Assembly: GCF_900289045.1 (NCBI RefSeq)
Contig: NZ_LT985188.1
Coordinates: 1-64,000 of the forward strand
Reading direction: 5' to 3'
Length of the DNA stretch: 64,000 nt
Origin: Micropruina glycogenica
GTDB lineage: Bacteria; Actinomycetota; Actinomycetes; Propionibacteriales; Propionibacteriaceae
The stretch's first letter is position 1. The number at the start of each line of letters is the position of its first letter. Shown here in pieces: positions 1 through 64,000 of the stretch. A program made the position numbers and the translations under genes. The notes beneath the pieces were generated by a model, which saw only the letters and a program-made list of their open reading frames with translations, was not told the DNA's origin and did no database searches.

Positions 1-7
1 CTCGGTG

Positions 8-77
8 GACGTTGCTCGCGTTGAGTGACGTTGCTCGCGTTCGTCCGCGAGCAACGAGGGCTAGCGCGAGCAACGTC
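8..77. repeat. Nested inverted repeat, CGTTGCTCGCG family
   Basis: The 11-mer CGTTGCTCGCG occurs twice directly (within 8-20 and 27-39) and twice inverted (46-56 and 65-77). The outer copies, GACGTTGCTCGCG and CGCGAGCAACGTC, pair perfectly over 13 bases, and the inner copies can form a second hairpin. The element lies just past the stop of the first minus-strand gene, so it could act as a terminator for it. It lacks a T-run, so a purely repetitive element is equally possible. The window edge hides the other flank. Confidence 0.6.
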
Positions 78-98
78 GGTTAAGCGAACACCCAACCG

Positions 99-632
99 CT
101 AGAAACTGGGGCCCTGGGCCCGCAGTTTGTCGACCTCTTCCATCGCGGTGCGCAGCTCGGCCAGCCAGCTCTCGGTGTGCTGGCCGACGAGTTTGACCGC
201 CCAGGCCAGCGCCTCGGAGCGTGATCGGGCCACGCCGGCGTCCACCAGGGTGTCGAGCACCTGCCGCTCGGGCTGCTTCAAACGGGTCATCACCGGCACA
301 GAAATGTGGGTGAACAGTGCCTCAGCCTCGCCGCAGGTGACGCCCCACGCCACCTTGCGCCGGTAGCGCGCCTCGGCCTCGAGGGCGATGTCGATTCGTC
401 GCTCACGGGTGTCTTCACGAAACCGTGCGATGCGGCCCTCCGCGCCGCCGGCATCCAGGCCTTCGTCGGGCAGGTCGCCGATCACGGTGATCTCTTCACG
501 GTCGACGATCACCCGAACGCCCACGAACCACTCGCCGGGTAGCCGGCCCTCGAACCATGACTGGGCGTCACCGGCGGGTGGAACATCCACGTTCTGCCAT
601 CCGCCGGGCCTACCGAAACCTCGTGCTCCCAT
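99..632 (-). CDS. Hypothetical protein, 177 aa
   Basis: I do not recognise the family. The N-terminal half (about residues 15-60) looks like a small beta-rich domain with GEWFVGVRVIVDREEITVIG. The middle (70-100) is a highly charged helix rich in Arg and Glu. The C-terminal part, with RSRSEALAWAVKLVG near residues 137-151, resembles a ribbon-helix-helix-like helical tail. There is no signal peptide or membrane segment, so it is probably cytoplasmic. The start is supported by GGGAGC about 6 bases upstream. It stands alone on the minus strand with repeats on both sides. Coding character matches the neighbouring genes. Confidence 0.7.
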   Translation of the reverse strand: MGARGFGRPGGWQNVDVPPAGDAQSWFEGRLPGEWFVGVRVIVDREEITVIGDLPDEGLDAGGAEGRIARFREDTRERRIDIALEAEARYRRKVAWGVTCGEAEALFTHISVPVMTRLKQPERQVLDTLVDAGVARSRSEALAWAVKLVGQHTESWLAELRTAMEEVDKLRAQGPSF

Positions 633-944
633 GGTTGCTCCCTTGCTGTGATTACATGATTACACATCAAGCAAGCGCTCCCCGGTTGAGCTTGTCGCAC
701 CTCGCACTGCCGCTGGTTGAGCTTGTCGAAACCAACCCCAGCCAGACGAGGTCTCGACGACCTCGACCGGTGAGGACGCCGTGGGAAGGGGACGGTTCTC
801 CGACCGGGAAGGGGACGGTTCTCCGACCGGGAAGGGGACGGTTCTCCGACCGGGAAGGGGACGGTTCTCCAACCGGCTCGACGAGCTCGACCAGTGAGGA
901 TGCCGGGGGTCTCGACAAGCTCGACCAGCCAAATCAAAGCTCCC
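633..944. repeat. Gene-free repeat block
   Basis: This 312-base gap holds several repeat types and no convincing gene. It has copies of the GGTTGAGCTTGTCGAAACC-type element (about 715-733) and related GACAAGCTCGACC/GAGCTCGACC pieces near 880-925. It also holds the four-unit 23-base tandem array listed separately. Short open frames through it on both strands merely translate the repeats. Confidence 0.75.
783..874. repeat. Tandem array, 4 x 23 bp
   Basis: Four units of 23 bases sit head to tail at 783-805, 806-828, 829-851 and 852-874. Each begins GGGAAGGGGACGGTTCTCC and the fourth differs only near its end (CAACC for CGACC). There are no spacers, so this is not a CRISPR array. The core GGGGACGGTTCTCC is related to the GGGGACGGTTCC core of dispersed repeats elsewhere in the window, so it looks like a locally amplified copy of that family. 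Confidence 0.9.
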
Positions 945-1685
945 TTAGATGAGCGGCCAGGGGTAGGCGTACCCGGTGGTGTCCAGCGGCAGCATGCGCG
1001 AATCCAGGAGCCGCTGCACTCGGCGCCGCAACGCACGAACCTCGCGCACGTCCAGCAGGTCGGCCAACTCGGCGGGCACCTCGTCGGCGAGCGGGGCGAG
1101 ATCGTCCAAGACGTCGTCCGGCACCGCTTCGCCGGCGAAGTCCCAGATCACCGTGCGCAGCTTGTACTCCGCGGCGAAGCAGAGGCCGTGATCGATGCCC
1201 CAGACGTGTCCGTCGGCCGACTGCAGCACGTGGCCGCCCTTGCGGTCGGTGTTGTTGCCCACCATGTCGAACACGGCCATGCGCCGCAGTGCGTCGTGGG
1301 TGTCGGGTGCGTGACGCAGCAGGTTGAAATAGTGCATCGACGGGTCGCACTCGATGTACCACTGCAGAGAACCCACGCCCAGCGGCGCGTCGGCTCGGAC
1401 CATGGTGGGGGGCACGAGGCTCCAGCCCAGGGCTTCGCTGAGCACGTAGGCGGCGCGTTCGCGCTTGTAGAGGCCGGGGTCGAAGTCCCACAACGGACGT
1501 TCCCCCGACTGCGGTTTGTAGATCGCCCAGGTGTAGGTGTCGCCGTCGGTCACCTCGACCACGTACGTGCCGTTGCTCGAATCGATGACCCGGCCGACGA
1601 TCGACAACTCGCCGGTGGAGAGCAACTCTTCCTGTTGGGCCGACGTCAGAGGGGTGGGTTCGGGCCCCACGGGTTCGCTGGTCAT
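945..1685 (-). CDS. SCO1664 family protein (kinase-like fold)
   Basis: This 246-aa protein matches the actinobacterial SCO1664 family, annotated by similarity to phosphatidylinositol-kinase-like proteins; the substrate is unknown. Supporting motifs are FDMVGNNTDRKGGHVL (about residues 137-152, a catalytic-loop-like D..N) and WGIDHGLCF (a DFG-like metal site). The start is the ATG at 1685, which overlaps the stop of the upstream phosphatase gene (TGATG), indicating translational coupling. In many actinobacteria these two families lie together with a DUF3090 gene near mycothiol gene mshC; no DUF3090 gene lies between them here. Family assignment is firm, biochemical role is not. Confidence 0.85.
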   Translation of the reverse strand: MTSEPVGPEPTPLTSAQQEELLSTGELSIVGRVIDSSNGTYVVEVTDGDTYTWAIYKPQSGERPLWDFDPGLYKRERAAYVLSEALGWSLVPPTMVRADAPLGVGSLQWYIECDPSMHYFNLLRHAPDTHDALRRMAVFDMVGNNTDRKGGHVLQSADGHVWGIDHGLCFAAEYKLRTVIWDFAGEAVPDDVLDDLAPLADEVPAELADLLDVREVRALRRRVQRLLDSRMLPLDTTGYAYPWPLI

Positions 1686-2326
1686 CAGCCCGACCGCAGG
1701 GCGGCCAGCGGGCCGCCGGTGGAGTTCACCATGCGTACGATCGGCGCCGCGCCGTCCGGCCACTGAATGGCAGAGATCGAGCCGGTGCCGACGTCCACGC
1801 GCTGAAAGTGGTCGAGGTGGGTGCCAAGGGCGTGGGTGAGAATCGCCTTGATCGGGTCGGCGTGGCTGAAGCACACCACGACACCGCCCGGGTGGGCGGC
1901 ACGCAGCCGCTCCATGGTGGCGATCATGCGTGACTGCAGTTCGACGAAGCTCTCGCCGCCGGGAAAGCGAAACGTCGACGGTGCCTGCTGCACGGTGCGC
2001 CACTGCGGCAGCTTGGCCAGGGCGGTGAGCTTCTCACCCGTCCACTCTCCGAAATCACACTCAAGCAGACCGTCGTCGAGGCTGGCGGTGAGGTTCGTCA
2101 GCCGCTCGGTGGGCTCGGCGGTCTCGCGGGCGCGTTCCAACGGCGAGGTGTACAGCGCGTCGATCGGCAGCCCCTGCAGTCGTTCGGCGGCAGCCTCGGC
2201 CTGAGCGCGGCCGGCGTCCGACAGGTGCAGGTCGGGGGCGCGTCCGGGCAACACGGTGCCCGTGGTGGGGGTCTGTCCGTGCCGCACCAGCAGCACCAAT
2301 GTGCTGACCGGCGGTTTGCGCGCCAT
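1685..2326 (-). CDS. Histidine phosphatase family protein (MSMEG_4193-like)
   Basis: A 213-aa member of the phosphoglycerate-mutase-like histidine phosphatases. The phosphohistidine motif LVRHGQT lies near residue 12, followed by LYTSPLERARETA and the second catalytic His in VVCFSHADPIKAIL. Its actinobacterial relatives are called MSMEG_4193-type putative phosphomutases; the substrate is unknown. A longer frame runs upstream, but the ATG at 2326 is preferred because TACGCT (2333-2338 on the opposite strand) lies exactly 6 bases before it, a leaderless-promoter layout, and the protein begins normally there. It overlaps the next gene by one base (TGATG). Confidence 0.88.
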   Translation of the reverse strand: MARKPPVSTLVLLVRHGQTPTTGTVLPGRAPDLHLSDAGRAQAEAAAERLQGLPIDALYTSPLERARETAEPTERLTNLTASLDDGLLECDFGEWTGEKLTALAKLPQWRTVQQAPSTFRFPGGESFVELQSRMIATMERLRAAHPGGVVVCFSHADPIKAILTHALGTHLDHFQRVDVGTGSISAIQWPDGAAPIVRMVNSTGGPLAALRSG

Positions 2327-2386
2327 TGCATGAGCGTAGGCGTCCTGCGCCGCACCACAAGACCGTTCCGGGTGGTGGTAGCAGTT

Positions 2387-2454
2387 GGGGGACGGTTCCC
2401 AACTCGCACCACCGCCGTTCTGGCGCGAGTTGGGAACCGTCCCCAACTCGCGCC
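2387..2454. repeat. Extragenic palindrome, family A
   Basis: The segment 2422-2454 is a dyad: GGCGCGAGTTGGG, then AACCGT, then CCCCAACTCGCGCC. A second, partial and inverted copy (GGGGACGGTTCCCAACTCGCACC) lies at about 2387-2410. The element separates the divergent phosphatase and ATPase genes. Near-identical copies occur at 6060-6092, 6172-6204, 9084-9116 and 9161-9193. Confidence 0.9.
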
Positions 2455-2531
2455 ACGCGGGTCCCCGTTCGACGCTCGGCTGTCCGCGTAGAGCGGAAAC
2501 GGGAATATGGTCTGATCTTTGGCGCTGGGGT

Positions 2532-2537
2532 TAGCGT
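2532..2537 (+). promoter_or_regulatory. -10 element of leaderless promoter (AAA+ gene)
   Basis: TAGCGT fits the actinobacterial -10 consensus TAnnnT and ends 6 bases before the GTG at 2544. There is no purine-rich Shine-Dalgarno at normal spacing, so transcription probably starts at the start codon. Confidence 0.6.
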
Positions 2538-2543
2538 GAGGGT

Positions 2544-3926
2544 GTGACAGACCGCCCCACCATCAGCACCGTTGGCGAACTGCGGGCCTCAGGCCACGAG
2601 CAAAAGCACCTGCGGCAAGAGATTCGCGACAATCTACTGGCCGCGCTGGCCGAGGGACGCAACCCCTGGCCGGGCCTGCACGGCTTCGACCGGACGGTGC
2701 TGCCGCAACTCGAGCGCGCTCTGATCGCTGGCCACGACGTGGTGCTGCTCGGCGAGCGGGGTCAGGGCAAGACCCGGCTGCTGCGCACCCTCGAAGGGCT
2801 CTTGGACGAATGGACGCCCGTCATCGCCGGCTCCGAACTGGGCGAGCACCCCTACGACCCGATCACCGCCGAATCGCAGCGCCGGGCCGCCGACTGCGGT
2901 GACCAGTTGCCGGTCGCCTGGCGGCACCGCTCGGAGCGGTACGCCGAGAAGCTGGCCACGCCCGACACGTCCGTGGCCGACCTGATCGGCGACGTCGACC
3001 CCATCAGGGTGGCCGAAGGTCGCAGGCTGGGCGACCCCGAGACCATCCATTTCGGCCTCATTCCCCGTAGTCACCGCGGCATCGTGGCGATCAACGAGTT
3101 GCCCGACCTGGCCGAACGCATTCAGGTCGCCATGCTCAACGTGATGGAGGAGCGCGACATTCAGATTCGCGGGTATGTGCTGCGGTTGCCGCTGGACGTG
3201 CTGGTGATGGCCTCGGCCAACCCCGAGGACTACACCAACCGCGGCCGCATCATCACCCCCCTGAAAGACCGCTTCGGGGCCGAGATTCACACCCACTACC
3301 CGCTCGAACTCGCCGACGAGATCGCCGTGATTCGCCAAGAAGCCGCCCTGGTTGCCGAGATTCCGGACGCCCTGCTCGAGATTCTCGCCCGCTACACCAG
3401 GGCCCTGCGCGAGTCGCCCGCGATCAACCAGCGCTCGGGCGTCTCGGCCCGGTTCGCCATCGCCGGCGCCGAAACCGTGGCCGCGGCGGCGCTGCACCGG
3501 GCGGTCGTTCGCGGCGAAACAGAGGCCGTGGCGCGCCTGGTCGATCTCGAATCAGCCGTGGACGTGCTGGGCGGCAAGATCGAGTTCGAGGCCGGCGAAG
3601 AGGGCCGCGAAGACGCGATTCTGGCCCACCTGCTGCGCACCGCGACCGCCGACACGGCCCGGGCACACTTTCGCGGCATCGACCTCGGCCCGCTGGTCGA
3701 GGCCTTGGACGGTCAGGTGACGGTGATCACCGGCGAACAGGTCACCGCGGCCGAATTCATCGAAGGCCTGCCTGAGGCGGGTGAGGTGTACGAAGAGATC
3801 GCCGAACGGTTCGACGCCGACACCGAGGGCCGCCGGGCCAGCGCCATCGAACTCGCGCTTGAAGGCCTCTACCTGGCCCGCCGCATCTCCAAAGACTCCG
3901 ACGGCGCCGAAACCATTTACGGCTAG
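2544..3926 (+). CDS. MoxR/magnesium-chelatase-like AAA+ ATPase
   Basis: A 460-aa ATPase. Walker A is GERGQGKT at residues 70-77; the Walker B region is GIVAINELPDL near 177-187, with Asn-Glu in place of Asp-Glu; a sensor-1-like MASANPEDY follows, then an arginine-containing LKDRFGAE. This is the layout of ATPases that work with VWA-domain partners (MoxR, ChlI-type), in which ATP hydrolysis drives remodelling of a client. The partner gene starts 9 bases downstream, so the two are surely one operon. It is not a true magnesium chelatase: no tetrapyrrole genes are near. The client is unknown. The start is the GTG at 2544. Confidence 0.85.
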   Translation: MTDRPTISTVGELRASGHEQKHLRQEIRDNLLAALAEGRNPWPGLHGFDRTVLPQLERALIAGHDVVLLGERGQGKTRLLRTLEGLLDEWTPVIAGSELGEHPYDPITAESQRRAADCGDQLPVAWRHRSERYAEKLATPDTSVADLIGDVDPIRVAEGRRLGDPETIHFGLIPRSHRGIVAINELPDLAERIQVAMLNVMEERDIQIRGYVLRLPLDVLVMASANPEDYTNRGRIITPLKDRFGAEIHTHYPLELADEIAVIRQEAALVAEIPDALLEILARYTRALRESPAINQRSGVSARFAIAGAETVAAAALHRAVVRGETEAVARLVDLESAVDVLGGKIEFEAGEEGREDAILAHLLRTATADTARAHFRGIDLGPLVEALDGQVTVITGEQVTAAEFIEGLPEAGEVYEEIAERFDADTEGRRASAIELALEGLYLARRISKDSDGAETIYG

Positions 3927-3935
3927 GAACAACCC

Positions 3936-5936
3936 ATGCCCGCTCGACGCTCTTCACGCTACGGCCGGTACGCGGGCGGCCCGGATCCGCTCGCCCCGCC
4001 GGTCGATCTGAGCGAGGCGCTGGCCCAGATCGGTGACGACGTGATGGCCGGCTACAGCCCCGAGCGGGCGCTGCGCGAATATCTTCGCCGCGGTGCTCAG
4101 GGCCGTGACGGGCTCGACGATCTGGCCCGCCGGGTGAACGCCCGCCGGCGCGAGCTGCTCAGCAAGTACCGCATGGACGGCACCCTCGAAGAGGTCAAGC
4201 AGCTGCTCGACAAGGCGGTCACAGAAGAGCGCAAGCAACTGCTGCGCGACGCGATGATGCCCGACGACGACCGCGCCTTCCGTGAGTTGCGGCTCGACAA
4301 CCTGTCGCCGTCCACCGCAGCCGCCGTCAACGAACTGAGCGACTACGACTGGGCGTCGAGCGAGGCCAAACAGGCCTACGACCAGATCAAAGACCTGCTC
4401 GGCCGCGAACTGCTCGACCAGCGATTCGCGGGCATGAAGCAGGCGCTCGAGAACGCCACCGACGAGGATCGGGCGGCCATCAACGCCATGCTCGACGACC
4501 TCAACACGCTGCTCGACAAACACCGCCGCGGCGAAGACACCCCCGAGGACTTCGACGAGTTCATGGCCAAGCACGGCGACTTCTTTCCCGAGAACCCGCA
4601 GAACGTGGACGAGCTCATCGACGCCCTCGCCCAGCGGGCGGCGGCCGCCCAGCGCATGATGCGGTCGATGACCGCCGAGCAGCGCGCCGAGCTGATTCAG
4701 TTGTCGGCGCAGGCTTTCGGCTCGCCGCAACTGATGGCCGCGCTCGACAAGCTGGACGGCAACCTGCAGGCGCTGCGTCCCGGTGAGGACTGGTCGGGCA
4801 GCGAGCGGTTCAGCGGCGACGAGGGCATGGGCTTGGGCGACGGCACCGGCGTGCTGCAAGACCTGGCCGAACTCGACCAGCTCGGCGACCAGCTGGGCCA
4901 GAACTACGGCGGTGCCCGCCTGGACGACCTCGACCTCGACGCCCTGGCACGCCAGCTCGGGCAGGACGCGGCCGTCACCGCACGCATGCTCTCCGAGCTC
5001 GAAAAGGCCCTACGAGAAGGGGGTTTGCTCCGCAAGGACGCCGCGGGCGATCTCAGGTTGTCGCCGCAGGCGATGCGCCGGTTGGGCAAAGCGCTGCTGG
5101 CTGACGCGGCCAAGACGTTGTCCGGGCGCCAAGGCAACCGCGACACCCGGCAGGCCGGCGCGGCGGGCGAACTGACCGGTGCGACCCGTCCGTGGGCGTT
5201 CGGCGACTCCGAACCGTGGGACGTCACCCGCTCGCTCACCAACGCGATCATCCGCACCGCGAGCGAGGGCGGCGACCCGGCGGAAGGGGTGCGCATGGAC
5301 GTCCGCGACGTGGAGGTGAGCGAGACCGAGGCCCGCACGAGCTCCGCAGTGGTGCTGCTGGTGGACACGTCCTTCTCGATGGCCGCCGAGGGCCGCTGGG
5401 TGCCGATGAAGAAGACCGCGCTTGCCCTGCATCACCTGGTCAGCACCCGGTTCAGGGGCGACCAGTTGCAGGTGATCAGCTTCGGCCGCTGGGCGCAGTC
5501 GCGCGAGATTTCCGAACTGACCGGTTTGCCGCCGATGCGCGAGCAGGGCACCAACCTGCACCACGGACTGCTGCTGGCGAGCCGCTTCTTTCGCAAGCAC
5601 CCGTCCATGCAACCGGTGCTGCTGGTGGTCACCGACGGTGAGCCGACTGCTCACCTGACCAGCGGCGGCGACGCGTACTTCTACTGGCCGCCGGACCCTG
5701 AGACCATCGCGCTCACCGTGGTCGAGCTCGACAAGCTGGCCCGCACCGGCGTCAACCCGATCTTCTTCCGGCTGGGCGACGACCCCGGGCTGGCGCGGTT
5801 TCTCGACCAGTTGGCCCGGCGCTCCAACGGACGGGTCGTCGCACCTGACCTGGCCGACCTGGGCAGCGCCGTGGTGGGCGAGTTCCTCAGCGCGCGGTTC
5901 CGCGGCGGCTGGGACGCCGACGACTGGCTCGAGTAG
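3936..5936 (+). CDS. VWA domain protein, partner of AAA+ ATPase
   Basis: A 666-aa protein with a long, charged, mainly helical N-terminal region (about 1-430) and a C-terminal von Willebrand A domain (about 465-650). The metal-ion adhesion site is visible as LLVDTSFSMA near residues 472-481 (DxSxS), with the conserved Thr in EQGTNLHHGL and the Asp in VVTDGEPT. It has no signal peptide or membrane segment, so it is cytoplasmic. It follows the ATPase by 9 bases, with AGGAAC as ribosome site. MoxR-VWA pairs act as chaperone- or chelatase-like complexes; the target here is unknown. Confidence 0.85.
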   Translation: MPARRSSRYGRYAGGPDPLAPPVDLSEALAQIGDDVMAGYSPERALREYLRRGAQGRDGLDDLARRVNARRRELLSKYRMDGTLEEVKQLLDKAVTEERKQLLRDAMMPDDDRAFRELRLDNLSPSTAAAVNELSDYDWASSEAKQAYDQIKDLLGRELLDQRFAGMKQALENATDEDRAAINAMLDDLNTLLDKHRRGEDTPEDFDEFMAKHGDFFPENPQNVDELIDALAQRAAAAQRMMRSMTAEQRAELIQLSAQAFGSPQLMAALDKLDGNLQALRPGEDWSGSERFSGDEGMGLGDGTGVLQDLAELDQLGDQLGQNYGGARLDDLDLDALARQLGQDAAVTARMLSELEKALREGGLLRKDAAGDLRLSPQAMRRLGKALLADAAKTLSGRQGNRDTRQAGAAGELTGATRPWAFGDSEPWDVTRSLTNAIIRTASEGGDPAEGVRMDVRDVEVSETEARTSSAVVLLVDTSFSMAAEGRWVPMKKTALALHHLVSTRFRGDQLQVISFGRWAQSREISELTGLPPMREQGTNLHHGLLLASRFFRKHPSMQPVLLVVTDGEPTAHLTSGGDAYFYWPPDPETIALTVVELDKLARTGVNPIFFRLGDDPGLARFLDQLARRSNGRVVAPDLADLGSAVVGEFLSARFRGGWDADDWLE

Positions 5937-6690
5937 AGCCGCTGGTCGAGCTCAGTCGAGACCCGAGTCCGTCGAGACCCGAGTCCGTCGAGACGCGGGG
6001 AGTGGGCCGAAACTCGGGGGCGGTTCTCGGTTGCCCTCCCAACCGCCGGATCGCCACGTGGCGCGAGTTGGGAACCGTCCCCAACTCGCGCCAGAGCGGG
6101 GGATATCCGGTGAGTGGGCCGAAACCCGAAGCGGTTCTCGGTTATCCCGCCCACCCGCCCGATCGCCATGTGGCGCGAGTTGGGAACCGTCCCCAACTCG
6201 GGCCAGAACGTGTCGAGACCCGTTGCGGCCAGGGTTTCGACACGCTCGACCCACGGCCCGCGCGTTGATGCGCGGCTCCTTCTGGGAACCGTCCCAGACT
6301 CTCGCAACTGTCTTCCCCCGGCAACCGCAACCGCGGCGGACGAGCTCGACCGGGTTCGCGGTCTGGAAACACGCGACCAACAACCCATCTCACTATGTGA
6401 ACACGTCTCGTCTGGTCTTTCACAAGGCGATTCGCGCTCAGGGGCTTATTCACGAGTGCCTTGGTTCATCCTGCTGCGAGAGTCACGCGGTCACCGGGGA
6501 CGGTTCCGATTACCGTTCAGCTATCTGGCGAACTCCTTGCCAAACCGGTTCATGCCAGCTGAACGGTGATCGGAACCGTCCCCATTACCCGCCAGGTTGG
6601 GCGGTGAACCGTGATCGGAACCGTCCCCAATACCGGTCACGAGCCTGGTCGCTGGTGCGCGCAACGGCGACTGTCGCGCAGGATGAGCCC
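5937..6690. repeat. 754-bp repeat block between genes
   Basis: No gene is supported here. About 6001-6111 and 6112-6211 are imperfect tandem copies of one unit of roughly 110 bases, each ending in a family A palindrome (6060-6092 and 6172-6204). About 5944-5996 holds short repeats of GTCGAGACCCGAGTCC. A second palindrome family is at 6496-6522 and 6557-6583: the arms, 27 bases each, are complementary with one mismatch around the core GGGGACGGTTCCGAT. A third copy of that core is at about 6613-6633. A long frame reading into the downstream DUF1801 gene from 6031 is repeat translation. Confidence 0.8.
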
Positions 6691-7068
6691 ATGAGGGATT
6701 CCCGCGTCGACGACTACCTGGCCACCTTGCCCGCCTGGCAGCGTGAGGCGGCGCAGCGCGTCCGCCTGCTGTTGCACGAGGCCGACCCCGAGCTGAGCGA
6801 GACCATCAAGCGCACCCGCCAGCCGTACTTCGTGCTCGACGGCAACGTGGCGGCGTTTCTGGGCACCAAGAACCATCTGAACGTGTTCATCTACGACCCG
6901 ATCGCGCCCGACCCGACCGGTCTGATCAACCAGGGGCACGGCAACGCGACCGCGCGCAGCATTCAGATCTTCGAGGGCGATCAACCCGACGAGACTGCGC
7001 TGCTGGCCCTGGTTCGGGCCGTGATCGCCAACAACCGGGCGGGTGGCTGGCGAAAGCTGGCCACGTAG
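6691..7068 (+). CDS. DUF1801 domain protein
   Basis: A 125-aa protein matching the DUF1801/YdhG-like fold: RVDDYLATLPAWQREAAQRV at the N-terminus is the typical opening helix, followed by the beta-rich core with FVLDGNVAAFLGTKNHLNVF. The family resembles frataxin-like and SufE-like folds; function is unknown. A long in-frame extension to 6031 runs through repeats and is rejected. The ATG at 6691 gives the usual family length. The gene stands alone, convergent with the patatin gene that ends 46 bases downstream. Confidence 0.82.
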   Translation: MRDSRVDDYLATLPAWQREAAQRVRLLLHEADPELSETIKRTRQPYFVLDGNVAAFLGTKNHLNVFIYDPIAPDPTGLINQGHGNATARSIQIFEGDQPDETALLALVRAVIANNRAGGWRKLAT

Positions 7069-7114
7069 CTGCCCTTGTGACACGTCACTGCCCGCACGCA
7101 GGCAGCAAAGGCAG

Positions 7115-8086
7115 TTACGTTGCGTCAGACGGCGCCAACTGAGCCACAGCGGCGTCCAACTCGGCCCCGATGCCGGCGATGTGGTCGGCGACGGACGCCT
7201 CGAGCGCGGCCAGCCGGGCCGGACTCGAATCGTCCATCGCTCCGGCGACCCGGCGGTCGACCACCTGAAACCGATGAAACCTGGACGGGTCGAGGGCCCT
7301 TCTGGCCAGCACCTCACCGGTCCACACCGTACTGGCCATCGTGGCCGGGTCTTGCGCCTCGCCCAGCCACGAGCGGTTGAGCGCGGCCATGGTGGTGCCG
7401 GGCGCAGCGCCGCACCCCAACGACACCATCACCAGCCCTGTCACGTCGCCGCCGGCCAACGCGACGGCCTCGGCCAGTGCCACGGCGGCCGGGTTGTTCG
7501 CCCAGGCGCCGCCGTCGGCGAACGAATGCTCCGCTCCGCCCCACTGCGTGACCAAGGGTGCGAACATCGGGCCGGCGGCCGTGGTGGCGCGTCCCACATC
7601 GACCAGAGGCAGGTCGAACTGAAGGTCGGCAGCGGCGTCCCGGCTCGACAACACCACGGGTGCCGAGGCGGCCCGGTCGAAGGCGGTGACCGCCAGCGGT
7701 GTGGTCACCTGCGACAACCGGACGGCGCCGAACACGTCGCGCAGCACCGCTTCGAGGCCTTCCGGACGATGCCGCGGCGCGCCGGCTGCACCGAACAGCG
7801 CACCCAGGGCTTTGGACGACTGTTCGAGCCGCTGCTCCAGCCCGGCCACGCCCGCGGGCCGGCCGAACATGCGCTCACCCAGGCGCGGAAAGAACTGCAC
7901 CAACTCCGACGCGGGAATGCCGACCGCCACCCCCATGGCGATCAGGCCGCCCGTCGAGGTGCCGACCACCAGGTCGAACAGGTCGTCGGCGGGGCGTTCG
8001 GCCCGGCGCTCCAACTCGGCCAGCAGCACGGCGGCCAGATGTGCACGGACGCCCCCGCCGTCGATCGCCAGCACCCTGATGCTCAT
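7115..8086 (-). CDS. Patatin-like phospholipase
   Basis: A 323-aa cytoplasmic patatin-family acyl hydrolase. The oxyanion-hole motif is AIDGGGVRAHLA (residues 6-17), the nucleophile elbow is GTSTGG near residue 42, and the catalytic Asp is in the DGG triad of FADGGAWANNPA. These are the Ser-Asp dyad motifs of enzymes that cleave lipid acyl esters. The ATG at 8086 is chosen over an upstream start at 8164 because patatins begin just before the DGGG motif. It is divergent from the GyrI-like gene. Some patatins are CBASS effectors (CapV), but no cyclase gene is near, so a housekeeping lipase is more likely. Confidence 0.87.
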   Translation of the reverse strand: MSIRVLAIDGGGVRAHLAAVLLAELERRAERPADDLFDLVVGTSTGGLIAMGVAVGIPASELVQFFPRLGERMFGRPAGVAGLEQRLEQSSKALGALFGAAGAPRHRPEGLEAVLRDVFGAVRLSQVTTPLAVTAFDRAASAPVVLSSRDAAADLQFDLPLVDVGRATTAAGPMFAPLVTQWGGAEHSFADGGAWANNPAAVALAEAVALAGGDVTGLVMVSLGCGAAPGTTMAALNRSWLGEAQDPATMASTVWTGEVLARRALDPSRFHRFQVVDRRVAGAMDDSSPARLAALEASVADHIAGIGAELDAAVAQLAPSDAT

Positions 8087-8190
8087 GGGTTCACTGTTGC
8101 TGTGAGGCGGCATGGTGTCGAGTCGACCGGCGAAGAACTTTGCCCTCGGCGATGCAGCGCCCACACTGATCCCGGCGAAAGGCGCAGCGC

Positions 8191-8799
8191 GTGAAGGTCG
8201 ATCTGAAGAAGCAACTGGCGGACTACCACCCGCCCAACGGACGGTTCGAGCTGGTCACCGTGCCGCCGCGGCACTATCTGATGATCGACGGCCACGGCGA
8301 CCCGAACACCTCGCCGGTCTACGCAGAGGCGCTCGCGGCGCTGTTTCCGCTCGCGTACGCGGTCAAGTTCGTGAGCAAGAACCTGGGCCGTGACTACGTG
8401 GTGATGCCGTTGCAGGGGCTGTGGTGGGCCGACGACATGACCGCCTTCACCACTCGCCGCGACAAGTCGACCTGGCACTGGACGCTGCTGAACCTACTGC
8501 CCGACTGGATCACCCCCGAGCACGTGGACGCCGCCCGCGCCGCAGTGGCCGCCAAGGGTGCTGCACCATCGACGGCGGTGCGCCTGGAGGTGCTCGACGA
8601 GGGTCTGTGCGTGCAGACCATGCACCTCGGGCCCTACGACGACGAGGGCCCGGTGCTGCAACGGCTGCACGACGAGTTCGTGCCCGAGCACGGTCTGAGC
8701 CTGCACGGCCGACACCATGAGATCTACCTCGGTGACGTGCGCCGAGCGGCCGCCGAGCGGTTGCGGACCATCCTGCGCCAGCCCGTTCAAAGGTCGTGA
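8191..8799 (+). CDS. GyrI-like small-molecule-binding domain protein
   Basis: A 202-aa protein that looks like a stand-alone GyrI-like effector-binding domain (SRPBCC-unrelated, the fold also found at the C-terminus of some AraC/MerR regulators). Visible traits are HYLMIDGHGDPN near residues 28-39, GLWWADDM, and the late LHGRHHEIYLGD that closes the family's barrel. No DNA-binding domain is attached. The start is a GTG at 8191 with GAAAGG about 8 bases before it. It is divergent from the patatin gene with about 100 bases between. Confidence 0.8.
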   Translation: MKVDLKKQLADYHPPNGRFELVTVPPRHYLMIDGHGDPNTSPVYAEALAALFPLAYAVKFVSKNLGRDYVVMPLQGLWWADDMTAFTTRRDKSTWHWTLLNLLPDWITPEHVDAARAAVAAKGAAPSTAVRLEVLDEGLCVQTMHLGPYDDEGPVLQRLHDEFVPEHGLSLHGRHHEIYLGDVRRAAAERLRTILRQPVQRS

Positions 8800-9202
8800 G
8801 ATTACGTCCGATTCTCACGGTGTTCAGCCTGCCGAGCGCGGACGACGCTCAAATCGGACGTAATCCCACGACGACGCCGCCTGAGCGTGGGGACGGGGAT
8901 TCCGGCGTCCGCCGGAATGACGGCGGGGCCGGGTGTGGCGAGGGGGATTACGGGGGAATGACGGCAGGGCCGGGTGTGACGAGAGGGATTCCGGCGTGCG
9001 CCGGAATGACGACTCCGCCGGAATGACGACAGGGACGGAATGACGCACGGGCGCGCTCGTCCGGCACGCTGTCGCTGCCGTTTGGCGCGAGTTGGGAACC
9101 GTCCCCATCTCGCGCCGGCGGTCGCGGGCCTGCTCCTCCGGCACGCTGTCGCTGCCGTTTGGCGCGAGTTGGGAACCGTCCCCAACTCGCGCCGGCGTCG
9201 GC
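8800..9202. repeat. 403-bp repeat block
   Basis: No gene is visible. The block holds GATTCCGGCGTGCGCCGGAATGA-like palindromes (about 8898-8922 and 8989-9009) and degenerate copies between. At 9056-9193 there are two copies, about 77 bases apart, of a unit that reads CCGGCACGCTGTCGCTGCCG and then a family A palindrome (9084-9116 and 9161-9193). Around 8802-8866 the phrase GATTACGTCCGATT reappears inverted as AATCGGACGTAATC, a perfect 14-base arm pair that may be the terminator of the GyrI-like gene. Confidence 0.8.
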
Positions 9203-12200
9203 TCACCCCACGCTGCCCAACTCGAACTCGTCGGCGTAGATCAGCCTGTTCTCCCTGGTGGGCGGGCTGTTCGGGTCACCGAGATCGGCGGGGTCGCCGA
9301 CGAACGTCTCCCACTCTTCGATGCGCACGCGGTGCGTGCCCGGCGTGGTCGGACGGGCGAACGGCAGCCCCTCGGGCACGGGCAACTCACCGGTCCACAC
9401 CAGGTTGGCCAACGACCCCGCATAGCCGCGCACGATGAGGTCGGTCGACTCGATGGTCTGCCAGGCCAGGTCGCTGGTGGCGCCCGCGTCGCGGGTCTGC
9501 AGCTTGGCCCGCAGCACCCGGTTGGCCCCCACCGCGGCCACCGCGGCCAGCGCCTGCGCAGCCGCACTGATGCCGACCGTGCTCACCGCCCTGCCGCCGA
9601 CCCGCGACGGGTTTCCGTCGTGATAGCCGACCGGCCCCGACACCAACACCCGCACCCGGCCCTCGCTGGTGCGGCTCACCGACGCCATGCGTTCGGGCAC
9701 GATCTGCACGTAGTCGCAGCGCACCGGCTTGCTGATGTGCCGCCCCGGCACGCTGTAGGGCTGATACCGCACCAGCGACAACTGCACGAACGGCCAGAAC
9801 CGCGCCGGAAACCCGATGTCGACGAACCACTTGCGCCGCTCCAGGTTGTATTGCGGACGGTACGGAATCACCATCACCTTCACGTTCGGGTCGTCGGCGG
9901 CCGGGTACATCTCGGGCTTACCGGACGGCCCCGCCACCGAGTCGTAGTCGTCCAACCCGATCGCGCCGAGCAGGTCGGTGACGGCCACGGCCTCGCGGTC
10001 GGCCACGTTGCTGCCCACCCAGAACGGGTCGCCGCCCCATTGGCTGGTGAACGTGGTGTCGGGCCGCGCCCCCACCGCCAGCACCACACCGATCTGCTCG
10101 TCGGCACCGGTGGTGAACCACGGCCGCTCCAGATAGACCCGCACGCCCGAGCGCCGGGTGCGCCGCCGGGCCATCGGCTGGTCGGGCTCGGTGCCGTCCT
10201 CCCAACGGAACAGCGGAATCACCGAATGCACCAGCGGCGGCGCCGGCAGTGAGGTGTTGGGCACGTGCACCTCGATCTCGGCGCTCACCGTGCTGCGGCC
10301 GTCATCGATCGGCAGCGTGGGGTCGTCGAACGGCGATGGAGCCAGTTCGTCCACCGCGAAGTACTCCCGAAATCGGGTGGTGGCCCGCAGCCGGTAGTGC
10401 ACCAGCCGGTGCTTGGTGTCACCGAACTCGTGCACCGCGTGGTGGCCCTTCACGTGCCCCACTGCTGCGTCGTTGTAGGTGGTGTCGGCGTGCCCACCGC
10501 TCAGCAGCGCGATGTCTTCCCACGGCTCGATCGCGGTGGTGGCGGCCACCTGCCGCCGGTTCGGCAGCGTCTGCCACCCCGGCTCCGAGAGATCGTCGAG
10601 CACCTCATCCCAGCGCGCGTCGACGATCAGCGAGTCGGTGCTCGGCCCGTGCACCTGCACCCCGCCCAGCAGCATCGCGTTGGTGGCGTTCGCCGCCCGG
10701 TAGATCGTGAACACCACCGGCTCGGGGGCCGTCACCGGCCGCGGCACCGCGTGCACCAGGGTCAGCGCCGACGGCGGCGTCAGCGGCCACAACCAGCCGT
10801 TCGCTGCTGCGTCGGCCACGCCCGGCCACCGCCGCAGGTTGTCGGGCAGTTGCTGCCACACCCCCATCACGTCGAGGTCGCCCAGGGTCATGCTCGAACT
10901 CAACCTGGCCCGCAGCGCCGTGCCGTGCGGCAGCGTGAATGTCACCTCGTGCGGCTCCACCCGCCCGTCGAGCTCGTCACCCCCGGCCAGCACCAGCCGG
11001 TAGCCGTCGATCAGCGGCCAGGTCGACGGCTGGTCGTCGGACGGCACCGCGCCCGGGTAGCGGGCCGTGAAACCCTCGACCCCGAACGGCGGCACCATCG
11101 AACGGTCTTTGCCCGCGTCGGGGAACACGAAGCCCAAACCCCGCGCGAGCACATCGGGCAGGTACGGCGTGTGCACTAGGTCGGTGTCGTGCACCACGTA
11201 TTGACCCGGGCCCGGTGCCTCACCGGGTGGCAGCGGCAGCGTGCGCAACTCGCCGGGGGACGCCCCCGGGCCGTGCACCAGCGCGATGCCGTCCTGGGCG
11301 TCGCGCACCGACGGGTCGTCGAGCCGCGGCACGTCGAGGTCGAACAGGGTGCCCGACTCGCGAATCGCAGCATGCAGCCACAGGTTGCGCGTGGCGGCAT
11401 CGGGCGAGGCGATAGCGGCGTCGAACGCGCCGTGCTGCTCGGCTTCGAGCTGGCTGGTCTTGGGCGGCACCAGATGCCGTTCGCAGGTGGCCTCGCGGCC
11501 GGGGTTGGACGCCGCGTAGTCGGCGGCGGTGCCCGTGGTCACCGCGAGCGTGGCCGGATCCTGGCTCACCCACGAGCGAATCACCAGCACCTGGTTCGAC
11601 TCGCCCTCGGTGTAGAGCCGGCGCGGCACGATCGCCGGCGGCGGCACCGGCTGCCAGCGCAGGAACGGCAGTTCGGGTGAAACGGCGAGGGCCTCGGGGG
11701 ACGCGAACACGTCGACCACCTCGGGGTCGAGCGCCAGACCCGACCGGATCACCTCGGGGTTCAGCCGCGCCGTAACCGCCGGGGCCAGGTTGTCGTCACT
11801 CAACCCGGTCGACAACGCGTCGCGCACCTGGGCCTGCGCCGAGACGGGCTGCTCGACAGCCTCGCCACGCTGCACCTGCAACCGGCCGACGATCTGCGGC
11901 AGCACCTCGGCCAACCGCATGCCAGCCTCGCCCTGGCCGACGCCGATCGGCTGCGCCACCGGTTCGGCCTCGATCACGCGCTCCCGTAGCCGGCCCAGTG
12001 CTTCTGAGCGAAACGCGGTCAGCGCCGACAGGTCGGCGGCCTGCAGGGCCACCGGCTGGGCCTCGGCCGGGGGCGCGCCGTCCGGCTGCTGCTGCAGTGG
12101 GGGCGGCCCCAACCGGTGCGGCCGCGAGTTGCAGGCCAGGTCGACGCCCCACACCCGAAAGCTGTACCGGCGGCCGAACCGCAGCCGCGGCAACGTGCCG

Positions 12201-13819
12201 GGGCTGGCGGCACGGTCGATCAGCACCGGCGTCGACGGGTCGTCGGGCGGTTGCGGGTCGGTGACCACCTTCTCGACGCCGCCCTCGTTCACCACCGGCA
12301 GCGCCGGACGGACCGCCGACAGGCTCCAGCCGTCCCAGCCGAACACCGTCTCGTGCACGTGAATCGGGGCGCCGTCGGTGCCGCCGTGGGTGGGTGCGGT
12401 GTCTTCGATGAAGGCGTCCTCGTCGAACTCCAGGCGGCGCCCGTTCACCACTTCGGCCTTCACGTGCACCTGGTGCAGTGAGCGCCAGGCGTTCGTCACA
12501 CTGTCGTGCACCTCGACCCGCACGCCCTGCATGACGTCTTCGGTGGTCAGCAGCGGAGCGTCGGGCGCCGGCTGCATCGTCGGCTGGTTGCGCACCGAAT
12601 CGAGCACCGAGGTCTGTTTGCCCATGGCGGTGGCGGTGGTGGCGGCGTTGTTCTTGCGGGCCACGGTGAACCCGGTGGTGCGCAGCGCCGGGGTGGCGGC
12701 GTTGGCGGGTGCGCCCTGCAGCGCGGCGGCCACCGTACGCGGGTAGCTCGACAGGTACAGCTCGGTCTTCAGCGCCGCACCGTCGGGGTCGAGGTCGAGC
12801 AGGTCGAACGAGTCGACGTTGCCCACGGGCAGCCGTCCGTTGAGCCACTGCGACTCGTCCTCGGCCCTGGTCACCAGGGCGCGCCCCACCGAGCGCACCG
12901 CCACCCGGACGACCTTGGTGGCGTCCTCGCGGTTGGGGATCACCACCCGGCCCAGCAGCCAGCGGCTGTTCGCCAGCCGGTCTGGGTCGGACTTCACGTC
13001 GATCACCAGGCCGAGCTTGCGCTGCAGCGGGCCGTGGTCGTTGACCAGCGAGACGCGCGCGTGGAAGTCGGGAATCTGCTTGTCGGGCGGGGGTGGGCCG
13101 GGGTTGTCGGGGTCGGGACGCGGCTGGTAGTCGGTCTCTTCCTCGGGGTGGCTGTAGAAGCGCCGGGCCCGGTGCAGCTCAACCATCGCCGCGCCCAGTT
13201 CAGGGCCGCCCGGCAGGCCGTCGGGCAACGAGCCGTTCTCGAAGTACCGGCGCGGGGTCGGAAACTCGCCCAGCGGCACCTTCTCTCGGGTCGCTTCGTC
13301 GAGCAGCCTGGTCTGCTCGGTTTCGAGGCGTCCGACCAGCTCCAACGGGTTGAACTGATGCCGGTTGCCGCGGCCGCTGAGGGTCTCGAACAGCCCGGTG
13401 CCGTACCAGGGCAGTTGCTGCACGGTCGGGGCGTCCACCCCGTTGACCATGGTGGCCATCAGGTTGACCAGCTTGGCGATCGTCGTGGTGGTGCCGGGGT
13501 GAAACGTGCGCCAGGGCCGCTGCGTCCACTCCGGTGGGGTGTAGGAGGTCACCGGGGTTTCGGGCGGAAACACCTCCTCCCACAATCCGTCTTCGACGGC
13601 GCCGAGCAGGGGCTCGCAGGGCAGTTCGCCCTGGTCGTCCTCGAGCACGAACGTCGCCTCGGCCAAGGCTCTGGTCCAGTGCTGAAAGAGCTCGGTGACG
13701 GCCAGGGTGTCGCGCGGATCGTCCACCTCGATGTCGGGCGACACGAACAACGAGACGTGGTAGTCGGCGTCAGGGCTGCACGAATAGGGCAGGGCGACGA
13801 CGGTGAACTGTTCACGCAT
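9203..13819 (-). CDS. Giant protein of unknown function, 1538 aa
   Basis: I do not recognise this protein. It has no signal peptide at its start (MREQFTVVALPYSCSPDADY), no Cys-rich region and no clear membrane helix, so it is probably cytoplasmic or exported by an unknown route. It is rich in beta-strand-like segments and prolines; several blocks (for example FRVWGVDLACNSRP near residue 560 and THRVRIEEWETFVGD near the end) look like Ig/fibronectin-type modules. Codon use is typical of the region. It follows the 1345-aa gene by 3 bases, and its ribosome site GAGGAG overlaps the end of that gene, so the two are translationally linked. Coding is certain; function is open. Confidence 0.8.
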   Translation of the reverse strand: MREQFTVVALPYSCSPDADYHVSLFVSPDIEVDDPRDTLAVTELFQHWTRALAEATFVLEDDQGELPCEPLLGAVEDGLWEEVFPPETPVTSYTPPEWTQRPWRTFHPGTTTTIAKLVNLMATMVNGVDAPTVQQLPWYGTGLFETLSGRGNRHQFNPLELVGRLETEQTRLLDEATREKVPLGEFPTPRRYFENGSLPDGLPGGPELGAAMVELHRARRFYSHPEEETDYQPRPDPDNPGPPPPDKQIPDFHARVSLVNDHGPLQRKLGLVIDVKSDPDRLANSRWLLGRVVIPNREDATKVVRVAVRSVGRALVTRAEDESQWLNGRLPVGNVDSFDLLDLDPDGAALKTELYLSSYPRTVAAALQGAPANAATPALRTTGFTVARKNNAATTATAMGKQTSVLDSVRNQPTMQPAPDAPLLTTEDVMQGVRVEVHDSVTNAWRSLHQVHVKAEVVNGRRLEFDEDAFIEDTAPTHGGTDGAPIHVHETVFGWDGWSLSAVRPALPVVNEGGVEKVVTDPQPPDDPSTPVLIDRAASPGTLPRLRFGRRYSFRVWGVDLACNSRPHRLGPPPLQQQPDGAPPAEAQPVALQAADLSALTAFRSEALGRLRERVIEAEPVAQPIGVGQGEAGMRLAEVLPQIVGRLQVQRGEAVEQPVSAQAQVRDALSTGLSDDNLAPAVTARLNPEVIRSGLALDPEVVDVFASPEALAVSPELPFLRWQPVPPPAIVPRRLYTEGESNQVLVIRSWVSQDPATLAVTTGTAADYAASNPGREATCERHLVPPKTSQLEAEQHGAFDAAIASPDAATRNLWLHAAIRESGTLFDLDVPRLDDPSVRDAQDGIALVHGPGASPGELRTLPLPPGEAPGPGQYVVHDTDLVHTPYLPDVLARGLGFVFPDAGKDRSMVPPFGVEGFTARYPGAVPSDDQPSTWPLIDGYRLVLAGGDELDGRVEPHEVTFTLPHGTALRARLSSSMTLGDLDVMGVWQQLPDNLRRWPGVADAAANGWLWPLTPPSALTLVHAVPRPVTAPEPVVFTIYRAANATNAMLLGGVQVHGPSTDSLIVDARWDEVLDDLSEPGWQTLPNRRQVAATTAIEPWEDIALLSGGHADTTYNDAAVGHVKGHHAVHEFGDTKHRLVHYRLRATTRFREYFAVDELAPSPFDDPTLPIDDGRSTVSAEIEVHVPNTSLPAPPLVHSVIPLFRWEDGTEPDQPMARRRTRRSGVRVYLERPWFTTGADEQIGVVLAVGARPDTTFTSQWGGDPFWVGSNVADREAVAVTDLLGAIGLDDYDSVAGPSGKPEMYPAADDPNVKVMVIPYRPQYNLERRKWFVDIGFPARFWPFVQLSLVRYQPYSVPGRHISKPVRCDYVQIVPERMASVSRTSEGRVRVLVSGPVGYHDGNPSRVGGRAVSTVGISAAAQALAAVAAVGANRVLRAKLQTRDAGATSDLAWQTIESTDLIVRGYAGSLANLVWTGELPVPEGLPFARPTTPGTHRVRIEEWETFVGDPADLGDPNSPPTRENRLIYADEFELGSVG

Positions 13820-13822
13820 TTC

Positions 13823-16800
13823 TCACTCCTCGGCGAAGGCCAGGCAGTAGTCGGTCCACAGCGGTGAGGTGAAGTCGGGCTGCACGCCCATCACCTCGGC
13901 GAAGGTCGGGTCGCCGTTGCTGCCGGCGAACGAGCGCTGGCAGGTGATCGACACCGACTTGCTGAAGCACAGCACCTTCACCTTGACCGTGATGGTGGCC
14001 GTGCCGGTCAGCTTGCCGCTGGGAAAGTCGTAGGTCAGCGACAGGTACAGCTCGATGGACGCGCTGATCAGGCCCAGCACGCTCACCTCGCCGCGCAGCC
14101 TGAAGTAGGCCGTCAGCGACCCCTTGTCGGCCTCCATGCGCAGGTAGATGCCGATCGCCATCGACACCGAACCCGACGCGACGCCCAGGTTGATCGACAG
14201 GTACGCGCCCGCCTCGAGCCCCAGTTCGAGCACCTCCAGGCCGCGCGGGCTGAGCCTGATGCCGAACCAGCCGCCGCCGCCCAGGCACAGCACCGCCAGG
14301 TTGAACGGACGCTCGCGGGTGCAGAACCCGAACCCCACCGACACCACGTCGCCCAGAAACGGCACCCGCACGTCGGCGGCGAGCGACATGTTCGACAGGC
14401 TGAACACGCCGATGGCCAGGTTGGGCAGGTCGAGGCTGAAGCCCGCCGTCACGCCGTCGGGTTTGACGTCGACGTAGGGCGGGTCCGAGAAGCCGTCCAG
14501 CGGAATCAACTGCTTGATGCGCTCGACGAAGCTCAAGATGCCGACGAACTCGATGTTGCCGACGGATGCGTCCACCTCGGCCTTGCCCGAACTACCGGCC
14601 TTGAACATCAGGTGGTCGAAGGGCAGCTTCATCATCGGCTCGCCCGGCGGCAGAATCAGCGCGAAGCCGCGCAGCTCGGCCAGAACCTCGGCCTTGGGGT
14701 TCTTGCCCGCCTGGCCCTCGACGGCCAGGGTGAGGCCGCGCTCGGGCAGTTGCAGCACCGGCTTGGCCTCGTTGGGCCACGACTGCAGCTTCGGTTGCCA
14801 TTTGAATGAGAACCGCGCGTCGGCCACGGCGGTGGCGATGCCCTGCACGAAGTCGATCACCGACTGCACCATGGAAACGTCCGTGGCCGCCTCGCGCAGC
14901 AGCTTCACCAGGCCGAGCAGTTGGTTCTTGGCCAGCGGGGTCAACTTCTCGGTGGCCGCTTCGACGTCGTTCAACGCCCCGGCCAGCGTGTTCAGGGCGG
15001 CGGCCAGCTTGCCCGGCGCCCCGGCCAGGTCGCCCGGGGCGTCGATGATGGCCTGCAGCACGCCGTCGGCGGCGTTCACCACGCCACCGACCAGGTTGGT
15101 GGCGGTGGTGGCCGCGTCCTGGGCCTTGGCCAGCACCTCGCCGGCGAGCGCAGCGCGGCCCTGGGCGGTCAGGTCGTTCGCGGTCTGCTGGGCGCGGTTG
15201 AGCGCCGACTGGGCCTCGGCGGCGGCGTCTTCGACGGCCTTCTTGAGCTTCTTCAGGTCGCTCATCAGGGCCTCGACCGTGGCCAGCGACTCGGTGACCA
15301 GCGCTGGAGCGTCGTTCAGGTCGATGCCCGCCAGGCTCAAAATGTCGACCAGCGACACGAACCCGAACAGTTTCGGCAACGCGGCACCGAGGAACTTCGC
15401 GGGGTCGAAGTCGCCCGCCGCAACGGTGGCGGCGTCGCCCACCGGGCCCTGCGAGCGCGACAGCGCCGCGATGGGCAGTGAGGGCGCGATGAAGCCGCCG
15501 GCGCCGCCACTGGACGCACCGCCGGAACCGAACCCTAGGGTGGTCGGTGAGGTGAGCTCGGCCCACACCTGGCCTTCGTTGCCGGCACCGAAGCCGTGCT
15601 GTAGCCAGGCGTCGGCGTAGGTGAACTCTTGCGGGCCGGTCGGCTTCATGCGTTCGACCGCGGGAATGGTGGCCTTGGCGCTGACGAACTGCGGCACGGC
15701 CTTGCCGACGCTGGGAATCGTGCCACTGAAGGTCAGCGCGACGGTGGGTACGGCCAGGTCGACGCCGCCGGGCTCGGACGGCGCGAACGACACGTTCTGC
15801 CCCAGGCCGTTGATTGGGCCGAGGTCGGCGAAAGCCTTGATGGGTGTCGCCGCGTTGCCGGCGGGGTTCGGCAGGGCGTACTTCTCGGCCACCCAGACCA
15901 GCGGCGTCGGCAGCTTCACCTCGCGGTCGTCGGCGTCGATGCAGTGCAGCACGAACTGGAACGGCCCGCCGCCGCACTGCACCACGAAGAAGCTCTGCTC
16001 CTGCGCCGCAGTCGGCTCGGGGGAGAGGATCGGCGTGATCGTCGGTGCGATCTCGACCCGTTTGAACGGGTTGCCGATGTCGGTGTAGGTCTTCACCGGT
16101 TCGCCCACCACGATGAACTTGCGCTGAAACAGCGTGGCCTTCGGGTCGGTCTTGCTCTTGATCTTGCGCTCGGTGACCTTCACCAGGGTGGCCTTGTGGC
16201 CGAACGGGAACAGATAGCCGGGGTAGACGACCCGCACGTACTGGTCGCGGCCCATGGGTGCCTCGTGGTCCCACGACATGATCGAACTGAGCGTGGCGGT
16301 CGACCAGGGCAGGGTGTCCCACTCGCCGTGCAGGTCGAGCCACGCGCCGAGGCTCGAAAGGTAGAGCCGGTCGGCCTCCACCGGGGTCGGGTCGGCGATC
16401 TTGGTGCGGTTCTTGGCCCAGACCTCGCTCGACTGCCGCACCAGCATGTGCCGGTCGGACGAGTTGAGCGACATGCGCATCGGCACTTCGGGGGTTTCGG
16501 GTGGAAAGTCGGTGCCGGGCCAGTTGTCGAACCGCTCCCGGTCGCGCGCCCACACGGCCCGGATCGTCTGCTCGGCCTCGGTGACGGTGCCGTCGGCGTC
16601 GCGGTGGCCCAGCCTGGTGTGCCACAACTCCACCGCGGTGCCGGACGTGTCGGGCACGGGGTCGTCCGCGTGCGTCCAACCGCTCTGGGTCGACGGCGAG
16701 ACGACGAGCCGGTAGGGCGCCTCGATGGCGGTTTCACCCGTGCCCGGCGGGCGGCTGAGCTTCTCGGGGTTGCGGAAGATCGGCGGCAGTTTGGTGACTG

Positions 16801-17860
16801 GAATGCGCCAGTCGTCGACCAGTTCGGTGACCGCGGCGTGCGCAGCCGGGGCGTTCAGGGTGGCGCGCACCTGCGCCAGCGCCCGGGCCCGCTGAGCGAT
16901 GCCGGCGGTGGTGTCGGCGGCGTGCAGATCGGTGAAGGCGGGCTGCTCGTCGGCGGCCAGCACGTGCTGAATCAGGCCCGCGTTGGCCAGCACCTGAACC
17001 AGTCGCGGGTTGAACGGGTTGCGCCGGTAGGGGGCGCCCGGCGTGGCCAGGGGGTGTACCGCCATCGGGTACTTCTCCAGCGCGGCCAGCAGCGCGGACG
17101 AGGTCACCTCGACCGACTCGCCGGCCGGCACCTGCAGCACCACCCGGGTGGCACGGGCCGGAATGCCGCCGACGGGGTTGGTCGGCTGCTCGGGGCCGCC
17201 GGAGGACTGCACCGGCGGGCCGTCCGGATCGGCGGGGTTGGGCTGCGGGGCGGGAATGCCCTCGTAGAACGCCTGTTCGCCCAGGTGCTGGAACGGCAGG
17301 GTGAACACCAGCAGGCCACCGGGGCCGTCGGCGGCGGTGGTGAACACCCCGTCGGCCAGATCGAAGCCCGACGTGCTGACCACCATCGAGACCAGGTCGG
17401 CCGAACGAATCACCTCGACGTGGTGGTCGAGGACCACCTCGGGAGCGGGCGCTGCCTGAGAAGAGCCCTCCGGCAGACGGGGGATCTTGATCGGCGGAAT
17501 CACCAGCCCCGGGTCGATCACCACCGTCGGCACGCGGCGGTCGATCTGCAGGTGGGCGATTTGGCCCGCGTCGAACCGCTGCACAGGCACCTCGACGGGC
17601 CGGTCGGGCCGCTGCGGGTGCACATCGACGGGGTGATCGACCGGCCGACGAACAGGTCCATCGATAGGACGTTCGACGGGTATGTCGATCGGGCGCTTCC
17701 GCTTGGCTGCGACGCGCACCTCTTCGCCCAGGTTCGCGCGGCGCTTCTTGGGCGCCTCAGCCTGTGGTTCTTCCGGCTGCTGAGGCTCGACGGGAACCCG
17801 TCGCTGCTTACCGAGGTCGGGTAGCTTGCGGGCGGGTCGTGGGTCGTTCGGTCCGGGCAT
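13823..17860 (-). CDS. Giant modular protein of unknown function, 1345 aa
   Basis: First gene of the pair. Residues 1-100 are a basic, proline-rich, probably disordered tail with reiterated RPID/RPVD/RPVE dipeptide pairs. A mixed domain follows to about 770, then a Gly/Ser linker near 775-790. Residues about 865-1015 are a long Ala-rich helical segment (LKKLKKAVEDAAAEAQ onward) resembling apolipoprotein or coiled-coil sequence. Residues about 1070-1325 are strikingly regular alternating hydrophobic strands (GAYLSINLGVASGS, TATITVKVKVLCFSKS). There is no signal peptide. The ATG at 17860 has GAGGAG 6-8 bases upstream. The family is not recognised; the helical-then-strand layout could suit lipid binding or a shell/filament, but this is speculation. 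Confidence 0.8.
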   Translation of the reverse strand: MPGPNDPRPARKLPDLGKQRRVPVEPQQPEEPQAEAPKKRRANLGEEVRVAAKRKRPIDIPVERPIDGPVRRPVDHPVDVHPQRPDRPVEVPVQRFDAGQIAHLQIDRRVPTVVIDPGLVIPPIKIPRLPEGSSQAAPAPEVVLDHHVEVIRSADLVSMVVSTSGFDLADGVFTTAADGPGGLLVFTLPFQHLGEQAFYEGIPAPQPNPADPDGPPVQSSGGPEQPTNPVGGIPARATRVVLQVPAGESVEVTSSALLAALEKYPMAVHPLATPGAPYRRNPFNPRLVQVLANAGLIQHVLAADEQPAFTDLHAADTTAGIAQRARALAQVRATLNAPAAHAAVTELVDDWRIPVTKLPPIFRNPEKLSRPPGTGETAIEAPYRLVVSPSTQSGWTHADDPVPDTSGTAVELWHTRLGHRDADGTVTEAEQTIRAVWARDRERFDNWPGTDFPPETPEVPMRMSLNSSDRHMLVRQSSEVWAKNRTKIADPTPVEADRLYLSSLGAWLDLHGEWDTLPWSTATLSSIMSWDHEAPMGRDQYVRVVYPGYLFPFGHKATLVKVTERKIKSKTDPKATLFQRKFIVVGEPVKTYTDIGNPFKRVEIAPTITPILSPEPTAAQEQSFFVVQCGGGPFQFVLHCIDADDREVKLPTPLVWVAEKYALPNPAGNAATPIKAFADLGPINGLGQNVSFAPSEPGGVDLAVPTVALTFSGTIPSVGKAVPQFVSAKATIPAVERMKPTGPQEFTYADAWLQHGFGAGNEGQVWAELTSPTTLGFGSGGASSGGAGGFIAPSLPIAALSRSQGPVGDAATVAAGDFDPAKFLGAALPKLFGFVSLVDILSLAGIDLNDAPALVTESLATVEALMSDLKKLKKAVEDAAAEAQSALNRAQQTANDLTAQGRAALAGEVLAKAQDAATTATNLVGGVVNAADGVLQAIIDAPGDLAGAPGKLAAALNTLAGALNDVEAATEKLTPLAKNQLLGLVKLLREAATDVSMVQSVIDFVQGIATAVADARFSFKWQPKLQSWPNEAKPVLQLPERGLTLAVEGQAGKNPKAEVLAELRGFALILPPGEPMMKLPFDHLMFKAGSSGKAEVDASVGNIEFVGILSFVERIKQLIPLDGFSDPPYVDVKPDGVTAGFSLDLPNLAIGVFSLSNMSLAADVRVPFLGDVVSVGFGFCTRERPFNLAVLCLGGGGWFGIRLSPRGLEVLELGLEAGAYLSINLGVASGSVSMAIGIYLRMEADKGSLTAYFRLRGEVSVLGLISASIELYLSLTYDFPSGKLTGTATITVKVKVLCFSKSVSITCQRSFAGSNGDPTFAEVMGVQPDFTSPLWTDYCLAFAEE

Positions 17861-18161
17861 GCGAACTCCTCAAAGAAGACACCATTGGTCAGTCTGAGCC
17901 CACAGCCAACGCATAGCCATGGGGGACAATTGCGTAGTCTCAAGGCCTTGCGGGGTGCCTCCTGGTACCCCTGTGAAACCGTCACTCCCGGTAGACCGTC
18001 ATTCCGGCGAAGGCCGGACTCTCGCCTGGTGCCGACCGGAACTGTCGCCCGCGCCCACCGTCATTCCGGCGAACGCCGGAATCCCATTCGGCGCCGAGAA
18101 AGGTCCGCTGGCTGGGCCTGTCGAAACCTTCGCCGGGTCTCGCAAGCTCGACCAGCGATCG
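17861..18161. other. Gap with family C palindromes; likely promoter of giant-gene operon
   Basis: About 300 bases without a gene. GTCATTCCGGCGAA..GCCGG-type palindromes lie at about 17998-18016 and 18060-18082, and a GACAAGCTCGACC-like piece at about 18136-18155. The stretch nearest 17860 (17861-17930) is free of repeats and must hold the promoter of the giant two-gene operon; it includes the ribosome site GAGGAG. I could not pick a confident -10 box. Confidence 0.6.
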
Positions 18162-18482
18162 TCAACCCTGAAGCCGATCGAGCAACTCCACCGCCGCCCG
18201 CATGTACTCGCTGATCCAGCGGTCGTGAATGCGTTTGATCGGCAACGGAGCCAGGCTGAGGTGCCGCTCGCGCCCGACCCTGCGGCCGATCACCAGGTCG
18301 GCCTGCTCGAGCACGCGCAGGTGCTGCAGCACCGTGGTGCGATCGAGTTCGGGCAGTTCGTCGCACAGTTGGCCGGTGGTGCGGGGGGCCTGTTTCAGGG
18401 CATCGAGCATGCGGCGACGAATGGGTGAGGCGAGAGCCTTGAAGACCAGATCGTCGTCATCCTTGTGCTCGACCGGCAACAT
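18162..18482 (-). CDS. ArsR-family helix-turn-helix regulator
   Basis: A 106-aa winged-helix repressor. The core is FKALASPIRRRMLDAL (residues 16-31), then the recognition helix region ELPELDRTTVLQHLRVLEQADLV, then a wing with GRRVGRERHLSL. No metal-binding CxC motif is present, so it is not a metal sensor of the classic type. It is divergent from an SRPBCC-domain gene, the usual pairing for this subfamily. The ATG at 18482 is chosen because TATTTT lies 6 bases upstream on the minus strand; the start codons of both genes sit inside one perfect palindrome, so it probably represses both. Confidence 0.85.
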   Translation of the reverse strand: MLPVEHKDDDDLVFKALASPIRRRMLDALKQAPRTTGQLCDELPELDRTTVLQHLRVLEQADLVIGRRVGRERHLSLAPLPIKRIHDRWISEYMRAAVELLDRLQG

Positions 18483-18501
18483 GTTGTAAAAATACAACAT
18501 G
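18480..18501. promoter_or_regulatory. Palindromic operator covering both divergent start codons
   Basis: CATGTTGTA (18480-18488), AAAA (18489-18492) and TACAACATG (18493-18501) form a perfect 9-base-arm palindrome. The left arm contains the start codon of the ArsR gene, the right arm that of the SRPBCC gene. On the minus strand TATTTT (18489-18494) sits 6 bases before the ATG; on the plus strand TAAAAA (18487-18492) does the same. One bound dimer would cover both -10 boxes and both starts. Confidence 0.75.
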
Positions 18502-18969
18502 TCAGAGCAGCTCACCGAACTGTCGTTCAGCGTGTCGGGGCGCGTGTCGCGGCCCGTGCGAGAGGTGTACGAAGCCGTCGCCGACCCCGAACAACTGTCC
18601 CGGTACTTCACCACCGGGGGAGCGCGCGGCAGGCTGGAGGCCGGCGCCGAGGTGTCGTGGGACTTTCACGACTTTCCCGGCCGCTTTCCCGTCGAGGTGG
18701 TCGAGGCCGACGCCCCGCGCCGCATCGTGATTCGGTGGGACGCCCACGAGTGCGTGGCCGCCGACGGTCACACCACGGTCACTTTCGAGTTCGAGCCGCT
18801 CGACGACGACACCCGCACGTTGGTGACGATCACCGAGTCGTCGTGGCAGGTCACACCCAAGGGTGCCGAGAACGCGTTCGGCAACTGCATGGGCTGGACC
18901 GGCATGCTGGCCGCGCTCAAGGTGTGGCTCGAGCACGGCATCAACCTGCGCGAGGGTTTCTACGCGTGA
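18499..18969 (+). CDS. SRPBCC / AHSA1-like domain protein
   Basis: A 156-aa START/Bet v1-like fold protein (activator of Hsp90 ATPase homologue type). Visible family features are the opening VSRPVREVYEAVADPEQLSRYF, the central strand pair with PRRIVIRWDAHE, and the long C-terminal helix GWTGMLAALKVWLEHG. Such stand-alone domains bind hydrophobic ligands; the ligand is unknown. It shares a 16-base start-to-start gap with the divergent ArsR gene, so ligand sensing or stress-linked control by that repressor is likely. Confidence 0.85.
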   Translation: MSEQLTELSFSVSGRVSRPVREVYEAVADPEQLSRYFTTGGARGRLEAGAEVSWDFHDFPGRFPVEVVEADAPRRIVIRWDAHECVAADGHTTVTFEFEPLDDDTRTLVTITESSWQVTPKGAENAFGNCMGWTGMLAALKVWLEHGINLREGFYA

Positions 18970-19086
18970 GACTGGCCGACCCGTAGCCTCATCATCGCTT
19001 CGGGTGCTCCGGTTGGCTGGCCCACGCCGGCGCAGCGCATGTTCTGCCGTCAGCAGAACGGCTGTTCGACACCGCCCGGGTCGACC

Positions 19087-19092
19087 TAGCGT
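19087..19092 (+). promoter_or_regulatory. -10 element of leaderless promoter (PopR-like gene)
   Basis: TAGCGT ends 6 bases before the ATG at 19099, with no Shine-Dalgarno sequence between. It is identical to the hexamer at 2532-2537. Confidence 0.55.
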
Positions 19093-19098
19093 TGCGGC

Positions 19099-19416
19099 AT
19101 GGGTGACCTGGTTTCGTTTCCCCGGCTGCGGCCCGAGGCGCCGCCCGAGCCGCTGTGGCGAACCGCGCTCGGGCAAGAGGTGCGCGAGCGTCGCCGGGGC
19201 CGCAACGAACGGCTGGTCGACGTCGCCGGGCGCGCGGGCATCTCGGCCCAGTACCTCTCCGAGATCGAGCGCGGGCTGAAGGAGCCGTCGTCCGAAATGG
19301 TCGCCGCCGTCGCCGGAGCGCTCGAACTCCGGGTGCTCGACCTGACCGTCGGCGCCGTTCGACGGCTCGCGGCCGGGCGGCTCCGTTCGGGTGAGCCGGT
19401 CGCGCTGGCCGCCTGA
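19099..19416 (+). CDS. ClgR/PopR-like XRE-family regulator
   Basis: A 105-aa helix-turn-helix protein. The HTH spans about residues 25-80 with LVDVAGRAGISAQYLSEIER, the signature of the ClgR/PopR subgroup that activates clp protease genes in actinobacteria. The protein ends in VALAA. In Streptomyces PopR and ClgR the terminal alanines act as a degradation signal for ClpP1P2 (established knowledge), so the same feedback is inferred here. It is convergent with the clpP pair, whose last stop lies 6 bases away. It most likely controls that pair or other clp genes. Confidence 0.8.
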   Translation: MGDLVSFPRLRPEAPPEPLWRTALGQEVRERRRGRNERLVDVAGRAGISAQYLSEIERGLKEPSSEMVAAVAGALELRVLDLTVGAVRRLAAGRLRSGEPVALAA

Positions 19417-19422
19417 CCTCGA

Positions 19423-20007
19423 TCAGCCGCCGAGCACCTCGTCGGCCAACCCGTAGGCCACGGCCTGCTCGGGGGTGAAGATGCGGTCGCGGTCGGTGTC
19501 GCGGCGCAGTCGCTCGGTGGTCTGGCCGGTGTGCCGGGCCAGCACGGTCTCCATCGCAGCCCGCAGCCGGATCACCTCGTCGGCGGCGAGGATCAGGTCG
19601 GGAATCGTGCCCTGCCCGCTGGCGGACGGCTGGTGCAGCAGCACCCTGGAGTGCGGCAGCACGAACCGACGCCCGGGGGCCCCGGCCGCGAGCAGGATCG
19701 CCGCCGAACTCGCGGCCTGCCCGATGCACGTGGTGGACACGTCGGCCGCGACGAACTGCATGGTGTCGTAGATCGCGAACATCGCCGTCATCGAACCACC
19801 CGGCGAGTTCAGGTACAGGTTGATCTCGCTGTCGGGGTTCTGCGCGTTCAGGTGCAGTAGTTGGGCCACCACCGCGTTCGCGACTCCGTCGTCGATGGCC
19901 GTGCCCAGGTAGACGATGCGTTCGTTGAGCAGGTGGCTGTAGACGTCCATGATGCGCTCGCCGCGGGCCGAGGTGGTGATCACGTTGGGCACCAGGTAGC
20001 TGCTCAT
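19423..20007 (-). CDS. clpP: ATP-dependent Clp protease proteolytic subunit
   Basis: A 194-aa ClpP. The catalytic Ser lies in [13 protein letters not shown], the His in [12 protein letters not shown] and the Asp in [10 protein letters not shown], so the Ser-His-Asp triad is complete. ClpP tetradecamers degrade proteins fed by Clp ATPases (ClpX, ClpC). It is the second gene of a clpP pair; its ATG follows the first gene's stop by one base, so the two are coupled. Actinobacterial ClpPs often work as mixed rings of two different subunits. The adjacent PopR-like gene suggests this is the inducible pair (clpP3/clpP4 type) and not the essential clpP1P2, but this needs phylogeny. Confidence 0.92.
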
Positions 20008-20008
20008 G

Positions 20009-20617
20009 TCAGTCTCCGATCCGCAAGCCCAGACCCACCGGCCCGCGGCGACGCGGCGTCAGCGGCAGCGGGCTGCTCAGCACGGCGTCGATCAAGCCGT
20101 AGTCACGGGCCTGTTCGGCACTGAACCAGCGGTCGCGCAGCGAGTCTTCGCGAATGCGTTCCACGCTCTGGCCGGTGTGCTCGGCGATCAGCGACAGCAC
20201 CGTCTCGAGGGTGAACCGCAGGTCGTCGGCCTGCAGTTCGATGTCGACCGCGCTGCCGCCGATGCCGGCCGACCCCTGATGCATCAGCACCCGCGAATGC
20301 GGCAGGGCGTACCGCTTGCCGGGCGTGCCCGCCGACAACAGAAACTGGCCGGCGCTGCAGGCCAGGCCCAGGGCCAGGGTCGAAACGTCGTTCGGAATCA
20401 GCCGCATCGCGTCGTGGATCGCCAGCATGGCCGGCACCGAGCCGCCGGGGGAGTTAATCCAGAGGCTGATGTCGGTGTCCGGGTCGTCCGCCGAGAGCAG
20501 AAACAGGTCGGCGATCAGCCGCGTGCCGCCGGTGTCGTTTAGGGGGCCGTCCAGCAGCACGATGCGTTCGTCGGCCAGCCGCTGCCGCAACGGGTCGGGC
20601 AGGTTGATGGTGTCCAT
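20009..20617 (-). CDS. clpP: ATP-dependent Clp protease proteolytic subunit
   Basis: A 202-aa ClpP, first of the pair. The nucleophile Ser is in [12 protein letters not shown], with Cys where most ClpPs have Ala, the His in [11 protein letters not shown], where HQP has become HQG, and the Asp in EDSLRDRWF. The triad is therefore present but with unusual flanks, which fits the divergent member of a two-subunit ring. The C-terminal tail [15 protein letters not shown] is basic. It begins about 90 bases after mobA, behind a hairpin and a 7-base-arm palindrome, so it probably has its own promoter. Confidence 0.9.
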
Positions 20618-20639
20618 GCGTCCACCCTGCTGACGCGTA

Positions 20640-20660
20640 GCACCGGGCGAAAGCCGGTGC
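20640..20660. promoter_or_regulatory. Palindrome upstream of clpP pair
   Basis: GCACCGG (20640-20646), GCGAAAG spacer, CCGGTGC (20654-20660): perfect 7-base arms, 22 bases upstream of the first clpP start. It could be an operator for the neighbouring PopR-like activator or a structural element of the leader. I cannot tell which from sequence. Confidence 0.45.
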
Positions 20661-20684
20661 TGCCCTCGGCGGTTCTGCCCACAG

Positions 20685-20705
20685 CGGCGGGGCGGAGTCC
20701 CGCCG
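20685..20705 (-). terminator. Hairpin directly after mobA
   Basis: CGGCGGG (20685-20691) and CCCGCCG (20699-20705) form a 7-base stem with a 7-base loop, beginning 2 bases past the mobA stop. There is no U-tract, as is common for actinobacterial terminators. It would separate the moaE-mobA transcript from the clpP pair. Confidence 0.5.
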
Positions 20706-20707
20706 TT

Positions 20708-21301
20708 TCAGTCGGCACGCAGTCGGACGCCTGCGGCCTCGGCCTGGTCGGGGGTGTCGACGTCGGCGGTGATCAGGGGCGCTGCCACCTGTGCCAGCCG
20801 CAGGCCGCCCAGGGTGCGGCCCACCGAGCGGTTGTGCAGGTCGCCCGCCAGTGCGGCCTGCAGCGCAGATCGCCGGTAGCGAGCCGCCAGAAACTGCGGA
20901 TAGTTCTCGGCGTCGACCAGGCACACTCCGTCGGTGCCGGGCTCGGCAGCGTCGAGGGTCGCGACGATCTCGGCCACTCGCGGCAGGTCGCAGGCCAGCA
21001 CCAAGACCTCGTCGCCGTCGGAGATCGACGGCAGTGCCGCCAGCCCCGCGGCCAGACCGGCCAACGGGCCGCCGAACGGAGGATCCTCGAGCACCCGCTG
21101 CACGCCGGTCGGGTCGACGTCGTGCGGCAGCGCCGGGGTGACCGCCACGATCACCTGCCGCCCGACGCAGGCGTCGGTGGCCCGGGCGAGCAGCGAGCGG
21201 CCGTCGAGCACCAGATCGCGCTTGTCGTGCCCCATGCGGGCCGAGCGGCCCCCGCCCAGCACGATCGCGTAGCGCGCGCCGGTCACGGGCAGTTGGACCA
21301 T
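20708..21301 (-). CDS. mobA: Molybdenum cofactor guanylyltransferase
   Basis: A 197-aa MobA-like nucleotidyltransferase that joins GMP to molybdopterin. The signature LAGGxSxRMGxDK appears as VLGGGRSARMGHDKRDLVL near residues 13-31, followed by PFGGPLAGLAAGL and VLACDLPRV, the family's metal-binding Asp motif. It overlaps the end of moaE by 19 bases, so the two are coupled and form a small cofactor operon. No molybdoenzyme lies in the window. Confidence 0.88.
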   Translation of the reverse strand: MVQLPVTGARYAIVLGGGRSARMGHDKRDLVLDGRSLLARATDACVGRQVIVAVTPALPHDVDPTGVQRVLEDPPFGGPLAGLAAGLAALPSISDGDEVLVLACDLPRVAEIVATLDAAEPGTDGVCLVDAENYPQFLAARYRRSALQAALAGDLHNRSVGRTLGGLRLAQVAAPLITADVDTPDQAEAAGVRLRAD

Positions 21302-21717
21302 TCGGCCGTGCCATCGGCGAACTGCTGGTGCTTCCAGATCGGCAACCGGGCCTTGATGGCGTCGACCAGGTCTGAGCAGGCGCTGAACGCCTCGGCCCGG
21401 TGTGAGGCCGACACCGCGGCCACCATGGCCAGGTCGCCCACCACGAGGGTGCCCACCCGGTGCTCGACCGCGATAGCGTGTAGGCCCGGCCGGTCGATGA
21501 ACTCGTTCGCCACCTCGACGATGATCGTCTCGGCGCTGGGGTGGCCGACGTACTCGATGCCGGCAACCGACCGGCCGTGGTCGTGATTGCGCACGACTCC
21601 GGTGAAGGTGACCGTCGCCCCGGCCCGCTCATCGCTCACCGACAGCGCCACCTGCGCGGCGTTCAGCGGCTGGTCGCTGATCGCGGCCAGGCCCACGCGC
21701 GCGGCAGATTGGGTCAC
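21283..21717 (-). CDS. moaE: Molybdopterin synthase catalytic subunit
   Basis: A 144-aa MoaE, which with MoaD thiocarboxylate converts cPMP to molybdopterin. Family features are TFTGVVRNHDHGRSVAGIEY (residues about 36-55), AVEHRVGTLVVGD and the catalytic lysine region KARLPIWKHQ, where both functional lysines are kept. The GTG at 21717 is preceded at 6 bases by TAGACT (21724-21729, minus strand), so the mRNA is probably leaderless. It overlaps mobA. Confidence 0.92.
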   Translation of the reverse strand: MTQSAARVGLAAISDQPLNAAQVALSVSDERAGATVTFTGVVRNHDHGRSVAGIEYVGHPSAETIIVEVANEFIDRPGLHAIAVEHRVGTLVVGDLAMVAAVSASHRAEAFSACSDLVDAIKARLPIWKHQQFADGTAEWSNCP

Positions 21718-21961
21718 CAGGGGAGTCTAGCGGCGCTGCACGGAGGTGCTGTCGAAAGACAGTGTGAGTTCGGGTACGCCAGACGATGCCCAAACTCACA
21801 CCGTCTGGTGAGCACTGCCGGTCATCGCTGGTCGAGCCTGTCGAGACTTCCTGGCGAAAGGGGTTTCGACAAGCTCAACCACCGACAAGCTCAACCACCG
21901 ACAAGCTCAGCCACCGACAAGCTCAGCCACCGACAAGCTCAACCGACGGCAGGCCGATTTC
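21718..21961. repeat. Intergenic repeats with 5 x 16-bp tandem array
   Basis: From 21870 to 21949 five units of 16 bases run in tandem, each GACAAGCTCA(A/G)CCACC, the last degenerate. This is the reverse complement of the GGTTGAGCTTGTC element dispersed in the window, amplified here. Nearby, GTGAGTTCGGGTACGCC (about 21764-21780) recurs inverted as AAACTCACACCG, a weaker dyad. Nothing suggests a gene. Confidence 0.85.
21724..21729 (-). promoter_or_regulatory. -10 element of leaderless promoter (moaE)
   Basis: TAGACT on the minus strand ends 6 bases before the GTG start of moaE at 21717. No ribosome site lies between. Confidence 0.6.
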
Positions 21962-22780
21962 CTAGGCGAGGCGAATGCGGAACGCCTCGGTGCGGTAGGG
22001 CAGCCGCCAGTTCGCTTCGTCTTGCAGGGCTGGGTGGTTGTCGAGCAGGTCGTCCACCCCACGCATGATGGCTGCTCGCTCGTCGGGCGGCGCCGAAATC
22101 ACATAGCTGCGCGAGCCCACCAGCTCGAGCAGCGACTGGCGGTCGAACGGACGCTCCCACCGCACCACCAGCCGCCCGATCGGCCCCAACTCGGTGGGCA
22201 GCGGCTGATCGTTGGCCACGAATCGTTCGGCCTCCGACCCGTGAATGATCCGGGTGAGTTCGGCCACCCACGGCACCGACTCGTCGCGTACGTTCCAGAT
22301 CAGACCGAGCACGCCACGGGGTGCCAGCACGCGGCGCACCTCGGGTAGGGCCCTGGCCGGATCGACCCAGTGCCAGGCCTGGGCGACCAGCACGGCATCG
22401 ACACAGCCGTCGGGCAGCGGAATCGCCTCGGCGGCGCCCACGGCGGTGATGGCCTGCGGCACCGCGTCAGCCAGTTGGGCCAGCATGTTGGGGCTCGGGT
22501 CGACCGCGTACAGCACGTCGACCCGTCCGGCCAGCAGGCGGGTCAGCTTGCCGGTGCCGGCACCCAGGTCGAGCACACGCTGCGGAGCGGATTCGAGCAG
22601 CCAGTCGACGGCCTGTTGCGGGTAGCTGGGACGGGCGCGTTCGTACAGCTCGGCGGCTGCGTCGAAACTGCCCGCCAAGGTGGCCTTGGTCGCGTCGTGG
22701 TCGATGCTCCCATCATGGCGCGGCCCCTGCGTGGCAACTCCGACGGCACGCGGTGGCGACCTACCCTGACCACATGGCAA
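21962..22780 (-). CDS. Class I SAM-dependent methyltransferase
   Basis: A Rossmann-fold methyltransferase of the UbiE/Methyltransf_11 type. Motif I is VLDLGAGTGKLT, followed by DPSPNMLAQL (acidic end of strand 2) and the post-motif region VLVAQAWHWVDPARAL, typical of family members that begin LAGSFDAAAELYERARPSYP. The substrate is unknown. The start is unclear: the coordinates use a TTG at 22780 that would overlap the divergent gene, but family length suggests translation begins nearer 22680-22720, where only rare start codons exist. It is divergent from the SanA-like gene. Confidence 0.8.
   Translation of the reverse strand: MPCGQGRSPPRAVGVATQGPRHDGSIDHDATKATLAGSFDAAAELYERARPSYPQQAVDWLLESAPQRVLDLGAGTGKLTRLLAGRVDVLYAVDPSPNMLAQLADAVPQAITAVGAAEAIPLPDGCVDAVLVAQAWHWVDPARALPEVRRVLAPRGVLGLIWNVRDESVPWVAELTRIIHGSEAERFVANDQPLPTELGPIGRLVVRWERPFDRQSLLELVGSRSYVISAPPDERAAIMRGVDDLLDNHPALQDEANWRLPYRTEAFRIRLA
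22762..22767 (+). promoter_or_regulatory. -10 element of leaderless promoter (SanA-like gene)
   Basis: TACCCT ends 6 bases before the ATG at 22774 with no Shine-Dalgarno sequence, matching the pattern seen at several other genes here. Confidence 0.55.
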
Positions 22781-23448
22781 GGCGGCGCGGGTGGGTGGTC
22801 GGACGGGTGCTGCTGCGGTTGGCGGTCGTCGGCGCTCTGCTCGGCACCGTCGTGGTGATCGGCCCCGCCTGGTACGTCAAGGCGGTCAGCGACGACCGCA
22901 CGTCCACCGTCCAGGATGTGCCCGCCCAGCCCGTGGCGCTCGTGCTGGGCGCCGAGGTGTACGCCGACGGGCAGCCGTCCAGGTACCTACGCGCCCGGCT
23001 CGACGTGGCGTACGAGCTGTTCGAAGCGGGCAAGGTGCGGGCGATTCTGGTGTCGGGTGACAACGGCACCCGGTTCTACAACGAAACCGACGGCATGCGC
23101 GACTACCTGATCGAGAAGGGCGTTCCGGCCGCGAAGGTGGTGGGCGACTACGCGGGCTTCGACACCTACGACTCGTGCGTCCGCGCCCGCCGCATCTTCG
23201 GCGTGAGCCGGGCCATCGTGGTGACGCAGAGCTACCACCTGCCCCGGGCGCTCGCCACCTGCCGGGCGATCGGTCTGGACGCCTGGGGCGTGGGTGACGA
23301 GACCGTCAAGACCAATCAGCAGATGTGGCTGTACGGGTCGATGCGCGAGCTGGGTGCCAACCTCAAGATGGCCTGGGACGTGCTCAGTCAGCGGCAGCCC
23401 ACCCTCGGCCCCCGCGAAACGGGCGTGGACGACGCCCTGCGCGCCTGA
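22774..23448 (+). CDS. SanA/YdcF-family (DUF218) membrane-anchored protein
   Basis: A 224-aa protein with one N-terminal membrane helix (about residues 10-34) and an extracellular DUF218 domain. Family motifs are ALVLGAEVYADGQPSRYLRARLD in two parts (the VLGA and the R.RLD), ILVSGDN, and VVTQSYHLPRAL, which is the conserved ligand-binding stretch. E. coli SanA affects vancomycin exclusion and YdcF binds S-adenosylmethionine; the role here is unknown but envelope-linked. The ATG at 22774 was chosen over a GTG at 22753 because TACCCT sits 6 bases before it. Confidence 0.87.
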   Translation: MARRRGWVVGRVLLRLAVVGALLGTVVVIGPAWYVKAVSDDRTSTVQDVPAQPVALVLGAEVYADGQPSRYLRARLDVAYELFEAGKVRAILVSGDNGTRFYNETDGMRDYLIEKGVPAAKVVGDYAGFDTYDSCVRARRIFGVSRAIVVTQSYHLPRALATCRAIGLDAWGVGDETVKTNQQMWLYGSMRELGANLKMAWDVLSQRQPTLGPRETGVDDALRA

Positions 23449-23613
23449 AGAGGGTTCCGTCGTCCCGAGCGTGACCCGGGATCTCACCGCCGGAATGACG
23501 CAACCGACCGTCGTCCCGGGCTTGACCCGGGATCTCATCACAGCAGAACGTACGAGGGAGATTCCGGCGTTCGCCGGAATGACGGGCCTCGACGGAATGA
23601 CAGAAATCGGCCG
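23449..23613. repeat. Intergenic palindromes, family C
   Basis: The gap holds GTCGTCCCGAGCGTGACCCGG and GTCGTCCCGGGCTTGACCCGG units about 60 bases apart, each followed by GATCTCA, and a GATTCCGGCGTTCGCCGGAATGACG-type palindrome at about 23560-23584. It separates the convergent SanA-like and aldo/keto reductase genes. Confidence 0.75.
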
Positions 23614-24435
23614 TCAGTGGCGGTCGAACGTCTCGGGGTCGGGGCCGACGCGATGGCCCATGTCGAGGTCGTTCAGGGCCTGCATCGCGTGGTCGTCCAA
23701 CTCGAAGTCGAAGATTTTCATGTTCTCGGCCAGCCGCTCGCGCGATGACGCCTTCGGAAACACGATCAGACCGCGCTGAATGTGCCAGCGCAGAATCACC
23801 TGCGCCGGGGTGCGGCCCAACGCTGACGCGATCTGCACCACCGCGGGGGCGTCCAGATCAGCCGTGCGGCCCAGCGGCGACCAAGCCTCGACGGCCACGT
23901 CCAGGTTCTGGCAGAACTCGACGAGTTCGAACTGCGGCAGGCTGGGGTGCACTTCGATCTGGTTGACCGCGGGCACGGTCGAACTCTCGGCGATCGCGCG
24001 CGACAGGTGCTGCTGGTGAAAGTTCGACACTCCGATCGAGCGGGCCAGACCTTCGCCCTTCAGTTGTTCCAGGGCGAGCCACGCCTCGACGTAGGTGTCG
24101 AACTTCGGTGTGGGCCAGTGAATCAGATACAGGTCGACATGGTCCAGGCCCAACTTCTCGAGCGACTCGTGCAGGGCCGCGGGGGCGTCGGTCTGCCGGT
24201 CGTTCCACAGCTTGGTGGTGACGAACAACTCGTCGCGCGGCACGCCGGACTCGGCGATGGCCTCACCGACCGCCTGCTCATTGCCGTAGATGGCGGCGGT
24301 GTCGATGTGCCGGTAGCCGAGTTCGAGTGCGGTGAGCACGTGCTGCTTGGTCACCTCGGGCGGCATCAGAAAGACGCCGAGGCCGAACTGCGGAATGGTG
24401 TTGCCGTCGTTCAGGTCAATCGTGGGAATGGTCAC
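23614..24435 (-). CDS. Aldo/keto reductase (2,5-diketogluconate reductase type)
   Basis: A 273-aa NADPH-dependent reductase with the AKR tetrad: Asp and Tyr in RHIDTAAIYGNE (near 44-52), Lys in VTTKLW, and His in YLIHWP. The length and the C-terminal cofactor site IVFPKASSRERLAEN match the AKR5-type group that reduces small carbonyls. The native substrate cannot be told. A GAGGAG ribosome site lies about 6 bases upstream of the ATG at 24435. It is a single gene, downstream of nothing on its strand within 100 bases. Confidence 0.92.
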   Translation of the reverse strand: MTIPTIDLNDGNTIPQFGLGVFLMPPEVTKQHVLTALELGYRHIDTAAIYGNEQAVGEAIAESGVPRDELFVTTKLWNDRQTDAPAALHESLEKLGLDHVDLYLIHWPTPKFDTYVEAWLALEQLKGEGLARSIGVSNFHQQHLSRAIAESSTVPAVNQIEVHPSLPQFELVEFCQNLDVAVEAWSPLGRTADLDAPAVVQIASALGRTPAQVILRWHIQRGLIVFPKASSRERLAENMKIFDFELDDHAMQALNDLDMGHRVGPDPETFDRH

Positions 24436-24537
24436 GGACGCTCCTCGATCGGGTGCTGGTTATGGGTTCGACCCTAGTCCGCCGCGGCAGCAACCACGAG
24501 CCACGCCCATGACGGTGCCGGACGGCCCGCAGCCGCG

Positions 24538-25296
24538 TCAGTCGAAGACGGCCGTGCCCGCAACGGCCACGGCCACAGCGGCGAAGCCCAATGCCACCGC
24601 CACGCTCCACCGCTGCGGTGCGGTGATCAGCTTCTGGCCCAGCATCACCGCGAACAGCGTCACCGCGGCCCACCACGGGTGACCGGCCAGCATCAGGGCG
24701 ATCATGGCCGGCCCCCCGACCAGCTGACACGCAGCGCCGTGGCGCAGGCCGAACTCGACCGCCGAGGCGTCCGCAGCCGGGCCGGTGTAGCGCACGGGCC
24801 AGGTGCGACAGCACCGCTTCAGCGCCCGGCCCTTGACCCGGCTGAGTTCCCAGCCGCCGGCGGCCGCCACCACCAGCGCCAACGGCCAGCCCGTCAGCGG
24901 CTGAGGGACGGCGGCCACCACCAGCCCGAGCAGCAACCACACCGCGCCGTAGCCGAGCGAGAACAGCAGAACCGACCGTTGGGTGCGTGCTTCCTGCGTC
25001 GCGAAGCCGACGTAGCGCAGGTGCGGCAGCGTCGTCGGCAACATCATGGCCGGCACCATCGCCACCCACATCACCAGGTGCTGGTCGTACGAGCCCGCCT
25101 GCCCGCCGTGATGGTGACCCGCGGTTGCCGAGAGCAGCCCGCCCAACAACACCCAGGCACCGGCGGCGATCAGCAGAGCCAGCCATTCCGGGTGGTTACG
25201 GCGCCACGCCGACAAACGACCGCTCGTCAGCGCCACAGCACCAACGTCGCGTGTCGGCACCGATCGGGGTCGCTTGTCGGCGACGGACGCGGTCAT
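24538..25296 (-). CDS. DUF2182 predicted metal-binding membrane protein
   Basis: A 252-aa integral membrane protein with about six helices. DUF2182 marks are the MWVAMVPAMMLPTTLPHLRY helix (Met-rich, typical 'AMMxPxxxP'), the Cys pair in LKRCCRTWP, the conserved Cys of GAACQLVGGPAM and an N-terminal-side HHHGG cluster that may bind metal. The ATG at 25296 lies 4 bases after the stop of the tyrosinase gene, so the two are co-transcribed. Because tyrosinase needs copper, a copper-handling role is a reasonable inference but is unproven. Confidence 0.82.
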   Translation of the reverse strand: MTASVADKRPRSVPTRDVGAVALTSGRLSAWRRNHPEWLALLIAAGAWVLLGGLLSATAGHHHGGQAGSYDQHLVMWVAMVPAMMLPTTLPHLRYVGFATQEARTQRSVLLFSLGYGAVWLLLGLVVAAVPQPLTGWPLALVVAAAGGWELSRVKGRALKRCCRTWPVRYTGPAADASAVEFGLRHGAACQLVGGPAMIALMLAGHPWWAAVTLFAVMLGQKLITAPQRWSVAVALGFAAVAVAVAGTAVFD

Positions 25297-25300
25297 CGGG

Positions 25301-27028
25301 TCACTGAACCAGCAGCGCGATGGTGCCGATGACCACCTCGGGCTCGGGTTCGCCGTTGACGGGCACGGCGTTGACCTGTGCGAGCTTGGCGCGGAAACGG
25401 TCGGCGTCCCACCGTCCCTCGGCGTCCAGCACATGCACCAGGGCCGTGATGTCGAACACGTAGCTCAACTCGTGGTCGGCATCGGGCTGATTCGACTCGC
25501 GCAGGCCGAACAGCGGCAGGGTGCCCACCAGCACCGGGTCACCCGAGGTGGGCTGCAGGAACACGCCCCATTCGGCCTTGGGCAGGTCGTCGGCGCTGAT
25601 GTGCTCGACGGCCACCAGAAACCGCTCGTCGCCGCGGGTGGCGGGGGCGTCGGTGCTGAACTCCACGTCGCGCGCGCCGCTCTGCAGCCGGACGGGCTCG
25701 TCGACGGCCCCGACCCTTCGGGGCGCGTTGCGCTTGTCGGGCGGCCGCTGCGGGCCGCGGTTCGGATCGTCCATCGGGCCTCCAGCACCCGCCGAGGCGG
25801 GAATCGAGGTGTCGGCGTAGCTGTAGCCGAGGTTGGCGACGTTCAACACGCTGCCACAGGTGGGCTCAATGCGGGCGCCGGCGGCGTCCAGAAACTCGAA
25901 GGTCTGGTCGACGAACCGGCTGCCGCGCGGGTCGAGCCCCAACCCCGTGGACGTGCGCCACACCTCCCACAGCCGGTCGAGGTTGCAGTGGTGCAGCCAG
26001 AAGATCGGGTCGCCCGCCGCTTGGTTGAAGTCGTTCATGCGGCCGCCGACGAACACATGCACCGAGCCGTGGGGGGTGATCTCGAGCGGGCCGGGCGTCG
26101 CACCCGGAGCGTTGCCGTGGTTGAAGCCGGTCTCGGTTCCGCCGAACGCGGGCACGAACCTGTCGGAATAGGGGGTCGCGAAGAACCACCCGCGCGCCGT
26201 GGTCTGGGCCGGCACCAGGCGCGCCAACCGCGGGGCGGCCTCGCCCTGGAACAGCACGGGGGAGTTGAGCCCCGGGTTACGGAACGGCTCGAACAGCGGG
26301 TTGGGTGCGCCATTCAGCGTCGGCTCGCGAAACACCGGTGGTAGTTCGCGGGTGCCGTCGCGGTCGTAGTCCCAGTAGGGCAGCGCCCAGGTGGCCTTGG
26401 TGTCGTCGTCGACCTCGTCGGACTCGGCGATGATCGAGCGGCAGATCGCCTCGAAGCTGTGCAGGTACATGCGATGCCAGGGCAGGAAGTACCAGCAGAA
26501 GTGCTGGCACTGGTTGCGCAGACCGTCCAATGGGTCGGGGCTCATGCCGTGCACCTGGGTGTGGAAGCTCCACAGCCGGTGCTGCGGGCCGGCGTTGCGC
26601 TTCAACTCGCGCACGGCCACGGCATAGGCGGCGATGATCGGGTGCAGCGGGGCGCCGTCAGGCTGCAGGTCGTAGACGTCCTGACGCACGAAGGCGGTCG
26701 GTTCGACGGGTGTGGGTGCGGGCTCTGCTGCCTTGGCGATCTCGTCGAGACGCAGCACCGTTCGGGGGCCCACGTCGTCGACCAACTGATCGGGCGGCGC
26801 CAGCAGTTCGGTGACCTTGAACCGCACGACCGCCGACGCGGTCTCTGACCCGTACGTGCCGTCCGCGCCGTGCAGGGGCAGGGCGGCGGCGTCCCAGATC
26901 AGCAACGCCTGCTGCACCTTGAGCACGGCCGGCGCGGTGGAGTTCTGAAATCGCGAGATGCGTTCGGGTGATCCGTCGGCGATGCGCTGCAGCAGGTCAT
27001 CGCCGGCGAACAGTTGTGACGTCAACAT
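25301..27028 (-). CDS. Tyrosinase-family copper enzyme with PG-binding-like N-terminus
   Basis: A 575-aa type-3 copper protein. Residues about 20-85 form a peptidoglycan-binding-like domain (GTYGSETASAVVRF). CuA ligands are in FHTQVHG and CQHFCWYFLPWHRMYLHSFE; CuB ligands are in HGSVHVFVGG and DPIFWLHHCNLDRLWEVW. The CQH before the second CuA His matches the CxH of fungal enzymes that form a Cys-His thioether. The C-terminal ~190 residues are a beta domain like that of polyphenol oxidases. It has no signal peptide. The ATG at 27028 has GGGAGG upstream. Likely action is oxidation of phenols; substrate unknown. Confidence 0.9.
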   Translation of the reverse strand: MLTSQLFAGDDLLQRIADGSPERISRFQNSTAPAVLKVQQALLIWDAAALPLHGADGTYGSETASAVVRFKVTELLAPPDQLVDDVGPRTVLRLDEIAKAAEPAPTPVEPTAFVRQDVYDLQPDGAPLHPIIAAYAVAVRELKRNAGPQHRLWSFHTQVHGMSPDPLDGLRNQCQHFCWYFLPWHRMYLHSFEAICRSIIAESDEVDDDTKATWALPYWDYDRDGTRELPPVFREPTLNGAPNPLFEPFRNPGLNSPVLFQGEAAPRLARLVPAQTTARGWFFATPYSDRFVPAFGGTETGFNHGNAPGATPGPLEITPHGSVHVFVGGRMNDFNQAAGDPIFWLHHCNLDRLWEVWRTSTGLGLDPRGSRFVDQTFEFLDAAGARIEPTCGSVLNVANLGYSYADTSIPASAGAGGPMDDPNRGPQRPPDKRNAPRRVGAVDEPVRLQSGARDVEFSTDAPATRGDERFLVAVEHISADDLPKAEWGVFLQPTSGDPVLVGTLPLFGLRESNQPDADHELSYVFDITALVHVLDAEGRWDADRFRAKLAQVNAVPVNGEPEPEVVIGTIALLVQ

Positions 27029-27216
27029 GGGGCCTCCCGGGTGTTCGTCCGATCGTGCCAAGCCCAGATGCCAGTGCGACAGGGGTAGTTGTGCTACCGG
27101 TTGAGGTGCCAGATCCCGGCATCCGCCGGGACGACGACCGCCCGGGTCTCTGCTCCCCGGGTCATGGGCTGGCCGACGGTCGGGAGCACCGGTGCGTGCG
27201 TGGGAGGATATTCCTC

Positions 27217-28851
27217 GTGCTTTCCCTGCCTGCGCTGCTGAACGAACGCTTCGAATCCGTCACCGGGGTCGACCCCGAACTCCGTCCGGCCACGAAGCCG
27301 CAGTTCGGGCACTTTCAGAGCAACGTGGCGCTGCGGCTGGCCAAGGCCGAGGGACGTCCGCCGCGCGAGGTGGCGCAGCGCATCGTCGACGAGGTGGACG
27401 TCGCCGATCTGTGCGAACCGCTCGAGATCGCCGGGCCCGGATTCATCAACATTCGGCTGCGCAACGAGGTGCTGGCGCAAGTCGTCACCGGCATTCTCAC
27501 CGACCCCAGCGGCGTGATCGAGCAGGCTGACCACCCCCAGCGGGTGGTGATCGATTACTCGGCACCCAACGTGGCCAAGCCGATGCACGTCGGCAACCTG
27601 CGCTCCACCATCATCGGTGACTGCTTCGCCCGGGTGCTGCGCGCCCAGGGCCACACCGTCATCGCCCAGAACCACATCGGCGACTGGGGCACCCAGTTCG
27701 GCATGCTGGTCGAGCAGATCATCTGCGAGGGCATCAACGCCGACGACCTCGACCTCGCCTCGTCGGTGGCGCTGTACCGCCGCGCTCAGGAGCACTTTCG
27801 CAGCGACGAGCAGTTCGCCGACGCCGCCCGTCGCCGTGTGGTGGCGCTGCAGGGCGGCGACGAGCAGACGCTGGCGATCTGGCGCTCGCTGATCGAGGTG
27901 AGCAAGGTCGGCTTCAACACCGCCTACGCGCGGCTCGGAGTGCTGCTCACCGACGACGACCTGGCCGGCGAGTCGCTCTACAACGACATGCTCGCCGGGG
28001 TGGCCGCCGACCTGGCGGCGTCCGGCATCGCCGTGGTCGACGACGGTGCGCTGGTGGTGTTCGTGCCGGGCGACGACGCGCCACTGATCGTGCGCAAGAC
28101 CGACGGCGGCTTCGGCTACGCGGCCACCGACCTGGCCGCCGTCCGTTACCGGTTCGACGAGCTGCATGCGCAGCGCATCATCTATGTGGTCGGCTCGCCG
28201 CAAGCGCACCACTTCTCGCAGGTGTTCGCCGTGGCCCGCATGGCCGGCTGGGTGCCGGTCGACGGTGTGCTCGAGCACGTCGGGTTCGGTTCGGTGCTCG
28301 GCCCGGACGGCAAGATGTTCAAGACCCGCGACGGCAAGACCGTCACCCTCGACACGCTGCTCGACCTGGCCGAAGAGGTGGCCGCGCCCGAGATCGCGAT
28401 GGCTGCGGTGAAGTACGCCGACCTGTCGACGTCGCTGCACAAGGACTACGTGTTCGACGCCGAACGCATGACCGCCACGACGGGCAACACCGGCCCATAC
28501 CTGCAGTACGCCCACGCCCGAGTGAGCGGCATTCTGCGCAAGGCTGAGGCCGAGGGGTGGTTGCCCACCGCGGTGACCGTGCTGGACGAACCCGCCGAGC
28601 AGACTCTGGCGCTGCTGCTGTCGCGCTTCGGCGAGGTGGTTGCCGAGGTGTCGGTGAGCCTGCAGCCGCACAAGCTATGCACCTACCTGTTCGACACCGC
28701 CACCGCACTGAGCAGTTTCTACGAGCAGTGCCCGGTGCTGAAGAGCGAGGGCGAGGTGCGCACGTCAAGGTTGGCGATCTGCGCCGCCACACGGACGGTG
28801 CTCGGCAAGGGTCTCGATCTGCTGGGCATCGTGGCGCCCGACCGCATGTGA
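27217..28851 (+). CDS. argS: Arginyl-tRNA synthetase
   Basis: A 544-aa class I synthetase that charges tRNA-Arg. It has the N-terminal additional domain (residues 1-85), the HIGH-type motif in APNVAKPMHVGNLR, the KMSKS-equivalent GKMFKTRDGKTVTL near residue 370, and a C-terminal DALR anticodon-binding domain (SFYEQCPVL...). The GTG at 27217 is preceded by GGGAGG at 27202-27207 and begins the protein with LSLPALLNERF, the normal family start; the frame is open further upstream but that part is not conserved-looking. It is an essential housekeeping gene and useful for species placement. Confidence 0.95.
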   Translation: MLSLPALLNERFESVTGVDPELRPATKPQFGHFQSNVALRLAKAEGRPPREVAQRIVDEVDVADLCEPLEIAGPGFINIRLRNEVLAQVVTGILTDPSGVIEQADHPQRVVIDYSAPNVAKPMHVGNLRSTIIGDCFARVLRAQGHTVIAQNHIGDWGTQFGMLVEQIICEGINADDLDLASSVALYRRAQEHFRSDEQFADAARRRVVALQGGDEQTLAIWRSLIEVSKVGFNTAYARLGVLLTDDDLAGESLYNDMLAGVAADLAASGIAVVDDGALVVFVPGDDAPLIVRKTDGGFGYAATDLAAVRYRFDELHAQRIIYVVGSPQAHHFSQVFAVARMAGWVPVDGVLEHVGFGSVLGPDGKMFKTRDGKTVTLDTLLDLAEEVAAPEIAMAAVKYADLSTSLHKDYVFDAERMTATTGNTGPYLQYAHARVSGILRKAEAEGWLPTAVTVLDEPAEQTLALLLSRFGEVVAEVSVSLQPHKLCTYLFDTATALSSFYEQCPVLKSEGEVRTSRLAICAATRTVLGKGLDLLGIVAPDRM

Positions 28852-29027
28852 GCTCTCGGTCACGTCGCTTTCGTGCCCACCAGGTGCCGGACGAGAGATT
28901 CCGGCGTTCGCCGGAATGACGGGGCGGCTTGGATGAACGCAGTCGCTCGGCCGTCATCCCGGGCTTGCCCCGGGATCTCGGGGGCACCAAGGAGCCGTCG
29001 GTTTCGACAAGTTCAACCAGCGTGACG
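28852..29027. repeat. Intergenic palindromes after argS
   Basis: GATTCCGGCGTTCGCCGGAATGACG lies at 28898-28922 and GTCATCCCGGGCTTGCCCCGG at about 28953-28973, followed by a GTTTCGACAAGTTCAACCAG element at about 29002-29021. These belong to the dispersed families C and D. They separate the convergent argS and the sigma-factor partner gene. Confidence 0.8.
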
Positions 29028-30071
29028 TCAGTGGCGCAGCGTCGGCGTGTAGGTCACTCTCTTGCCGTCGGCGTCGGTGTAGCTGATCGACTTGACTAGT
29101 GAGTCGGTCGACGAACTGCCCGTGTATTCCGCGTTGGACCGCACCATGTACCACGCCCGGCCGTCCGCCTGGCGGCCGACGGTCCAACTGGCGTCGCCCC
29201 GTGGAACGACTTTCACGTCGGTTGCGCCTGCGGGCAACCGTCCGACCGACATGTCGCCGGTGAAGCCCATCACCCGCACCTCGGCGCGGTCGGGGTCGAC
29301 GGTGCGCCAGACGTCGATCACGTCTGAGGGGAAGGTGCCCCAGCGGCTGTCGCCTGGCCTCTGAAACAGGCGCAACTGGTGATCGCCGACGGTCAGGGCC
29401 AGGGTTTGCATGCTCGTGCTGCTGTCATCGCGGACGACTCCGTCGGAGCCGAGCCAGAAGTAGTGAGGCGCCGATCCGTCGCTTGGCTCCCAACGAAAGA
29501 CGACCATGCTGAACCCCTCGTTGGTCAAGGTTCGCAGCTGCCCGTCGAGATAGGTGGGGTGGCGCCCTTCGTCACCCAGATCGGATGCGTAGTCGGTCAC
29601 CAGGTCGGGAATGATCACAACGAACAAGTTGCCCGGTAGTTTGCCCGAGAAGTAGCTGCCGACGGGTCCTGAGAGTTCACCGGTCTGCCGGTCGCCGCCG
29701 TACTCGAGTTCGCTCGTGGTGTTGACGAAGAGCCGCGACCCGTCCGAGCGCAGGTCGACGCCCACGATGTAGTTGACCGTTTGCGGGTTCTGGATCTGGA
29801 ACCTGAAGTACTGGCTGGTGAGCTGTCCGATCGACGATGGCGCAGCAGCCGGGGCCGCAGGTGAAACGGTGATCGTATGTGGCGTCAGTGCGGCCCAGCC
29901 GACCACGCCCGCCAAGGTCGCCGCCGCGACCCCGGCGAGCAAGCGCCTATTGCGGTGCTGTCGGTCGAGCAGGGTCAGCGTGCCGACCAGATCGTCGGCC
30001 CGGACGTTCACGCTCGCCTCGTCGGCCAGTTCGGTCAAGCCGCTGCGCAGCTTCTCTTCGAGTGCGTTCAT
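29028..30071 (-). CDS. Single-pass membrane protein, sigma-factor partner
   Basis: A 347-aa protein with a cytoplasmic N-terminus of about 42 residues, one membrane helix (about 43-63, LLAGVAAATLAGVVGWAAL) and a long extracytoplasmic part of beta-rich sequence that I do not recognise. Its ATG overlaps the sigma-factor stop (ATGA), so the two are coupled. By position and topology it could be an anti-sigma factor, but no zinc-binding HxxxCxxC motif is present; a membrane sensor or an effector of the regulon is also possible. Confidence 0.75.
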   Translation of the reverse strand: MNALEEKLRSGLTELADEASVNVRADDLVGTLTLLDRQHRNRRLLAGVAAATLAGVVGWAALTPHTITVSPAAPAAAPSSIGQLTSQYFRFQIQNPQTVNYIVGVDLRSDGSRLFVNTTSELEYGGDRQTGELSGPVGSYFSGKLPGNLFVVIIPDLVTDYASDLGDEGRHPTYLDGQLRTLTNEGFSMVVFRWEPSDGSAPHYFWLGSDGVVRDDSSTSMQTLALTVGDHQLRLFQRPGDSRWGTFPSDVIDVWRTVDPDRAEVRVMGFTGDMSVGRLPAGATDVKVVPRGDASWTVGRQADGRAWYMVRSNAEYTGSSSTDSLVKSISYTDADGKRVTYTPTLRH

Positions 30072-30571
30072 GACTGGTCTCCGTTCGTGATGGGGGCGTA
30101 CTGCTCGCGCAGACTCGCGAATGCACGTGAGCAGGCCGACTTGACCGTTCCCACGCTGATGCCCAGGCATTCGGCGGTCTGGGCCTCGGTGAGGTCGTCG
30201 AAGTAGCGCAGCACCACGATGCGGCGCTGTTTGGGTGTGAGCGTGGCGAGCATGCGGGCCACCTCGTCGGCGTCGTCCGAGCGGGCGTGAGCATCGTGCG
30301 TGTCGGCCCGTTCGGACCACTCCACGGGCACTGGCTCGCGACGTCGGTGAGTATCGATGGACAGGTTCACCAACACCCGGCGGGCATAGCCGATCGCCTC
30401 GTGCGGCCGCACCCGGTGCCAGGCGGCGTAGGTGCGGGTCAGGGTCTCTTGCACCAGGTCGTCCGCGCGTTCTTGGCTGCCGGTAAGCAGGTACGCGGTG
30501 CGGCTCAGGTAGCGCGCCGACGACTGGACGAAGCTCGTGAACTCCGCCTGCCGCCCCGACCTGCCGACCAT
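30068..30571 (-). CDS. SigE-family (ECF-type) RNA polymerase sigma factor
   Basis: A 167-aa group 4 sigma factor of the actinobacterial SigE family. Region 2 spans residues about 10-78 with LTGSQERADDLVQETLTRTY; region 4 is at about 105-155 with LTPKQRRIVVLRYFDDLTEAQTAECLG and the recognition helix SVGTVKSACSRAFASLRE. It would direct transcription of a small regulon, probably including itself. It is followed by a coupled membrane-protein gene. The ATG at 30571 has AAGGGGG a few bases upstream. Confidence 0.92.
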   Translation of the reverse strand: MVGRSGRQAEFTSFVQSSARYLSRTAYLLTGSQERADDLVQETLTRTYAAWHRVRPHEAIGYARRVLVNLSIDTHRRREPVPVEWSERADTHDAHARSDDADEVARMLATLTPKQRRIVVLRYFDDLTEAQTAECLGISVGTVKSACSRAFASLREQYAPITNGDQS

Positions 30572-30761
30572 CGACGCCCCCTTCGCTCGTTCATCCTCCC
30601 CCTACGCCAAAGGAGCGCGAATGGTTGCCGCACTTGCGTCATGGCGAGGCACGTCGGGATCTGTTCTGCTGCCGCCCAGTTTGGAGATCCCGGCGTTCGC
30701 CGGGATGACGGGGTGGCCGAGTTTGGAGATCCCGGCGTTCGCCGGGATGACGAAGGGCGGA
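30572..30761. repeat. Intergenic palindromes, two family C copies
   Basis: Two near-identical 45-base units lie at about 30681-30711 and 30722-30752; each contains GAGATCCCGGCGTTCGCCGG followed by GATGACG. The copies are separated by GGGTGGCCGAGTTTG. The promoter of the sigma-factor gene must lie at 30575-30660; I could not name its boxes. Confidence 0.85.
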
Positions 30762-31616
30762 TCAGCGGCCCATCGGGTGCCAGACCGTCTTGATCTCCAT
30801 GAAGCGGGTCATGCGGTCCAGCGCGGGGGAATCGTCCAGGTTCTCGACCCCGGCGCGCCGGACGAGCTTCAGGTTGTCGGCCGCCGCCACCTCGAGATCG
30901 CGGGCCAAGTCGGCGTCGGTCACGCCGGTCAGATCGAGCCCGTTGACGTCCATGTGCGACGCGAGCCAGGGCGCGATCTCGGCCACCTCGCCGGTGAGAA
31001 TGTTCACCACACCGCCCGGCACGTCAGAGGTGGCCAGCACTTCGGCGAACGTGATCGCCACCAAAGGCACCACCTCTGACGCGATCACCACGCAGGTGTT
31101 GCCCGCCGCGATCAGCGGGGCCACCACCGATACCAGGCCCAACAGCGCCGAGGCCGGCGCGATCACCGCCACCACCCCGGCCGGCTCGGGTGAGCTCAGG
31201 TTGAAGTACGGCCCCGCTACGGGGTTGGCCGATCCGTCGACCTGGGCGATCTTGTCGCTCCAGCCCGCGTACCAGACCAGCCGGTCGATCGCGGCGTCCA
31301 CCTCGGCGCGCGCCTCGGCGCCCGACGACCCACCGGCCGCCAGCTCAGCCTCGAACTGGGCGCGGCGTGACTCGAGCACCTCGGCCACCCGGTACACCAC
31401 CTGGCCGCGGTTGTAGGCCGTGCGCCCCGACCAGCCGCCGAACGCCTTGCGGGCCGCCACCACCGCGTCGCGGGCGTCCTTTCTGGACGCCTTTGCCGCG
31501 TTCGCCAGCAGCCGTCCCGAGGCATCGTTGACCAGGTAGGTGCGGCCCGATTCCGACCGCGGAAAGGCCCCGCCGATGTACAGCTTGTAGGTCTTGCGGA
31601 CGTCGGTGCGGCTCAC
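30762..31616 (-). CDS. Truncated aldehyde-dehydrogenase-like protein
   Basis: A 284-aa protein with the N-terminal NAD-binding half of the aldehyde dehydrogenase fold: SGRTYLVNDASGR, AFGGWSGRTAYNRGQVVYRVAEVL, and the helical region AGNTCVVIASEVVPL where active enzymes have N.vVvKPae. It then diverges and ends without the catalytic Cys or the LELGGK Glu. It is therefore probably not an active dehydrogenase; it may form a heteromer with the complete enzyme encoded just upstream. The GTG at 31616 overlaps that gene's stop (GTGA). The reading frame is intact, so it is not a recent wreck. Confidence 0.8.
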   Translation of the reverse strand: MSRTDVRKTYKLYIGGAFPRSESGRTYLVNDASGRLLANAAKASRKDARDAVVAARKAFGGWSGRTAYNRGQVVYRVAEVLESRRAQFEAELAAGGSSGAEARAEVDAAIDRLVWYAGWSDKIAQVDGSANPVAGPYFNLSSPEPAGVVAVIAPASALLGLVSVVAPLIAAGNTCVVIASEVVPLVAITFAEVLATSDVPGGVVNILTGEVAEIAPWLASHMDVNGLDLTGVTDADLARDLEVAAADNLKLVRRAGVENLDDSPALDRMTRFMEIKTVWHPMGR

Positions 31617-33043
31617 TGCAGGTACCCTTCCAGCCCATGCCGGCCGCCCTCGCGGCCGTACCCCGACTCTTTGTAGCCACCGAACGGGCTGGTCGGGTCG
31701 AAGCGGTTGAACGTGTTGCTCCACACCACGCCGGCGCGAAGCTGCGACGCCATCCACAGAATGCGCGAGCCCTTCTCGGTCCAGACGCCGGCCGACAGCC
31801 CGAACGGGGTGTTGTTGGCCTTCTCGACCGCTTCGGACGGCGTGCGAAACGCCAGCACCGACAGCACCGGCCCGAAGATCTCCTCTCGCGCAATGCGATG
31901 CGCCTGCGACACCCCGGTGAAGATCGTCGGGGCGAACCAGAAGCCCTTGTCGGGCAGGTCACAGGCGGGCGACCAGCGTCCGGCACCCTCGGCCTCGCCG
32001 ATATCTGACAGCGCACGAATCTTGGCCAACTGCTCGGCGGAGTTGATCGCCCCGATGTCGGTGTTCTTGTCGAGCGGGTCACCTACCCGCAGGGTGGCCA
32101 TGCGGGTCTTCAACTTGGCCAACACCTCGTCGGCTACCGACTCTTGCACCAGCAGCCGCGAACCGGCGCAGCAGACGTGGCCCTGGTTGAAAAAGATGCC
32201 GTTCACGATGCCCTCGACGGCCTGGTCGAGAGGGGCGTCGTCGAACACGATGTTGGCCGCCTTGCCGCCCAGTTCGAGGGTGACCTTCTTGTGACTGCCC
32301 GCGACGGTGCGGGCGATCGCCTTGCCCACCTCGGTCGAACCGGTGAAGGCCACCTTGTCGACGTCCGGGTGGGCGACCACGGCCCGTCCGGTGCCCCCCG
32401 CGCCGGTGACGATGTTCACCACGCCGGGCGGCAGGTCGGCCTGCTGGCAGATCTCGGCGAAGAGCAGGGCGGTCAGGGGGGTGGTCTCGGCCGGCTTCAG
32501 CACCACTGTGTTGCCGCAGGCCAGCGCGGGGGCGATCTTCCAGGCCAGCATCAGCAGCGGAAAGTTCCACGGAATCACCTGCCCGGCCACGCCCAGCGGC
32601 TTCGGGTCGGGCCCGAAACCCGCGTGTTCGAGCTTGTCGGCCCAGCCGGCGTAGTAGAAGAAGTGCGCGGCGACCGTCGGCACGTCGACGTCGCGCGACT
32701 CTTTGATCGGCTTGCCGTTGTCGATCGACTCGAGCACCGCCAGCTCACGCGAGCGCTCGGCGATGATGCGGGCGATGCGAAACAGGTACTTACCGCGCTC
32801 GGCGCCGCTGATGCGCGACCAGCTGCGAAAGGCCTTGCGGGCGGCGTGCACGGCGAGGTCGACGTCGGCGTCCGTGGCCTCGGAGATCTCGGCCAGGACC
32901 TCTTCGGTGGCCGGGTTGATGGTCGTGAAGCCCTCGCCATGACCGTCGACGAAGTCACCGTCGATGAACAGCCCGTAGCTGGGCTTGATGTCGACGATCG
33001 CGCGCGACTCGGGCGCCGGCGCGTACTCGAACGTGGTGCTCAT
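31613..33043 (-). CDS. NAD(P)-dependent aldehyde dehydrogenase
   Basis: A 476-aa complete aldehyde dehydrogenase. The general-base Glu is in VTLELGGKAANIV, the catalytic Cys in NQGHVCCAGSRLLVQ, and the cofactor region in VIPWNFPLLMLAWKIAPALACGNTVVLKPAE. It lies between deoC (18 bases upstream) and a truncated relative (4-base overlap). With deoxyribose-phosphate aldolase giving acetaldehyde plus glyceraldehyde-3-phosphate, oxidation of acetaldehyde is the likely role. There is no N-terminal signal, so it is cytoplasmic. Confidence 0.93.
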   Translation of the reverse strand: MSTTFEYAPAPESRAIVDIKPSYGLFIDGDFVDGHGEGFTTINPATEEVLAEISEATDADVDLAVHAARKAFRSWSRISGAERGKYLFRIARIIAERSRELAVLESIDNGKPIKESRDVDVPTVAAHFFYYAGWADKLEHAGFGPDPKPLGVAGQVIPWNFPLLMLAWKIAPALACGNTVVLKPAETTPLTALLFAEICQQADLPPGVVNIVTGAGGTGRAVVAHPDVDKVAFTGSTEVGKAIARTVAGSHKKVTLELGGKAANIVFDDAPLDQAVEGIVNGIFFNQGHVCCAGSRLLVQESVADEVLAKLKTRMATLRVGDPLDKNTDIGAINSAEQLAKIRALSDIGEAEGAGRWSPACDLPDKGFWFAPTIFTGVSQAHRIAREEIFGPVLSVLAFRTPSEAVEKANNTPFGLSAGVWTEKGSRILWMASQLRAGVVWSNTFNRFDPTSPFGGYKESGYGREGGRHGLEGYLQ

Positions 33044-33061
33044 CTGCTCAGTCCCCAGCTC

Positions 33062-34012
33062 TCAGTCGAGGGTGAAGTAGTCGGGCCCGGAGTACCGTCC
33101 GGTGGCCATCTTGGTGCGCTGCATCAGCAGGTCGTTGAGCAGCGTCGAGGCGCCGAACCTGAACCAGTCGGGGTTCAGCCAGTCGGGGCCGGCCACCTCG
33201 TTGACCATCACCAGGTACTTGATGGCGTCCTTGGCGCTGCGAATGCCGCCGGCGGGTTTGACGCCGACCATCTGGCCGGTCGCCTCACGAAAGTCGCGGA
33301 CGGCCTGCACCATCAGGTAGGTGACCGGCAGCGTGGCGGCGGGTTGAATCTTGCCGGTGGAGGTCTTGATGAAGTGCGCGCCCGCCAGCATCGCCAGCCA
33401 GGACGCCCGGCGCACGTTGTCGTAGGTCTGCAGCTCGCCGGTCTCGAAGATCACCTTCAGGTGCGCGTCGCCGCACGCCTCGCGCACCGCCACGATGTCG
33501 TCGAACACCTCCAGGTAACGGCCGGCCAGAAAGGCTCCGCGGTCGATCACCATGTCGATCTCGTCGGCGCCGGCGGCGGACGCCTCCCTGGTGTCTTCGA
33601 GGCGAACCGTGCGCGAGGCGCGTCCGGACGGAAACGCGGTGGCCACTGCGGCCACGTGCACGGGGGAGCCCTGCACAGCGGACTTGGCGATGCCGACCAT
33701 GTCGCCGTAGACGCAGACGGCGGCGGTGTGCGGGCACGACGGGTCGGCCGGATCGGGACGCATCGCCTTGCTGCACAGGGCGCGCACCTTGCCGGGGGTG
33801 TCCATGCCTTCGAGCGTGGTCAGATCGACCATCGAGATCGCCAGGTCGAGCGCCCATTTCTTGCTGCTGGTCTTGATCGAGCGGCTGCCGAGACCAGCCG
33901 CGCGCTGGTCGGCGCCGACCTGATCGACGCCCGGCAGGCCGTGCAGAAAGCGGCGCAGCGTGGCGTCCGAGGCCGTCACGTCGGCCAGCGTTGACTGCGT
34001 TGTCGTGCTCAC
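33062..34012 (-). CDS. deoC: Deoxyribose-phosphate aldolase
   Basis: A 316-aa class I aldolase that splits 2-deoxyribose-5-phosphate into acetaldehyde and glyceraldehyde-3-phosphate. The Schiff-base lysine is in HFIKTSTGKI and the second active-site lysine in GVKPAGGIR; the Asp is in GADEIDMVID. An N-terminal extension of about 50 residues beyond the E. coli enzyme is normal in this actinobacterial type. The GTG at 34012 is preceded at 6 bases by TATGCT (34019-34024, minus strand), so the operon mRNA is probably leaderless. It leads the deoC-aldehyde dehydrogenase operon. Confidence 0.94.
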   Translation of the reverse strand: MSTTTQSTLADVTASDATLRRFLHGLPGVDQVGADQRAAGLGSRSIKTSSKKWALDLAISMVDLTTLEGMDTPGKVRALCSKAMRPDPADPSCPHTAAVCVYGDMVGIAKSAVQGSPVHVAAVATAFPSGRASRTVRLEDTREASAAGADEIDMVIDRGAFLAGRYLEVFDDIVAVREACGDAHLKVIFETGELQTYDNVRRASWLAMLAGAHFIKTSTGKIQPAATLPVTYLMVQAVRDFREATGQMVGVKPAGGIRSAKDAIKYLVMVNEVAGPDWLNPDWFRFGASTLLNDLLMQRTKMATGRYSGPDYFTLD

Positions 34013-34341
34013 CGGGTCAGCATAGTGAGCGCCGCCAGATCCGCCGGCACCGCAGTCTCGAGCCTCTCGTCGTCCCGGCGAACGCCGGGAGATCTGCGCT
34101 CGTCATCGCGACCGTCCCCCGTCATCCCAGCGAACGCCGGGATCTCCCCACCAAGCACCCGCCTGGCGGTAGTTGGGAACCGTCCCCAACATCCGTCGGC
34201 CGTCGGGCTTCAGGAGACCGCTGAGAACACCGCTCGACACTCCGGATTTCTGCTGGTCGAGTCAGGAGATCCCGGCGTTCGCCGGGATGACGTGAAGGCG
34301 ATCGGGATGACGTGAGGGCGATCGGGATGACGTGAAGGCGG
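34013..34341. repeat. 329-bp intergenic repeat block
   Basis: No gene is visible. Family C palindromes occur at about 34070-34090, 34121-34143 (GTCATCCCAGCGAACGCCGGGATC) and 34265-34291. A GTAGTTGGGAACCGTCCCCAAC fragment of family A lies at about 34169-34190. At 34291-34338 the phrase GATGACGTGA(A/G)GGCGATCGG is repeated three times in tandem (period 21-22). The deoC promoter occupies 34013-34024. Confidence 0.8.
34019..34024 (-). promoter_or_regulatory. -10 element of leaderless promoter (deoC operon)
   Basis: TATGCT on the minus strand ends 6 bases before the GTG start of deoC, with no ribosome site between. Confidence 0.6.
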
Positions 34342-35103
34342 TCAGTGGCCGCTCTCGTCGACCGCCAGCACCGCGGCGCCGATGATGCCGGCGCGGTTCT
34401 GCAGTTCGGCGGGCACGATGGGGGTGCGCAGTTTCAGCTTGGGCAAGAACTTGTCTGCCTTCTTGCTCACGCCGCCGCCGACCACCAGCAGGTCGGGCGA
34501 AAACAGGAACTCCACGGTCTCGTAGTAGCGCTGCAACCGGGGCACGTACTCGTCCCAGCTCAGGCCCTCTTTGGTGCGAATGCTGGCGGCCGCCCGCTTC
34601 TCGGCGTCGTAGCCGTCGATCTCGAGATGACCGAGTTCTGAGTTGGGCACCAGCACCCCGCGGTAAATGATCGCCGACCCGATGCCGGTGCCCAGCGTGG
34701 TGACGATCACCAGGCCGGGGTTGCCGCGGGCCGCGCCGAACTTCACCTCGGCCACGCCGGCGGCGTCGGCGTCGTTGACCAGAACCACGTCGCGGCCGAG
34801 TGCGTCGGCGAAGATCTGCTGCGCGGGGCAGTTCACCCACGACGGGTGAATGTTCGCCGCCGACAACGTCACCCCGTGCTGCACGATCGCCGGAATGGTG
34901 AGCCCGATGGGGCCGTCGCCGAGTTCGTCGGCGAAGTTGGTCACGATCTCGCCGACCACTGCGGCCACATTGGCCGGAGTCGACTCTTGCGGTGTCTCGA
35001 TGCGCAGGCGATCAGAGGCGAAGTCGCCCGCGTCGAGGTCGACCAGGGCGCCTTTGATGCCTGATCCGCCGATGTCGATGCCGAGCGCGACGTTGCGTGT
35101 CAT
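34342..35103 (-). CDS. ppgK: Polyphosphate glucokinase
   Basis: A 253-aa ROK-family glucokinase. The phosphate motif is LGIDIGGSGIKGALVDL near the N-terminus, the catalytic Asp is in VLVNDADAAGVAE, and the adenosine/polyphosphate loop is TLGTGIGSAII. The SELGHLEIDG motif and the short length mark the actinobacterial polyphosphate/ATP-dependent type. It phosphorylates glucose to glucose-6-phosphate. The ATG at 35103 is preferred to one at 35157: TAATGT lies 7 bases before it on the minus strand and the family begins at this point. Confidence 0.93.
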   Translation of the reverse strand: MTRNVALGIDIGGSGIKGALVDLDAGDFASDRLRIETPQESTPANVAAVVGEIVTNFADELGDGPIGLTIPAIVQHGVTLSAANIHPSWVNCPAQQIFADALGRDVVLVNDADAAGVAEVKFGAARGNPGLVIVTTLGTGIGSAIIYRGVLVPNSELGHLEIDGYDAEKRAAASIRTKEGLSWDEYVPRLQRYYETVEFLFSPDLLVVGGGVSKKADKFLPKLKLRTPIVPAELQNRAGIIGAAVLAVDESGH

Positions 35104-35294
35104 GGCGCACACATTAGTGGCCCGTCCCCCCGCGGCGCTCGTGTTGGCCTGCGTCACGGACGGCTGCTTCGTCCGGCTCCTGACTCAGCGGCCGTTGACG
35201 TCTGTGGCACGCTGCGGGCAGGAACTGCGCAGAGGTTCAGGCTCACCGGTGTTCGCGAGTGGCGGGCGGCCGTGGCTGCCGACAGACTGGGTGC

Positions 35295-36263
35295 GTGAGT
35301 ACCTGGTTGGTCACCGGCGGCGCCGGCTACATCGGCGCGCACGTGGTGCGCGCGTTCAGTTCCGTGGGCATCACGCCCGTGGTGGTCGACGATCTGTCGA
35401 CCGGACGGGCGGCCTTCGTGCCGCCCGAGGTCACCCTGGTGCAGGGCGACATTCTCGACGTCGACCTGCTCACCGACACCCTCGATCGGTTCAACTGCAC
35501 CGGCGTGGTGCACGTCGCCGGCTTCAAGTACGCGGGCGTGTCGGTCAAGCGGCCGCTGCACACCTACACCCAGAACGTCACGGGCATGGTGAAGGTGCTC
35601 GACGCCATGCACCGGGCCGGCGTGAACAAGCTGGTGTTCAGCTCCAGCGCGGCGGTGTACGGCACGCCGTCCACCGAACTGGTCACCGAAGACTCGCCGA
35701 CCCACCCCGAATCGCCCTACGGCGAGAGCAAGCTGGTGGGCGAGTGGCTGATGAGTGACGTGGCACGCGCCTGGCCCGAGTTCTCGAGCGTCGCCCTGCG
35801 CTACTTCAACGTGGTCGGCTCGGCCACCGACGAGGTGTACGACATCAGTCCGCACAACCTGTTTCCGATCGTCATCGAGGCGCTGATCGAGGGCCGGACG
35901 CCGCAGGTGAACGGCACCGACTACGCCACCCCCGACGGCTCGTGCGTGCGCGACTACGTGCACGTGGGCGACCTCGCGATCTCGCACGTGGCGGCCGCCC
36001 AGGCGCTCGAGGCCGGTCGCGAACTGCTGCCCGCCTACAACCTGGGCAGCGGGGAAGGGCTTAGCGTGCTGCAGATCATGGACGCCATGCGTCGCGTCAC
36101 CGGTGTCGACTTCACCCCTGAGGTGGGTCCGCGCCGTGCGGGTGACCCCGCCCGAATCGTCGCGGACGGCACCGCGGCGGCCGCCGACCTCGACTGGCAG
36201 ATGCGGCACACCGTCGACGAGATGGTCGCCAGCGCGTGGAGTGCCCGCACCGCCCACAGCTGA
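35295..36263 (+). CDS. galE: UDP-glucose 4-epimerase
   Basis: A 322-aa short-chain dehydrogenase/epimerase. The NAD-binding loop is VTGGAGYIGAHV at residues 6-17, the catalytic Ser region is VFSSSAAVYGTP, and the Tyr-Lys pair is in SPYGESKL. Substrate-site motifs are LRYFNVVGS and RDYVHVGDLA. It interconverts UDP-glucose and UDP-galactose. The GTG at 35295 is used because it gives the standard N-terminus; CAGACT lies 6 bases before it. The lacZ-type operon 7 kb away would supply galactose to this step. Confidence 0.93.
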   Translation: MSTWLVTGGAGYIGAHVVRAFSSVGITPVVVDDLSTGRAAFVPPEVTLVQGDILDVDLLTDTLDRFNCTGVVHVAGFKYAGVSVKRPLHTYTQNVTGMVKVLDAMHRAGVNKLVFSSSAAVYGTPSTELVTEDSPTHPESPYGESKLVGEWLMSDVARAWPEFSSVALRYFNVVGSATDEVYDISPHNLFPIVIEALIEGRTPQVNGTDYATPDGSCVRDYVHVGDLAISHVAAAQALEAGRELLPAYNLGSGEGLSVLQIMDAMRRVTGVDFTPEVGPRRAGDPARIVADGTAAAADLDWQMRHTVDEMVASAWSARTAHS

Positions 36264-36465
36264 GGCCGGGACTTTCTTCAAACCGGCGAACGGGATTGTC
36301 ACTGTGACGGACCCTCCGTCATCCCGGCGCACGCCGGGATCTCACAACTGGACGGGGACGCCAGCACTCCTACGTCATCCGGGCGAACGCCGGGATCTCC
36401 CAACCGGACGGCCGCGAACGCCAGCTACCTCTGCAAGCGCGGCACGACACCAGACGGCGACATGC
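36264..36465. repeat. Intergenic palindromes, family C
   Basis: Two GTCATCC-GGCG(C/A)ACGCCGGGATCTC copies at about 36318-36343 and 36374-36399 flank the phrase CAACTGGACGGGGACGCC. They separate the convergent galE and PH-domain genes. No gene or clear terminator with a T-run was seen. Confidence 0.75.
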
Positions 36466-37980
36466 TCACTCGGCACTGCTGAACAAGCCGTCCAGTTTCC
36501 CGCTCCGTGCCCGCTCCGCCTCGGCGAACAGCAGCGCCCGGGCGGCGTCGGCGTCCAGGTGTAGGGCCGCGTTCACGGCCAGCGCCTGGGTGGTGTGCAC
36601 GGCAACCGAGGCCAGCCGCAACTTGCGCAGCAGCGGGCCCTGCTGCAGGGCTAGCGACTGCACCCGGGCGTGCGGCACGACGTGCTGCGTGCGGGTCAGC
36701 CAACCCATGCGGGTGACCAGCACCGAGCCGTCCCAGCCCCAGCCGACCCAGCCCTGGGCCAGCGGCTGCACCCAGCGGGCCCGCTGGGGGCTGGGTGTGA
36801 TCGCGATGGCGTCGAGGTCGAGCCCCGGCCAGATCGTGCGCAGCACCCGGTCGACCTCGGCCCGGGTGCCGATCGGCAGCAGAATGCTGGTGCGCCCGGC
36901 CTGATCTTCGTCTCGGGCCAGCCCGTGGTTGCCGAGCACCGACATGTCGACGCGGTAGTAGCCCAACCGACGCCACCACAGCGGCTGAGCGATGCGCAGC
37001 GACTGAATGCGATGCCGGGGCACCGACTGGCTGCTCAGACTGGTCAGGCCGCGGGTGATCTTGAGGCCCGGCCCGCTGCGTACGAACTGGTAGTGCCACT
37101 GGCCGATCACCCGGTGCACCACGAAACTCCACAGCCCGCCCAGCGCCGGCAGGGCGGCCCCGAGCAGCAGCCAGGGGTTGCCGAGCACCACGCTCGGCCC
37201 GCGGGGGTCGAGCGCGATCACCACCGCGATCATCACCGAGGCGGGCACCGTGAGCAGCAGAAACTCGTGCGAGAGCAGGGCGCCGATCACCAGCCGCCCC
37301 GACGGCACCCGCACGAGCACCTCGTCGCCGGCGGCGAGGTCGTCGAGCACCCCGGTGGTGCTCTGCCGGGTCACCTCGGCCGGCCGTTGGCCGTGCGCCC
37401 GGGCGAGCAGGTAGTCGCGCATGGCCGCCGCCCGCGCCCTCGACAGGTACCGCATGCGGTGGCCGCCCTCGGCGCCGACGTCGATGGTCACCTCGGCCAG
37501 GCCCAGCAGTCGGGCCGCGAAGGGTTCGGTGATGTCGACCGACTGAATGCGGTCGAACCGAATGCGTTCGGACGACTTGGTGAACACGCCCCGCTCGAGC
37601 CGCAACTCGCCGTGATCGACCACGAACGAGGTGGCCCGCCAGTCGAGGTAGGCGACCACCAACAGCGTCACCAGTACTGCGCCGACACCACCGCTCACCC
37701 AGGTCAGCGGCGGCAGGCGCAGCCCCTCGGGCCGACCCAGCAGGTCGCGGCCGATCGTCCAGGCCACGGCCACCACCAGCACCCAGGCCCGCACCAGCGG
37801 GGTGAGCGGGTGCGGCTTCTCGACCAGCGCGGGGGCCGACGGCGGGGTTCCCACCGGTACGTTGGACGACCCCGCGTGCGGCCAGGCCCGATCGTCGCGG
37901 TTCTCGGCAGGGCCCGGCTCACCGCTGCCGAGGGTCTGCGGCTGCACCGGCCCTGAGAACGAGCCCGGCGGAATGCTCAC
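36466..37980 (-). CDS. PH-domain (bPH2/YdbT-like) membrane protein
   Basis: A 504-aa membrane protein with repeated bacterial PH domains (DUF304). After a disordered, proline-rich N-terminus (1-70) come two helices, a PH module with HGELRLERGVFTKSSERIRFDRIQSVDITE, a second helix pair (about 215-275), and another module with LTSLSSQSVPRHRIQSLRIAQPLWWRRLGYYRVDM in the family pattern; a third lies near 410-460 (TRTQHVVPHARVQSLALQQGP). Such pairs (YdbS/YdbT) are common; function is unknown. Its ATG overlaps the upstream PH gene by 4 bases. Confidence 0.85.
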   Translation of the reverse strand: MSIPPGSFSGPVQPQTLGSGEPGPAENRDDRAWPHAGSSNVPVGTPPSAPALVEKPHPLTPLVRAWVLVVAVAWTIGRDLLGRPEGLRLPPLTWVSGGVGAVLVTLLVVAYLDWRATSFVVDHGELRLERGVFTKSSERIRFDRIQSVDITEPFAARLLGLAEVTIDVGAEGGHRMRYLSRARAAAMRDYLLARAHGQRPAEVTRQSTTGVLDDLAAGDEVLVRVPSGRLVIGALLSHEFLLLTVPASVMIAVVIALDPRGPSVVLGNPWLLLGAALPALGGLWSFVVHRVIGQWHYQFVRSGPGLKITRGLTSLSSQSVPRHRIQSLRIAQPLWWRRLGYYRVDMSVLGNHGLARDEDQAGRTSILLPIGTRAEVDRVLRTIWPGLDLDAIAITPSPQRARWVQPLAQGWVGWGWDGSVLVTRMGWLTRTQHVVPHARVQSLALQQGPLLRKLRLASVAVHTTQALAVNAALHLDADAARALLFAEAERARSGKLDGLFSSAE

Positions 37981-38465
37981 AGGCCGTCCTGATCGCCGAT
38001 GCCGATGGCGATCAACCGGTCGCGCAGCGCTTCGGCGTCACGTTGCGGCAGTCCCGGCACCCGGCCACCCGATTGCAGGCTGGCCGTGACCAGTTCGACG
38101 TTGGCCAGGCCGAGCGCGCGGGTCAACGGGCCGCTCTCGACCTTCACCGCCTGCATGCGGCCGTACGGAATGACGATCAGCTCACGCGACCAGAGCCCAT
38201 GGCTGAGGTACAGGTCGCCGTCACGTTCGAGGTAGCCCCAGGCCCGCACCCAACGCCCGAGCCTGAACCACTGCCACCCTGCGTAGCCGACGCCCAGGGC
38301 GATCAGGGCACCCGCCCAGCGGGGGTCGACGGCATGCCACAACACGGTGGCCACCACGCCGATCACAAGGGCGGTACCGATCAGCATGCGTGCGCGCAGC
38401 ACCATGGCGTAGGCGGGCGAGATGCGCCGCCAGCCGGCCGCCGGCGGCGCGAACAGGTCGTCCAT
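37977..38465 (-). CDS. PH-domain (bPH2/YdbS-like) membrane protein
   Basis: A 162-aa protein with two membrane helices (about residues 28-48 and 52-70) followed by one bacterial PH domain (GDLYLSHGLWSRELIVIPYGRMQAVKVESG split between strands). It is the short partner of the 504-aa protein, as in YdbS-YdbT pairs, and overlaps it by 4 bases. The ATG at 38465 is chosen because TACGCT (38473-38478, minus strand) stands 7 bases before it; a longer frame to 38519 lacks family character. Confidence 0.85.
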   Translation of the reverse strand: MDDLFAPPAAGWRRISPAYAMVLRARMLIGTALVIGVVATVLWHAVDPRWAGALIALGVGYAGWQWFRLGRWVRAWGYLERDGDLYLSHGLWSRELIVIPYGRMQAVKVESGPLTRALGLANVELVTASLQSGGRVPGLPQRDAEALRDRLIAIGIGDQDGL

Positions 38466-38529
38466 GTCGTTCAGCGTACGGGCCGACCCCGCACGGCCGA
38501 GCGGGGCGGGGGCGTCCATCTGGGACGGC

Positions 38530-39162
38530 TCAGCTGCCGCAGTCGCGGCGCTTGCGTTGCTTCTTGCTGAGGCCGCGCACCTCGACCCCGCCGAACCCGA
38601 TGAAGCCCTTGACGATCACGGTGGGCGCGCCGGGCGTGGGAGGCATGGTCTTGGTGTCTGAGCCACCGAAGACCGCCATGCACTCGTTGCGCACCGTGGT
38701 GCCGTCGGGCACCGTGATCTCGATGCCGCCGAACAGGCAGAACACGTTGATCTCGCACACGTTGTCGGTGAAGACGGCCTGGGTGAGGTCGAGTTCCGCC
38801 CCGCCGAACAGGGTCAGCACGCTGAGATTGCGCCGCGGCTGCCACACGCCCTTGCGCGCCGCACCGCTGAAGATGGCGACGATCATCTCGGGGCCGGTGT
38901 CGGGGCCGACCGGTGCGGACGACCAGGTCGGGGTCAAGGCCGGACCGGGAACCACCACGAGGTCACGGGTGAGCGGCACCAGATCGTCGAAGGTCTGGGC
39001 CTGATTGGCGGCCTGCGTGCGCTCGGCATGCTCGGCCGGGGTGATGCGGCCTTCGGCCAGGGCGGCGTCGAGCAGGGTGAGCACCTTGGTCTTGTCGCTC
39101 GCGTTCACGGCCAGGTCGCCGCCGTAGGCGGGCCCGACGTCGGTCGGTTCGGCGTAACTCAT
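38530..39162 (-). CDS. DUF1707 / LiaF-like domain protein
   Basis: A 210-aa cytoplasmic protein. Residues about 20-65 are a DUF1707 (SHOCT-like) helix pair with VLTLLDAALAEGRITPAEHAERT. The C-terminal part (85-195) is a LiaF-type beta helix with NLSVLTLFGGAELDLTQA and INVFCLFGGIEITVPDG, two turns of the 'xxxFGGxxI' repeat. LiaF-like domains are linked to cell-wall stress signalling in Firmicutes; here no two-component genes adjoin. The ATG at 39162 has TAGCGT 7 bases before it on the minus strand. Confidence 0.85.
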   Translation of the reverse strand: MSYAEPTDVGPAYGGDLAVNASDKTKVLTLLDAALAEGRITPAEHAERTQAANQAQTFDDLVPLTRDLVVVPGPALTPTWSSAPVGPDTGPEMIVAIFSGAARKGVWQPRRNLSVLTLFGGAELDLTQAVFTDNVCEINVFCLFGGIEITVPDGTTVRNECMAVFGGSDTKTMPPTPGAPTVIVKGFIGFGGVEVRGLSKKQRKRRDCGS

Positions 39163-39271
39163 GGTTCTGACGCTAGCCCCGTGCGGCGACGATGGGCACC
39201 CGGGCGAGGAGTCTCCAGGGCACAGGCGGGGGACACCCTGAGCCGTTGTGCGTCGGCCACGACGCGCCCGC

Positions 39272-39277
39272 TAGACT
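39272..39277 (+). promoter_or_regulatory. -10 element of tRNA-Gly promoter
   Basis: TAGACT lies 20 bases before the tRNA 5' end. A weak TTGTGC at 39246-39251 could be the -35 box, although a 20-base spacing is longer than ideal. Confidence 0.5.
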
Positions 39278-39297
39278 GACGGCGGTCAGCGCGCCTC

Positions 39298-39368
39298 GCG
39301 GGCGTAGTTCAATGGCAGAACATCAGCTTCCCAAGCTGAGAATGCGGGTTCGATTCCCGTCGCCCGCT
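39298..39368 (+). tRNA. tRNA-Gly (anticodon CCC)
   Basis: A 71-nt cloverleaf. The acceptor stem GCGGGCG (39298-39304) pairs with CGCCCGC (39361-39367), with T as discriminator. The anticodon stem is TCAGC/GCTGA with loop TTCCCAA, giving anticodon CCC, which reads GGG. The T arm GCGGG-TTCGATT-CCCGT is normal. The CCA end is not encoded. No terminator hairpin was seen downstream, and no integrase or attachment-site duplication was seen next to it. Confidence 0.93.
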
Positions 39369-39464
39369 CTCATCTTCTAGGGGGCTTGAGCGCCTCGACT
39401 CCCAGTGCCGCACGACTTGTCGCGACCGGTCCGGCCGGGCTCTTGGACGAGTTCAACCATCGGG

Positions 39465-40210
39465 TCAGCGCTCCTGGGGCGTGGCGAACCTGACTTGCCA
39501 GGGCCGCACCAGCACGTCGAAGAGTCCTTCGGCGACGCTCGCGTCCTGTTGGTGGGCGGCCTCGACCAACTCGCCGACCTTGTCACCCGGCACCCGCGCC
39601 ACCGTGAGCCCGGCACCGTCCTGATCGCCCAGCGGACCGGCCGCCACGAGCCAGCCACGGCCGTCGAGCCACTGCAGAAAGGCCACGTGCCGGCGAAGCG
39701 GTCATCGGCGAAGACCGAGAGCTCAGGGGTCAGATTCGAGGTGTGCCGCAGCGCGAACCACGCCGCCACGGTGGGTGCGGCCGGCTCGGTGCCGATCGCA
39801 TCGCCGAGCCGCGCCATCACCAACGGCCAGCCGTTGCGGTACTCCTCGCGGGCCGCCGCGGGTTCGGCGAGCCGCTCCCAACCAGTGTGGGTGAGCGTGA
39901 CCAAAGTCGTGCCGTCCGCCAACTCGACGAAGGTCACCTCGACGTGCGAGGCCGGCTCATCGGGACGTCCGGGGTGCCAGGAGAACGCCAGCCGTTCGGG
40001 CGGTTCCCAGGCCGTGACCTCGCCCCACTCGTGGGTGTCGCCGTCGGCCGCGGTCTCTACCAGCCGTCCATTCTTGAACTCGACGGACGACCCCGCCCCG
40101 CCCACGCTGAACCGCTCCAGGGGCCACCACAGGCCGATCTCGGTGGTGAACACGGCGAAGGCGCGGCCTGCCGTGGCGGCGACCACGATCTGCCGGTGCA
40201 GCGGCGTCAT
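39465..40210 (-). pseudogene. SRPBCC-YciI fusion gene with a frameshift
   Basis: The first part (from ATG at 40210) encodes an SRPBCC/AHSA1 domain of about 150 residues, then a linker and SVFADDRFAG. At about 39685-39692 the frame breaks: the original frame runs on as unrelated sequence to 39377, while another frame continues the expected YciI-like domain (HVAFLQWLDGRGWLVAAGPL and RVPGDKVGELVEAA) to a stop at 39465. One missing base explains the break. Related actinobacterial proteins have the same SRPBCC-YciI order in one frame. It is either a recent pseudogene or a sequencing error. It overlaps the upstream ArsR gene by 4 bases. Confidence 0.75.
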
Positions 40211-40494
40211 TTCTGCTGCTCGAGATGCCGGGCGAAGGCGGTCAGCGCGGCCGTCCAGGTGTCGGCGAACCAGCGCTGCGCCACCGCGTAACCCTCAGGT
40301 GCGAGCGCGTACAGGTTGCGGGTGCCCACGCTGTGGTGGCTGACCAACCCGGCGCACTGCAGCACCTTCAGGTGCTTGCTCACCGCCGGCCGGCCGACGG
40401 CCACGCGCTCGGCGAGCACCCCTACGGCAACGGGCTCGTCGCCGATCGCGCGCAACAACTGACGCCTGGTGTGGTCGCACAGTGCGTCGAACAC
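40207..40494 (-). CDS. ArsR-family regulator (SRPBCC-linked)
   Basis: A 95-aa winged-helix repressor: FDALCDHTRRQLLRAI at the start, the recognition helix in AVGRPAVSKHLKVLQCAGLV, and the wing VGTRNLYAL. No metal-site Cys motif is present. It begins at a GTG (40494), the only usable start, and overlaps the SRPBCC gene downstream by 4 bases (ATGA), so repressor and target are one operon. A palindrome 37 bases upstream may be its operator. It is the second ArsR/SRPBCC module in this window. Confidence 0.85.
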   Translation of the reverse strand: MFDALCDHTRRQLLRAIGDEPVAVGVLAERVAVGRPAVSKHLKVLQCAGLVSHHSVGTRNLYALAPEGYAVAQRWFADTWTAALTAFARHLEQQK

Positions 40495-40530
40495 CTCGTC
40501 GGCAAGCGGTAACGTCGTTCGCTTGCTCTA

Positions 40531-40545
40531 CAGCAACCGTTGCTG
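40531..40545. promoter_or_regulatory. Probable ArsR operator
   Basis: CAGCAAC-C-GTTGCTG is a perfect 7-base-arm palindrome with a single central base, 37 bases upstream of the ArsR start, between it and the next gene upstream. The GTTG/CAAC core resembles the core of the 18480-18501 palindrome that serves the other ArsR gene. Confidence 0.6.
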
Positions 40546-40572
40546 CAGGGTAACCATTGCCGAAAGGACGGT

Positions 40573-41430
40573 TCAGCGATAGCGCGGCAGCGGGCCGTAG
40601 AAGACGTTCTGAATCGGCTGCGAGTAGGCCGTCTGTGGGTGCCGCACGGCCTGCCAGCGGGCGAAGAACGGCCTTGTCGCCGGCAGCCACAGCGCCGCGG
40701 CCCCGAGTGCAACGAAGCCGATCGTGACGGCCGCGATCGGGGTGAGCAACAGCGACAGCAGCGACACCCCGAGCGCGACCAGCCCGCCGATGCGCGTCCA
40801 GTCGTAGCCGGCGAACGCGTAGTAGCCGATCACCGCTGCGGTGCCGGCCACGGCCACCGCGATTACGCAACAGACGATCGCGAAGAACACCCGCCAGCCG
40901 CTGGCGGGTTCGGACGGGAACTGCGCGGTCAGCCAGGTGGCCTCGTTGAACTTGTCGTCTTTGGTCCAGCCGTCGGCCACCTCGACCCAGGGCGAGGCCA
41001 TCACCCACATGGCGAGCAGCAGGCCCACGGTGACGGTGATCGCGCCGCCGAACATCAGCACCGCCGAGGCCCAGATCGTCCACGGCCGCACGGGTTGGCC
41101 GGTCTTCTCGCTCAACTTGGCCAACCCGGGCGGGGTAACGGCCGGAGCGCTGAGCATATCGATGTGCCCCGGACCCGCCGCGCTCGCGACGGCCCCGGTC
41201 GGCTGTTCGGCGGGCGGGGTCAGCGGCGCCGGCATGGGCGTGGTGGGCAGCGGCTGAGTCGGCAGGGGCACGGTCGGGGGCGGGTAGCCGGCGCCCGGCT
41301 GAACCTGCGCCCAGGTCGGCGGCGGCGGGGTCGTTCCGGACGGCTGGTCGCCGGGCGCCTGCCCAGGGGTCGGCTGCGCTCCGTCCCCTTGGGGGCGGAT
41401 CGGGTCACCGGTTGGTGCTGGCCAGCTCAT
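40573..41430 (-). CDS. Proline-rich membrane protein, unknown function
   Basis: A 285-aa protein. Residues 1-105 are proline-, glycine- and threonine-rich and probably disordered in the cytoplasm. Four membrane helices follow (about 120-142, 180-203, 212-235 and 235-252) with an extracellular loop of about 35 residues (WVEVADGWTKDDKF...) after the first. I do not recognise the family. A strong AGGAGG ribosome site lies 3-4 bases before the ATG at 41430. Confidence 0.75.
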   Translation of the reverse strand: MSWPAPTGDPIRPQGDGAQPTPGQAPGDQPSGTTPPPPTWAQVQPGAGYPPPTVPLPTQPLPTTPMPAPLTPPAEQPTGAVASAAGPGHIDMLSAPAVTPPGLAKLSEKTGQPVRPWTIWASAVLMFGGAITVTVGLLLAMWVMASPWVEVADGWTKDDKFNEATWLTAQFPSEPASGWRVFFAIVCCVIAVAVAGTAAVIGYYAFAGYDWTRIGGLVALGVSLLSLLLTPIAAVTIGFVALGAAALWLPATRPFFARWQAVRHPQTAYSQPIQNVFYGPLPRYR

Positions 41431-41470
41431 CGTCCTCCTGAATCCGCGACCAGCCTACCGAGCCGGCGAA

Positions 41471-42076
41471 TCACCAGCTCTCGACGAGAATCTCTTGCAT
41501 CGCCCGGCCCAGGCCACGCACCAGGTCGCGGTCGGACGCCGCCTCGAGCGCCTGCAATCTGAGGATGTAGCGGCTGAGCGCCATGCCCAGCACGAGGCTC
41601 ACCGCGAGCTGGGCCCGCAGGCGATAGTCACGATGACCGAGCTGCTCGGCGATCGGGCCGAACACCTCCTTCGACATGAACTCGCTGAGCGGCCGCTGCA
41701 CGATGTCGGCCGCCACCGCGGAGCGGAGCATGGCGGTGAACCGGTCGCGGCCGCTCTCGGGGCTGTCGTAGGCGGCCAGAAAGGCGGCCACGGCCCGCTC
41801 GCCGATCTGTTCGCGCGGGCCGTTCAGCACGTCGCTCACCACCTGGCCGGCTTCGAGCGGAAGGTCGAGCACGGTCTGGGCGAACAGGTCGGACTTGCTG
41901 GAGAAGTAGTGATGAATCAGCGCCGGGTCGACGTCGGCCTCGCGCGCGATGGCGCGCAGCGACACCTTGTCGTAGCCGATCGTCGAGAACAGGGTGAGCG
42001 CGGCGCGGCAGATGGTGCCGCGGGTATCGGCGCGGCCCGGCCGGCGCCCGCGCGGCTTCGCGGGGGAGTCCGTCAT
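41471..42076 (-). CDS. TetR-family transcriptional regulator
   Basis: A 201-aa TetR-type repressor. The HTH is at residues about 22-65 with ICRAALTLFSTIGYDKVSLRAIAREADV and DPALIHHYFSSKSDLFAQTV. The ligand domain has the tail FMSKEVFGPIAEQLGHRDYRLRAQ seen in the TetR_C family of drug- or lipid-linked regulators. GAGAGGAAG serves as ribosome site. It is divergent from the HAD gene with a 222-base gap in which I found no perfect palindrome, so its target is unknown. Confidence 0.88.
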   Translation of the reverse strand: MTDSPAKPRGRRPGRADTRGTICRAALTLFSTIGYDKVSLRAIAREADVDPALIHHYFSSKSDLFAQTVLDLPLEAGQVVSDVLNGPREQIGERAVAAFLAAYDSPESGRDRFTAMLRSAVAADIVQRPLSEFMSKEVFGPIAEQLGHRDYRLRAQLAVSLVLGMALSRYILRLQALEAASDRDLVRGLGRAMQEILVESW

Positions 42077-42286
42077 GCGCTTCCTCTCTCACCTGCCGGC
42101 GGACGCGGGGGGTCCCGTCGCGGCCCGACCAGCCACCGGCCGGTCCCATCGAAGCCGGCCCGCGGTGGCCGCCGTCCCACGTTGCTCAGGTTCGGCGTCC
42201 TTGCTCAGGTTTGAACCTATGCAACGAACCCAGGGCTGAGCAACGTCCCGCGAGGGTGGTGAACACGGGACGCCCGCCGGGCAGAT

Positions 42287-42292
42287 TAGGCT
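42287..42292 (+). promoter_or_regulatory. -10 element of leaderless promoter (HAD gene)
   Basis: TAGGCT ends 6 bases before the GTG at 42299, with no ribosome site between. Confidence 0.6.
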
Positions 42293-42298
42293 GACCCG

Positions 42299-42946
42299 GT
42301 GAATTTCGTGGCGCCGAAGACCGTTCTGTTCGACCTCGACGGCACGCTTGCCGACACCGTCCCGCTGATCGTCGCGACCTTCCAGCGCACGGTGTCGCAG
42401 GCGCTGGGCTGGGAACCGACGCTCGCGCAGTGCAAGGAGTGGATCGGGCGGTCGCTGACCGAGACGTTCACCACACTGGCGCCCGAGGTGGCCGACGAGC
42501 TGACCGCGCGCTACCTGGAGTGGAACCTGGCCAACCACCAGGCCTATGTGCGGCCCTTCGACGGGGTCGGTGCCCTGATCGGGGGACTGCGGGCGTCCGG
42601 CCGACCGTTCGGGGTAGTCACGTCCAAGCGGCACGCATCGGCCCTGGTCAGCCTGGAGTGCGTCGGCCTGACCGGGCAGATCCCGCTGTTGGTCACCGAG
42701 GAGGACACCGCCACCCACAAGCCCTCGCCCGAACCGCTGCTGCATGCCCTGAACCAGATGGGTGCGGACGCCGCGGACGCCGTCTACGTCGGGGACGCCA
42801 TCGTCGATATGCAGGCGGCCCGGGCGGCCGGTGTCCGGGGCATCGGGGTCACCTGGGGAGCGGCGAGCGCCGAGGAGCTCCGTGCCGCCGAACCGACCGC
42901 GGTCGTGCACAGCGTCGGCGAACTGCAGACCCTGCTCGGCCTGTAA
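42299..42946 (+). CDS. HAD-superfamily phosphatase (PpaX/Gph-like)
   Basis: A 215-aa HAD hydrolase. Motif I with the nucleophile is VLFDLDGTLADT (residues about 8-19), motif II is VVTSKRH, motif III is the Lys of HKPSPEPLLHAL, and motif IV is YVGDAIVDMQAARAAG. A helical cap lies between motifs I and II. The closest types are phosphoglycolate phosphatase and pyrophosphatase PpaX; the substrate cannot be fixed. It is convergent with lacZ, the stops being 25 bases apart. Confidence 0.88.
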   Translation: MNFVAPKTVLFDLDGTLADTVPLIVATFQRTVSQALGWEPTLAQCKEWIGRSLTETFTTLAPEVADELTARYLEWNLANHQAYVRPFDGVGALIGGLRASGRPFGVVTSKRHASALVSLECVGLTGQIPLLVTEEDTATHKPSPEPLLHALNQMGADAADAVYVGDAIVDMQAARAAGVRGIGVTWGAASAEELRAAEPTAVVHSVGELQTLLGL

Positions 42947-42971
42947 CGGACGCAGCGCCGCACGGACGTCC

Positions 42972-46919
<3,948 letters not shown>

Positions 46920-46923
<4 letters not shown>

Positions 46924-47835
46924 GAGTCCTCCCGGTTGGTGAGGCGGAGGAAGACGAACGAGAGCACGAACGCGACCACCGCGATGAGCACCGCCTGGGC
47001 CGCGGCGACGTTGTAGTCGTTGTAGGCGAAGGCCGTGGTGAAGGCGGAGAGGTTGGGGGTGAACTGGCTGTCGATGGCCGGCGCGACCTTGCTCAGCACC
47101 TGCGGTTCGGCGAAGAGCTGCAGGGTGCCGATGATCGAGAACACGGTGGTCAGCACCAGGGCCGGGGTGATCAGCGGAATCTGGATGCGCCAGGCGATCT
47201 GGAACGGCGTCGCGCCGTCGACCCGGGCAGCCTCGTAGAGCTCGTTCGGGATCGCCTTCAGCTGCGCGACGATGATCAGCATGTTGTAGCCCGCGTAGCT
47301 CCAGGTGACGATGTTGGCGATCGACCACAGCACGGTGTCGGCGCCGAGGAAGTCCACCTCTAGACCCATCCAGCCGGCGACGTCGACGATCGGGCTGAGC
47401 CCCGGCACGTAGAGGAACGACCACAAGATGGTGGCGATCACGCCGGGGACGCCGTAGGGCATGAAGTAGGCGGCGCGGAACAGGCCGGGCCACTTCGCCG
47501 AGGCGGATTCGAGCAGCAGGGCAAGGATCGTGGCCAGCACGATCATCACCGGTACCTGGACGACGCCGAACAGCAGCATGCGTCCGATCGAGGCGATGAA
47601 GTTACCGTCGCCGAGGGCCTGGGCGTAGTTGGCGAAGCCGGCGAAACCGCTGGTCACGCCCTCCTCGCCGAAGAGCCCGGCCCGGGTCACCCGGGTGAAG
47701 CTGGAGCCGACCGCGGTCAGGATCGGCAGCACGAAGGTGAGGGCGAACAGCACCAGGAACGGTGCCAGCAGGATCCAGGGGGGCTCGCCTGGTGGCCGCG
47801 TTCAGTTTGCGGGCGTGCGGCTGGGTGGTGCTCAT
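46920..47835 (-). pseudogene. Sugar ABC permease (MalF-like), frameshifted near its start
   Basis: A carbohydrate ABC permease (MalF/UgpA type). The body with six helices and the EAA loop ELYEAARVDGATPFQIAWRI is intact. The N-terminus from the ATG at 47835 reads MSTTQPHARKLNAATRRAP, then breaks in a run of six G on the plus strand (47778-47783). Removing one base restores WILLAPFLVLFALTFVLP, the expected first helix. A run of this kind could be a sequencing error or a slippage site. Its ATG overlaps the solute-binding protein stop (ATGA). Confidence 0.8.
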
Positions 47836-49169
47836 GCCGACACCTTTCGGATGCTCAGGCCTTTGTTGGTGAAGGCGGTCAGGATCTTCTTCTCGGCGTC
47901 GGCGACGGCGTCAACCAGGGTCCCGTCGGTGGCCTTGCGGCGGAAACCGTCGGCCAGGATGTTGAACGACTGCTGGGTGATCGGCCACCAGCTCCAATCG
48001 GCGTTCTGCTGTTTGGCGGCAGGGACGAAGATCTCCTGGTTGTAGTCCTGCCCGCTGAAGAACTCGGACGGCTGCTGCCGCGGGGTGCCGATGAGAGCGG
48101 GGTTGGCCGACCAGCCGATGCCGCTGTTCTCGATCAGGCCGTTGACGCCCTCCGGCGAGCTGTTCAGCCAGACGGCGAACTCCAGCGCCTCCTTCGGGTG
48201 GCGGCTGCTGGAGAGGACCGCGGTCGTGGAGCCGCCCCAGTAGCTGGAGCCGAAGCCGGTGTCCCAGCGGGGCATCGGCGCCACGCGCCAGCGTCCCTTG
48301 CCGCCGGCCACCCCCTCGATCAGGGCGTCGGCCCAGCTGGCGCCGGTGAGGGCGGCTATTCCGCCCCGGGAGCAGGCGGCGAACCAGGCCGGCGAGAAGG
48401 GTGAGATCTGGGTGGTGACCAGACCGTCATCGATCGCCTTGTCGAAGAACCGGGCGACCTTCATGGTGGCGTCGTCGGTCATGTTGATCAGCCAGCCCTC
48501 CGGGGTCGGCGTCAGCCACTCGGCGCCGGCCTGGGTGGCCAGCGAGCAGAAGAAGCTGGCGTCCGAGAGCGAGAAGCACTCCAGGTAGCTGTCCACCTTG
48601 CGCAGTTCGGTCGCGACCGCGCGCCAGTCGTCCCAGTTGGTCGGCGGCTTGGCGCCCACCTCGTCCAGCAGTTCGGTCTGGTAGTAGAAGCCCATCGGGC
48701 CGGAGTCCTGCGGGACCCCGTAGACGCCTCCGGTGAAACTCACCTGGCTCCATAGCGTCGGGTCGAACTGCCCGGCGTGATCGTTGGCGCCGTAGCGGGC
48801 CAGGTCGACCAGGCCGTTGACGAGGATGAATTCGGGGATCGATCGCATCTCGATCTGGGCCATGTCGGGCCCGCCGCCGGCGGCCAGCGCGGAGTACATC
48901 TTCTGGTAGCCACCCGAGTTCCCACCCGGAATCCAGACGGCGTTCACCTGGACGTCGGGATGCTGGCGGTTCCAGATGTCGGCGACCTTCTGCAGGTCTT
49001 TCAACCAGGCCCAGTAGGTGAGGGTGATCTTCTCACCCGGGGCCTTGGGCGGAATGACCGGCAGGCTGTTCACCGAGATGGTGCCCGGTGTCGAGCACCC
49101 GCCCACCATGCCCGCGGCCACGGCACCCAGGCCGAGGCCCAGGACTCGGCGTCGCGTGAGGGTTCGCAT
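47832..49169 (-). CDS. Extracellular sugar-binding lipoprotein of ABC transporter
   Basis: A 445-aa family 1 solute-binding protein. The N-terminus MRTLTRRRVLGLGLGAVAAG with Cys at the end of GMVGGCS is a lipoprotein signal with an Arg-rich, possibly Tat-type, start. The mature part has family features such as NRQHPDVQVNAVWI and YGVPQDSGPMGFYYQTELLDE. It delivers a sugar, probably a beta-galactoside given lacZ in the operon, to the two permeases. No ATPase gene is in the cluster, so a shared MsiK-like ATPase elsewhere is inferred. GGAGG lies 5 bases upstream of the ATG at 49169. Confidence 0.9.
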   Translation of the reverse strand: MRTLTRRRVLGLGLGAVAAGMVGGCSTPGTISVNSLPVIPPKAPGEKITLTYWAWLKDLQKVADIWNRQHPDVQVNAVWIPGGNSGGYQKMYSALAAGGGPDMAQIEMRSIPEFILVNGLVDLARYGANDHAGQFDPTLWSQVSFTGGVYGVPQDSGPMGFYYQTELLDEVGAKPPTNWDDWRAVATELRKVDSYLECFSLSDASFFCSLATQAGAEWLTPTPEGWLINMTDDATMKVARFFDKAIDDGLVTTQISPFSPAWFAACSRGGIAALTGASWADALIEGVAGGKGRWRVAPMPRWDTGFGSSYWGGSTTAVLSSSRHPKEALEFAVWLNSSPEGVNGLIENSGIGWSANPALIGTPRQQPSEFFSGQDYNQEIFVPAAKQQNADWSWWPITQQSFNILADGFRRKATDGTLVDAVADAEKKILTAFTNKGLSIRKVSA

Positions 49170-49239
49170 GTGCCTCCACATCGTTGTGAGGGGGTAGCCG
49201 AGGCTGCTGCCCAGGCTGGGCTGGACGCTAGCACAAAAA

Positions 49240-49255
49240 TCGAGTAGTTGCTCGA
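49240..49255. promoter_or_regulatory. Probable TetR operator of sugar operon
   Basis: TCGAG (49240-49244) and CTCGA (49251-49255) are inverted with a 6-base spacer, in an A/T-rich patch (ACAAAAATCGAGTAG) that stands out from the GC-rich region. It lies between the divergent TetR gene and the solute-binding protein gene, the place expected for an operator controlling both. Confidence 0.55.
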
Positions 49256-49297
49256 AATTCAACCGAGGAGTGGACGCGGCCGGTAATGTTTCGCTCG

Positions 49298-49948
49298 ATG
49301 AAGACACAAGACCGCAAGCGGGGGCCTTATGCGAAGTCGGCGCAACGGAGGCGGCAGATCATCGAGGCCGCGTTCGATGTGTTCGCCGCCCGCGGCTACC
49401 AGGGTGGGTCGTTGCAGGAGGTGGCCGACCGGGTGGGTCTGAGCCAGACCAGCATCCTGCATTACTTCCCGAGCAAGCGGGCCCTGCTGATCGCGGTCCT
49501 CGAGCAGCGGGACGCGGTCGCCAAGCCGCAGCCCAGCGAGGCCCCGCAGGGACTGGTCGAGGTGGTGCTTGCACAGGCGATGCACAACCAGACCATTCCC
49601 GGGCTGATCGAGCTCTACACCGTGCTGTGCGGCGAGGCGGTCACCGAGGGGTACCCGGCCCGCGACTATTTCGTCGACCGGTTCTCCAGGTTGCGCGCGT
49701 CCTATGCCCGGCGGTTGCGTGAGTTGGAGGCCCGGGGACGGCTCCGACCCGGTGTCGACGTGGACCGTGCGGCGGCGTCCCTGGTCGCCCTCTGGGACGG
49801 CATCCAGGCGCAGTGGCTGCTCGATCGCGACACCGTCGACGTGGTCGGCTGCCTGGGTGACTTCTTGAACGGCATCATCGTGCCGGCCGAGCACTCCGCG
49901 GTCGGCGCCGACGCCGGTTCGGAGAGTCGGACCGCTCCCGAGGGCTGA
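49298..49948 (+). CDS. TetR-family regulator of the sugar operon
   Basis: A 216-aa TetR-type repressor. The HTH is RRRQIIEAAFDVFAARGYQG with SLQEVADRVGLSQTSILHYF. The ligand domain is helical and not assigned to a known effector class. An alternative ATG lies at 49286; 49298 is preferred because TAATGT (49284-49289) would then be the -10 box of a near-leaderless mRNA. It is divergent from the ABC transporter operon, so a sugar or sugar derivative is the likely inducer. TetR control of a sugar operon is less usual than LacI control. Confidence 0.85.
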   Translation: MKTQDRKRGPYAKSAQRRRQIIEAAFDVFAARGYQGGSLQEVADRVGLSQTSILHYFPSKRALLIAVLEQRDAVAKPQPSEAPQGLVEVVLAQAMHNQTIPGLIELYTVLCGEAVTEGYPARDYFVDRFSRLRASYARRLRELEARGRLRPGVDVDRAAASLVALWDGIQAQWLLDRDTVDVVGCLGDFLNGIIVPAEHSAVGADAGSESRTAPEG

Positions 49949-50020
49949 TGGGCGGTCGCAAGCCGACACCCCGGACGCGGTGCCACGCGCACGCGTCCCC
50001 GGACGCCGTGCCGCCCAAAG

Positions 50021-50078
50021 CCCTGCCCAATCAGTTCTGACGTCCCGTCGACGAAAGGGCAGAACTGATTGGGCAGGG
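50021..50078. terminator. Perfect 19-bp inverted repeat between convergent genes
   Basis: CCCTGCCCAATCAGTTCTG (50021-50039) is repeated exactly inverted at 50060-50078, with a 20-base loop. It lies between the convergent TetR and CoA-transferase genes, so it may be a two-way terminator. The arms are longer and richer in A/T than other hairpins here, and a small mobile or insertion-derived element is an alternative. The rest of 49949-50128 holds nothing recognisable. Confidence 0.65.
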
Positions 50079-50128
50079 TCCTACGGCGTTCGGACGTCGC
50101 TGGCCGGCCGAGCCGGGGGGCCCGAGGT

Positions 50129-51640
50129 TCAGGCCGGCTGCATCGTGCCGGTCTCCAGGAACCGCTGGTGCCAGCTCAGCGACAGCCGCAGGTCGTGGGG
50201 GGTCTGCAGGCCGTTGCACACCTTCTGGGCGTGCTCGTAGTAGTCCTCGAGCAAGGGGCGGTAGGTCGGGTGGGCGCAGTTGGCGATGATCAGCTTGGCG
50301 CGCTGCTTGGGTGACTTGCCGCGCAGATCGGCCAGGCCCTGCTCGGTGATCAGCACCTGCACGTCGTGCTCGGTGTGGTCGTGATGGCTGACCATCGGCA
50401 CGATGCAGCTGATCGCGCCGCCCTTGGCCACCGAGGGCGTGACGAACGCCGAGATGAACGAGTTGCGGGTGAAGTCGGCGGAGCCGCCGATGCCGTTCTG
50501 CATCTTCGAGCCCATGATGTGGGTCGAGTTCACGTTGCCGTAGATGTCGGCCTCGATCATGCCGTTGCAGGCGATCACGCCTAGCCGGCGGATCATTTCG
50601 GGGTGGTTGCTGATCTCTTGCGGACGCAGCACGATCTTGTCGCGGTAGCGCTTGGCCTGGTCGTTCATGCGGTTCGCGTACTCCGGCGACAGCGAGAACG
50701 CCGTGGCCGAGGCAACCGTCATCTTGTCGGCATCGATCAGGTCGACCATGCCGTCTTGAATCACCTCCGTATAGCTGGTCAGGTAGCTGAACGGACCGTC
50801 CATCAGGCCGGCCAGCACGGCGTTGGCGACGTTGCCCACGCCCGACTGCAGCGGCAGCAGGTCTTTGGGCAGCCGTCCCTTCTTCACCTCGTGGGTGAGG
50901 AACTCGAGAAAGAAGCCGGCCATCTTCTTCGAGTCCTCGTCGGCCGGCTTGAACGGCGTGTTGCGGTCCGGGGCGTCGGTCTCGATGACCGCCACGACCT
51001 TGTCGAGGTCGAGCTTGTAGTTGCGCTGGCCGATGCGGTCGCCGGTGTGGGTGAGCATCACGGGCTGACGCTCCGGTGGCAGCCGGGTGCCGTAGTAGAT
51101 GTCGTGCATGCCCTCGAGGTCGGCCGACTGCCAGGAGTTCACCTCGAGGATGATCTGGTCGGCCTGGTCGAGGTAGGTCTTGTTGTTGCCGACCGACGAC
51201 GACGGAACCGCGGTGCCGTCCTCGTTGATGGCGGTGACCTCGACGACGGCGGTGTTGAGTCGGCCCATCGAGCCGGCCCAGATCATCGGGGCCAGGTGCG
51301 ACAGGTGGATGTCGGCGTACTCGGAGATGCCGGCGTTGATCTTCTTACGCATGATGGGGTCGGACTGGTACGGCGTGCGAAAGCTGATGCCGTCCACCTC
51401 GGCGAGCACTCCGTCGAGCTCGGGGGCCGTGGACGCGCCGGTGAACAGGCCGATCATGAACTCTTCGCCCCGTTCGTGGGCCGCCTTGATGTTGGCGGCG
51501 AGGGCGCCGGGAATCTCTTTGGGGTAGCCGGCTCCGGTGAAGCCGCTCATGCCCACGTTGTGCCCCGGCTTGATCAGTTTGGCCGCTTCTTCGGCCGTTG
51601 TGATCTTCTTGCGCAGCTTCTTGTTCAGAACCCGTGACAT
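50129..51640 (-). CDS. Succinyl-CoA:acetate/propionate CoA-transferase
   Basis: A 503-aa class I CoA-transferase of the acetyl-CoA hydrolase / AarC-like group (cat1 type). Family features are GMSGFTGAGYPKEIP near the N-terminus, the oxyanion loop QSGVGNVANAV and the catalytic Glu in SYTEVIQDG. In propionate-forming actinobacteria this enzyme moves CoA between succinyl-CoA, acetate and propionate, which supports the proposed lineage. The ATG at 51640 has GAGG about 7 bases upstream. It shares an A/T-rich divergent promoter region with the S9 peptidase gene. Confidence 0.9.
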   Translation of the reverse strand: MSRVLNKKLRKKITTAEEAAKLIKPGHNVGMSGFTGAGYPKEIPGALAANIKAAHERGEEFMIGLFTGASTAPELDGVLAEVDGISFRTPYQSDPIMRKKINAGISEYADIHLSHLAPMIWAGSMGRLNTAVVEVTAINEDGTAVPSSSVGNNKTYLDQADQIILEVNSWQSADLEGMHDIYYGTRLPPERQPVMLTHTGDRIGQRNYKLDLDKVVAVIETDAPDRNTPFKPADEDSKKMAGFFLEFLTHEVKKGRLPKDLLPLQSGVGNVANAVLAGLMDGPFSYLTSYTEVIQDGMVDLIDADKMTVASATAFSLSPEYANRMNDQAKRYRDKIVLRPQEISNHPEMIRRLGVIACNGMIEADIYGNVNSTHIMGSKMQNGIGGSADFTRNSFISAFVTPSVAKGGAISCIVPMVSHHDHTEHDVQVLITEQGLADLRGKSPKQRAKLIIANCAHPTYRPLLEDYYEHAQKVCNGLQTPHDLRLSLSWHQRFLETGTMQPA

Positions 51641-51665
51641 GGCGCCTCTTCGTCGATGAAATGAT

Positions 51666-51684
51666 CTACTACACATGATAGTAG
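51666..51684. promoter_or_regulatory. Inverted repeat in divergent promoter region
   Basis: CTACTA (51666-51671) and TAGTAG (51679-51684) with a 7-base spacer lie in an A/T-rich stretch between the CoA-transferase and peptidase starts. A TATCAT -10-like hexamer for the CoA-transferase falls inside it on the minus strand (51674-51679). It is a plausible operator; the regulator is not in the window. Confidence 0.5.
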
Positions 51685-51717
51685 TTGCTGACTCGTCCTG
51701 AGAATCCTAATGCTCAC

Positions 51718-51723
51718 TACGGT
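51718..51723 (+). promoter_or_regulatory. -10 element of leaderless promoter (S9 peptidase)
   Basis: TACGGT lies 7 bases before the ATG at 51731, which favours this start over the in-frame ATG at 51710. Confidence 0.5.
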
Positions 51724-51730
51724 GGGCGGC

Positions 51731-53656
51731 ATGGTAAACGACGCATTCGGCGCCTGGTCGTCACCGCTTACGGCCCGGTCGCTGGCGGTAGCGGGCGTGC
51801 GCTTGGGCGAACCACGGTACGACGGCGCCGACCTGTACTGGACGGAGGGCCGACCCGCTGAGGGCGGTCGGGTCGCGTTGATGCGCGAACGCGCCGGTGC
51901 GGTCGAAGAGGTCGCGCCAGGGCAGAACGTGCGCAGCCGCGTGCATGAATACGGCGGTGGCGCGTGGGCCGCCCGCGACGGGGTGGTGGTGATCAGCTCC
52001 GACCCGACCGGGCAGCTGCTGCGGGTGGACGGCGCCGAGCCGATCGCACTGACGCCGCCCGATCGTGGCTGGCGCTACGCCGACCTGCGGGTGCTGCCCG
52101 GCGCTGGGCTGGTGCTGGCCGTTCGCGAAGACCATTCGCAGCCCGGTGAGCCGGTGAACACCCTGGTGGCGCTGCGATTGGAAGCCCCCAACGACGATGG
52201 TGGGGTCGTGCTGGTCGCGGGCGCCGACTTCTTTGCCTGTGCCGAGCTGAGCGCCGGGGGACGGCTGGCCTGGATGGAGTGGCGGCACCCGGCGATGCCG
52301 TGGGACTCGTGCCTGATCGTGACCGGACGGTTCGACGTTTCGTCCCTCACGGTCGACGACGTGCAGGTGGTCGCGGGTGGTGCGGCGGAGTCGGCCACGC
52401 ACCCGCTGTGGCGTGGTGAGGAGTTGTTGTTCTGTTCCGACCGCACGGGTTTCGCCGAACTGTACGCACGGTCGTCCGAAGGCGCCGTGACGCAACTGAC
52501 GCACCTGAACGCGGATCTGGTGGAGCCGTTCTGGGTGTTCGGACGGCGCCCGGTGGCGTTGACGGGTGCGGGCGATCTGGTGATTCGGCCGCGGGTGGAC
52601 GGCCGCAGCCGTCCGATGCTGCTGCGCAACGGCGAGTATCTGGGCCTGACCTCAGACGTGGTCGACTGCGACAGCCTGGACGCCGCCGGCGACCGCATCG
52701 TGTTGCTGGCCGAATTCGCCGACGTGCCCACCGAGATCGTCGAGCTGTCCCCTGGGCACCGGCGGGTCGTCCGCGCCGCCGGGCGGCGGATTTTCGAACC
52801 GGCCTGGGTCAGCCACGCCGAGGCGGTGAGCTGGCCGGGGGAGGCCGGTGACGTGCACGGCTGGTACTACGCGCCGGTCAACCCGTCCGTCGAGCGAGTC
52901 GAGACGGCGGCGGGCGAGTCGGGGGAGACACCGCCGCTGATCGTGATCAGCCACGGCGGGCCCACCGCGTTCTCGTCGTGCGGCTTCGATCTCGGGGTGC
53001 AGTTCTGGACCACCCGCGGCTTCGGCGTGCTCGACGTGAACTACTCGGGCAGCAGCGGGTACGGCCGTGACTACGCCGAACGGTTGCACGGCCGGTGGGG
53101 CGAGCTCGACGTGGCCGACTGCATCGCGGGTGCGCAGTTCTTGGCCGACAGCGGTCGAGTGAACGGCGCCAAGCTGGCGATTCGCGGCGGCAGCGCAGGC
53201 GGGTACACGACGCTTCGGGCGCTGACCACGTCGGACGCCTTCGCCGCGGGTTGCAGCCGCTACGGCATCGGTGACCTCACCGCACTTGCCACCGACACGC
53301 ACAAGTTCGAGTCACGCTACCTCGATGGACTGGTCGGGCCGTGGCCGCAGGCGTCCGAGGTGTACCGCGACCGCTCACCGATCAATCACGTCGACGCGCT
53401 CAACTGTCCGATGCTGATTCTGCAGGGGGCGGACGACGCGGTGGTGCCGCCGAACCAGGCCGAGACGATGGCTGAGGCAGTGGCTGCCAAGGGGCTGGAG
53501 GTCGAGCTGATCGTCTTCGAGGGCGAGGGCCACGGCTTCCGCCGGGCCGAGACCGTTGAGCGTGCCCTAGAAGCCGAGTTGGCGTTCTACCAACGCATCC
53601 TGGTGGGTAATGGGGACGGTTCCGATTACCGTTCAGATTCTCGTCCTGGTGGGTAA
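51731..53656 (+). CDS. S9-family (prolyl oligopeptidase) serine peptidase
   Basis: A 641-aa cytoplasmic peptidase with an N-terminal beta-propeller (about 1-370) and a C-terminal alpha/beta-hydrolase domain. The catalytic Ser is in IRGGSAGGYT, the Asp in LQGADDAVVPP and the His in GEGHGFRR, so the triad is complete. It resembles acylaminoacyl-/dipeptidyl-peptidase types. The last 14 or so residues (NGDGSDYRSDSRPGG) are translated from an extragenic repeat copy, and the stop codon lies inside the next copy, so the native C-terminus has been extended. It stands alone. Confidence 0.92.
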   Translation: MVNDAFGAWSSPLTARSLAVAGVRLGEPRYDGADLYWTEGRPAEGGRVALMRERAGAVEEVAPGQNVRSRVHEYGGGAWAARDGVVVISSDPTGQLLRVDGAEPIALTPPDRGWRYADLRVLPGAGLVLAVREDHSQPGEPVNTLVALRLEAPNDDGGVVLVAGADFFACAELSAGGRLAWMEWRHPAMPWDSCLIVTGRFDVSSLTVDDVQVVAGGAAESATHPLWRGEELLFCSDRTGFAELYARSSEGAVTQLTHLNADLVEPFWVFGRRPVALTGAGDLVIRPRVDGRSRPMLLRNGEYLGLTSDVVDCDSLDAAGDRIVLLAEFADVPTEIVELSPGHRRVVRAAGRRIFEPAWVSHAEAVSWPGEAGDVHGWYYAPVNPSVERVETAAGESGETPPLIVISHGGPTAFSSCGFDLGVQFWTTRGFGVLDVNYSGSSGYGRDYAERLHGRWGELDVADCIAGAQFLADSGRVNGAKLAIRGGSAGGYTTLRALTTSDAFAAGCSRYGIGDLTALATDTHKFESRYLDGLVGPWPQASEVYRDRSPINHVDALNCPMLILQGADDAVVPPNQAETMAEAVAAKGLEVELIVFEGEGHGFRRAETVERALEAELAFYQRILVGNGDGSDYRSDSRPGG

Positions 53657-53794
53657 TGGGGACGGTTCCGATTACCGTTCAGCCCTGGTCAAATCGCTCT
53701 GACAAGTGTGTTTACTCATGCAATGAACGGGAATCGGAACCGTCCCCGATACGCGCCAGATCCCGGCGTTCGCCTGATGACGTGTAGTGGGCAG
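53605..53794. repeat. Family B repeats, partly coding
   Basis: Two direct copies of a 32-base unit beginning GGGTAATGGGGACGGTTCC lie at 53605-53636 and 53651-53682, 46 bases apart. A third, inverted copy is at about 53724-53752. The first copy and the TAA of the second are part of the S9 peptidase reading frame. A degenerate family C piece (GATCCCGGCGTTCGCCTGATGACG) is at about 53759-53782. Confidence 0.9.
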
Positions 53795-54655
53795 TCAGTC
53801 GCGGGGTTGTAGCTCTATGCGTTGACTGATCGTCCAGTGTTCGCCGGGCAGCAGCGTGATCGCGTCGGCGTAGGCGTTGGCCGCCTCGACGCAGACGAAA
53901 CCTTGCCACTCGCCCGGGCCGATGTCGGCGATGTTCTCGGCCCCGGTCGACCACGGGTTCCACACCACGACGTTGGCCGAGCCCGACCCGTGCAGCACGA
54001 TGCGGCGGTCCCAACCGGGGTCGTCGACGGTGACCTCGCCCTCGTGCATGAACACCCGGTCGGTTGAGCCGGTGATCTGCAACTGCCCGTGCTGCACGTT
54101 GTCGAAGGCCTGATCGCCCGCCACCTTGTCGAGGTAGGGCGCGTCGTGGAGCCCGTCGATCGTGACGGTGGTCACGTCGCTGACCGCGAGGTAGGTGTGC
54201 AGCGCCTCTTCGATGGTGAACGCGTCGTCACCGTGGTTGTCGACGCGCAGCGACACCGTCAGATGCTCGGCGGTGAACCGAGCCGTCAGCCTGGCCGAGT
54301 AGGCGCCCGGGAACAACGGCTGATCACCCGTCACCGATTGATCGATCAGGTAGCTGACCTCGAGGCCGTGATCTGACTGCTCGACCGAATCGCGCACCCA
54401 TGCCGTGGTGCGCACGAAGCCGTGTGGGGGCGTCTTGTCGCCCGAGAAGCCGGGGCCGAACCACGGAAAGCAGATCGGAATGCCGCCGCGAATCGCCTTG
54501 CCGTCGGCGAGCGCCGTGGCCGAACTCAGCCAGAGCACGGGGCGTTGGCCCTCAGGCTGCCAGGCCCACACGTGCGCGCCGTGGTCGTAGACAGCGTAGT
54601 GGCCGCTGCCGGGGTGAGTCTCGACGCCGGGCAGGGGAGACGTGACATCGGTCAT
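53795..54655 (-). CDS. D-hexose-6-phosphate mutarotase
   Basis: A 286-aa aldose-1-epimerase-like protein of the YeaD/glucose-6-phosphate 1-epimerase type. Family motifs are GKAIRGGIPICFPWFGP near residues 52-68, the catalytic His in PHGFVRTTAW, and the Glu-bearing EEALHTYLAVSD; a phosphate-binding arginine pair is in RRIVLH. It equilibrates the anomers of hexose 6-phosphates. The ATG at 54655 has TAGGCT 7 bases before it on the minus strand; a longer frame to 54880 is rejected. Confidence 0.9.
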   Translation of the reverse strand: MTDVTSPLPGVETHPGSGHYAVYDHGAHVWAWQPEGQRPVLWLSSATALADGKAIRGGIPICFPWFGPGFSGDKTPPHGFVRTTAWVRDSVEQSDHGLEVSYLIDQSVTGDQPLFPGAYSARLTARFTAEHLTVSLRVDNHGDDAFTIEEALHTYLAVSDVTTVTIDGLHDAPYLDKVAGDQAFDNVQHGQLQITGSTDRVFMHEGEVTVDDPGWDRRIVLHGSGSANVVVWNPWSTGAENIADIGPGEWQGFVCVEAANAYADAITLLPGEHWTISQRIELQPRD

Positions 54656-54752
54656 GGGCTCGAGCCTAGGGCTCGTTCTGGGGCCGCGCACGGTCGGGCG
54701 TCGAATCGTCAGATTGAACCGAGGGGCAGGGCCCGCGCCTTGCTGCCACACG

Positions 54753-54789
54753 CACCGCGGACCCGGCCATGTCGGTCGGGTCCGCGGTG
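54753..54789. terminator. 13-bp-stem hairpin
   Basis: CACCGCGGACCCG (54753-54765) pairs perfectly with CGGGTCCGCGGTG (54777-54789) around an 11-base loop. It lies about 160 bases past the stop of the glycosylphosphotransferase gene on its strand and upstream of the mutarotase gene. Confidence 0.6.
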
Positions 54790-54876
54790 GTTGGGCGAAG
54801 CCGTTCGGGGAAGGCTTCGGGTGACCGGCGTTTCGGAGGGACGCGGGGGCGTCCGCGGACCGGTCGGTTCGAAGAA

Positions 54877-54911
54877 GCACTGCGGGACCGGGGCTACCGA
54901 TCCCGCAGTGC
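54877..54911 (-). terminator. 11-bp-stem hairpin after the glycosylphosphotransferase
   Basis: GCACTGCGGGA (54877-54887) pairs with TCCCGCAGTGC (54901-54911), loop 13 bases. It is the second of three successive hairpins downstream of the gene ending at 54948, suggesting strong insulation. Confidence 0.65.
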
Positions 54912-54915
54912 CGGG

Positions 54916-54939
54916 TGAGAGCCGGGGGGATGGCTCTCA
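54916..54939 (-). terminator. 8-bp-stem hairpin after the glycosylphosphotransferase
   Basis: TGAGAGCC (54916-54923) and GGCTCTCA (54932-54939), loop 8 bases, begin 8 bases past the stop codon at 54948. This is the nearest and most likely terminator of that gene. Confidence 0.65.
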
Positions 54940-54947
54940 GCTAATGA

Positions 54948-56423
54948 TCAGTACGCGCCTCTGGAAGCGAGGACGGCACCGGCAGTGCGCATCATGATCG
55001 ACACGTCTTGCATGACCGACCAGTTGTCGACGTAGTACACGTCGAGCCGGACGGTTTCGTCCCACGAAAGGTCCGAGCGGCCGGACACCTGCCACAGGCC
55101 GGTCAGGCCGGGGCGAACGTCGAGCCGGCGGACGGCGTCGCGGTCGTACTGAGCCACCTCACGGGGCAGCGCCGGACGCGGGCCGACCAGGCTCATGTCG
55201 CCACGGAGAACGTTCCAGAACTGCGGCACCTCGTCGATCGAGAACCGGCGAATGAACTGGCCCACACGGGTGATGCGCGGGTCGCGCGCCATCTTGAACA
55301 GCACGCCGTTGCCCTCGTTCTGCGACTCAAGTTCGGCCTTGCGGGCCTCGGCGTCGACGACCATCGAACGGATCTTGAAGCACTCGAACTCTTCGCCGCG
55401 GCGGCCGACCCGAACCTGCTTGAAGAAGATCGGGCCATGATCTTCGAGCTTGATCGCGATGGCGACCGCGAGCAGGATCGGCGAAGCGGCGAGCAGGAAC
55501 AACGACGACCCCACGATGTCGAACAGCCGCTTGATCCAGCGTGAAGCCTCCATGGCCTGAGGCCGGTCGACCTGCACCAGCGGCAGACCCGCCACCGGGC
55601 GAGCGGTGAGTCGCTCAGAGCTGATGTCGGTCAGGGCGGGCACGACCATCATCTGGGTGTCATGCTCTTCCAACTCCCACGCCATGCGCTTGAAGTGCTG
55701 GCTGTCGGGGAAGGAGCCCTCGGCGAAGATCACGGTGTGCACGTCGGAGTCGCGAACCAGGTCGACAACTTCGCACACCTTGCCCAGCACAGGCAGCCCG
55801 CACGCGGTCTCTTCGATGTCGGCCGGGGTCACCGCGCCGATGATCTGGTAGCCGAGCCACTTCTCGCGCCGCAGCACCTGGGCGACCTCGTCGATGTGGG
55901 CCGGCGATCCGGCGACCAGCACGGGCGATTGGAACAGGCCCTGGGTGCGGAGCCGTTTCATCATGCGCCGACGGCCGAGGCGCAGCACGAGGAGTGCCGG
56001 AACCGCGATGACGAACAGCAAGACGAAGTAGCCGCGCGACAGGTCGTACTTGCTCAAGAAGCAAGCGACACCGAGAGCGCCGGCGGTTATGCCCGATGCC
56101 AGCGTGATCCGCTGGTACTCGACCATGCCGGTCTGCAGGTGCGGCAGCGAATAGCCGCCGGCAACGGCAATCACGACGATCCACAGTGCCGGAATGGCGT
56201 GGGCCAGCCACGACGGCACGTCGGGGTGAGCATCCATGAACAAACTGTCCAGTCCGAAGCGCCCCATGTAGGCAGCCAGCGCAGCAACGATCAGAACGGC
56301 GGAGTCGCCCAGAGCCAGCAGGGTCTGCCGCAGCACCTTGCTGCGTTGAGCCCTACGAAGAAAAGAGGTGGAGAGCGCCGGCTGAGTCGCGGCAGCGCGC
56401 AGCCGGACGTCTAGCGTGGTCAT
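54948..56423 (-). CDS. Polyprenyl glycosylphosphotransferase (priming sugar transferase)
   Basis: A 491-aa membrane enzyme that moves a sugar-1-phosphate onto undecaprenyl phosphate to begin an exopolysaccharide or cell-wall glycan. It has about five membrane helices (residues 30-145), a CoA-binding-like domain (about 160-270), a further helix (DIVGSSLFLLAASPILLAVA, near 290-310), and the catalytic domain with FKIRSMVVDAEARK, DEVPQFWNVLRGDMSLVGPR and RPGLTGLWQVSGRS. A ribosome site of seven G lies before the ATG at 56423. It lies near the rhamnose genes but 3-5 kb away with other genes between. Confidence 0.92.
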   Translation of the reverse strand: MTTLDVRLRAAATQPALSTSFLRRAQRSKVLRQTLLALGDSAVLIVAALAAYMGRFGLDSLFMDAHPDVPSWLAHAIPALWIVVIAVAGGYSLPHLQTGMVEYQRITLASGITAGALGVACFLSKYDLSRGYFVLLFVIAVPALLVLRLGRRRMMKRLRTQGLFQSPVLVAGSPAHIDEVAQVLRREKWLGYQIIGAVTPADIEETACGLPVLGKVCEVVDLVRDSDVHTVIFAEGSFPDSQHFKRMAWELEEHDTQMMVVPALTDISSERLTARPVAGLPLVQVDRPQAMEASRWIKRLFDIVGSSLFLLAASPILLAVAIAIKLEDHGPIFFKQVRVGRRGEEFECFKIRSMVVDAEARKAELESQNEGNGVLFKMARDPRITRVGQFIRRFSIDEVPQFWNVLRGDMSLVGPRPALPREVAQYDRDAVRRLDVRPGLTGLWQVSGRSDLSWDETVRLDVYYVDNWSVMQDVSIMMRTAGAVLASRGAY

Positions 56424-56687
56424 GAAATGGTTCCCCCCCGGAAACTTTCGCGAGATCCCCCGAACTCGCGCGTGAGTACCCCCCGGAACTCACGATGCAG
56501 ATTCTTGCACAGGCGAGGAACAGAGGCAACGTGGGTCCAGATCGGTCGTCGGCGTGTCGCTACGTAGAACTGCGTAGTCCGAGAGGGTTGCCGAGTTGAC
56601 TACGCGACCTCGTATGGCCGGTCTATACGAAGCAGTCGGAAGAGGCGACGGGTCTACACGGTCAACGGTGCCGTCCGACGCCGGCCC
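56424..56687. promoter_or_regulatory. Long upstream region of the glycosylphosphotransferase gene
   Basis: A 264-base region without a gene, richer in A/T than its surroundings. GCGTAGTC (56572-56579) and GACTACGC (56598-56605) are inverted 8-base arms with an 18-base spacer; CGTAT (56611-56615) and ATACG (56625-56629) form a second, weaker dyad. Near the gene the phrase CCCCCCGGAACTC occurs twice. No family A-D repeats are present, so this looks like a true regulatory leader. No riboswitch class was recognised. Confidence 0.55.
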
Positions 56688-57989
56688 TCAGCGAATGGCC
56701 CGGGCCTCGAGGTAGTAGCGCTTGTCTTGCGCCTCGCCGAGCGAGAACGTCTTTCGCGGCAAGGCTCCGTCGGCCACGATCGAGTCGAAGAACGTGTCTT
56801 TCGCCACCTGTGGCAGCAGCACACCGATGTTGCCGGGCGCACGGCCCAAGTCGTCGGTCGCCTCGACTCCGTGGATGTAGTCAACAGACGCCGCACCGGC
56901 GGCGGTCAGCCCGTCGATGACGCGTTGCAGGGTGCCGGCGGCGATGCTGGCGCGCGGTTCGTCCAGTCGGTAGACGGCCGGTCCGTCGGCGTCCACGTAG
57001 CCGAACGCCTGATGTCCGGGCTGTTCGATCACGTCCAGCACCTCATCGGTACCGGCCGCCGCCACCCGTTCGAAGGAGCTGCACTGAGTGGCCAATGCGG
57101 CCTCGAAGGTTTCTCGGTCGGCGCCGAAGAGCACCCGGTGGATCGGTTCGAACTCCAGCCCCGGGTCATGGATGTTCTCCAACTCGACCAGGCAGTAGCG
57201 AGCAGGATGGCCCTCCCACTGGTCGTGCGGAATCGCGGACTTGATGTTTTCCCAGATGCTTTTGGCGGTGGCGAAGCTGTGATTCCCGTCACCCATGGCG
57301 AACAGCAGCGGGTTGGCGGGGTCGAGCCCGGCTCGCAGCGCAAGCAGGCCGTCGCTCACGGCCTCGAGGTCGGCCGTGGCATCGACCGCCCACCCCGTCA
57401 CCCTGCCGCCGCCCAGCATCAGCTCGGTGTCGTAGAGGCGGGTCAGGCGGGGGGTCGCTGCGGCCAACGGCTCGATGACCTGGCGTTGGGCGTCGCTGAT
57501 CAGCACCATGATGTGCGGCAACTCCAGGGCCGCGGCCTCGCGGATGCGCACCCGCGGTGGTAGCCGGTCGAGAATCGTGCCTTCCGTCGCTCGAATGAGC
57601 GTTCGCGCGTCGGGCTGCCACGAATACTGCTCCAGATCGAGAGCGACGATCAAACCCCACCGGACGACGCCGTGCCGGGTTTCGCGGCGCACCAACACCA
57701 TGGTCTGCGGGTGCTGGACGAACAGACCCTCGTCGACGTAGCGCGCCATCGCGTCGTTGATGGCGGCGATGCGCGCGTCGGGGTCGGGCCGTTCGAGGTA
57801 CACCTCGGGAAAGATCAGCCGCAGGGTCGACGGCGCGTCGCCCACGAGCTGCTCCACCTGCTGCCAGTAGTCGGGCTGGCTGGTGAACTGATCGCACGCC
57901 ACCACCGCCCACGACGCCAGGGCGGTGGTCGGAAGCAACACATCGGGCACCCGCACCCCGACATCGGCCAGTGCCTCATGGACGTCCAT
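56688..57989 (-). CDS. DUF1015 family protein
   Basis: A 433-aa cytoplasmic protein of the DUF1015 family, which has no known biochemical role. Recognisable parts are MDVHEALADVGVRVPDVLLP at the start, WAVVACDQFTSQPDYWQQVE, FAMGDGNHSFATAKSIWE (the most conserved block, with D-G-N-H) and the end KTFSLGEAQDKRYYLEARAI. The start at 57989 is preferred over 57995 or 58028 because TACCGT lies 7 bases before it on the minus strand and the family begins here. Confidence 0.88.
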   Translation of the reverse strand: MDVHEALADVGVRVPDVLLPTTALASWAVVACDQFTSQPDYWQQVEQLVGDAPSTLRLIFPEVYLERPDPDARIAAINDAMARYVDEGLFVQHPQTMVLVRRETRHGVVRWGLIVALDLEQYSWQPDARTLIRATEGTILDRLPPRVRIREAAALELPHIMVLISDAQRQVIEPLAAATPRLTRLYDTELMLGGGRVTGWAVDATADLEAVSDGLLALRAGLDPANPLLFAMGDGNHSFATAKSIWENIKSAIPHDQWEGHPARYCLVELENIHDPGLEFEPIHRVLFGADRETFEAALATQCSSFERVAAAGTDEVLDVIEQPGHQAFGYVDADGPAVYRLDEPRASIAAGTLQRVIDGLTAAGAASVDYIHGVEATDDLGRAPGNIGVLLPQVAKDTFFDSIVADGALPRKTFSLGEAQDKRYYLEARAIR

Positions 57990-58059
57990 GACCATCACGG
58001 TAGCGAAGCCGACGGCTGCCGAACGCACGGTCTCGCCCGCCCTGAGACCGGCCTGGGAG

Positions 58060-59091
58060 TCACGGCTGGTAGGTGCTCAACTGCCCCGAGTTGAGAGCGG
58101 CGGCCAGTTCCGCCATGCGCTTGTTGTTGGGTTTGACGTAGCTGGCGCCGTCCGCCGAGGTGCCAAAACCGGCCACCGGCACCTGAAACTGGTCGATGAC
58201 CTGGTCAGAGGTCAGTTGCAGCGTCTGCACCAAAGCGATGATCCGCTTGTTGGTCAACGAGTCGTCGAGCGTCACCGACTTCGACAACCGACCGATCACT
58301 GCCAACAACTTGGACGGGTCGGTGAGGGTTTTGCTACTGGCCAGCTTGTCTACGATCGCCTTGATCACCAACCGCTGCCGTTCGGCCCGGTCGAAGTCGC
58401 CGCGCGGCAGGTCGTACCGCTCACGAACGTACAAAAGCGCGGTCTGGCCGGTGAGCTTCAGGTCGCCGCGTGGAAAGACCACCCCGTCGTTCTCCGAGGC
58501 GTTCTCGTTGAACACCTGCACCCCGCCCAGGTCATCGATAAGGTTGAAGAAGCCCTCGAAGTCGGTGAGGGCGACGTGGTCGATGTGAATCTTCAGCAGG
58601 TTCTCGACGGTGCGCACGGCCAGCGGAGCACCCCCGAACGCATAGGCGGCGTTGATCTTGTTCGTGCCGTGCCCCGGAATCGGCACCCAGAGATCGCGTG
58701 GCAGTGAGATCAGGTACAGCCGGTCGCGGCTCGGGTCGGCGTGCACCAGCATCATCACGTCGGAACGGCCGCGATCGTCGCCGCGAGAGTCCGAACCCAA
58801 CAGCAGAAAGTTGAGCGGCTGGTCGTCCAAGTCGGTGGTGTTGGTCGTGGTGGACGCTTCGGGCGGCAGCAGGCCCGGCTCACGCTTCACGGCATTGAGT
58901 TGGCCGACCCCCCACACCACCACGGACGCGAAACCGACGACGAGTGCGGTGACCAGTACACCCAGCACGATCAGCCACCGCCGAAAAGCTCGCTTGGGCT
59001 GTGCGTTGCCCGGCGCCTCGTCGGTCAACAGGTCGTCCATGTGCAGGCCGGACGGCTCGTCTCCGGCCGGGCGTGCCTCATGATCGCTCAC
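58060..59091 (-). CDS. LytR-CpsA-Psr (LCP) family cell-wall glycopolymer ligase
   Basis: A 343-aa membrane-anchored protein with one helix (about residues 36-60) and an extracellular LCP domain. Family motifs are NFLLLGSDSRGDDRGRSDVMML (in two parts: the GSDSRG and the R-SD), LISLPRDLWVPIPG, NKINAAYAFGG and YVRERYDLPRGDFDRAERQR, with the conserved Arg/Asp residues that bind pyrophosphate-polyprenyl lipids. LCP enzymes transfer teichoic acids or arabinogalactan-like glycans to peptidoglycan. The GTG at 59091 is chosen because a GGGGAG-type ribosome site lies 7 bases before it. Confidence 0.92.
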   Translation of the reverse strand: MSDHEARPAGDEPSGLHMDDLLTDEAPGNAQPKRAFRRWLIVLGVLVTALVVGFASVVVWGVGQLNAVKREPGLLPPEASTTTNTTDLDDQPLNFLLLGSDSRGDDRGRSDVMMLVHADPSRDRLYLISLPRDLWVPIPGHGTNKINAAYAFGGAPLAVRTVENLLKIHIDHVALTDFEGFFNLIDDLGGVQVFNENASENDGVVFPRGDLKLTGQTALLYVRERYDLPRGDFDRAERQRLVIKAIVDKLASSKTLTDPSKLLAVIGRLSKSVTLDDSLTNKRIIALVQTLQLTSDQVIDQFQVPVAGFGTSADGASYVKPNNKRMAELAAALNSGQLSTYQP

Positions 59092-59201
59092 GACTGATCT
59101 CCCCCCACTGCGTGTGCGCTCAGCCATCCATAGTAGGCGGGCCGCGCGGTTCCGCGGGTCACCCCTGGGTGGGACTACGGGACCGAGGTGGTAGGGGTCA
59201 C

Positions 59202-62498
<3,297 letters not shown>

Positions 62499-62593
62499 CC
62501 GCCGCTGGTCTCACAGCCTGTCGAGACCGAGATCCCGGCGTGCGCGGGAATGACGAAAACCGTCCCGCCCGTCATCCCGGCGAAGGCCGGGAT
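62499..62593. repeat. Intergenic family C and D repeats
   Basis: GATCCCGGCGTGCGCGGGAATGACG at about 62531-62555 and GTCATCCCGGCGAAGGCCGGGATT at about 62571-62594 are family C copies; the CCTGTCGAGACC at 62517-62528 is a family D-like piece. They separate convergent rmlA and the toxin gene. Confidence 0.75.
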
Positions 62594-62971
62594 TTACGCC
62601 GCAACAGCGATGCCCAACTGCTTTGCCGCGTCCGCGAGCGCCGCGTCGAAGGTGGCCACCCTGGCAGATGTTTCCAGGACCGCGGCCAGCACGCAGCAAT
62701 CGGGCAACTTCAGCCGGGTGGATGCTCGCAGCCGTGCGAGTGCGAGCGATTGACCTGTCGGCACCGCCACCTGCTCGACGGCGAGCCGTTCGATGATCGC
62801 CAACGCCTCCTCCTCGCGTCCCAAGCGAGCCGGACCCACCAAGCACTCGGCGAGGGTGAACGGGTGGATGGCCAACTCCTCCTCCGTGTCGAGAATCTCG
62901 AACGCCTCCGAGCCATGGATATCGTCGTTCGCGAGATGGGCGATCAGCACGCTCGCGTCCAGCACGATCAT
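62594..62971 (-). CDS. PIN-domain toxin (VapC-like)
   Basis: A 125-aa PIN-domain ribonuclease. Acidic active-site residues appear as MIVLDASVLIAHL (Asp5), the Glu of LAECLVGPA, and LKLPDCCVLAA plus the late Asp in VATFDAALADAA. VapC toxins cleave tRNA or rRNA when free of antitoxin. Its ATG overlaps the antitoxin gene's stop by 4 bases (ATGA), the standard antitoxin-first arrangement. Confidence 0.88.
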   Translation of the reverse strand: MIVLDASVLIAHLANDDIHGSEAFEILDTEEELAIHPFTLAECLVGPARLGREEEALAIIERLAVEQVAVPTGQSLALARLRASTRLKLPDCCVLAAVLETSARVATFDAALADAAKQLGIAVAA

Positions 62972-63231
62972 TCCGCCCAGTCCTGCCGCAGATCGTCCAG
63001 ATAGTCTCTGGGATAAGCAGAGCGAAGGCTTCCCCGGGTTTCGTTCAACACCAAACGTCGGGCAGCTGCACGCTCCGCGCGGGAGGCCCGGACAGCTTCA
63101 GCGCCGGCAGTCAGCAGGCGGGTGATCTGCTCGGCGCGAGGGACGTCCGGCCACTCCAGCTCGGCGACTTTGAGGGCCGCCGCGACGGGCGGCGTCTGAG
63201 TGACCTGAATGCGCCCGAGGTTGGTCGGCAT
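62968..63231 (-). CDS. Probable antitoxin of PIN-domain toxin
   Basis: An 87-aa protein from the ATG at 63231. It has a short N-terminal strand (GRIQVTQTPPVAAAL) and a helix (AEQITRLLTAGAEAVRASRAERAAARRL), with an acidic C-terminus DYLDDLRQDWAE that could bind the toxin. The family is not firmly recognised; the ribbon-helix-helix fold is likely but unproven. Gene order, overlap with the toxin and the upstream palindrome support the role. Confidence 0.75.
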   Translation of the reverse strand: MPTNLGRIQVTQTPPVAAALKVAELEWPDVPRAEQITRLLTAGAEAVRASRAERAAARRLVLNETRGSLRSAYPRDYLDDLRQDWAE

Positions 63232-63237
63232 GGGGTG

Positions 63238-63267
63238 AGTGTACCACCGGACACTTCGGTGGTACAC
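63238..63267. promoter_or_regulatory. Toxin-antitoxin promoter with operator palindrome
   Basis: GTGTACCACCG (63239-63249) and CGGTGGTACAC (63257-63267) form a perfect 11-base-arm palindrome with a 7-base spacer. On the minus strand TACACT (63238-63243) is a -10 box 6 bases before the antitoxin ATG. The left arm overlaps this box, so an antitoxin-toxin complex bound here would repress its own transcription. Confidence 0.8.
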
Positions 63268-63345
63268 CCGCTGGATTGCGACCAGGAGATTCCGGCATTC
63301 GCCGGAATGACCCGACCCGTCATTCCGGCGAACGCCGGGATCTCG
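63268..63345. repeat. Intergenic family C palindromes
   Basis: GAGATTCCGGCATTCGCCGG at about 63287-63306 followed by AATGACC, and GTCATTCCGGCGAACGCCGG at 63318-63337, are two family C copies in a short gap between the antitoxin promoter and the symporter stop. Confidence 0.8.
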
Positions 63346-64000
63346 TCAGCGGGCCTGCTCTCCGACGCCCTGGTCGGTGGTCAGCTGACCGCGCTCCCGC
63401 AAGTCAGCGACGATTCGCGCGTAGAAAGCCTCGTCGATGCGGTACTTGGCCCGGTAGATCAGATAACCGGCCACGATCAGGATCAACGGCAGCACCAGCA
63501 TCGCCATCCGCATCAGCAACAACCCGTTCGCGCTCACGTCGTCGGGTGTCGGCGCCGAGTTGATCCCCGACACGATCACCACCACGCTCACGATCTGCGT
63601 GGCCAGTGCGGCGCCGACCTTGTTGATGAACGGCTGCAACGCGAAGGTCACCGCGGCGTTACGGCGGCCGAGCTTCCAGTGCCCGTACTCGATGCAGTCG
63701 GTGATGAACACCAGCATCAGCAGCACCACGAACGCCTGTCCGACGAACAGCATCAGCCCGGCGATGCCGATCCAGATCATGTTCATCGGTGAGAAGAAGA
63801 ACAGCACGTAGCCGGCCACGATCGACCCGGTGGCGGCGGTGTACAGAGTGCGCCGGCTGAACCGTCGCCGGAACAGCGGAAAGATCAGAAAGCCGGTCAG
63901 CTGGGCGACGCCCAGCACGGCGCCGAACGGGGTGTACATGTTCTCGTCCCGGTAGGCGTACTTGAAGAAGTAGGTGCCGAACGACGTCGTGGTGACATAG
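63346..64000 (-). CDS. GPH-family sugar:cation symporter, C-terminal part
   Basis: The gene continues past the right edge; 218 codons are seen, including those at 63940-64000 (YVTTTSFGTYFFKYAYRDEN). Sequence and topology match the glycoside-pentoside-hexuronide (GPH/MFS) symporters: AVLGVAQLTGFLIFPLFRRR, FITDCIEYGHWKLGRRNAA (the hallmark block) and the helix pair ALATQIVSVVVIVSG. Cytoplasmic C-terminal tail RADLRERGQL-like. It takes up sugars with Na+ or H+; the substrate cannot be told. At least six helices are visible in this part. Confidence 0.88.
   Translation of the reverse strand, partial: YVTTTSFGTYFFKYAYRDENMYTPFGAVLGVAQLTGFLIFPLFRRRFSRRTLYTAATGSIVAGYVLFFFSPMNMIWIGIAGLMLFVGQAFVVLLMLVFITDCIEYGHWKLGRRNAAVTFALQPFINKVGAALATQIVSVVVIVSGINSAPTPDDVSANGLLLMRMAMLVLPLILIVAGYLIYRAKYRIDEAFYARIVADLRERGQLTTDQGVGEQAR

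Follow-up and report, generated by a model that had tools for sequence, protein, structure and literature searches.

Genes A and B lie in a 64,000-nucleotide stretch of Micropruina glycogenica DNA (positions 1 to 64,000 of contig NZ_LT985188.1; hereafter, the window). In nearly every readable locus the two genes occur side by side, with A preceding B, and they have diversified together. This pairing, which is constant across many distantly related bacteria, is well supported. The two proteins probably build one large complex, for which structure models predict a rod-like portion and a barrel-like one that may bind lipid.

The A-B gene pair in the window

Both open reading frames were confirmed at the lengths given in the original prediction (Table 1). 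The stop codon of A (13823-13825) and the ATG of B (13817-13819) are separated by a gap of 3 bases (13820-13822), as had been claimed, and the ribosome-site-like GAGGAG of B indeed overlaps the end of A. When the window was compared with two Micropruina relatives, codon differences amounted to 33-38% at third positions and 12-17% at second positions (per-gene averages), a pattern in keeping with coding sequence. The repeat blocks said to flank the pair are real, but they look incidental rather than meaningful as flanks: similar repeats are also present at 5930-6640, and the flanking ones were therefore read as local clutter. A patatin gene lies beyond B (7115-8164), and one Rhizobium locus also has a patatin annotated downstream. 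As a candidate lipid link to A-B, the window patatin was treated as incidental because it belongs to none of the neighbour groups described below.

Table 1. Coordinates of the A-B gene pair and of the regions of protein A in the window.
Feature	Position	Strand	Remarks
Gene A, first of the pair	13823..17860	-	1345 aa, 142.8 kDa
Gene B, second of the pair	9203..13819	-	1538 aa, 167.3 kDa; predicted string of Ig/FnIII-like modules
GAGGAG, ribosome-site-like, for gene B	13826..13831	-	within the last two codons of A; read directly
GAGGAG, ribosome-site-like, for gene A	17866..17871	-	read directly
A residues 1-145, Pro-rich basic N-terminal tail	17426..17860	-	a twin-arginine-type signal sits here in part of the family
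A residues 537-555 (GRDxYVR ... FPFGH), strongly conserved	16196..16252	-	from alignments
A residues 857-1008, Ala-rich helical segment	14837..15292	-	from the structure model
A residues 1043-1311, strand segment; its end forms a barrel-like meander built from long amphipathic strands	13928..14734	-	from the model
A residues 1335-1343, C-terminal W..YC.AFA	13832..13858	-	from the sequences of members

Distribution and pairing

Two peptide patterns, one of them the end of the conserved stretch at A residues 537-555, were used to scan 84,980 species genomes and yielded 225 A relatives. The scan was A-based, detecting A copies only where one of the two patterns is retained and scoring B only beside A. 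The best 80 relatives were retrieved, several of them near-copies. In 74 of these 80 loci, A was followed by B in the same orientation. In the remaining six, either the contig ended within A or no more than 152 bases lay beyond it. The pair exists in many other genomes and spans nine phylum labels; absence elsewhere, which would have counted against the proposed new system, was not what we found.

Six of 96 related genomes were A-positive; all six also have B, and two of them carry two copies. Within the host's class (394 genomes), A was present in 14. B was found in 13 of these 14 and in none of the other 380 (Fisher p 2e-23, for genomes that are not independent). The A-positive exception, G210, carries A fragments and has no B. 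In G326, a second A lies on another contig with no B listed, in a search that scored two candidates per genome. The trees of A and B had 39 of 47 splits in common, compared with at most 3 in 1000 runs of random relabelling. Twenty plasmid records carry A relatives; in one of the eight plasmid loci opened (L046), the giant gene after A was unmatched by the B profile. This conserved two-gene unit fits the two-subunit assembly that had been proposed, in which A and B would be obligate subunits of one large hetero-complex.

Predicted folds of A and B

The model of A (pLDDT 78.7; model numbering plus 146 gives protein residue numbers) predicted a beta-rich region at the front, followed by a helical segment whose length varies across the family and, at the C-terminus, a barrel-like part whose strands are amphipathic. 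The helical and strand segments fell near the 865-1015 and 1070-1325 that had been claimed (Table 1). The proline-rich basic tail also exists, with 28 Pro and a net charge of +4, and is located at the N-terminus. Among 55 members, the helical region spanned 24-277 residues, with only five members in the range of 24-34. A W..Y..AF-type motif closes A in 49 of 50 members.

A is predicted to end in a barrel-like meander in which most strands have one hydrophobic face. In 15 of the 17 strands scored, the hydropathy gap between the two faces was about 2.5 units or wider; the other two showed no hydropathy alternation. In the model, the C-terminal part superposed on CymA with a Z of 14.3 and an rmsd of 3.8 over 183 residues, although porin-like matches are possible for any long antiparallel meander. 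The top Foldseek match of A was microsomal triglyceride transfer protein (MTP; E 5.5e-6, 1125 alignment columns), and lipovitellin was also matched (E 0.03). TM-scores against large lipid transfer proteins were 0.06-0.09 (0.07-0.08 for the match at E 5.5e-6), with a probability of at most 0.72. Lipid-transfer proteins were absent among the rows listed by a second structure aligner; the fold may still apply. Against a viral fold library, A had two matches under E 0.001, the better of which was a tail protein with a TM-score of 0.07-0.09. That some part of A faces lipid is plausible, as suggested by its modelled amphipathic strands, the porin-barrel fold matches and, weakly, the lipid-transfer match. 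To this extent the lipid binding put forward in the original prediction is a plausible one, but nothing found points to the shell complex offered alongside it.

The model of B was made on residues 126-1321 of a relative (L124; pLDDT 79). It predicted a string of Ig/FnIII-like beta-sandwich domains in series, which supports the suggested Ig-like modules and would make B a rod. The model matched FnIII strings at a VIA Z of 9.3 and below, and macroglobulin-domain chains by Foldseek.

Export signals and neighbouring genes

No signal peptide was seen in window A or B by eye or with a twin-arginine rule, in line with the original reading; many A relatives do have one. In a Tat-substrate test, window A showed no twin-arginine motif plus hydrophobic stretch, and by eye it had no Sec-type start. 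The Tat step is therefore not applicable to window A. No sorting motif was recognised by eye in the pair. Among relatives, a twin-arginine motif followed by a hydrophobic stretch was detected at the N-terminus of 18 of 50 A and 0 of 50 B, compared with 1.7 of 50 shuffled A N-termini, under a rule that had been loosened after inspection of the misses of a stricter version (13 of 50 A). The profile TIGR01409 matched 8 of 54 A at E up to 1 (best 5e-4), with a specificity such that an unrelated family scored 8e-4 in one member.

A TatA-family gene adjoins the pair in two loci. The TatA search among 92 recovered only its queries' own sources because it used just two peptides already known, so that other TatA genes may be missed. 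Tat cargo is said to reach 150 kDa (PMC6708511), and A and B combined amount to about 310 kDa, above this limit. A lipid particle of ~300 kDa, as considered below, would be about twice the limit quoted there.

Neighbour groups were those common to at least three loci, judged by eye or from a few Pfam scans. Two families with signal-like N-termini (by eye) adjoin the pair in 14 and 10 Bacteroidota/Chlorobiota-type loci. One of them has RCC1 repeats in some members, and most members of the other terminate in an aromatic residue, a frequent trait of barrels. Among the neighbours of the pair, no small partner or immunity-like gene was seen to recur.

Searches against known families

Searches of Pfam, NCBIfam, PHROGs and PDB sequences gave nothing significant for either A or B of the window, so the statement that they belong to no recognised family holds. 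The best Pfam E was 0.15, under the curated cut-off; NCBIfam gave none, and PHROGs gave E 0.035 at best and also 0.066 on the helical part of A and did not match B. Strong profile matches to phage, secretion or surface-layer families were sought, and none appeared. We rejected a phage origin, including a tail or tape-measure protein, as A was unmatched in 50,697 phage records and its PHROGs match was limited to the helical part. Among 35 pattern matches in viral contigs there was one true relative, on the putatively viral contig L129, with both A and B. PADLOC models searched against six proteins matched only coiled-coil stretches of two A and none of three B; these matches were judged to be coiled-coil noise, and an anti-phage defence system was dismissed.

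Window A was unmatched by sequence to large lipid transfer proteins in Pfam and PDB. A 50-member A profile had none of them among its best 60 of 202 PDB rows, which covered the helical part only and mixed coiled coils with other helical proteins. Apolipoprotein-domain matches occurred in 5 of 25 A relatives scanned (Pfam; best E 8e-8), but Ala-rich helices would give these anyway, and apolipoprotein kinship was rejected. Window B had no alpha-2-macroglobulin/complement sequence match and no Pfam family at E 10. In 25 B relatives, nine Pfam families were matched (best E 0.003), none of the alpha-2-macroglobulin type. Odorant-binding proteins were discarded as kin of B, the best E of a 50-member B profile against PDB being only 0.03, which was taken as chance. 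No enzyme family of note was among the Pfam matches listed for 25 relatives. A literature search brought up no publication that we recognised as describing the pair; one may still exist.

Discussion

Our preferred reading, held tentatively, is an obligate two-subunit A-B hetero-complex that is exported via Tat in part of the family and has a hydrophobic-faced lipid or membrane module. The hydrophobic face of A might bind lipid, another hydrophobic ligand or a membrane surface, and the conserved C-terminal W..YC.AFA peptide may dock into B or cap the barrel. Signal-bearing A would carry signal-less B out as a folded complex, and once exported the product may act extracellularly or within the envelope. 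The genus of the window has a basic Pro-rich tail where the signal would be, so the complex would there stay inside or leave by another route. The Tat hitchhiker PaoABC (PMC4273604) similarly has one subunit with a signal and a partner without, as do A and B in part of the family. Unlike PaoABC, the A-B pair has no enzyme family of note among the matches listed and exceeds the quoted 150 kDa, and window A is signal-less.

An adhesin of the surface or extracellular matrix seems unlikely to us. Here B would be the adhesive rod and A its anchor, the barrel sitting in the outer membrane of diderm relatives. The FnIII-like string in B, the porin-like barrel in A and the neighbour families with signal-like N-termini (14 and 10 loci), RCC1 repeats or aromatic ends would suit such a role, but no sorting motif was recognised by eye, B has no signal-like start, and a barrel cannot anchor in hosts without an outer membrane, yet is conserved in actinomycetes. 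No outer membrane is known from the window's actinomycete lineage. The meander resembles the CymA and OmpG barrels in its superposition on CymA and in its amphipathic strands, whereas in A it is part of a giant protein, is followed by the W..YC.AFA tail and occurs in actinomycete hosts too. B likewise is a beta-sandwich string, as are FnIII/Ig strings and macroglobulin-domain proteins (fibronectin, C3/C5, A2M), but without sequence match; a common module is shown, not a family. Less likely again is an intracellular coat or scaffold on storage granules or lipid droplets, with amphipathic helices and the barrel face on the granule and the basic tail binding DNA or polyanions. Window A is signal-less and its tail is basic, and apolipoprotein-domain matches reached E 8e-8 in the 5 of 25 relatives noted above. 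A precedent, likened by description (PMC5504291), is Rhodococcus MLDS of bacterial lipid droplets, in which an apolipoprotein motif and a Lys-rich DNA-binding tail parallel the lipid-associated part and basic tail proposed for A. However, the helical region shrinks to 24-34 residues in five of 55 members, 18 of 50 A bear twin-arginine signals, and storage enzymes were not enriched in A-B hosts: PhaC was found in 0 of 14 A-positive versus 26 of 380 other genomes and WS/DGAT in 9 of 14 versus 233 of 380, comparisons of low power. On these enzymes, and with small n, a storage-granule role was rejected.

Doubtful, and below the granule coat in our ranking, is an unnamed, phylum-spanning bacterial lipid-carrying particle, with A as a carrier (large-lipid-transfer-like or barrel) holding hydrophobic cargo and B as its rod-like partner, which would leave pre-folded via Tat in part of the family; this exported form would perhaps be ancestral. 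An antagonism protein, a pore former or toxin complex acting against other cells with the A barrel as pore, we consider improbable. The sporadic accessory distribution (14 of 394 genomes), plasmid carriage (20 records), two copies in two of six genomes and the barrel-like C-terminus of A speak for it, and the lack of a recurring small partner or immunity-like neighbour, PADLOC matches of six proteins confined to A coiled coils and the empty search for A in 50,697 phage records speak against it. We rate lowest the possibility that A genuinely belongs to the large lipid transfer proteins (MTP, vitellogenin) or is their bacterial analogue. The parts of these animal proteins are ordered beta, helical, beta; A resembles MTP and lipovitellin in size and in running from a beta-rich front through a helical part to sheets, and MTP was its best Foldseek match. 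However, the very low TM-scores, the lack of a sequence match for window A and the near loss of the helical region from five of 55 members argue against kinship.

Few unnamed families known to us combine comparable size with so tight a two-gene linkage and a range of nine phylum labels. The host invests about 8.7 kb of DNA and 310 kDa of protein in A-B, and given this cost and the selection keeping both genes, the pair must pay for its host. If the Tat component of our preferred reading is true, A-B tests how large an exported folded protein can be; if the lipid component is true, bacteria possess their own large lipid carriers. A-B is directly testable thanks to its conserved stretches, its C-terminal motif and its short members, such as those of 1112 and 1330 aa in Saccharicenans.

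Genes A and B form a conserved pair

The two giant adjacent genes without a named family, as originally described, were confirmed in the window, with the predicted lengths and spacing. Only three bases separate the A stop from the B start, and the GAGGAG of B sits within the last two codons of A; a separate GAGGAG is present for A. Compared with two Micropruina relatives, the per-gene mean divergence of A and B was 33–38% at third codon positions and 12–17% at second positions, indicating that both are real genes. The flanking repeat blocks also exist, but they were regarded as clutter because the same GGGAACCGTCCCC core recurs in repeats at 5930–6640.

Table: Positions of the genes, repeats and neighbors
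Feature	Location	Coordinates	Strand	Remarks
Gene A	window	13823–17860	minus	ORF; 1345 aa, 142.8 kDa
Gene B	window	9203–13819	minus	ORF; 1538 aa, 167.3 kDa
Repeat families flanking A-B	window	between 8887 and 9197; 17995–18097		
Intergenic ATTCCGGCG..CGCCGGAAT palindromes and scattered GGGAACCGTCCCC-containing repeats	window	5930–6640; 8887–9197		
Related gene upstream of A	L061	9081–9686		actinomycete locus
Related gene upstream of A	L062	7483–8199		actinomycete locus
Related gene upstream of A	L070	3923–4600		actinomycete locus
Related gene upstream of A	L100	8592–9188		actinomycete locus
Examples of the two Bacteroidota/Chlorobiota-type neighbor families	L101	3426–8382		
Examples of the two Bacteroidota/Chlorobiota-type neighbor families	L065	7079–8152; 18029–20167		

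Neither window protein had a significant match in Pfam, NCBIfam, PHROGs or the PDB sequences. When A from 25 diverse relatives was scanned, 80 Pfam families appeared; coiled-coil types predominated among the 25 listed, and the matches listed included Apolipoprotein in five members (best E 8e-8) and a transthyretin-like family in one (E 1.4e-5). The corresponding scan of B gave nine families, each in one member (best E 0.003). Against PDB, profiles built from 50 members gave matches on helical stretches for A (among the best 60 of 202 rows) and two rows, at E 0.03, for B. Among the publications listed by literature searches, none was recognised as an account of the pair. The A protein of a Bacteroidales locus (L117, 1144–5202) lacks a twin-arginine start and has an N-terminus resembling a transthyretin-like domain; this is probably the match mentioned above, to TTR-52, for which the scan did not name the member.

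Among 96 relatives of the host, its own genome included, six carried A and all six carried B, which was cut by a contig end in one of them (G004); two genomes (G044 and G071) had two separate pairs each. In the host's class (394 genomes), A was found in 14 and B in 13, every B-bearer being among the 14 (Fisher p 2e-23). The sole A-positive genome without B (G210) contained only short A fragments. Across 84,980 species genomes, 312 stretches fitted the peptide patterns and 225 encoded an A relative. The best 80 were fetched, and B followed A on the same strand in 74, including two (L063 and L094) in which it was split into several ORFs. In the other six, A either ran off its contig or was followed by no more than 152 bases.

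Twenty plasmid records also contained an A relative (Rhizobium, 9; Streptomyces, 3; Cupriavidus, 2; Sinorhizobium, 2; four genera, one each), and B was recognized by profile in seven of the eight loci opened. The exception, on a conjugative Rhizobiaceae plasmid (L046, 5326–20541), has an oversized A of 2489 aa, whose annotation names an apolipoprotein domain, followed by a 2569-aa protein unmatched by the B profile. Another such plasmid (L048, 8131–22819) encodes an oversized A (3052 aa), a B of 1766 aa and a TatA-family protein. In Achromobacter pulmonis (L095, 4551–8321), two ORFs (223 and 651 aa) matching parts of A, probably remnants of a second copy, lie just upstream of an intact pair. 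In Rhizobium ruizarguesonis TP23 (L047, 11209–15451), the annotation splits A into two adjacent ORFs but has B as one, reflecting a broken or misread copy of A. Both genes were also present on a contig from a viral collection (L129), although this contig is possibly bacterial DNA that was classified wrongly.

Trees of A and B were built from the window and 49 of the fetched loci, with nine NCBI phylum labels (Actinomycetota, 17; Pseudomonadota, 14; Bacteroidota, 8; Ignavibacteriota, 3; Chlorobiota and Armatimonadota, 2 each; Balneolota, Aminicenantota and Cyanobacteriota, 1 each); many of these loci are from metagenome bins, which may include foreign contigs. The trees shared 39 of 47 splits, against at most 3 in 1000 relabellings. 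A and B are paired and have diversified together. The A tree required 12 phylum-label changes (minimum 8; shuffles 27.6), which points to mostly within-phylum inheritance with some scatter.

Predicted architecture and export signal

Barrel-like and rod-like folds were predicted. The A model (window residues 147–1345; pLDDT 78.7, pTM 0.57) runs from a beta-rich front through a helical stretch to 19 strands of at least three residues, the last seven being 12–18 residues long. Its helical (857–1008) and strand-rich (1043–1311) parts agree with the segments originally predicted. The C-terminal part superposed on the porin CymA (Z 14.3, rmsd 3.8 over 183 residues), as well as on OmpG and others. 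Across 55 members, the hydropathy of the two faces differed by at least about 2.5 Kyte-Doolittle units in 15 of 17 scored strands (2.5–4.8 in the last seven); alternation was absent in two. The best Foldseek match of the whole model was microsomal triglyceride transfer protein (E 5.5e-6, TM 0.07–0.08), with lipovitellin at E 0.03. We treat this resemblance as a lead only, because the helical region varies from 24–34 residues in 5 of 55 members to up to 277 in others.

The B model, made on a compact relative (L124, residues 126–1321; pLDDT 79.0, pTM 0.64), consists of beta sandwiches arranged in a string. Foldseek ranked complement C5/C3 and macroglobulin chains on top (E 8e-8, TM about 0.1), and a second aligner returned FnIII strings (Z 9.3 and below); these matches identify the type of module rather than a family.

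A W..Y..AF-type motif closes A in 49 of 50 members, with 1–7 residues beyond the motif Phe and a Cys after the Tyr in 43; it was found in none of 50 B proteins. The motif is kept both with and without a signal on A, consistent with a possible role in docking or capping.

A twin-arginine motif with an acid-free hydrophobic stretch was detected in 18 of 50 A proteins (mean for shuffled N-termini, 1.7), by a rule loosened after inspection of the misses of a stricter version (13 of 50). These proteins (L065, L066, L071, L087, L091, L093, L096, L097, L099, L101, L102, L104, L108 and L124–L128) are labelled Bacteroidota, Chlorobiota, Ignavibacteriota, Balneolota, Armatimonadota or Aminicenantota, plus one Bradyrhizobiaceae bin. 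Beyond the 50, two actinomycete A proteins (L038 and L044) start similarly. No B protein passed the rule (0/50); the signal is confined to A, and to some members of the family. TIGR01409 matched 8 of 54 A proteins with E values no higher than 1 (best 5e-4); window A was not among them. Furthermore, a TatA-family gene adjoins the pair in the S. meliloti plasmid L048 and in Zipacnadum (L126), with Pfam E values of 2e-9 and 2e-15, respectively. Searching 92 sources with these two TatA peptides recovered only their own sources. A Tat cargo limit of 150 kDa is given in PMC6708511.

Possible roles of the pair

The original prediction of a two-subunit assembly, such as a lipid-binding or shell complex, was partly supported. 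A widespread two-gene module of unnamed family is a real find, and any activity proposed for it is conjectural. A and B may form a hetero-complex, in which the hydrophobic strand face would bind a ligand or membrane and the A tail would dock. Where A bears the signal, it could carry signal-less B out through Tat as a hitchhiker. If the pair instead acted inside the cell as a coat or scaffold of storage granules or lipid droplets, storage enzymes might be expected alongside it. However, PhaC occurred in 0 of 14 A-positive genomes versus 26 of 380, and WS/DGAT in 9 of 14 versus 233 of 380; these low-power tests give the granule explanation no support.

Genomic surroundings

Clustering of 916 ORFs neighboring the pair in 93 loci gave 86 groups, 24 of them in at least three loci. 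A family with a PPPNQL...DLW N-terminus, some of whose members carry RCC1 repeats, occurs near the pair in 14 Bacteroidota/Chlorobiota-type loci, which include one bin labelled Bradyrhizobiaceae and some near-copies. A second family recurs in 10 loci of this type, and the two members scanned had no Pfam match. In four actinomycete loci (Actinotalea, Cellulomonas, Pseudactinotalea), a related gene lies upstream of A, with divergent orientation in three of them. The L062 member, the only one scanned, encodes a LuxR-type regulator, and regulation of A-B by this gene is possible. By eye, the other groups comprised ABC transporters, LysR regulators, CoA-transferases, close-relative synteny and similar.

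The window neighbors of the pair include a patatin, a GyrI-like protein, an ArsR-type regulator and an AHSA1 protein. An AAA-ATPase gene and a von Willebrand A-domain protein gene stand in tandem at 2544–5936, and the latter type is also near A-B in L050 and L069. Two adjacent window genes (19423–20007 and 20009–20617) presumably encode ClpP-like proteases.
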